In this document: positions 1 to 23,250 of the stretch, piece by piece | How the letters are laid out: each line of letters starts with the position of its first letter | How positions within the stretch are numbered: the first letter of the stretch is position 1 | Virus record (IMG/VR): IMGVR_UViG_3300025141_000790 | Location: 1-23,250 of that record | Source: a virus | Reading direction: 5' to 3' (one strand) | Length of the DNA: 23,250 nucleotides | Translations under genes and position numbers: made by a program | The notes under the pieces: model-generated | The model's input: the letters and a program-made list of their open reading frames with translations, nothing else | The model's database searches: none | What the model was told of the DNA's origin: nothing

Positions 1-2
1 TA

Positions 3-692
3 ATTATGGGAGGAAAGTATGATGAGTATGGTCAAGCTTATGAATTCGGTGACGAGTTCCAAGGGCTATTTGGTTTTAGAGCAGTAGAAATTAATCCAGA
101 TAGAACAATGAAGTTTAAAGTATCTGACTATAAACAAGGTGCTAGAGATTCAAGATCATTATTTACAAGGGTTGCTTTAAAAGGTGGACCTATTGAAGGA
201 AGAGAAGTTGTAGATGCATACCTTAATGCTAACCGTGCATTGTTTGATGTAAAGAAAACTTTAAAACAAGACATGGATGCTTCAAGATTATTAAATATAT
301 CCGACGAAGGTATGAGAGATGCGTTAGGGGGAATTTCTAATATAGAAATTAACTCTATTGATAATAATATGTTTAGACCTATGACAATTTCAAATGAAAT
401 CTTAAATGCATTCGCAGATAATGCAGCAAAAATTGGAGGAACAAATCCAATGGATGAAGCCTGGAATGTTATTTCAGAACTACAACAAGAGATGAGTCAA
501 GTGTCTTTAGAATTTCCTGAATTCCCAGTATTCGAGAACCCTTTACTTCCAATAATGCAGGACACGCCTATCACACCTACGGCATTAAATCTACCATCAA
601 TTGATACTAATTTAGTGTCACAACAAGTAAGCGGAAGCAACTATAATAACTTGACAACAGCACAGAAAATAGATTTACTATTTAACCGTTAA
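3..692 (+). CDS. C-terminal part of a large phage protein (partial at the 5' edge)
   Basis: The frame is open from the left edge and the first ATG (position 6) has no room for a visible ribosome binding site, so I read this as the tail of a longer gene rather than a complete 228-residue protein. I see no enzyme motif. The first half is mixed alpha/beta-like and the last third is rich in P, L, N and Q (around residues 165-215), as in flexible ends of virion proteins. It lies just before the endolysin-type peptidase and on the same strand, which suggests the end of the late structural or internal-virion block. Function is inferred from position only; a tail or internal virion protein is the best guess. 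Confidence 0.6.
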   Translation: MMGGKYDEYGQAYEFGDEFQGLFGFRAVEINPDRTMKFKVSDYKQGARDSRSLFTRVALKGGPIEGREVVDAYLNANRALFDVKKTLKQDMDASRLLNISDEGMRDALGGISNIEINSIDNNMFRPMTISNEILNAFADNAAKIGGTNPMDEAWNVISELQQEMSQVSLEFPEFPVFENPLLPIMQDTPITPTALNLPSIDTNLVSQQVSGSNYNNLTTAQKIDLLFNR

Positions 693-704
693 AGATAAAA
701 AATC

Positions 705-1190
705 ATGCAGCTATCGAAACATTTTAAACTAGAAGAATTTACTAAATCAATGACCGCGACTCGTAAAGGTATTGATAACTCACCAGGGGCCGGGGACATT
801 AAAAATTTGGAGAACGTATGTTATGAAATATTGGAACCAGTTCGTGCGCACTTTGATAAACCCATTACTATTACCTCTGGCTACCGCTCCGAGGCGCTTT
901 GTGAGGCGATCGGCAGCAAAAAAACGTCGCAACATGCAAAGGGCCAGGCGGTCGACTTTGAAATAGCAGGTGTCCCAAATATTAAAACGGCTTACTGGCT
1001 TTCTAATAACGTAGACTTCGATCAATTAATTTTAGAGTTCTACAAAAAGGATGATCCAGCAGGTGGTTGGGTACACGTGAGCTACAATGAAGCTGGTGCT
1101 AATAGAAAACAGATTCTTACTTTCGATGGTAAACATTATGAAAATGGTCTGCCAGAAATGAAATGGTCTGGCGGAAAAGTTGTAGATTAA
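705..1190 (+). CDS. Peptidase M15 (D-Ala-D-Ala carboxypeptidase type), likely endolysin
   Basis: A 161-residue zinc peptidase of the M15A/M15_3 type that cleaves peptidoglycan cross-link peptides. The metal ligands are visible: H77 and D84 in SQHAKGQAVDFE and H124 in GGWVHVSY; the substrate-side motif TSGYRS is at residues 57-62. The length is normal for a single-domain phage M15 enzyme. There is no signal peptide or membrane segment, so release to the periplasm would need a holin or similar; candidate membrane proteins sit about 10 kb to the right. It follows the preceding virion gene by 12 nt and its TAA overlaps, tail to tail, the stop codon of the leftward helicase gene. Part of the gene (about 870-960) is visibly richer in GC than its flanks. 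Host lysis is the likely role; a virion-borne wall hydrolase is the alternative. Confidence 0.88.
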   Translation: MQLSKHFKLEEFTKSMTATRKGIDNSPGAGDIKNLENVCYEILEPVRAHFDKPITITSGYRSEALCEAIGSKKTSQHAKGQAVDFEIAGVPNIKTAYWLSNNVDFDQLILEFYKKDDPAGGWVHVSYNEAGANRKQILTFDGKHYENGLPEMKWSGGKVVD

Positions 1191-2617
1191 ATCCAAGCCT
1201 TAAGTTCTTCACCCATAATCTGAGTTGCAATATTAACTTTTTCTTTTAAAGCTTTAACAATTCTTTCATCAACAGTTTTCTCACACATAATATCTATGTA
1301 AGTCATTGGATATTTTTGTCCTATCCTATCTATCCTTGCTTCAGATTGCTGTCTCTTCTCAAGATCATAACCATTAGAATAATATATCATAGTAGAAGCT
1401 GCAGTTAAGGTGATACCATAACCACCTGTCTGAGTAGTACCAATAAAAAAACGACATTGGGGATTATTCTGGAATTTTTCGATATTTTTTTGACGCTCGG
1501 CCATAGGGGTTAAACCGTAATAATCCACGAAACTATTTTCGCCAAATTTTTTCGATATCTCCCGGATTATCCTATGTACGTCTCTCTGCCAATGGGCCCA
1601 TATAACAACCTTTCCTTCTACTTCTTCTAATACGTCCATTAACTCAGGGAGTCTATTTGATGGGACTTCCTGGAAGCTGCCGTCATCAGCTGTGAAATGG
1701 CCACAAGTTATTTGCTGTAATCTCATTAACTGAGTAAGTACGGTAGCTGTGCTCATCATCTTACCATTCATTTGAGCAAGCGCTAAAATCTTCATTTGTT
1801 TATATAATTTAAGCTGGTCTGGGGTTAATTGAACCACTCTCTTTATATATGTCTTTTCCGGTAGGTCTAAACAATCATCCTTTAAAACTCTATGAGAAAA
1901 AGGTTTTAATTTTTCTGATAATTCTCCCAAGTTTTGATAACCCACTACTATTTGAGTAGAATGACTAGGAAGATGCATAGTTCTAACTACTGCGTATCTA
2001 GTTCTAAAAGAATAATAAGAAACATGCCCCAATAATTCTTTTTTAAGAAATTCACATTGTTTATATAAATCTAATGGAGACTTGGTTACAGGCGAACCTG
2101 TTAAAATTCTTCTATAAAGAGCATAGCTCCCTAATGAACAAATATGTCTTGTTCTTTTAGCATCAGGATTTTTAATAGTAGTAGACTCATCAATTGCCAT
2201 CAGTGTTCTATGACAACGTAGAAATTTAGCTGCAAACTCCACACCTTTTTTAGTTGAAAAAGCTTCTACATTCATTACTAAAATATGTAAATCTTCTCCT
2301 GGTGCAAATAATTTATCTAATTCTCTTTGTTGACTTTTAGTAATCATGGCTTGCCATAATACATCTGTATGTTCTACATGATCAGCCATATGTGCCGGTA
2401 TTTCTTGTTCATACCAAGTTTTAACAACCCCTTTCGGTGCCACAATTAAGACACCATTGATTTTACCCTTATCATAGAGCATAGCAATGTTATCTATCAG
2501 TACTTTTGATTTACCAGTACCCATCTCCATAAAATAGGCAAAATACTCCTTGTCGCAAGAAAGTTCTAACGCTTTTAATTGATGCGCGTACGGCTTCGTC
2601 TTAAATTTATATCTCAT
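1187..2617 (-). CDS. SNF2-type DEAD/DEAH-family helicase
   Basis: A 476-residue superfamily 2 ATPase. Motif I (Walker A) is MGTGKS at residues 32-37, motif II is DEST at 143-146, and the arginine-finger motif VI is QSEARIDRIGQ at about 424-434, the form typical of SNF2 proteins. The Q-motif region FKTKPYAHQLKAL opens the protein, so both RecA-like lobes are present with little else; no chromatin or DNA-binding extension is seen. Phage SNF2-like helicases are assumed to act on DNA during replication or recombination. The gene is the only leftward one between two rightward blocks, is driven by a strong promoter at 2647-2675, and its end overlaps the end of the M15 gene. The leader reads CAGAAAG, shared with other transcripts here. 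Confidence 0.9.
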   Translation of the reverse strand: MRYKFKTKPYAHQLKALELSCDKEYFAYFMEMGTGKSKVLIDNIAMLYDKGKINGVLIVAPKGVVKTWYEQEIPAHMADHVEHTDVLWQAMITKSQQRELDKLFAPGEDLHILVMNVEAFSTKKGVEFAAKFLRCHRTLMAIDESTTIKNPDAKRTRHICSLGSYALYRRILTGSPVTKSPLDLYKQCEFLKKELLGHVSYYSFRTRYAVVRTMHLPSHSTQIVVGYQNLGELSEKLKPFSHRVLKDDCLDLPEKTYIKRVVQLTPDQLKLYKQMKILALAQMNGKMMSTATVLTQLMRLQQITCGHFTADDGSFQEVPSNRLPELMDVLEEVEGKVVIWAHWQRDVHRIIREISKKFGENSFVDYYGLTPMAERQKNIEKFQNNPQCRFFIGTTQTGGYGITLTAASTMIYYSNGYDLEKRQQSEARIDRIGQKYPMTYIDIMCEKTVDERIVKALKEKVNIATQIMGEELKAWI

Positions 2618-2637
2618 AATATTTTTTTCTTTCTGTA

Positions 2638-2666
2638 TTGACTTCTTATATAGACTGTCTTATATC
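2638..2666 (+). promoter_or_regulatory. Rightward promoter of the replication block
   Basis: TTGACT (2638-2643), 17-nt spacer, TATATC (2661-2666). The predicted start near 2673 leaves only about 4 nt before the ATG at 2677, so the first gene would be nearly leaderless. It is fully interleaved with the leftward promoter at 2647-2675. Confidence 0.55.
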
Positions 2667-2675
2667 TATTGTCAA
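2647..2675 (-). promoter_or_regulatory. Leftward promoter of the SNF2 helicase gene
   Basis: On the minus strand: TTGACA (2675-2670), exactly 17 nt, TATATA (2652-2647), followed by a CAGAAAG leader and the helicase ATG. It is a near-consensus sigma70 promoter occupying the same DNA as the rightward promoter. Confidence 0.7.
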
Positions 2676-2676
2676 G

Positions 2677-3069
2677 ATGTCAGAAAGTATAAAATACGAG
2701 GATGTAAAGAATAATTATAAGCCGAAAGTTTATATATTACAGGAATTACCAGGAACAAAAGCTGGGGCTCCTAAAATCAATATTATGAGTGCTTCTAGGT
2801 TTGGAGAGTTTAAATTTCTCTTACCAGAATTTTCTCAAATTATTTTTTCTCCAGGACCATTAATTTTTAAATTAAGAAATCTTTTAAAAGATTATACCAT
2901 AAAAGATTTTTTATTATTAACTGGTGATCCGGCGATCATTGGGGTTGCGTGTTCGATTGTTTCTGAATTTACAAATGGAAAATACAATTTATTGAAATGG
3001 GATAAACAAGATAGAATTTATTATCCCATCGAAATTAATTTAAACGAGAAAGGAAAAATAAATGAATAG
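2677..3069 (+). CDS. Conserved phage protein of unknown function
   Basis: A 130-residue protein from the ATG at 2677. A TTG 39 nt upstream is also in frame, but it coincides with the promoter -35 box, so I reject it. No Shine-Dalgarno sequence precedes the ATG, and the predicted transcription start lies only a few bases upstream, which fits leaderless translation. No catalytic motif is recognised. The central part (KFLLPEFSQIIFSPGP, then IKDFLLLTGDPAIIGVACSI) is hydrophobic and patterned like an alternating beta/alpha fold with a TGDP turn. It is the first gene of the replication operon and overlaps the next by 8 nt. I recall similar proteins in marine phages next to replication genes, but not a function. 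Confidence 0.75.
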   Translation: MSESIKYEDVKNNYKPKVYILQELPGTKAGAPKINIMSASRFGEFKFLLPEFSQIIFSPGPLIFKLRNLLKDYTIKDFLLLTGDPAIIGVACSIVSEFTNGKYNLLKWDKQDRIYYPIEINLNEKGKINE

Positions 3070-3616
3070 TATTGACTTTGAACAAGACCAACGTGCAGAT
3101 TTAGATGGTGCAAATGACGCCAATAAATTATCTGATCAAGTTGTAAAACTCCAAAGGCTAGAACAAGAATTTCTAGTTAAGGAAGAAGAATTAAAGGAAC
3201 TAAAACGAAAAGTAGATTTAGTTTCGGGAGAAGTTATTCCTACAATGATGCAGGAAATGAACATCTCTACATTAAAATTAGCAGACGGAACTTCAGTAGA
3301 AGTAAAACCCGTCTACGGTGCTTCCATTCCTGCCAAGAGTAAGGAAGAAGCATTTAAATGGCTTCGAGATAACGGCCTAGGTGATTTGATTAAAAATGAA
3401 ATCACTGTTGCCTTCGGTCGTGACGAAGATAACAAGGCACAGCAATATGCTGTCCTTGCGCAAGGTCAAGGGTACCAACCTGTCCAGAAATTAAAGGTTG
3501 AACCAATGACACTTAAAGCATTGGTCAGGGAGCGTCTAGAATCTGGACAAGAGATGCCCTCTGATCTTTTTAACCTGTTCACGGGCAACAGAACAAAAAT
3601 AACAAGGAACAAATAA
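3062..3616 (+). CDS. Coiled-coil protein in the replication operon, unknown function
   Basis: A 184-residue protein. Residues 24-55 form a strong predicted coiled coil (heptads with L and V, and many E and K), followed by a compact domain (about 60-120: NISTLKLADGTSVEVKP, then a helix with KEEAFKWLRDNG) and a C-terminal basic segment with TLKALVRERLE. No enzyme motif is visible. It overlaps the preceding gene by 8 nt and ends 2 nt before the next start, so it is translated together with the putative ssDNA-binding protein. A role in DNA binding, annealing or replication complex assembly is inferred from context only. GAAAGG lies just ahead of the ATG. Confidence 0.75.
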   Translation: MNSIDFEQDQRADLDGANDANKLSDQVVKLQRLEQEFLVKEEELKELKRKVDLVSGEVIPTMMQEMNISTLKLADGTSVEVKPVYGASIPAKSKEEAFKWLRDNGLGDLIKNEITVAFGRDEDNKAQQYAVLAQGQGYQPVQKLKVEPMTLKALVRERLESGQEMPSDLFNLFTGNRTKITRNK

Positions 3617-3618
3617 AC

Positions 3619-4377
3619 ATGAACCAAGTAGCAGAAAAAAAGACTGCAGGACTTCCTTCAAATATCTTTGAAGAAGATGCAGCAAAAGGACTGGGCAAAA
3701 TAGGTCAAGAAGATCTAGCTCTTCCTTTTCTTAAAATCCTTGGACAACTTTCACCAGAAGTTAATAAACGTGATGGTAAGTATGTCGAAGGTGCAGAGCC
3801 AGGAATGATTTTCAATTCTGTCTCTGGAGAGTTATATGATGGAGTGAAGGGCATAAATGTCATTCCTGCGTTTTATAAACTTGAATACATCGAATGGAAA
3901 GATAGGGGAGATGGACCAGGTGCACCAGTTGCAATCTATGATTCTTCTTCTGATATCATGTCCAAAACAAAACCAGATGCAAACTACAAAGATAGACTAC
4001 CTAGCGGTAATTATATTGAGAAGACTGCGTCTCATTTTGTAATCATCACAGGTGACAGTCCATCGACTGCATTGATATCTATGAAATCTACTCAATTAAA
4101 AATTAGTAGAAAATGGAATTCAATGATGTCGGGAATAAAACTAAAAGGTAAAAACGGTTTATTTACACCGGCATCTTTTAGCCATATTTACAGACTAAAA
4201 ACAACCCAAATGTCAAATGATAAAGGCACTTGGTTTGGTTGGGAAGTAAGTAAGGTTGGACCCATAACTGATCAATCACTTTATCAACAAGCGAAAACGT
4301 TTTCTGAAAGTATCTCTAAAGGTTCTGTCAGAGCGAAACACGGCGAAGATAAACCGAAGGATCAAAGCATTATCTAA
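3619..4377 (+). CDS. Putative single-stranded DNA-binding / recombination accessory protein
   Basis: A 252-residue protein conserved, as I recall, directly before primase and helicase genes in marine phages. The N-terminus is disordered and charged, followed by a conserved-looking block DLALPFLKILGQLSPEV (about 32-48), a beta-rich core of strands and turns through residue 215 with many aromatic residues (YKLEYIEW, ASFSHIYRL, TWFGWEV), and a charged, partly acidic tail. A beta-rich core with surface aromatics plus a charged tail fits an OB-type ssDNA-binding protein, but I see no family signature that proves this. Position in the replication operon supports it. Alternative: a recombination mediator or nuclease subunit. 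Two hairpins follow the stop codon. Confidence 0.55.
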   Translation: MNQVAEKKTAGLPSNIFEEDAAKGLGKIGQEDLALPFLKILGQLSPEVNKRDGKYVEGAEPGMIFNSVSGELYDGVKGINVIPAFYKLEYIEWKDRGDGPGAPVAIYDSSSDIMSKTKPDANYKDRLPSGNYIEKTASHFVIITGDSPSTALISMKSTQLKISRKWNSMMSGIKLKGKNGLFTPASFSHIYRLKTTQMSNDKGTWFGWEVSKVGPITDQSLYQQAKTFSESISKGSVRAKHGEDKPKDQSII

Positions 4378-4433
4378 TTCTCTAAGAGAATGAGTGCACA
4401 ATGTGGGCCTGGAGGGAGACTGAAAGGCCCACA
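4377..4433 (+). promoter_or_regulatory. Two hairpins between the ssDNA-binding-type gene and the primase gene
   Basis: ATTCTC (4377-4382) pairs with GAGAAT (4386-4391). TGTGGGCCT (4402-4410) pairs perfectly with AGGCCCACA (4425-4433) around a 14-nt loop that contains GGAGG, a perfect anti-16S sequence. No U-run follows, so this is not an intrinsic terminator. It could control translation or mRNA processing of the primase gene. Confidence 0.45.
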
Positions 4434-4445
4434 CAAAATAAAGTT

Positions 4446-6080
4446 ATGGATAAAAGATATATAAAATATTTTGATGGTTATAGGGCTGCTTACGGATTAG
4501 CTGACTTTGATGATCCAAAAGCCTTTGTAGAACCAGAAAGCGGAAAGAAGAAGCCAGTATACAGGTGGAATTACGAACCTCTAACAGAAAAAGTTTACGA
4601 GGCTCATATTAAGGGTAATTTATCTATTGGTATTCAACCTTGTAATGAAAATAAAGAAGTAAGATTTGGTGTTATTGATGTTGACCCTAAAGATTACGAT
4701 GACTTTAATAAAAAAATTTTTATAGATGTTATACAAAATTATCAATTACCTCTGATACCTATCGAGTCTAAAAGTGGCGGCTTACATCTATGTTTATTCA
4801 TGGATCATTTTACAGATGCAAAAGCAGTTAAATCCTTTTTAAGTAATCTATTACCACTATTTAAATTAAAACCAGACTGTGAAGTCTTTCCAAAGCAAAC
4901 CGAACTAACCACAGACGAGGAAACAGGGAACTTAAAACCAGGCCAATTTATAAATCTTCCTTACTATGGTGGGAAGAGAAGAGCATTAAATATAGACGGA
5001 ACACCGTTTGATCTTGAAAAATTTTTAACAGTTGTAGAAGCTAACCTAGTTTCTAAAGAAGATTTAAAAAAGATTACAGAAAATATAGATAAAAAAATAT
5101 ACGAAGGGGTTGATGGAGATCTAATGGATGGTCCTCCTTGTCTAGCTGACATATCTAAAATATCTAATAAAGAAGGTTTTGATGGCAAAGATAGATTTAT
5201 GTACAACTATCATGTTTTTGCTAAAATGAAGTACCCAGATGGCTGGGAACAAAAAGTTAAGAATGCCCCAGTTAAGTTCTTTGAAGAACGACATGCAAAT
5301 GCATGGGACGATAAAATATTAAGTGGTAAATTAAAATCCTGGAAGAGATCCGAGAAAGGATATACCTGTACACAAAGTCCATTAGCTGATTTCTGTAAGA
5401 AAGGTATTTGTGTTAAGAAAAGATTTGGAGTGCTGGCAGGATCAAAAGGGTCTTACCCCATACTGAATAACTTAAGAAAGATAGAAATTTTTGAAGAACC
5501 TGAATACGAATTTGATGTCACTAAACCAGATGGTATCGCAACAGCAACAGTACATTGTAGATCAATTGAACATTTAAACGATCAACGTAAACGTAGAAAT
5601 GCAATCGCAAAAGCTGCAGGATTTTTACCCCCTCTCATTAAAGGTGATGAAGAACAGACAGTAATGGATCAATTATATAAAACACAGAAACCAGTACAAC
5701 CACCTATTGGTACATCACCAAAAGAAAAACTACATGATGTATTACATGCAAAAATAAATGGACCAAGAGCAACGACGGATGCCGCATTTAAAAGTGGTTC
5801 AGTTCTTATTGAAGGCGAGTATGCTTTCTTTAAATTTGAAAAGTTTTATGACAGATTAAAAGCTAAAGATTGGAAATATAAAGAAGAAAAAACAGGACGT
5901 ATTATGGAGACCGCATATAGAGAATGTGAAATACAGTTTCTAGATCAAAAAAGATTTCCTGCTAAAGACAAAGGAAAATATAATTCTTCTACAAAAAATG
6001 TAATACAAATAAATATAAAATCTTTTGAAGAGGTACCTATTTATCATACACAAATAAAACATAAGACGGAGATAATGTGA
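4446..6080 (+). CDS. Archaeo-eukaryotic-type primase (TOTE-like primase domain)
   Basis: A 544-residue protein from the ATG at 4446. The AEP primase core is visible: the catalytic D-x-D motif GVIDVDP (D78, D80), the S-x-H-type motif KSGGLHLCLF (H114), and a third motif region GQFINLPYYGG about 55 residues later. These match the AEP domain known from TOTE conflict systems and phage primases. A cysteine cluster at C308, C317 and C322 may bind metal. The C-terminal third has no assigned domain. It likely makes primers for the polymerase at 7834. An in-frame ATG at 4401 would add 15 residues, but they are encoded by the 9-bp hairpin, so I prefer 4446; neither start has a good ribosome binding site. 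The TGA overlaps the GTG of the next gene. Confidence 0.82.
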   Translation: MDKRYIKYFDGYRAAYGLADFDDPKAFVEPESGKKKPVYRWNYEPLTEKVYEAHIKGNLSIGIQPCNENKEVRFGVIDVDPKDYDDFNKKIFIDVIQNYQLPLIPIESKSGGLHLCLFMDHFTDAKAVKSFLSNLLPLFKLKPDCEVFPKQTELTTDEETGNLKPGQFINLPYYGGKRRALNIDGTPFDLEKFLTVVEANLVSKEDLKKITENIDKKIYEGVDGDLMDGPPCLADISKISNKEGFDGKDRFMYNYHVFAKMKYPDGWEQKVKNAPVKFFEERHANAWDDKILSGKLKSWKRSEKGYTCTQSPLADFCKKGICVKKRFGVLAGSKGSYPILNNLRKIEIFEEPEYEFDVTKPDGIATATVHCRSIEHLNDQRKRRNAIAKAAGFLPPLIKGDEEQTVMDQLYKTQKPVQPPIGTSPKEKLHDVLHAKINGPRATTDAAFKSGSVLIEGEYAFFKFEKFYDRLKAKDWKYKEEKTGRIMETAYRECEIQFLDQKRFPAKDKGKYNSSTKNVIQINIKSFEEVPIYHTQIKHKTEIM

Positions 6081-7576
6081 TTAGTAGAAAAATATACGGG
6101 CCTCCGGGAACAGGGAAAACAACTAAACTTATTAATTATGTTAAAACATTTTATAAACTGGGAACACCCCTGGATAAGATTGGCTACTTTGCATTTACTA
6201 CTAAAGCAGCAACTGAAGCTATTAATAGAATGTTAGATACGTATAAACATTTACAAAGAAAAGATTTAAAACATTTTAGAACACTACACTCCCTAGCTTT
6301 TTGGAAACTAGGAATGAAAAAAAGTGAGGTAATGCAGGACGAACATTACGAAGACATAGGTAGAAAGTTGGGTATTGAAGTAACAGTCTATTCTAATGGT
6401 CAGGAAACTACGGGATTTGTGGATTCAAACAGTGAATATTTTAACTTAATTAATACAGCCAGAATTAAAGAGATGACTATCGAAGAAGAATATAATACCG
6501 GCATGTATTCTTATGAACTAGAAAAAAATTTATTATATATTTTAAGAGACGAACTAAATAATTATAAAAATTCCTATAAGCTAAAAGACTTTACAGATAT
6601 GATAGAAAAATTTAATGTGGCCGAATTGTGTCCGAAATATGACGTCGTATTTGTTGATGAAGCACAGGATTTATCCCCAATACAGTGGAAAATGGTAGAT
6701 ATTATGCGGAAAAATTCCAAATATGTTATACTAGCTGGCGATGATGATCAAGCAATTTATGGCTGGGCTGGTGCAGATGTACTAAAATTTATAGCTACCC
6801 AAGCTAAAAAAGACATTATTTTGCCACAATCTCACAGGGTTCCTAGAAGGGTACAGTTAATAGCAGATAAAATTTTAGATAGAATTCCTGATGAAAGAAG
6901 GGTTAAAAAAAATTGGAAAGCAAGAGGTGAAGAAGGGTCTGTTAATCCTATAACAACACTTGAAGATGTTCCTTTATATGAACAAGACTGGCTGATCCTT
7001 GCCAGAACTAATGATAGGCTAGACAAACTTAAACCTATTCTAAAAGATATGGGAATTTATTTTCAAATTAAAGGTAGAAAAAGTTTTAGGGCTACTTTGT
7101 TTAGAAGTATTCTAAACTACATTAGATGGCAAAAAGGAGAACTGTTATCTTTGTCTGAAGTAAAAGATATACTAGAATATAGCCCATTACTTGTACTGGA
7201 TAACCCAACAGAAGAAAAAATGTACGACTTAAAAGAGTTTCAATTTGATCCACGTGCGCCTTGGTATGATGTATTTACAGTGGATCCAGAAGAATGTTTA
7301 TACGTCAGAGAAATGTTAAGAAACGGAGAAAAATTATCCAAAGATGCAAGAGTACAATTGTCTACAATACATTCTGCTAAAGGAGGTGAAGCGACAAATG
7401 TTTTACTCATTTTGGACAACACAAAAACAATCAGGGAAGCTACGGAAAAAAGTCAAGACAAAGAAGATGAAGAACATAGAGTTTGGTATGTAGGGGTAAC
7501 GCGTACAAAACAAAATTTATATATAATGACAGCAAAAAAGGAGGCAAAAGGATATGACATCGAAAGTTTGGGATAA
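6077..7576 (+). CDS. UvrD/PcrA-like superfamily 1 DNA helicase
   Basis: A 499-residue SF1A helicase, shorter than bacterial UvrD (about 720) because the accessory 1B/2B regions are reduced. Visible motifs: Walker A GPPGTGKTT (8-16), FAFTTKAATEA (Ia), VDEAQDLSP (motif II, about 193-201), GDDDQAIYGWAGA (III), SHRVPRR (IV region), IHSAKGGEA (V) and RVWYVGVTRTKQNLYI (VI). It starts at GTG 6077, overlapping the primase stop as GTGA, with GGAG 5 nt upstream. It probably unwinds DNA 3'-5' in replication or repair alongside the primase and polymerase. As no DnaB- or T7 gp4-type helicase is in the window, it may be the replicative helicase; that is inference. Confidence 0.92.
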   Translation: MISRKIYGPPGTGKTTKLINYVKTFYKLGTPLDKIGYFAFTTKAATEAINRMLDTYKHLQRKDLKHFRTLHSLAFWKLGMKKSEVMQDEHYEDIGRKLGIEVTVYSNGQETTGFVDSNSEYFNLINTARIKEMTIEEEYNTGMYSYELEKNLLYILRDELNNYKNSYKLKDFTDMIEKFNVAELCPKYDVVFVDEAQDLSPIQWKMVDIMRKNSKYVILAGDDDQAIYGWAGADVLKFIATQAKKDIILPQSHRVPRRVQLIADKILDRIPDERRVKKNWKARGEEGSVNPITTLEDVPLYEQDWLILARTNDRLDKLKPILKDMGIYFQIKGRKSFRATLFRSILNYIRWQKGELLSLSEVKDILEYSPLLVLDNPTEEKMYDLKEFQFDPRAPWYDVFTVDPEECLYVREMLRNGEKLSKDARVQLSTIHSAKGGEATNVLLILDNTKTIREATEKSQDKEDEEHRVWYVGVTRTKQNLYIMTAKKEAKGYDIESLG

Positions 7577-7847
7577 ACAAATCGGCGGACAACATTATCA
7601 GAAATTTAAAATTCAGCCAAGTAAATTTGTGATTGAAAATGAGTTGCTCTACCCAGAAGGCTGTGCTATAAAATACATAATCCGTCACCGGATGAAAGGA
7701 AAAAGACAAGATTTGGAAAAAGCTATTCACTTTATCGAAATGATTATTGAAAGAGATTATGGAGATGAAGCACAAAAAAGCCAAACCTTTACATCAAAAG
7801 TAGAATCTAAAAAAAATTCATGGGGGATAATAGATGAAGATTCCTAA
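7554..7847 (+). CDS. DUF3310-type (SaV-like) phage protein
   Basis: A 97-residue protein with the pattern of the DUF3310 family: IGGQHYQKFKIQPSKF (9-24), then EGCAIKYIIRHRMKGKRQDLEKAIHFIEMI (35-64). The conserved family signature is G-G-x-H-Y ... E-G ... K-Y-x-x-R, all present. Family members are common in phages as stand-alone proteins or fused to nucleotide-metabolism enzymes; the biochemical role is not established to my knowledge. The C-terminal 20 residues are charged and low complexity. AAGGAGG precedes the ATG, which lies inside the end of the helicase gene (23-nt overlap); its own end overlaps the polymerase start by 14 nt, so the three are tightly coupled. Confidence 0.85.
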   Translation: MTSKVWDKQIGGQHYQKFKIQPSKFVIENELLYPEGCAIKYIIRHRMKGKRQDLEKAIHFIEMIIERDYGDEAQKSQTFTSKVESKKNSWGIIDEDS

Positions 7848-9690
7848 GTTTGAAGCACAAACAGAATGGGTTAAACCTACAGAATTTCCAGACTTACGTC
7901 AGGTTGATGAAATTGCAATAGACTTAGAAACAAAAGATCCTGATCTAATTAAAAAAGGATCTGGTTCTGTTATTGGTAATGGAGAAGTAATTGGTATAGC
8001 AGTAGCCACCAAACATTATAAAGGATATTTCCCTATTGCTCACGAAGGTGGGGGAAATATGGATAGATCAAGGGTTTTAGACTGGTTAAAAGATATATTA
8101 GAAGCAACATCAACAAAAATTTTCCACAATGCTATTTATGATGTCTGTTGGTTAAGAGCTATGGGCTTTAAAATTAACGGGGATATTGTTTGTACAATGA
8201 TTGCTGCAGCAGTAACAGATGAGAATAGGTTTCGTTATGATCTCAATAGTTTATCATGGCATTATTTGGGTTATGGTAAAAACGAAGCTGCCCTGGCTGA
8301 GGCTGCTTCTGAATGGGGGATAGACCCTAAGTCTGAAATGTACAAGCTACCATCTATGCATGTTGGTGCTTATGCAGAACGAGATGCTGAAGTAACTTTA
8401 GGACTTTGGCAAGAAATGAAAAAAGAAATTATCAGTCAGGACCTAGAAGATATATTTGATTTAGAAACAGAACTCTTTCCCTGTCTAGTTGATATGAGAT
8501 TTAAAGGTGTGCGTGTAGATATTGAAAAAGCCCACGCAATGAAAACAGAATTTAAAAAAGCAGAACAAGGATTACTTCGATCAATTAAAAGAGAAACTAA
8601 TATTGATACACAGATCTGGGCAGCAAGAAGTATTGCGAATGTATTTGATATGTTAAGATTAGAGTATCCTCGTACAGAAAAAACCGAAGCACCATCATTC
8701 ACTAAAAATTTTTTACAAGAACATAAACATCCTGTTGTTAATATGATTGCTAAAGCAAGAGAAATTAATAAAGCTCATACAACATTTATAGATTCTATTT
8801 TAAGATACGAACATAAAGGAAGAATACATGCAGAGATAAATCAACTTAGAAATGCAGGAGGAGGAACAGTGACTGGAAGATTTTCTTATCAGAATCCTAA
8901 CCTCCAGCAGATTCCTGCACGAAACAAGGATCTGGGACCTAAGATAAGGTCATTATTTATCCCTGAGGAGGGCCATAGATGGGGTGTATTTGACTATTCT
9001 CAGCAAGAGCCTAGACTGGTGGTACACTACGCATCTTTATACAAACTACCATCAGTGTACGATGTTATTGATGCATACAACACAGATTCAAGCGCAGATT
9101 TCCATCAAACAGTAGCAGACATGGCTCAGATTCCTAGATCACAAGCTAAGACAATTAACTTAGGATTATTTTACGGAATGGGAAAAGCAAAACTTCAAGC
9201 TGAACTAGGAGTAACTAAAGAAAAAGCAACTGATTTATTTAATCAGTACCATGCTAAAGTTCCATTTGTAAAACAACTTATGGAGAAAGCTTCCAACAGA
9301 GCACAGGACAGAGGACAGATCAGAACTTTACTTGGTCGTCTTTGTAGGTTCCATTTATGGGAACCGAATAGTTTTGGGATGCATAAAGCTATGAGCCATG
9401 AAGATGCACTCAGGGAACATGGACCAGGGATTAGAAGAGCGTATACATACAAAGCATTAAACAAATTAATTCAAGGTAGTGCTGCTGACATGACTAAAAA
9501 ATCTATGTTAGAGCTTTACAAAGAAGGAATTATACCGCATATACAGATCCACGATGAATTAGATTTGTCTATCGAAAACGATGAACAGGCTAAAAAAGTC
9601 ATCGAGATTATGGAAAACGCAGTTACACTGGAAGTTCCTAATAAAGTTGATTATGAATCAGGGGATAACTGGGGGGAGATAAATGATTAA
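7834..9690 (+). CDS. polA: DNA polymerase family A with 3'-5' exonuclease
   Basis: A 618-residue replicative polymerase. The exonuclease domain has Exo I AIDLETKD (D30, E32), Exo II HNAIYDVCW (about 92-100) and Exo III YAERDAEVTL. The polymerase domain has the TGRFSYQNPNLQQIP motif, motif A FDYSQQEPR (D387), motif B RSQAKTINLGLFYGMG (K439, L443) and motif C IHDELD (H573-D574-E575). There is no 5'-3' exonuclease domain. L443 corresponds to E. coli Pol I residue 762; Leu there has been linked in viral ecology work to slower, often temperate phages. The gene overlaps DUF3310 by 14 nt. It is the clearest replication marker in the window. Confidence 0.97.
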   Translation: MKIPKFEAQTEWVKPTEFPDLRQVDEIAIDLETKDPDLIKKGSGSVIGNGEVIGIAVATKHYKGYFPIAHEGGGNMDRSRVLDWLKDILEATSTKIFHNAIYDVCWLRAMGFKINGDIVCTMIAAAVTDENRFRYDLNSLSWHYLGYGKNEAALAEAASEWGIDPKSEMYKLPSMHVGAYAERDAEVTLGLWQEMKKEIISQDLEDIFDLETELFPCLVDMRFKGVRVDIEKAHAMKTEFKKAEQGLLRSIKRETNIDTQIWAARSIANVFDMLRLEYPRTEKTEAPSFTKNFLQEHKHPVVNMIAKAREINKAHTTFIDSILRYEHKGRIHAEINQLRNAGGGTVTGRFSYQNPNLQQIPARNKDLGPKIRSLFIPEEGHRWGVFDYSQQEPRLVVHYASLYKLPSVYDVIDAYNTDSSADFHQTVADMAQIPRSQAKTINLGLFYGMGKAKLQAELGVTKEKATDLFNQYHAKVPFVKQLMEKASNRAQDRGQIRTLLGRLCRFHLWEPNSFGMHKAMSHEDALREHGPGIRRAYTYKALNKLIQGSAADMTKKSMLELYKEGIIPHIQIHDELDLSIENDEQAKKVIEIMENAVTLEVPNKVDYESGDNWGEIND

Positions 9691-9692
9691 TT

Positions 9693-10358
9693 ATGTATTT
9701 AAATGCCAACATACCAATCATAGAATGTTACGTCCGTGGAAATTATCTCCGAGATCAAAAAGATTCACACAATAAATATTTTCCTTGCGTAATATTTGGA
9801 TTTAGTTCCCTACCAGGACAAGTACCTTTATTTCATTATCATATGGAAGATGGGGGCCTGTGGTGGAGAGCACCTATATCTGCATTTTGTACTAAACCAG
9901 ACGTAAAAGAACTGCCATTAAATGAGCTGGTAATGTGGGATAGTTTCAGCTATAATGTAAGCGTTACAACTTTTTATCACTTAAAAGGCGCTAAGGTAAC
10001 TTATATATCTAGGCGTAAAGTGAAGAGAGAAGGTACGTATTTGTTCACCATTGATTGGTGCCCAGGCGATTATAACGAATTAAACTTCGGTTATGCAGAA
10101 AAGCCTGACCAACATAAATGCGGTCATGTAATTGAATTAGATGATGGCAATTATGCAATCCAGCCTAACAATAGGTTAAGAGTATTTGACCCATCGTTAG
10201 CTGCAGATCCATCAGAAAATTTAATAAACCGACTTGTTAATACAAAAACATGGTCTGTTGAAACAACTTCAAAATGGATTACTGATGAACATGAGGAAGG
10301 TAGTTACGACTACCATTATACAAACCTGGAGGAGAAAAATGGAAAAGATAAAAGTTAA
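9693..10358 (+). CDS. Conserved phage protein of unknown function
   Basis: A 221-residue protein beginning 2 nt after the polymerase stop, with GGGGGAG before the polymerase end serving as a possible ribosome binding site about 20 nt upstream. It is rich in aromatic residues (FHYHMEDGGLWWRAPI about 47-62; MWDSFSYNVSVTTFYH about 81-96) and ends with a charged, flexible tail after about residue 175. No catalytic motif is recognised, and there is no signal peptide or membrane segment. Position directly after the polymerase suggests a replication-linked or early function. I recall related proteins in marine phages without an assigned role. Confidence 0.72.
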   Translation: MYLNANIPIIECYVRGNYLRDQKDSHNKYFPCVIFGFSSLPGQVPLFHYHMEDGGLWWRAPISAFCTKPDVKELPLNELVMWDSFSYNVSVTTFYHLKGAKVTYISRRKVKREGTYLFTIDWCPGDYNELNFGYAEKPDQHKCGHVIELDDGNYAIQPNNRLRVFDPSLAADPSENLINRLVNTKTWSVETTSKWITDEHEEGSYDYHYTNLEEKNGKDKS

Positions 10359-10440
10359 AATTCAACAATGGTCTCTATTATATAGAGAATACATTATTGG
10401 TTTTGTTGTCGGTGTTGTTATCGGCGCTATATTATTTTAA
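10339..10440 (+). CDS. 33-residue single-pass membrane protein
   Basis: A 33-residue ORF starting within the end of the previous gene (20-nt overlap) with a strong GGAGGAG just upstream. Residues 1-18 are basic/amphipathic (MEKIKVKIQQW) and residues 19-33 are one membrane helix with glycine spacing (IIGFVVGVVIGAILF). Small phage membrane proteins of this shape can be holin-like or superinfection factors; nothing here decides. Confidence 0.6.
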   Translation: MEKIKVKIQQWSLLYREYIIGFVVGVVIGAILF

Positions 10441-10459
10441 TAAATGATAGGAGGGTCCT

Positions 10460-10561
10460 ATGCTAAAAAAAATTTTAGGATTTTTACTATGGCCATTAAA
10501 AAAATTTATGGAATGGCTAGCAAGCGGGCTGCCGAAGGGGCCTAAGGGAAAAGATGAATAA
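10460..10561 (+). CDS. 33-residue amphipathic/membrane peptide
   Basis: A short ORF with an excellent ribosome binding site (GGAGGG, spacing about 5 nt). The N-terminus is hydrophobic (KKILGFLLWPLKKFMEWL) and basic; the C-terminus is a glycine/lysine/proline tail (PKGPKGKDE). It overlaps the following cysteine-rich gene by 8 nt. The ribosome binding site and operon spacing support translation; the function is unknown. Confidence 0.55.
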   Translation: MLKKILGFLLWPLKKFMEWLASGLPKGPKGKDE

Positions 10562-10733
10562 GTGTAAACGATGTAATCATGACTGCCACTGCGGTGGTAA
10601 AGAACATATTGATGAATACTTAGATGTATGTCAATGTGGAAACTGTGAGTGCCACGCCAAAGCTGAAGATGCTAGTTACGAAAATAACGGAGTCGTAGTG
10701 GATGACACCGGAGAATGTGAAAGCTGCCAATGA
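10554..10733 (+). CDS. Small cysteine-rich, probably zinc-binding protein
   Basis: A 59-residue protein with ten cysteines: C4, C7, C11, C13, C26, C28, C31, C33, C55 and C58, plus histidines H9, H12, H18 and H34. The CxxC-x3-CxC block is followed by a CxCxxCxC block, suggesting one or two metal clusters. AAGGGA lies upstream of the ATG. The gene overlaps both neighbours (8 nt upstream; its TGA shares ATGA with the next start). There is no signal peptide, so a cytoplasmic zinc-binding role is likelier than disulfide bonds. Function unknown. Confidence 0.65.
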   Translation: MNKCKRCNHDCHCGGKEHIDEYLDVCQCGNCECHAKAEDASYENNGVVVDDTGECESCQ

Positions 10734-10954
10734 TAAATGACAAAATCATCACAGCATTACTCGCATGTCTTCTCGCACTCGGCGGGTGGACTCTTAGTCG
10801 TACCTTCTCACTCTCCCAAGATATGGTCTTGGTTAAAGAAAAGATTTCGCAAGTGGAAAAACAACTTGATGAACAGTTATGGAACACTTTACCAGAAGCC
10901 GAAGATAAAAAGAAAAAGAAAAGAAAGAAAAAGAAAAAAAAGAAGCAGGATTAA
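10730..10954 (+). CDS. TM + coiled-coil protein with lysine tail (spanin-like, copy 1)
   Basis: A 74-residue protein: a membrane helix at about 6-20 (IITALLACLLALGGW), the motif GWTLSRTFSLS (19-29), a short coiled coil (MVLVKEKISQVEKQLDEQL) and a C-terminus of almost only lysine (about 60-72). The first part is clearly related to the protein at 11163 (GWSLSRTFELS), so the two are tandem paralogues. Each is followed by a small lipoprotein. An N-terminal anchor plus coiled coil next to an outer-membrane-type lipoprotein is the arrangement of an i-spanin with its o-spanin, but the size is small and the lysine tail is odd. ATGA overlap with the gene before. Confidence 0.65.
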   Translation: MINDKIITALLACLLALGGWTLSRTFSLSQDMVLVKEKISQVEKQLDEQLWNTLPEAEDKKKKKRKKKKKKKQD

Positions 10955-10960
10955 TGTCTA

Positions 10961-11170
10961 ATGAGACTATTTCATAATGAATGGGAAAAATGGGCTATTA
11001 TCATTATAGTAATTGTGCTTATTCTTATAGGTTTATCGGGATGTAGTTATAATATGGTTCCCCATGAGACAAAAATAGAGTATGGTACAACTGCAACAGA
11101 TTCTAAGAATGATAAGCTGCAGGAAAAAAGGTTTATAACTCAGAGTTGGAGATGGAGCAAACATGATTGA
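10961..11170 (+). CDS. Small lipoprotein (spanin-like, copy 1)
   Basis: A 69-residue protein with a long hydrophobic segment (12-27) ending in the lipobox LSGC (C28 would be lipidated). The mature part is short and ends in QSWRWSKHD. The other lipoprotein of the region (11420) has the matching stretch ESWLWFTKE, so the two lipoproteins look related, like their upstream partners. Long charged N-region (MRLFHNEWEKW) is unusual for a signal peptide. It starts 6 nt after the upstream gene and overlaps the next start by 8 nt. Likely role: outer-membrane partner of the preceding TM protein in lysis; inferred from architecture. Confidence 0.68.
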   Translation: MRLFHNEWEKWAIIIIVIVLILIGLSGCSYNMVPHETKIEYGTTATDSKNDKLQEKRFITQSWRWSKHD

Positions 11171-11420
11171 AAAATTAATGACTTTACTTGTGGGAATCCT
11201 TCTAGCATTGGCTGGTTGGAGTTTATCTAGAACTTTTGAACTCTCTACTATTCAAGCGGTACACGAAGATAAAGTACATACACTTCAACAACAAGTTTTA
11301 AAATTAGAAGATCAAGTCGATGGTATGATGGATAAAGATAAAGAAATCATCGAACAACATAAAAAATTATTTGAAGTTTTAGGTAATAATCAACCCTCAA
11401 CAGGATATAGTTATAACTAA
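11163..11420 (+). CDS. TM + coiled-coil protein (spanin-like, copy 2)
   Basis: An 85-residue paralogue of the protein at 10730: membrane helix about 5-20 (LMTLLVGILLALAGW), shared motif GWSLSRTFELS, then a longer coiled coil (KVHTLQQQVLKLEDQVDGM and on to about residue 75) and a polar tail NQPSTGYSYN. It has no lysine tail. The ATG overlaps the end of the lipoprotein gene by 8 nt and the stop overlaps the next lipoprotein start (TAATG). The second half fits a periplasmic coiled coil of an i-spanin. Alternative: an accessory membrane protein of unrelated function. Confidence 0.68.
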   Translation: MIEKLMTLLVGILLALAGWSLSRTFELSTIQAVHEDKVHTLQQQVLKLEDQVDGMMDKDKEIIEQHKKLFEVLGNNQPSTGYSYN

Positions 11421-11578
11421 TGAAAAAAATATTTTTATTACTAGTATTAGTTACATTGGCCTCTTGTGTTTCAATAGGTAAAAAATGTACTTATACACAA
11501 GAAGGAACAAGAATTGAATCTTGGCTCTGGTTTACAAAAGAAGTACCGGCAGACCTAGATAAAATGAATTGTAATTAA
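11420..11578 (+). CDS. Small lipoprotein (spanin-like, copy 2)
   Basis: A 52-residue protein with a classical lipoprotein signal (MKKIFLLLVLVTLASC, lipobox LASC, C16). The mature part of about 36 residues contains C23 and C51 and the ESWLWFTKE stretch related to the end of the lipoprotein at 10961. The start codon overlaps the stop of the coiled-coil gene, so the pair is translationally coupled, as is usual for spanin subunits. The gene is below common ORF length cut-offs and could be missed in annotation. Confidence 0.72.
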   Translation: MKKIFLLLVLVTLASCVSIGKKCTYTQEGTRIESWLWFTKEVPADLDKMNCN

Positions 11579-11579
11579 A

Positions 11580-11999
11580 ATGGCACTCAAGATTTCAGAC
11601 GAAGCAGCTGTACAAATGCCGATGAAAACGGTAGCCTCGTTGATCGCGATGGTCGCGATCGGGACCTGGGCTTACTTCGGTATCATCGAGACGCAAAATA
11701 AAATTTCAACTACAGTAGAACTAATGGAAAAAGATTTAAAAGAAAACACAGAGTTTAGAATCAAATGGCCGCGGGGTCAACTTGGTTCGCTTCCTGCAGA
11801 TTCCGAGCAATTTATGATGATCGAGGATCTTTATAAGACCACCGAGAAGATAGAGAAACATCTTGAATCTATGGCTTTAAACAAAGTGAACATAGAATTT
11901 TTAAGAAAACAAATGGATAAAGTGTTAGAAGATATAGAAGAATTAAAAGATGCTAACAGAGAAATCCATTATAAAAACGGAAACAAGGAGATATTTTGA
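11580..11999 (+). CDS. Membrane-anchored coiled-coil protein, conserved in marine phages
   Basis: A 139-residue protein with one membrane helix at about 17-36 (TVASLIAMVAIGTWAYFGII), a conserved-looking middle FRIKWPRGQLGSLPADSEQF (58-77) and a long C-terminal coiled coil (about 80-128). The 5' third of the gene is visibly GC-richer than its surroundings (11615-11680). It starts 1 nt after the lipoprotein stop and overlaps the TTG start of the next gene. I recall near relatives in many marine phages; function not known to me. The fold plan (anchor plus coiled coil) resembles lysis-related or signal-arrest proteins. Confidence 0.72.
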   Translation: MALKISDEAAVQMPMKTVASLIAMVAIGTWAYFGIIETQNKISTTVELMEKDLKENTEFRIKWPRGQLGSLPADSEQFMMIEDLYKTTEKIEKHLESMALNKVNIEFLRKQMDKVLEDIEELKDANREIHYKNGNKEIF

Positions 12000-12205
12000 T
12001 CGAGACAGTTTTTGCATTACTGATGTTTGTAAACGGAGAGATTAAAGAACACCGTATCCAGCCCTCAATGGGATTATGTTTACGCGGCAAGCGCCACGCG
12101 GAAAGACAGTACAGTGAAACTGTATCTTATAAATGCATCAAGGCTAAGGCTGAGACAGAGATTTATATGGGCGAAAAATCTATTAAAAAAATTATATTAG
12201 AATAA
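11996..12205 (+). CDS. Small conserved phage protein, TTG start
   Basis: A 69-residue protein that must start at TTG 11996 (TTGA overlaps the upstream stop), with AAGGAG 6-10 nt upstream supporting this rare start. The N-terminus is hydrophobic (VFALLMFV) and the rest is basic (LRGKRHAERQYSET, then YKCIKAKAETEIYMG), with C28 and C47 as a possible disulfide pair. A weak signal-anchor is possible. Recognised only as a recurring small marine-phage protein next to the preceding gene type. Confidence 0.62.
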   Translation: MIETVFALLMFVNGEIKEHRIQPSMGLCLRGKRHAERQYSETVSYKCIKAKAETEIYMGEKSIKKIILE

Positions 12206-12207
12206 TC

Positions 12208-12399
12208 ATGGCTAAACAAAACGCATTACAACGAATAGACTCACACGAAAAATTATGTAGAATTATGCAGAAACAAACTCATGAAAAAATTCTTAAAATA
12301 GAACATCAAATTAATAGGGTAGAAAGTATTCTATTAGTATCTGTAGGCGCCTTAATCTCAGGTATGGCTTACGTTATATTTACTTTACTACAACATTAA
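12208..12399 (+). CDS. Tail-anchored small membrane protein, XhlA/holin-like topology
   Basis: A 63-residue protein: an N-terminal amphipathic/coiled-coil segment (LQRIDSHEKLCRIMQKQTHE, then KILKIEHQINRVES) followed by a C-terminal membrane helix (ILLVSVGALISGMAYVIFTLL, 41-61). This is the topology of the phage XhlA/BhlA haemolysin-holin group, but I do not see a decisive family motif. It starts 2 nt after the previous stop and its TAA overlaps the next ATG (TAATG). It would suit the export or triggering step for the endolysin at 705, although the two are far apart on the map. Confidence 0.62.
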   Translation: MAKQNALQRIDSHEKLCRIMQKQTHEKILKIEHQINRVESILLVSVGALISGMAYVIFTLLQH

Positions 12400-12581
12400 T
12401 GAATAAAAAAGCATACGCTTTTTTTCTTAAAAAGAATAGGCCCAGAAGACACAATCCAATAGCTGAAGATTTAAGTGATGGACGTTATCACCAACGTGTG
12501 GTAAAAAACAAGAAAACATATGAACGACAAAAGCATAAGATTTCAAGCAGAGATAGTGAATGGGAAATGTCCGACGTGTAA
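12399..12581 (+). CDS. ArfA-like small basic protein (candidate ribosome-rescue factor)
   Basis: A 60-residue basic protein. Residues 18-48, NPIAEDLSDGRYHQRVVKNK and the following KTYERQKHK, line up with the core of bacterial ArfA, recalled as [20 protein letters not shown] followed by KGKGSYMRKGKH. The common features are N-x-I, an L two to three residues later, D, an aromatic, Q-R-V, K-N-K-K and a Y-x-R-basic end. ArfA recruits RF2 to stalled ribosomes. A related uncharacterised small-protein family in bacteria shares this signature. The N-terminal MNKKAYAFFLKKNRP is extra. The gene overlaps its upstream neighbour (TAATG) and its last 62 nt overlap the next gene. Function is an inference from short similarity. 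Confidence 0.6.
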   Translation: MNKKAYAFFLKKNRPRRHNPIAEDLSDGRYHQRVVKNKKTYERQKHKISSRDSEWEMSDV

Positions 12582-12735
12582 ACAACTTACAATGTTAGTT
12601 GGAATAACGAAGGAATTTTATAGATGTATGACATGTGGTGGGGATCTTAAACAGCATATTAACGGAAAGATATCCTATCTTCCTATAGTACAACCACCAG
12701 ATGGTGCTACACCCTATGTTAGAGACTGGACCTAA
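12520..12735 (+). CDS. Zinc-ribbon protein
   Basis: A 71-residue protein with two CxxC knuckles, CPTC (C17, C20) and CMTC (C36, C39), spaced as in a single zinc ribbon, with beta-strand residues between them (LTMLVGITKEFYR). The C-terminus is polar with PPDGATP. The start lies 62 nt inside the preceding gene with no clear ribosome binding site; the stop TAA overlaps the next ATG. Such single zinc ribbons bind nucleic acid or serve as RNA polymerase or ribosome-interacting modules; which applies here is not visible. Confidence 0.72.
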   Translation: MNDKSIRFQAEIVNGKCPTCKQLTMLVGITKEFYRCMTCGGDLKQHINGKISYLPIVQPPDGATPYVRDWT

Positions 12736-12884
12736 TGGCGAAAGCTAAGGGTTTATATCGAAAAGAGGCACACGTCCGCATTCAAAAAGGCAGCTCCCAA
12801 GGACGTCATCCCAATACTTCAACTATGAATAAACATAAACGAAGACAAACAGGTATAAAAATTTATAAAGGACAAGGGCGATAG
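12735..12884 (+). CDS. 49-residue highly basic protein
   Basis: A small ORF overlapping the previous stop (TAATG). Of its 49 residues about a third are K, R or H (AKAKGLYRKEAHVRIQKGSS ... NKHKRRQTG), and it has no acidic cluster, which suggests nucleic-acid or ribosome binding. It is the last gene before the promoter at 12888-12916, only 3 nt downstream of its stop. Unknown function. Confidence 0.6.
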   Translation: MAKAKGLYRKEAHVRIQKGSSQGRHPNTSTMNKHKRRQTGIKIYKGQGR

Positions 12885-12887
12885 GGG

Positions 12888-12916
12888 TTGACAATAATCC
12901 TATAAAATACTATATA
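12888..12916 (+). promoter_or_regulatory. Rightward sigma70-like promoter
   Basis: TTGACA (12888-12893), 17-nt spacer, TATATA (12911-12916), followed by a short leader with CAGAAAGAAAGGACA before the ATG at 12936. The spacer contains AATCCTATAA, also found (opposite strand relation) at the promoter near 20114. Confidence 0.7.
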
Positions 12917-12935
12917 TACAGAAAGAAAGGACAAT

Positions 12936-13118
12936 ATGAAATATAAATTTAAAGTTACAGAAGACGGTAAGCCTGAAGAAGAAAAGGAAGCAATGTCTTT
13001 TAAAAAATTATTTAAATCTTTAGTAAATACTAACCCAAAATGGACAGGGTTTTTAAACTATACTAACAAGAAGGGACGATATGTTACACACAGCATATTA
13101 AATGGTAAAAAGATATGA
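12936..13118 (+). CDS. Small conserved phage protein, unknown function
   Basis: A 60-residue protein, first gene after the 12888 promoter, with AAAGGA about 6 nt before the ATG. Charged N-terminal half (TEDGKPEEEKEAMSFKKLFK) and a basic second half with aromatic residues (NPKWTGFLNYTNKKGRYV). No signal peptide or motif recognised. Its TGA overlaps the next start (ATGA). Confidence 0.65.
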   Translation: MKYKFKVTEDGKPEEEKEAMSFKKLFKSLVNTNPKWTGFLNYTNKKGRYVTHSILNGKKI

Positions 13119-13342
13119 TTGATATAGATAAATTGATTAAGAGAAATAATAAAGCTTTTAAGAAAGTAAAAGAAAAACTTGAAATACTTCTTTCTACTGA
13201 AACAACTACCCCTGAAGAATATAGGGATGGACTATATGAACAAATAGAAAAGGTTGTAGATCAATTATCCTTACTTCATCGGAGAGGAGGCTATTATGAG
13301 TTTAAGAAAAGTGACAATAACAAGCAAAAACATAACACCTAA
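13115..13342 (+). CDS. Small helical protein, unknown function
   Basis: A 75-residue, strongly helical and charged protein (DIDKLIKRNNKAFKKVKEKL, then PEEYRDGLYEQIEKVVDQL) with a basic, asparagine-rich tail. It is coupled to the upstream gene by ATGA and overlaps the next gene by 47 nt, so its last 15 residues are co-encoded with the neighbour's start. Confidence 0.6.
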   Translation: MIDIDKLIKRNNKAFKKVKEKLEILLSTETTTPEEYRDGLYEQIEKVVDQLSLLHRRGGYYEFKKSDNNKQKHNT

Positions 13343-13493
13343 ACAGTGGAGCAGTCTATTGCTTGAGTTAAATCTAATTAAAGAAGCATGGAGACCTTAT
13401 GCAAAGATAGAGCTACAGGCACCAGGGCTCAAGAAAATTATAGATTTTGGAAAAAAAACAGGTGATGACAAAGAAAATAGACAGAATCGTTAA
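13296..13493 (+). CDS. Small conserved phage protein, unknown function
   Basis: A 65-residue protein with a very strong ribosome binding site (GGAGAGGAGG, 13279-13288) before the ATG, which favours this start despite the 47-nt overlap. The core SLRKVTITSKNITPKQWSSL looks like a beta strand followed by a helix, then a second strand/helix with PYAKIELQAPGLKKII and a charged tail. No family assigned. The stop overlaps the next start (TAATG). Confidence 0.65.
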   Translation: MSLRKVTITSKNITPKQWSSLLLELNLIKEAWRPYAKIELQAPGLKKIIDFGKKTGDDKENRQNR

Positions 13494-13705
13494 TGGAATT
13501 AATAATTCTAACAGATGGTGTGTATCAACTGGTTGCGGTTACAGAAGAAATGTTAGCAAACCTAAAGTTGTTTGATGACACAGTTAAGTACGCCGATCTT
13601 TGTGAGATATTAAGAATAAAATTGAGCACCTACGCTGATTACCCTATCAATGCTCACATGATGAATGATGGTAGTGGTGATTTCTTTGGGTGTATATGGA
13701 ATTGA
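13493..13705 (+). CDS. Small acidic protein, unknown function
   Basis: A 70-residue, acidic, soluble protein (ELIILTDGVYQLVAVTEEML; then LFDDTVKYADLCEILRIKL) ending in a DGSGDFFGCIWN stretch. There is no ribosome binding site beyond coupling to the upstream stop (TAATG). It overlaps the next small ORF by 10 nt. No function recognised. Confidence 0.55.
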   Translation: MELIILTDGVYQLVAVTEEMLANLKLFDDTVKYADLCEILRIKLSTYADYPINAHMMNDGSGDFFGCIWN

Positions 13706-13788
13706 TTTTTATAAGTTTAGGATTAATATTTCTAATTTATTTAGTTGTAATTCTAATACTTATAAAATGGAATAAAGAAAAGAATTGA
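13696..13788 (+). CDS. 30-residue single-pass membrane protein
   Basis: MELIFISLGLIFLIYLVVIL and a basic tail IKWNKEKN: one membrane helix with a positive C-terminus, implying N-out/C-in orientation. It overlaps the upstream gene by 10 nt. No strong ribosome binding site is visible (TTTGGG upstream), so translation is plausible rather than proven. Confidence 0.45.
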   Translation: MELIFISLGLIFLIYLVVILILIKWNKEKN

Positions 13789-13880
13789 AAAGGACCGGCG
13801 TCCAAATAATGCCTCGCGCTATTCCCTGTACGTCAAGCGATGACCCCGAAAGGGTAGCCTCGGAGCCTTTGCTCTCATAG
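13785..13880 (+). CDS. Candidate 31-residue ORF with TTG start, ended by TAG and open again beyond it
   Basis: From TTG 13785 (TTGA overlap with the upstream stop) or ATG 13809 the frame reads ...MPRAIPCTSSDDPERVASEP and stops at TAG 13878-13880. The same frame then continues EYVHGNYEGYYE to TAA 13917-13919. The stretch is distinctly GC-rich compared with all neighbours and also contains several small inverted repeats (for example CTCATAG 13875-13881 pairing with CTATGAG 13897-13903). It may be a real small gene cut by an amber codon, a decayed gene, or a structured RNA. Confidence is low. Confidence 0.3.
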   Translation: MKRTGVQIMPRAIPCTSSDDPERVASEPLLS

Positions 13881-13923
13881 GAGTACGTGCACGGAAACTA
13901 TGAGGGTTATTATGAATAATAAA

Positions 13924-14136
13924 TTAAATAGTAGGAGTGGGTGCACAAGTAAACCTAATATAAATTTGGTGTTTATTAACTTCATCCCTTCCAAGCATTT
14001 CCATTCTTTTAAAAGAAGTTTCATAACCTGCCTGAAAACAATCATACATATCACTATACTGTTGGGGCCACTCGTATGGAGGAAGACATGTACCCGAAGT
14101 ATAGCTACATATTATTAATGTTAATAATATTTTCAT
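13924..14136 (-). CDS. Small exported cysteine protein, leftward
   Basis: A 70-residue protein from the ATG at 14136 (TAGGTG lies just upstream; a GTG 6 nt earlier is also possible). A Sec-type signal sequence (MKILLTLIICSYTSG) is followed by a mature part with three cysteines (C17, C33, C64), an aromatic-rich PPYEWPQQYSDMYDCF block and a charged helix ETSFKRMEMLGRDEVNKHQI. I recognise this pattern from marine phages (P-P-Y-x-W/F ... Y-D-C ... G-Y-x-x-S ... E-V/I-N-K). It is the only leftward gene between 2617 and 18009. It is probably periplasmic; function unknown. Confidence 0.62.
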   Translation of the reverse strand: MKILLTLIICSYTSGTCLPPYEWPQQYSDMYDCFQAGYETSFKRMEMLGRDEVNKHQIYIRFTCAPTPTI

Positions 14137-14164
14137 TGACACCTATTGTAATAAATGAGATAAA
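14136..14164 (+). promoter_or_regulatory. Possible rightward promoter of the RHH regulator gene
   Basis: TTGACA (14136-14141), 17 nt, GATAAA (14159-14164), 37 nt before the regulator ATG. The -10 box is weaker than the others. The -35 box overlaps the start of the leftward exported-protein gene. Confidence 0.4.
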
Positions 14165-14201
14165 TCCCATATGATAAAAATAAGAAAGGAGTATAACAGC
14201 T

Positions 14202-14378
14202 ATGACTGATATAACAAAATATAAAAATGTGTCTCTGTCACATAAGACCTATGACAACATTGATGTATTAAGAAAAAAGATTGTTCCAAATACAATACTA
14301 AGCAGATCACAAACTATAAATATTTTAGTGAACGAGAAAGTGAGGAAGTTAAATGGAAAAGTCAAAAAAGACGACTAA
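14202..14378 (+). CDS. Ribbon-helix-helix DNA-binding protein
   Basis: A 58-residue protein that fits the Arc/MetJ/CopG fold: a strand KNVSLSHKTYDNI (8-20; alternating residues VSL would contact bases), helix 1 (YDNIDVLRKKI), a turn and helix 2 starting LSRSQTINILVNEKV (33-47). The S-R-S-x-x-I signature before helix 2 is typical. The tail is basic. AAAGGAG precedes the ATG. RHH dimers bind short tandem boxes and usually repress promoters, so this is the best candidate regulator in the window; the 8-bp repeat arrays at 19153, 20142 and 20889 are possible targets (inference). It overlaps the next gene by 26 nt. Confidence 0.68.
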   Translation: MTDITKYKNVSLSHKTYDNIDVLRKKIVPNTILSRSQTINILVNEKVRKLNGKVKKDD

Positions 14379-14547
14379 AGTAATTTGTCCTAATTGTAAG
14401 GGCAATGGATTTATAAGAGTACCCTATAAACTAACAAAAGAAGAAGTACATGCACAATGCGGTGTTTGTGATTCGGAAGGAGAAATACATGCGGATCAAC
14501 GCGATGATATTTATATTGATTCTGATGGTATCCACCGGGTGCAGTAG
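14353..14547 (+). CDS. DnaJ-type zinc-finger protein
   Basis: A 64-residue protein with two knuckles in the style of the DnaJ central domain: CPNCKGNGF (C12, C15) and CGVCDSEGE (C36, C39), i.e. CxxCxGxG-like pairs that together bind one zinc. The tail is acidic (DQRDDIYIDSDG). GAGGAAG precedes the ATG. It has no J domain, so it is a stand-alone zinc module as often seen in phages. Its last 59 nt also encode, in another frame, the start of a lipoprotein. Confidence 0.72.
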   Translation: MEKSKKTTKVICPNCKGNGFIRVPYKLTKEEVHAQCGVCDSEGEIHADQRDDIYIDSDGIHRVQ

Positions 14548-14626
14548 ATATGAGTTTGATTCTTTTGATCCTGCGACGACTGTGCTAAAATGGGTAGTCA
14601 AAGGAGGGGAACATGCTGACAAGTGA
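14489..14626 (+). CDS. Small lipoprotein encoded in an overlapping frame
   Basis: A 45-residue ORF beginning inside the zinc-finger gene in a different frame, with GGAAGGAG 6 nt before its ATG. It has a lipoprotein signal, MRINAMIFILILMVSTGC, with lipobox S-T-G-C (C18), and a mature part SRYEFDSFDPATTVLKWVVK followed by GGEHADK. The end overlaps the next gene by 14 nt. The good ribosome binding site plus a complete lipobox make it likely to be real. It is too short for common cut-offs. Probable outer- or inner-membrane lipoprotein of unknown role. Confidence 0.6.
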   Translation: MRINAMIFILILMVSTGCSRYEFDSFDPATTVLKWVVKGGEHADK

Positions 14627-14819
14627 AGATATAAGTAGGGTTAAAAGAGGCCCGGCTGATCTAGAGGAAAGAATTGACCAGTTAAAAAAACAAAAAGAGA
14701 TTCTTAAATCTGCATGCAAAAATGCAGGGCTCAGAATCAAGGGTTTTGAAAAAGAAATTGATAGACTCGCTGAAGAAAACGATAATCTAAGAACTATGCT
14801 AGGTAATAAAGATGCCTAA
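14613..14819 (+). CDS. Small coiled-coil protein
   Basis: A 68-residue, almost wholly helical protein with heptad pattern (LEERIDQLKKQKEILKSACK, then FEKEIDRLAEENDNLRTML). AAGGAGGGG directly precedes the ATG. It overlaps the lipoprotein gene upstream by 14 nt and the oxygenase gene by 8 nt. No other feature; possible oligomerisation or chaperone-like role is unproven. Confidence 0.65.
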   Translation: MLTSEDISRVKRGPADLEERIDQLKKQKEILKSACKNAGLRIKGFEKEIDRLAEENDNLRTMLGNKDA

Positions 14820-15465
14820 AAAACCCGTAGAAGTAAAATACGGTGTACTTCAATGGGGGCCTTGTATTGTTCATTTAAAAATTTCTGAAGAATTTCAACA
14901 AAAATTATTAAAGGGCGCAGAAGAAGCTAAAAACAAGAAGCAAGATTACAGACATATGTTGGCTGGTATTCTTAAAGAAGAATATGCTTACGAGGATCGG
15001 CAGAAGTATGTCCCCGAGATTTCACAATTTCTTGGAGTATATGATCAAGCTTACCAAAAATGGAAGAACGAATCTTATAAAAAGAAACCTGAATATATAT
15101 TAAATTCTTTATGGGTTAATTATATGAAGAAGAATGAATATAATCCACCTCATGACCATTCAGATTTTTTAAGTTTTGTAATATTTTTAAAAGTACCAGA
15201 AGAAATTCTTAAAGAACAAAAAGATTTTACCGGTAATTCTGCAGGACCAGGAAGTTTATCATTTCTTTATGGAGAGGGTAATAGACAAGCCATTACTTAT
15301 CAATCTATATGTCCTCAGGATAGAGATATATTTATGTTTCCATCTTGGATTAAACATTACGTTGCACCTTTCTATTCTGATGTAACTAGAATATCTGTAT
15401 CAGGGAACCTCGCTAATTCAGTAGAGTTAAATAACATTAAAAGGAATAAAAGTGAAGGAAAGTGA
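14812..15465 (+). CDS. 2-oxoglutarate/Fe(II)-dependent oxygenase
   Basis: A 217-residue protein with the double-stranded beta-helix signature of 2OG-Fe(II) oxygenases as found in cyanophages and other marine phages: the iron-binding HxD motif within NPPHDHSDFLSFVIFL (H116, D118; H114 is also possible), the distal histidine H182 in FPSWIKHYVAPF, and R193 in TRISVSGN for the 2OG carboxylate. The N-terminal 95 residues are helical and poorly conserved-looking. Phage enzymes of this group are thought to hydroxylate proteins or modified nucleic acids; the substrate is unknown. It overlaps the homing endonuclease gene by 14 nt. Confidence 0.82.
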   Translation: MPKKPVEVKYGVLQWGPCIVHLKISEEFQQKLLKGAEEAKNKKQDYRHMLAGILKEEYAYEDRQKYVPEISQFLGVYDQAYQKWKNESYKKKPEYILNSLWVNYMKKNEYNPPHDHSDFLSFVIFLKVPEEILKEQKDFTGNSAGPGSLSFLYGEGNRQAITYQSICPQDRDIFMFPSWIKHYVAPFYSDVTRISVSGNLANSVELNNIKRNKSEGK

Positions 15466-15901
15466 TATCTCTTACATCGCCGGACTCTTTGATGGGGAAG
15501 GAAGTATTTATTATGCAAAAACTAAAGAGAAGAAAAAGAATCATAATGGTAAAGGACATAGAGTAGCTCTTACGCGGCGTATTAATATGGAGATTACCAT
15601 GACTGATCCGATGGTAGTTAATTGGGTTCATCAAACTTTAAAGGTTGGCACCGTGACAAAGAAGCCTCGTAAAGGAAAACGTAAAGATGGGACAAATTAT
15701 TTAATGCAGTACCGCTGGCGTTGTGTCTTTAGAGATGCTTATTTTGTTTGTTGTTTAATTTATCCTTACTCAATTACGAAATTGGGAAAGGTAAAACAAA
15801 TCTTAGATCATTATCAAAATGTTGAAGATAATAATAAGGTGGTTGATCTCAATAATTACAGAATGACAAAAGCATTTAACTGGAATTTGCATGGCACGTG
15901 A
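15452..15901 (+). CDS. LAGLIDADG homing endonuclease, free-standing
   Basis: A 149-residue protein with one LAGLIDADG motif, YIAGLFDGEGSI (8-19; E16 is the catalytic acid position), so it should act as a homodimer. The rest shows the beta-saddle pattern with basic DNA-binding strands (VGTVTKKPRKGKRK, then QYRWRCVFRDAYFV). It starts at GTG 15452 with AAGGAATAAAA upstream, overlapping the oxygenase gene, and is not inside an intron as far as can be seen. It promotes its own spread by cutting unoccupied sites, probably in related phages. Confidence 0.88.
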   Translation: MKESDISYIAGLFDGEGSIYYAKTKEKKKNHNGKGHRVALTRRINMEITMTDPMVVNWVHQTLKVGTVTKKPRKGKRKDGTNYLMQYRWRCVFRDAYFVCCLIYPYSITKLGKVKQILDHYQNVEDNNKVVDLNNYRMTKAFNWNLHGT

Positions 15902-16103
15902 AAAATCCAAAGGTCGAAAATGGGATGGAAAATCAAGGGTTTCCAACGATCTCTATAGAAAAAATTATAATAAAATTTTTCAAAAAATAGAAGACCCCTT
16001 TAAGAAGGAGCAAGATGAATTAAAAGAATCTTATGAACAATCTAAGAGGAGTAAAAAAGAAAGAGAAGAATTACAAAAAATAATAGACAGGAATGGCTTT
16101 TAA
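15891..16103 (+). CDS. Small basic helical protein, unknown function
   Basis: A 70-residue protein: basic N-terminus (AREKSKGRKWDGKSRVSND), then a long charged helix (KKEQDELKESYEQSKRSKKE) with coiled-coil potential. It starts 11 nt inside the end of the LAGLIDADG gene and overlaps the HNH gene start (TAATG). It is flanked by two homing endonucleases. I recall the WDGKSR...LYRKNY...IF motif in marine phages without a function. Confidence 0.62.
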   Translation: MAREKSKGRKWDGKSRVSNDLYRKNYNKIFQKIEDPFKKEQDELKESYEQSKRSKKEREELQKIIDRNGF

Positions 16104-16654
16104 TGAAAAAATTAGAATTGTTTTTTCCGAAGTTATTAAAAGATACCTATGTTATTCATTCAACAGGTGGCTTTCATCCTTTTAGATTTGTAGAAGATGC
16201 CTCACCTATTTTTAAAGAAGATTGTTGGCCTTATGTTCAAAGGATTCATTGGCCAGAAGTCAGTGATCCTGCAAGTAAATGGAGACAAGCTCAGGAAAAA
16301 CCTAAACAAATAAATTTAAATATATCTTTTAGACATCTATACCCTTTTCATAGCTTTTCTGAGGAAGAGAAAAGAGAAATAAAACTAAAGAAATCTAAAT
16401 CCAGAATCACTCATAAAGCTCGTTATATTAAAATGCATAGTGCTGTCGCAAGAGCTTTTATTCCTAATCCTGAAAACAAACCTCAAGTTTGTCATATTAA
16501 TGATGACCCTTCAGATTATCGTGTAGAAAATCTTAAGTGGGGAACTAATCAAGAGAATCATACCGGTAGACGTGGAGACACTCAGAGTAAAAAAGACTAC
16601 AGTCTTATTCACTCTATTTTTAAAATGAATGGTTGGGCTAAAGGAGAAAAATGA
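16103..16654 (+). CDS. HNH homing endonuclease
   Basis: A 183-residue protein. The C-terminal half carries the HNH_3-type signature: MHSAVARAFIPNPENKPQVC (111-130), HINDDPSDYRVENLKWGT (H131, N133, N143) and QENHTGRR. The metal- and phosphate-binding H-x-N ... N pattern is intact, so it is probably active. The N-terminal half (FHPFRFVEDASPIF, WPYVQRIHWPEV) is probably a DNA-recognition part. It overlaps both neighbours by 1-4 nt. A free-standing mobile endonuclease next to another of a different family marks a hot spot for invasion. Confidence 0.85.
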   Translation: MKKLELFFPKLLKDTYVIHSTGGFHPFRFVEDASPIFKEDCWPYVQRIHWPEVSDPASKWRQAQEKPKQINLNISFRHLYPFHSFSEEEKREIKLKKSKSRITHKARYIKMHSAVARAFIPNPENKPQVCHINDDPSDYRVENLKWGTNQENHTGRRGDTQSKKDYSLIHSIFKMNGWAKGEK

Positions 16655-17370
16655 AACAAGTAAATAAATTTAAATACCCTAAGTCGATGAGGTCATTGAT
16701 TAATGGTAAACGACACTATGATATAGGTGATGATAAGCTACCGTCAGTGACTACTATCCTGTCCGCGACCCAGTCGGAGGAGAAACGAAAGAGTCTTGCT
16801 GATTGGAAAGCACGTATGGGTCCGCAGGCGGCAGATAGGGTTAGAGATATTGCAGCGATGCGTGGTACTGCCATGCACAAGTTTCTGGAATGTTATATTG
16901 ATGGCTCAGGGCACAAGGACCTGACAAGCATAGGGAAGGAAGCAGAACCCATGGCGCGAAAGATTATAGAATCAGGGCTCGGGGAACTGGAAGAGGTGTG
17001 GGGCCAAGAGGTCACCCTCTACTATCCAGGGTTGTATGCCGGTGCTACTGACATTGTAGGAATCTACGATGGTAAACCAGCCATAATAGATTTTAAACAA
17101 ACTAACAAACCAAAGAAGCGTGAGTGGGTTTTAGATTATTTCGCTCAACTCGGGGCATATTGCATGGCCCATAATTATGTCTACGGCACCAAGATTCAGA
17201 CCGGAGTAATCTTAATGTGTAGTAAGGACCTACTTTTTCAGAAATTTGAAGTCGAGGGTAAGGAGTTTGTAAAGCACCAACACGATTTCTTGCGCAAGAT
17301 AGACCAATATTATAAAAATGTACCACAGCAAAATCAAGCTCAAGGTACAAAAAGTGATGAAAAAATATAG
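16651..17370 (+). CDS. PD-(D/E)XK exonuclease, RecB/Cas4-like
   Basis: A 239-residue nuclease. Motifs in order: MRGTAMHKFLE (70-80, the Cas4/RecB-type helix with H76), E120, AGATDIVGIYDG (D134), AIIDFKQ (D147, K149) and DYFAQLGAY (QLxxY, 162-170). All catalytic residues of the RecB nuclease family are present. Phage members act as recombination or DNA-degrading exonucleases. The gene overlaps the HNH stop (ATGA) and is, from about 16740 to 17300, clearly GC-richer than the HNH gene before it. It is the last gene before the non-coding repeat region. Confidence 0.9.
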   Translation: MKQVNKFKYPKSMRSLINGKRHYDIGDDKLPSVTTILSATQSEEKRKSLADWKARMGPQAADRVRDIAAMRGTAMHKFLECYIDGSGHKDLTSIGKEAEPMARKIIESGLGELEEVWGQEVTLYYPGLYAGATDIVGIYDGKPAIIDFKQTNKPKKREWVLDYFAQLGAYCMAHNYVYGTKIQTGVILMCSKDLLFQKFEVEGKEFVKHQHDFLRKIDQYYKNVPQQNQAQGTKSDEKI

Positions 17371-17458
17371 TAAATTAGCCATTAATTGGCGTTTTAACCA
17401 ATTGTATACCTTTTTTCTATGAAAATATTTTTTTTATTTTTTTTTTTTTTAAAAGTGA

Positions 17459-17523
17459 GGTACAATTGGTACAATTCAAAAAAGATAGTAGTACCAACAC
17501 TTATTCGCTCAAATTTGTACCTA
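17459..17523 (+). repeat. Twin repeat unit 1 with tandem GGTACAATT
   Basis: GGTACAATT twice (17459-17476), then 15 nt, TACCAA, CTTATT and CAAATTT. Unit 2 at 17542 has the same order of blocks. Confidence 0.6.
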
Positions 17524-17541
17524 GACCCTCATATTTCATTT

Positions 17542-17609
17542 GGTACAATTGGTACAATTTTAAAATTAGTGTTGATTACCAATGCTTATTTAAGCAAATT
17601 TTCAACTTT
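17542..17609 (+). repeat. Twin repeat unit 2 with tandem GGTACAATT
   Basis: GGTACAATT twice (17542-17559), then 17 nt, TACCAA, CTTATT and CAAATTT, an imperfect direct copy of unit 1 starting 83 nt later. Confidence 0.6.
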
Positions 17610-17732
17610 CACTATTTGTTCTCTTTTACCAAAATGTTCAAAAAGCAAGCAATACCAACAAATTAAGGGTCGCGCGCACATGAATGATATTATTAAATTT
17701 TTATTTTATAAATCCTGGAGTATACAATAAGG

Positions 17733-18020
17733 ATGACGAGTAATAAGAAATCAAAGTTTAAACATGTTAAGATCGGCTCGAGACGTTATTATTTTTATCG
17801 CATCGAGTGGGTTGACATAACGGGCGATGCCGGCCATGCATCAGCAGAAGAATTTGATAAATTCGAATGCAGCAAAATGATAACACATGCATACATCTAC
17901 AAACGAACAAAAAAGTTTGTTTGGACATTTGCCTCATATGAAGAAAAAGATGTTTCATTTTCTGATAGGAATATCTTCCCTGTGGGTTGTATTGTTAAAA
18001 TGACAAAATTACTTGTCTGA
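17733..18020 (+). CDS. Hypothetical protein
   Basis: A 95-residue protein: basic start (TSNKKSKFKHVKIGSRRYYF), then a soluble beta-rich domain with the pieces EWVDITGDAGHAS, CSKMITHAYIYKRTKKFVWT and DRNIFPVGCIVKM. The pattern, a W-x-D ... C ... T-x-A-Y/F-I/V ... F-x-P-x-G-C-I sequence, looks conserved but I cannot name the family. A possible ribosome binding site (TGGAG) is 11 nt upstream. It runs head-on into the small terminase gene, overlapping it by 12 nt. Confidence 0.62.
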   Translation: MTSNKKSKFKHVKIGSRRYYFYRIEWVDITGDAGHASAEEFDKFECSKMITHAYIYKRTKKFVWTFASYEEKDVSFSDRNIFPVGCIVKMTKLLV

Positions 18021-18521
18021 GTGGCGTCCGATAAGTTTTTTAGATGCGACTGGGTCGATTGTCTCTTTTTGAATTCGTTTTAATCTTCTTATCTCATGCA
18101 TCTTCTCTTGTTTGGATAGTTCGCTTATGTCGCCATGTAAATGAGTCTCTACGAATTGTCCTGAAGCCTTTCCAATAAGGTTTTCGAATATTCCACATTT
18201 CTCTTCCTTACCTTTCTTCTCTAGGGCCTCTGATAATCTTTGCTGTCGCAATAGATAATTACTGTTTGTGACTGTGTAGGACCTATTGATTTCGTTCAAT
18301 TTGTAACGATAGTATTTCACCACCTTAGGATTGTCCATTAATTCCGAGCCTTCAATGGTTGCACGTGCGGGTGAATAGCCTGCTTCTAAGGCCGCCTTAG
18401 TTAATGTAGTTCTACCTTGATTGTGGACTAGGTGGTCTACAAATCTTCTCTGCATTTCAGTAAGGTCATCCATTGGGTGCCATTTAGGCTTTACCATAGG
18501 TTTTGGTCCTGGTTTAGTCAT
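18009..18521 (-). CDS. terS: Terminase small subunit
   Basis: A 170-residue protein of the Terminase_2 type, which recognises phage DNA for packaging. The N-terminal HTH region is characteristic: LTEMQRRFVDHLVHNQG (21-37), LTKAALEAGYSP (40-51) and MDNPKVVKYYRYKLNE (62-77). The remainder is a helical oligomerisation region with charged C-terminus. The large subunit is not next to it: leftwards lies a convergent hypothetical gene and a non-coding region, so TerS is separated from TerL and the virion genes. It is leftward, and diverges from the 18565 gene across an AT-rich promoter region. Confidence 0.82.
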   Translation of the reverse strand: MTKPGPKPMVKPKWHPMDDLTEMQRRFVDHLVHNQGRTTLTKAALEAGYSPARATIEGSELMDNPKVVKYYRYKLNEINRSYTVTNSNYLLRQQRLSEALEKKGKEEKCGIFENLIGKASGQFVETHLHGDISELSKQEKMHEIRRLKRIQKETIDPVASKKLIGRHSDK

Positions 18522-18523
18522 AC

Positions 18524-18551
18524 TTGCAATATATAATATATGGGATATAAT
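18524..18551 (+). promoter_or_regulatory. Possible rightward promoter for the 18565 gene
   Basis: TTGCAA (18524-18529), 16 nt, TATAAT (18546-18551). The TATAAT sits in TGGGATATAAT, similar to GGGATAT sequences at other promoters here. The expected start near 18558 leaves a very short leader before ATG 18565. Confidence 0.45.
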
Positions 18552-18564
18552 ACAAGCTAGAATT

Positions 18565-18789
18565 ATGACAGGAAAAGAACTAGCTCAAGTCTTAAATAAG
18601 TTTCTTAAATCTCCTCATGCACAATGGGCGAGAGTTCAAATTGAATTGCCTAATGGAGAAAAATTAAATGTTTCTCAGATTCAATTGTTGCAAAATAGAA
18701 TAATTGGGGATAGAGACACTCACAGGATTAATATTAAGGGCGAACGAGATCCTTATCCTAAAATGGGAAAAATCATAGGCAAACTTTAG
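18565..18789 (+). CDS. Small hypothetical protein
   Basis: A 74-residue protein from ATG 18565 (an upstream in-frame extension would run across the terminase promoter region and is rejected). MTGKELAQVLNKFLKSP looks like an N-terminal helix, followed by a strand-rich part (AQWARVQIELPNGEKLNV) and a basic, glycine/proline-rich end. No ribosome binding site is visible; the predicted transcript is nearly leaderless. The next gene starts 11 nt after its stop. Unknown function. Confidence 0.58.
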   Translation: MTGKELAQVLNKFLKSPHAQWARVQIELPNGEKLNVSQIQLLQNRIIGDRDTHRINIKGERDPYPKMGKIIGKL

Positions 18790-18800
18790 TTGAGGTTACC

Positions 18801-19169
18801 TTGGTAAAACCGGAGACTAAATTTTGGCATGAGCTTAAAAGAAATACAAATAAAATTAGCTGGACACGGCTGGAAAATAAGGCTTTATTCGGCACTCCTG
18901 ATCTATTGGGCTATGCTCCTTCTGGTAACTTTTTTACCGTAGAACTCAAGGTAACAAAAGGTAATAAAATTCGCTTTTCTCCCCATCAAATTAGCTTTCA
19001 CATGAAACATAATTTGAATACATTTATTCTTGTTTCCTGTTCCCCGGATAAGGGGAAGGTTCGCTTGTACCCTGGATCTTCGATCTTGGATCTGGTTCGC
19101 TTGGGACTTCAGCTTGAGCCCTTGGCTCAAGGTTGGGATGCTTGCTCCCTAAAGCTTGAGAGCTTGTAA
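18801..19169 (+). CDS. PD-(D/E)XK nuclease, VRR-NUC/resolvase-like
   Basis: A 122-residue nuclease starting at TTG 18801 (GAGG 5 nt upstream; no usable ATG upstream). The active site is visible: GTPDLLGY (D34), FFTVELKVT (E48, K50) and FSPHQ (60-63; Q63), the arrangement of the VRR-NUC and phage resolvase-like endonucleases. It could resolve junctions or trim DNA before packaging. The last third of the gene, from about 19060, is built from GCTTG-type repeats, so the C-terminal 35 residues (LDLVRLGLQLEPLAQGW and on) are repeat-encoded, and the stop codon itself lies within the repeat array. Confidence 0.75.
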   Translation: MVKPETKFWHELKRNTNKISWTRLENKALFGTPDLLGYAPSGNFFTVELKVTKGNKIRFSPHQISFHMKHNLNTFILVSCSPDKGKVRLYPGSSILDLVRLGLQLEPLAQGWDACSLKLESL

Positions 19170-19184
19170 GCTTGCGAGCTTGCA
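19060..19184. repeat. GCTTG repeat array A (8-bp tandem core at 19153-19184)
   Basis: GCTTG recurs throughout; the core is four perfect-register octamers AGCTTGNN (AGCTTGAG, AGCTTGTA, AGCTTGCG, AGCTTGCA at 19153-19184). It overlaps the end of the nuclease gene and extends 15 nt past it. Confidence 0.8.
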
Positions 19185-19253
19185 ACCTTCGTTGCTTCCT
19201 GAGCTCTGCATAAAATTTTGGATGCCTCCATACGTGAGTCATGTCCATCTCTG

Positions 19254-19859
19254 TTAGTGTTTACCATAACATATGTTTGCTGTGTCCCTGTTCCAGCAGG
19301 CGCGACAGCTGCCGCATTCGTTCCCCTGATCGGGGGCCGGGCAGGTCCTGTCCTGGGCCTTCGTTGATACAGTAGAAGTCCACGGCCAGTGCTTCACCGG
19401 TCCCTGGTCTATCATATGTGAGCTTATTCTAATAATTAAATTTGGCGGAATTACGTCAGGATCCATAAGCGTCAAAAATTTTACTTCTCGTGTTGGCATC
19501 CAGTGCCGGGTCCCTGGTGTACGCTTGCACACTTCAAAAATATTTTTGAGATGCTCAGGGCTCTGGATGTCGCCGGAGTCGTGCCAGCGGAACCAGTCCT
19601 GGTCCTTGATCAGTGTTACCATGGCGTCCACCCATCTCGGGTGGGTCAATGCTTGCAACCTACGGTTGAGCGCCTCTTTCACGTTCCTGAACCTGTAGCG
19701 GCCTTTCATGGCGTAACAGCCAGCGCACACGGATCCGGGGACCGCCTGCAGCTTCACGCCTGTGATACACTTCCAGGCCGGCAGGTTGTGCGCCGGTCCG
19801 GGCATCTTGGACGGCTTCGACAGCCCGCCGGTGATTTGTCTTGCTTCTTTTTTTAGCAT
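19254..19859 (-). CDS. GP88-family phage protein
   Basis: A 201-residue protein of the family known as phage gene product 88. Visible hallmarks: SKMPGPAHNLPAWKCITG (17-34), CAGCYAMKGRY (C45, C48), FRWHDSGDIQS (89-99) and a C-terminal cysteine cluster CPAPDQGNECGSCRAC (C173, C182, C185, C188) plus C197. Two Cys clusters suggest metal or Fe-S binding; the biochemical role is not established to my knowledge. The gene is strikingly GC-rich relative to almost the whole window, pointing to recent transfer. It starts at ATG 19859, overlapping the stop of the gene before it (TGATG). Confidence 0.82.
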   Translation of the reverse strand: MLKKEARQITGGLSKPSKMPGPAHNLPAWKCITGVKLQAVPGSVCAGCYAMKGRYRFRNVKEALNRRLQALTHPRWVDAMVTLIKDQDWFRWHDSGDIQSPEHLKNIFEVCKRTPGTRHWMPTREVKFLTLMDPDVIPPNLIIRISSHMIDQGPVKHWPWTSTVSTKAQDRTCPAPDQGNECGSCRACWNRDTANICYGKH

Positions 19860-20089
19860 CAGTCTAACAGCACCATATAAGCTTTGGCGTTATGCTGTCT
19901 GAAGTAGTTCAGGCCCTTTCTCATTTTGTCCCAGTGCTTAGATCCGCCAGTGCCCAGGGTCCTGTCCTCGATGGTCGCGGCTATCTCATCAATAAAAATT
20001 TTATCATGAATGCGCGCTTCTTCTTTAGTTAACATAACAGCTTCACCATTGAACCTGTTTTTTCGTTCTTCTGTTTTTTCTTTTTTCAT
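19859..20089 (-). CDS. Hypothetical protein preceding GP88
   Basis: A 76-residue, charged, helical protein (KKEKTEERKNRFNGEAVMLT, then EEARIHDKIFIDEIAATIED) with a C-terminal KHWDKMRKGLNYFRQHNAKA block. AAAGGAAAAA precedes the ATG. It is the first gene of the leftward operon driven by the promoter at 20114-20142 and is coupled to the GP88 gene by TGATG. No family recognised, but the pairing with GP88 suggests a joint function. Confidence 0.65.
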   Translation of the reverse strand: MKKEKTEERKNRFNGEAVMLTKEEARIHDKIFIDEIAATIEDRTLGTGGSKHWDKMRKGLNYFRQHNAKAYMVLLD

Positions 20090-20113
20090 TTTTTCCTTTC
20101 GTTTTTAAATCCT

Positions 20114-20142
20114 ATAATATCTTATAGCTTGGGACCTGTCAA
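20114..20142 (-). promoter_or_regulatory. Leftward promoter of the GP88 operon
   Basis: Minus strand: TTGACA (20142-20137), 17 nt, TATTAT (20119-20114), then AAAGG before the ATG. The -35 box is joined directly to octamer repeat array B (CAAGCTTGACA). Confidence 0.72.
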
Positions 20143-20201
20143 GCTTGGGAGCTTGGACGCTTGGACTTTATTGGGCGGGCCCACCCGCTTGGGCGCTTGA
20201 G
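20142..20201. repeat. Octamer repeat array B with GGGCGGGCCCACCC
   Basis: Plus strand: AGCTTGGG, AGCTTGGA, CGCTTGGA (20142-20165), then the 14-mer GGGCGGGCCCACCC (20173-20186), then CGCTTGGG, CGCTTGAG (20186-20201). Upstream of the GP88 operon promoter. Confidence 0.75.
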
Positions 20202-20226
20202 CTCTTACTCTTTTTTTATTTTTTTT

Positions 20227-20258
20227 ATACCGGACCCGCGCTGCCGCGAGTCCGGTAT
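20227..20258. repeat. Long GC-rich hairpin
   Basis: ATACCGGACCCGCG (20227-20240) and CGCGAGTCCGGTAT (20245-20258) pair over 14 positions with one mismatch (a G-U pair in minus-strand RNA) around CTGC. It follows the leftward gene 20280-20837. On that strand the hairpin is followed by an A-rich run, not a U-run, so it is not a standard terminator. Confidence 0.6.
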
Positions 20259-20279
20259 TCCAGATAACAGTTTTATACA

Positions 20280-20837
20280 TTAATTTGATTTTTTTGTACT
20301 TCCACCTTGGATGCTTATGTTGTCTCCGTCAAACCCTGCACCCTTCAACATGTCTCCAATTTTAGAGATCATCTTAACTTCTGCATGTTTTTCGTGTTTG
20401 TCTTTGTATTTTATATATTCCTTGTTCATGATCACAGGCTCAAGTTTACTAAAATAAAATTGAGCATCATTAAAACCATCTTTAGTTTTAATTGATTTTG
20501 ATGTTGCTACATGCCATCTATTATTTTTAAATAGATAGATATATTCAATCATAAATTCACCGTCCATATATCTCATGTAGTGTGATTCATTATTGAAAGT
20601 CTTTGCTGGCTCTTCGTCTCTCTTCCAGTCTCTTCCATAAAAACTACACTCATCAATGGTATCACCTAAATAGCTGGCATCTCCATGATTAAATAATAGT
20701 TCCGCAACATCTCTTTTATTATAATGATCAACCAGGCATTTACCCACTCCGTAAGGGTAGCCGTCCGAGTGTACATATATAACTTTTACTTTTTTTGTCT
20801 TCGGGTCTTCTATTGCTATATTTGATCTTGTACTCAT
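20280..20837 (-). CDS. Conserved phage protein of unknown function (MSTRSNIAIE type)
   Basis: A 185-residue protein with an N-terminal pattern I recognise from many phages: MSTRSNIAIEDPKTKKVKVI (1-20), YVHSDGYPYGVGKCLVDHY (21-39). The usual family pattern is S-T-R-S/T-x-I-A ... Y-x-H-x-D-G-Y-P-x-x-V-G. The middle (YMDGEFMIEYIYLFKNNRWH) is beta-rich; the C-terminal 50 residues are basic and variable, ending in a short flexible tail. Function unknown. AGGAG precedes the ATG; it is driven by the promoter at 20862-20890 and followed by the long hairpin at 20227-20258. Confidence 0.75.
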   Translation of the reverse strand: MSTRSNIAIEDPKTKKVKVIYVHSDGYPYGVGKCLVDHYNKRDVAELLFNHGDASYLGDTIDECSFYGRDWKRDEEPAKTFNNESHYMRYMDGEFMIEYIYLFKNNRWHVATSKSIKTKDGFNDAQFYFSKLEPVIMNKEYIKYKDKHEKHAEVKMISKIGDMLKGAGFDGDNISIQGGSTKKSN

Positions 20838-20861
20838 TTATTTCTCCTTTGTTAATTTTAT

Positions 20862-20890
20862 ATCTTATAATATCCCAGAACCATTGTCAA
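20862..20890 (-). promoter_or_regulatory. Leftward promoter of the 20280-20837 gene
   Basis: Minus strand: TTGACA (20890-20885), 17 nt, TAAGAT (20867-20862), with AGGAG before the ATG. The spacer contains TCTGGGATATTATA, also present (other strand) at the promoter near 22429. The -35 box abuts octamer array C in the same way as at 20142. Confidence 0.7.
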
Positions 20891-20940
20891 GCTTGAAATC
20901 TTACGCTTGCAGGCTTGCAGCTTTCCGGGCGGGCCCACCC
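20889..20940. repeat. Octamer repeat array C with GGGCGGGCCCACCC
   Basis: Degenerate to perfect octamers in 8-nt register on the plus strand (AAGCTTGA, AATCTTAC, GCTTGCAG, GCTTGCAG), then the same 14-mer GGGCGGGCCCACCC (20927-20940) as in array B. Confidence 0.65.
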
Positions 20941-20941
20941 C

Positions 20942-20973
20942 AAAAAAGAAGCGTACAACCTCAGATTGTACGC
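20942..20973 (-). terminator. Leftward intrinsic terminator
   Basis: Minus strand: GCGTACAA - TCTGAGG - TTGTACGC (perfect 8-bp stem, 20973-20951) followed by TTCTTTTTT (20950-20942). No protein gene lies immediately upstream on this strand. Confidence 0.8.
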
Positions 20974-21363
20974 CCCATTCCTAACAGATTGGAATTTTTT
21001 GACCGGTGTTGTCCCGTGCAGGTCGCTGAGTCGCGTCATTATCAGCTTAAGAGATCCCCGACACTACCTGTACTATAGCCGTTTAAATCCGGCAGTTACA
21101 ACACTGATCCCAGATCCTTGCTCTTCACAGGCCGGTTGCATGTGCCTTAGCCCACTAATAACAAGGATCAGGGATCAGTTCTGGTCATTGGTAGGTTAAC
21201 TGATTCGTTAATTTACTTCACAACCAGAAGTTGTCCCAAAAAATTGATGCCTAGTTACAAGATCAATTTAATTCATAAATTCTTTCTGCATTCTGCTTGT
21301 GCGTTTTTGTACTGCCACAAGCAGAATAGCTTAAATGTTATATTAAGTTTTTATAAATAATAT
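20942..21363 (-). ncRNA. Candidate ~420-nt structured non-coding RNA
   Basis: A leftward promoter (21370-21398) and the terminator at 20942-20973 bracket about 420 nt with no good ORF but many inverted repeats: TTCTGCTTGT/ACAAGCAGAA (21291-21300, 21317-21326), AAATTGAT/ATCAATTT (about 21241-21269), a 17-bp arm pair with one mismatch (21104-21120, 21162-21178), GCTGA/TCAGC and ATTCC/GGAAT. It does not match tmRNA, RNase P, 6S or group I intron landmarks that I can recall. The alternative is a DNA-level element such as an origin or attachment region. Confidence 0.42.
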
Positions 21364-21369
21364 AATATC

Positions 21370-21398
21370 TTATATAATCCCTTGACAAGTATTGTCAA
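21370..21398 (-). promoter_or_regulatory. Leftward promoter reading into the candidate ncRNA
   Basis: Minus strand: TTGACA (21398-21393), 17 nt, ATATAA (21375-21370), within GGGATTATATAAGATAT, closely resembling the spacer and -10 of the leftward promoter at 20862-20890. Its -35 box forms a palindrome with that of the rightward promoter (TTGACAAGTATTGTCAA, 21382-21398). Confidence 0.58.
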
Positions 21399-21410
21399 GT
21401 AGTATAAAAA
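21382..21410 (+). promoter_or_regulatory. Rightward promoter of the 21445 gene
   Basis: TTGACA (21382-21387), 17 nt, TAAAAA (21405-21410) (or 15 nt to TATAAA), followed by the CAGAAAGGACA leader and ATG 21445. Divergent from and overlapping the leftward promoter. Confidence 0.6.
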
Positions 21411-21444
21411 TTTATTTATGCAAACAACAGAAAGGACAACAAAC

Positions 21445-22425
21445 ATGAGCAGAATAAGATTGAACCAAGAGTATAGAAACAAGATCGCAAATCGTATGCG
21501 AGTACACTTGGAACAAGAAAACACACAAGAAAAACAAAAGTATGATGACCTCAAAGCAGAACAAATTGAGTTAAATGACAAGGGTTGGAATTTAGCCGAA
21601 ACCATTGTTAGAAAACATTATACACCAGAAGATGTCAAAATGGCATATCATCTACAAAACAAGTTTGAAAATGTTTCGACTATTGCAAAAGATAGTTGTT
21701 TTCATTTTCATTATTTAGGACAAGTAGAAGATAGAGATTATGACAACAAGCCAATTATGAAAGAACAAAATGTTGAAGAGCATTTTGACTTTAAATTAAA
21801 TGGCGAGTTCGAGGGTACTGGTAGCGATAGTTATGATAGCAACAAAGCTTATGGCTATGCTCTATATCGTGATGAACTCAAAGCACAAGATAATTGCAAC
21901 CCAGATATTTTAATTGAGCAAGAGGGTAAAGACAATAACCCACACTTAACAAAATATACTGATAACAATAATAAATATCTTGGGAGTGAGGATAGTGGCT
22001 ATGGCAAACAATGGAACGAGAAATATCAGCTTGACTTAATTGGGCGAGAATATTGTAGAGATAGGTCTATTGCTTGTACGCAAGAACAATTCCTAATGCT
22101 TAAAGAGTGGAAACAAGCAAAAGGTAAATTTGTTATTGCTCATAGAAATTGGATTAAATCTGTATTAGACCAGATGAAAGAAATTAAAATCGGTCTTAAA
22201 GGTTATAAATATTTAGATGAAGCAATAGAATTATCTACTGAACTTGGTTTGAATATTACTGACGCAGAAATAATCAGAACAAACTCTACTGGGCTTGTAA
22301 TCTATAATCCTAAAAATCTTGCTGAAAGAGTTAAAGGAATGAAGAACAAAAATTCTTCAAGAGAGGACAAGATAAAAGCGAGGTTATTGTATGAGCAAAA
22401 CCAAGCTGAAAATAGTGTAAATTAG
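21445..22425 (+). CDS. Hypothetical protein, charged, 326 residues
   Basis: The ATG at 21445 is preferred because AGAAAGGA lies about 9 nt upstream; an ATG at 21418 is almost at the predicted transcription start. The N-terminal third is helical and rich in E, Q, N and K (NKIANRMRVHLEQENTQEKQ), the middle is acidic with many Asp, Asn and Tyr residues (TGSDSYDSNKAYGYALYRDE; EQEGKDNNPHLTKYTDNNNK), and the end is basic and helical. No enzyme motif, signal peptide or membrane segment is seen. Cysteines are few. It opens a new rightward unit whose codon choice (many AAC/AAG) differs a little from the replication block. Function unknown. Confidence 0.7.
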   Translation: MSRIRLNQEYRNKIANRMRVHLEQENTQEKQKYDDLKAEQIELNDKGWNLAETIVRKHYTPEDVKMAYHLQNKFENVSTIAKDSCFHFHYLGQVEDRDYDNKPIMKEQNVEEHFDFKLNGEFEGTGSDSYDSNKAYGYALYRDELKAQDNCNPDILIEQEGKDNNPHLTKYTDNNNKYLGSEDSGYGKQWNEKYQLDLIGREYCRDRSIACTQEQFLMLKEWKQAKGKFVIAHRNWIKSVLDQMKEIKIGLKGYKYLDEAIELSTELGLNITDAEIIRTNSTGLVIYNPKNLAERVKGMKNKNSSREDKIKARLLYEQNQAENSVN

Positions 22426-22428
22426 TTG

Positions 22429-22464
22429 TTGACTATCTGGGGTATTTAATATAATATCCCAGAT
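22429..22464 (+). promoter_or_regulatory. Rightward promoter with overlapping dyad operator
   Basis: TTGACT (22429-22434), 17 nt, TAATAT (22452-22457), then CAGAAAGGAAACA and ATG 22482. The dyad ATCTGGGGTAT (22435-22445) / ATATCCCAGAT (22454-22464), 11-nt arms with one mismatch, covers the spacer and -10 and would suit a dimeric repressor. Confidence 0.65.
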
Positions 22465-22481
22465 ATAACAGAAAGGAAACA

Positions 22482-22745
22482 ATGACAAATAAAGTAGATA
22501 TAAACAATATACCAGATAACTTTGTTGTAACTTATTATGCTAAAAAGCATGAGAAAGTAATTACGAGGAATGGTAGTTGGTTTAAACCAAATACAAATAC
22601 AGTAGGTAAAGCATTTATTTCTAAAAATGGAGTAGTATGTTTTATCTATTGGGACATGGACGCAACACCAGATGAAAAAGGAAATCAATGGAGAATGGCA
22701 AAAAATCCCATGACTATAAAAGCAACCCAAACAATCGAGGCATAA
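22482..22745 (+). CDS. Hypothetical protein
   Basis: An 87-residue soluble protein (DINNIPDNFVVTYYAKKHEK; GSWFKPNTNTVGKAFISKNG; VCFIYWDMDATPDEKGNQW), beta-rich with basic patches. It lies after a promoter with an operator-like dyad, with AGAAAGGAAACA before the ATG. The ATG of the next gene follows its stop immediately. No family recognised. Confidence 0.65.
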   Translation: MTNKVDINNIPDNFVVTYYAKKHEKVITRNGSWFKPNTNTVGKAFISKNGVVCFIYWDMDATPDEKGNQWRMAKNPMTIKATQTIEA

Positions 22746-22943
22746 ATGATATACTTTGTAATACGAAAATATAAATCAAGTCATTCTGAAAATTACAGAA
22801 TAGAAAAACACGCCGATAATTTAGATGACGCAAATAAATTTTTATCTGCATTATCTTTATTAGATAGTGATGATTATGTTAGCTTTTTTATTTCTTCGCA
22901 TAAATTTGAAGAACCATTAATCCTAACGAAAGAGGTGGCATAA
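22746..22943 (+). CDS. Small hypothetical protein
   Basis: A 65-residue protein (MIYFVIRKYKSSHSENYRIE, then DDANKFLSALSLLDSDDYVS) with a beta-alpha-beta look and no membrane segment. It starts directly after the upstream stop and its TAA overlaps the next ATG (TAATG). Function unknown. Confidence 0.6.
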   Translation: MIYFVIRKYKSSHSENYRIEKHADNLDDANKFLSALSLLDSDDYVSFFISSHKFEEPLILTKEVA

Positions 22944-23089
22944 TGAATAGATTAGACTTAACAAAAGCAAGTGAAGTGGAATTATATTCTTATCAAATTT
23001 CTTTGCTTACATTAATAAATCACATGAGAGAAGAACTTGTAAGAGTTAAAGAAAAACTTGAACGAGTAAAAAAGAAAGGCAATCAATAA
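22943..23089 (+). CDS. Small helical protein
   Basis: A 48-residue, nearly all-helical ORF (NRLDLTKASEVELYSYQISL, then MREELVRVKEKLERVKKKG) with coiled-coil potential. It is coupled on both sides by TAATG overlaps. GAGGTGG lies just upstream of the start and supports translation. Confidence 0.58.
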   Translation: MNRLDLTKASEVELYSYQISLLTLINHMREELVRVKEKLERVKKKGNQ

Positions 23090-23250
23090 TGATTGATTAC
23101 AATTTAGTCCTATACATTGGTATAGGGCTAATTGTTTTTGGTTTTGTTTTATTTCTTGTTTCAATTCATTTTGAAAGACAAGCAGAAATAAAACTTTTTA
23201 AACTAGAACAATTAGACAAAGCATTTAGAAAGGCAAAAGAAAATGATAAC
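23089..23250 (+). CDS. Membrane protein, cut by the right edge
   Basis: The frame is open to the end of the window (54 codons visible). It has a membrane helix at about 6-26 (LVLYIGIGLIVFGFVLFLVS) followed by a charged helix (FERQAEIKLFKLEQLDKAFR). It starts at a TAATG overlap with AAAGAAAGG upstream. Anchor plus coiled coil again; function unknown. Confidence 0.6.
   Translation, partial: MIDYNLVLYIGIGLIVFGFVLFLVSIHFERQAEIKLFKLEQLDKAFRKAKENDN

Follow-up and report, generated by a model that had tools for sequence, protein, structure and literature searches.

A predicted modular RNA with palindromic hairpin tips, encoded between the terminase genes of HTVC023P/HTVC027P-type pelagiphages

Introduction

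What does a stretch of phage DNA encode that lies between divergent genes and holds no convincing gene of its own and, if the product is an RNA, how might that RNA work? The stretch in question (positions 20942-21398) belongs to virus record IMGVR_UViG_3300025141_000790, a sequence of 23,250 bases, and by the window we mean the whole stretch of DNA analysed, i.e. positions 1-23,250 of that record. The window encodes a primase, a UvrD-type helicase, a family A polymerase, an exonuclease, a small terminase and GP88, and its source is a Pelagibacter phage of the HTVC023P/HTVC027P type. The hosts of pelagiphages are the most abundant bacteria of the ocean. The HTVC023P-type pelagiphages, among them HTVC027P (PMC12753301), have been described as widespread and abundant (PMC9599517), and no account of a structured RNA was found in the literature consulted on this type.

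Divergent genes flank the stretch, with orf185 and GP88 to its minus side and orf335 to its plus side (Table 1). G+C content is 0.45 around 20801-21200 vs. about 0.32 in neighbouring stretches, and a blastn search of phage records with this sequence returned no real match. An earlier note had read it as a candidate structured RNA of about 420 nt, transcribed from the minus strand with its own promoter and terminator.

Results

Table 1. Positions in the window of the predicted RNA elements, their signals and the neighbouring genes
Feature	Position	Strand	Remarks
orf335	21418..22425	+	divergent neighbour gene; 43% identity to HTVC027P gp35
Divergent promoter-like site of orf335	21382..21411	+	overlaps RNA promoter
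RNA promoter (TTGACA .. TATATA)	21371..21398	-	sequence and conservation in homologous loci
HP-1, 5' hairpin	21290..21327	-	12-bp stem, conserved GGCAGUAYAAAAACGC loop
Small A+U-rich hairpin	21238..21272	-	predicted fold
HP0 hairpin, GGGACAACUUCUGGUUGU..CCAGAA	21180..21239	-	G-U arm variants in homologues
Hairpin unit type 1, CUGAUCCC-U.U-GAUCC.., inner motif UAUUAGUG/UGUGAAGA, apex GGCACAUGCAACC	21104..21178	-	
Junction module J: P1, P2, P3 and apical arm	21006..21104	-	CGCG in apex
Intrinsic terminator	20942..20976	-	13-pair stem and U tract; local to the window's lineage
orf185	20280..20837	-	gene downstream of RNA; own promoter-like site 20890-20862
GP88	19254-19859	-	minus-strand gene

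The minus-strand promoter claimed in the earlier note is present, with TTGACA at 21398-21393 and ATATAA at 21375-21370 in N17 spacing; in an alternative N16 reading the -10 element is TATATA at 21376-21371. Its -35 element sits within the palindrome CTTGACAAGTATTGTCAAG, which is common to the divergent plus-strand promoter. Consensus matching alone gave no promoter enrichment in the region (17 found vs. 13.3 expected), but this promoter is conserved: upstream of the first hairpin unit, in RNA orientation, the motif TTGACA-N16-18-TATNNW occurs at 89 of 149 homologous loci vs. 1 of 149 shuffled ones. The terminator was likewise found and is followed by TTTTTT, although its stem has 13 pairs (20976-20948) rather than the 8 bp first assigned to it. 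Tandem AAGCTTGAAGCTTG / GCTTGCAG repeats, located at 20900-20925 in the window and present in many homologues, were also seen just upstream of minus-strand gene promoters.

The promoter and terminator bear on the possibility that the minus-strand operon, comprising orf185, GP88 and terS, begins with this element as a structured 5' leader, acting for example in put-like antitermination of transcription. The RNA does lie directly upstream of the minus genes and on the same strand, and canonical terminators on that strand are rare among homologues (7 of 148 loci) and hence not conserved, so that read-through is possible. In the window, however, a strong terminator separates the RNA from the gene downstream, which has a promoter-like site of its own, and AAGCTTGACA, readable as the -35 element of that gene, is frequent in homologues. 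We consider a leader improbable.

At least six inverted repeats had been noticed, and we counted 12 inverted-repeat pairs in the stretch. The longest, first seen as 17-bp arms, was confirmed and in fact has arms of 23 nt (21103-21125 / 21157-21179) that are 87% complementary, while the shorter pair described as perfect is indeed perfect, over 12 bp and not 10 (21290-21301 / 21316-21327). At -141.2 kcal/mol, the predicted minus-strand fold is far more stable than those of dinucleotide-shuffled sequences, which give -100.7 kcal/mol (z -7.1) and in none of 100 cases reach so low an energy. Because the plus strand folds about equally unusually (z -7.6), folding energy alone does not give the strand. 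The impression that the stretch lacks a gene was borne out in homologues, where all reading frames of the J module are interrupted in most of 59 sequences and no ORF is conserved. ARAGORN found no tRNA or tmRNA gene in the window; the T-arm appearance of GCCG-UUUAAAUC-CGGC on the plus strand was dismissed, as it lies on the wrong strand, has an 8-nt loop and drew no tRNA call. We also rejected the plus-strand T-run module GATTTTTTCTCAT as a terminator, since on the RNA strand it reads as an A-run, which by its sequence could pair with a U-run within that module.

A homology search with orf335, made without reference to the hairpin unit, yielded 80 viral contigs. Compared with these, the stretch resolves into a mosaic of short matches in varying order, i.e. 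into recurrent modules, and at least one hairpin unit is present at 59 of the 80 loci, several of the unit-less loci being truncated contigs. A search with the unit pattern matched at least 120 stretches among 2.9 million viral contigs (IMG/VR) and a single one, itself on a phage contig, among 11.3 million genome contigs. In the contigs so retrieved, the unit adjoins homologues of GP88, orf335 (identity down to about 25%) or terS; in seven retrieved contigs without a usable gene match the unit is also in the terS-terL interval, and in all that could be placed it lies in this interval, between terS/GP88 and orf335/terL. The unit has the same genome position in HTVC027P, which is in culture, and in the complete genome 023Pt_psg01. 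The position of the predicted RNA locus is thus fixed across these phages.

A place between terS and terL is what one might expect of a packaging RNA that, like phi29 pRNA, forms rings via loop-loop pairing. No need for a pRNA is known among phages with a terS/terL terminase, which counts against this function. The phi29 pRNA does multimerise by loop-loop pairing, but its loops are complementary and not palindromic (PMC7357161). Moreover, gp33 and gp34 of HTVC027P, the genes that follow the RNA on its 3' side and on its strand, make up an outlier expression cluster peaking early to middle, not late (PMC12753301), so that a role in packaging seems to us quite unlikely; this early-to-middle expression would fit early use of the RNA promoter region.

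Regarding the proteins encoded next to the RNA, GP88 shows high conservation, including invariant cysteines and the stretch FRWHDSGD, and its AlphaFold2 model is confident (pLDDT 92). Structure models of orf335 and GP88, made to look for a fold that binds RNA, were both usable, and neither had a PDB match at E <= 0.001.

Each hairpin unit is built on the same plan of a constant 8-bp stem, a U-U mismatch, about 8 covarying pairs and a hypervariable arm, with the consensus CUGAUCCC-U.U-GRUC-(variable)-GAYC-U-GGGAUCAG in the RNA sense. The search pattern partly dictates pairs 1-13, and these were not counted as evidence, with the exception of pair 11, both sides of which were free and which is G-C in 100, A-U in 100 and mismatched in 2 of the 202 non-redundant units. 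In the same units, pairs 14, 15, 16, 17 and 18 are paired in 100, 99, 97, 95 and 85%, respectively, and each of them occurs as several pair types, with U-G present and C-A almost absent. Beyond position 19 the arms are hypervariable. The J module, of about 100-115 nt, is located between two units and comes in two types. A joint alignment of both aligned badly and was superseded by separate alignments; with structures set by hand, 98.7% and 99.3% of cells are paired, double changes occur in 10 and 4 pairs, and none of 500 shuffles scored as high for covariation. Covariance models of the two J types each find members of the other type as well as new ones, always on the RNA strand and at the unit locus. 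The J module of the window is matched at 21006-21104 by model R2 (81.6 bits, E 6e-25; the window is among the 16 sequences of that model), and that of HTVC027P is matched weakly (18.4 bits, E 0.006). The stem sequence of HP-1 also varies among homologues (L011, L021, L051, L058, L060, L067, L069 and L087).

Covarying base pairs are therefore present among homologues in units and in J, and this compensation, judged from aligned sequences, is of the kind by which a new RNA family is recognised. Two further elements were observed at these loci. A conserved module, AAUGAGAAAAAAUCAGC..GCCAGGUUUUGCUCAUAUGCG, is found 3' of the units and upstream of orf335 in L007, L015, L016 and L030, and its stems apparently covary. 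A hairpin, AUUAUUUGC-U-GGUCC..GGACC-U-GCUAAU, lies between J and the match to Rfam family RF02976 in L202 (8432-8980) and L201 (about 535-640); the AUUAUUUGC hairpin has another constant outer stem on the same U-U mismatch plan and is probably a second unit family.

The strand of the RNA is settled by the kind of variation tolerated in the stems. In HP0, beside the unit, the 5' arm (in plus-strand reading) varies as TTCTGGTTGT, TTCTAGTTGT, TTCTGATTGT, TTCTGGCCGT and others while the 3' arm is constant, and every such change, A-C when read on the plus strand, becomes G-U on the minus strand. Of 237 oriented units, 203 fold better as the minus strand and 220 have U-U as their internal mismatch; G-U pairs amount to 7.9% on the minus vs. 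4.0% on the plus strand. In one J (L188), the P2 loop is swapped for C(UUCG)G on the RNA strand. Because of the G-U variants, the better minus-strand folds and the promoter conserved on the same strand, we read the RNA leftward, which agrees with the minus polarity proposed earlier from promoter and terminator. A DNA element such as a replication origin, a cos/pac or recombination site, with hairpins acting in single-stranded or cruciform DNA, would account for the position between terminase genes, for inverted repeats on both strands and for arms that recombine between phages; the one-strand variation to G-U and not A-C, the C(UUCG)G loop in J of L188 and the conserved promoter are, however, features of RNA and make a DNA element very improbable. 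Cumulatively, covariation, G-U wobbles, the promoter and the lack of a conserved ORF argue that the minus strand of 20942-21398 specifies a conserved, dedicated non-coding RNA with a defined structure.

The predicted RNA is modular, with 5' hairpins followed by one to three units flanking J. One unit was found in 74 loci, two in 69 and three in 13. Since in 20 of 20 pairs of loci with one unit interior in common the remaining units are unrelated, whole arms move as cassettes that are swapped between phages, presumably via recombination in the constant flanks. The structural claim of the earlier note thus stands, while its fixed length of about 420 nt does not, as the RNA is modular with arms that differ between phages.

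At the tips of these arms, six-base palindromes are frequent and vary by phage: TTGCAA, ATGCAT, CTGCAG, GGTACC, GGCGCC, TAGCTA, TCTAGA, AACGTT, ACGCGT, ATATAT and AGGCCT. By shuffle tests that treat related sequences and therefore overstate significance, the J apex carries a 6-nt palindrome in 21 of the 39 distinct windows, where 4.8 were expected and no more than 12 arose in any of 5000 shuffles, arms of type-1 units, the window's own type, carry one in 11 of 13 (0 of 5000 shuffles), and the interiors of all units hold 179 six-base palindromes vs. 117 expected (sd 9.9) and 83 eight-base palindromes vs. 30 expected (sd 5.5). No palindrome excess was found in the 60 nt that precede the first unit on its 5' side. 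In the coding DNA of orf335 homologues six-base palindromes are depleted (52 vs. 103 expected), which looks as if the phages avoid restriction-type sites in coding DNA.

J modules that are 87-93% identical outside the apex carry different palindromes; L017 and L074, for example, have GGCGCC and CTGCAG at the J apex and are 93% identical elsewhere. In J modules outside the original sample, found by a pattern that excluded the apex, the apex is palindromic in 5 of 5, once with a new palindrome (AAGCTT). The window's own unit and J apexes hold no 6-nt palindrome, just the 4-nt CAUG/UGCA and CGCG, and such 4-nt-only tips also occur in L015 and L020; the J arm of the HTVC027P type is without a palindrome. 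At 6 nt the J apex is no more often complementary to units of its own RNA (0.069) than to those of others (0.098), and this speaks against kissing between J apex and unit arms within one molecule.

The property that the tips have in common is self-complementarity, which would be expected of identical RNAs that pair by their tips. We hypothesize that the switching of palindromes with self-complementarity kept is the signature of homotypic kissing loops and that these RNAs form homo-oligomers, which we consider somewhat more probable than not. The same reasoning has been applied to OLE and GOLLD (PMC12286853); in the symmetric kissing loop L9.3 of OLE, the palindrome GGCC changes to GAUC or AGCU, in support of homo-oligomers (PMC12286853). 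A monomeric structured regulator, or a decoy for a protein or RNase whose constant stems titrate a host or phage RNA-binding protein while the tips are incidental or cap stems, would explain why the same outer stem is present one to three times per RNA and why the arms are hypervariable, as in an arms race, and would suit the location of gp33/gp34, with their outlier early-to-middle expression, just 3' of the RNA (PMC12753301). Incidental capping does not predict, however, that palindromes at the same apex switch yet stay palindromic, and we regard a monomeric role as unlikely, albeit one to be taken seriously.

The earlier note recognised no known class of RNA, and an Rfam scan of the stretch also gave no family match, with RF02976 absent from 20830-21450 at E up to 5. 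Matches to snoR104, mir-1788, caiA and CRISPR-DR33 were all below gathering and are read as chance, and the Rfam models of ROOL, GOLLD and OLE matched neither the window nor 39 other sources. RF02976 (Flavobacterium-1; gathering threshold 58.9 bits) occurs in the window only at 13789-13907 on the plus strand (71.1 bits), in an intergenic position away from the RNA. In both HTVC027P (L206:17753-17873, minus strand) and KB911123.1 (L201) it lies immediately 3' of unit and J, on their strand and ahead of the next gene; 20 further loci gave one match, outside the unit region. The RF02976 module thus occurs at more than one place, as comparison of the window with the HTVC027P unit locus illustrates. 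KB911123.1 is filed under Flavobacterium sp. SCGC AAA160-P02, and its GP88, gp35 and terS are 87%, 89% and 74% identical to those of HTVC027P; to judge by these identities it is an HTVC027P-like phage contig, and host labels based on it are doubtful. Because KB911123.1 is a relative of HTVC027P, the name of RF02976 probably records the wrong host. In HTVC027P and KB911123.1 the family is a 3' neighbour domain of unit and J, but its 121 positions cover no unit and no J.

Discussion

On balance, we favour as the best explanation, with rather better than even confidence, an ornate phage RNA that homo-oligomerises through palindromic tips pairing tip to tip. The RNA would be transcribed leftward from a sigma-70-like promoter overlapping the divergent promoter of orf335. 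Its tips would serve as homotypic kissing loops by which identical RNAs pair, giving dimers or larger particles, and the constant stem (CUGAUCCC/GGGAUCAG), together with its U-U mismatch, may be a common handle that serves as a joint within the particle or as a protein-binding site. The assembly might then act in infection as an RNA scaffold, as has been proposed for ROOL and GOLLD.

In kind, it would be a large ornate phage RNA that, if it does oligomerise, works like ROOL, GOLLD and OLE and is a member of none of them. ROOL and GOLLD, which are phage-encoded, and OLE share with it a complex secondary structure (PMC12286853). Unlike them, the pelagiphage RNA is smaller (about 430 nt in the window), is not located at tRNA arrays, consists of shuffled hypervariable cassettes on a constant stem and has no sequence match in Rfam. 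With phi29 pRNA it shares a phage origin, a location near packaging genes and, as assumed here, multimerisation by loop-loop pairing, but the loops by which pRNA pairs, R and L, differ from each other and are complementary, and no similarity of sequence or architecture was detected. The genomic RNA of HIV-1 dimerises by a six-base palindrome in an apical loop (PMC7357161), and the sequence of the J apex, with GG-AUGCAU-A or GG-UUGCAA-A enclosed by A-G/C-U pairs, is reminiscent of the purine-flanked DIS loop; in contrast to the DIS, the pelagiphage RNA is non-coding and has several arms and many different palindromes.

Functional natural RNA oligomers have rarely been observed (PMC7357161), and a family that holds so many natural versions of the same putative kissing loops amounts to a ready-made experiment in RNA self-assembly. 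An infection transcriptome exists for HTVC027P with its host HTCC1062 (PMC12753301), so that expression of the RNA can be tested at once. The catalogued orphan RNA RF02976 belongs to pelagiphages, probably not to Flavobacterium, and before now the catalogue held just a fragment of the pelagiphage RNA. More speculatively, and with a low probability in our estimate, these RNAs may constitute a self-assembling class in which loop 'barcodes' particular to each phage are carried on swappable arms and restrict assembly to their own kind in co-infected cells; if true, this would be modular self/non-self recognition by RNA.
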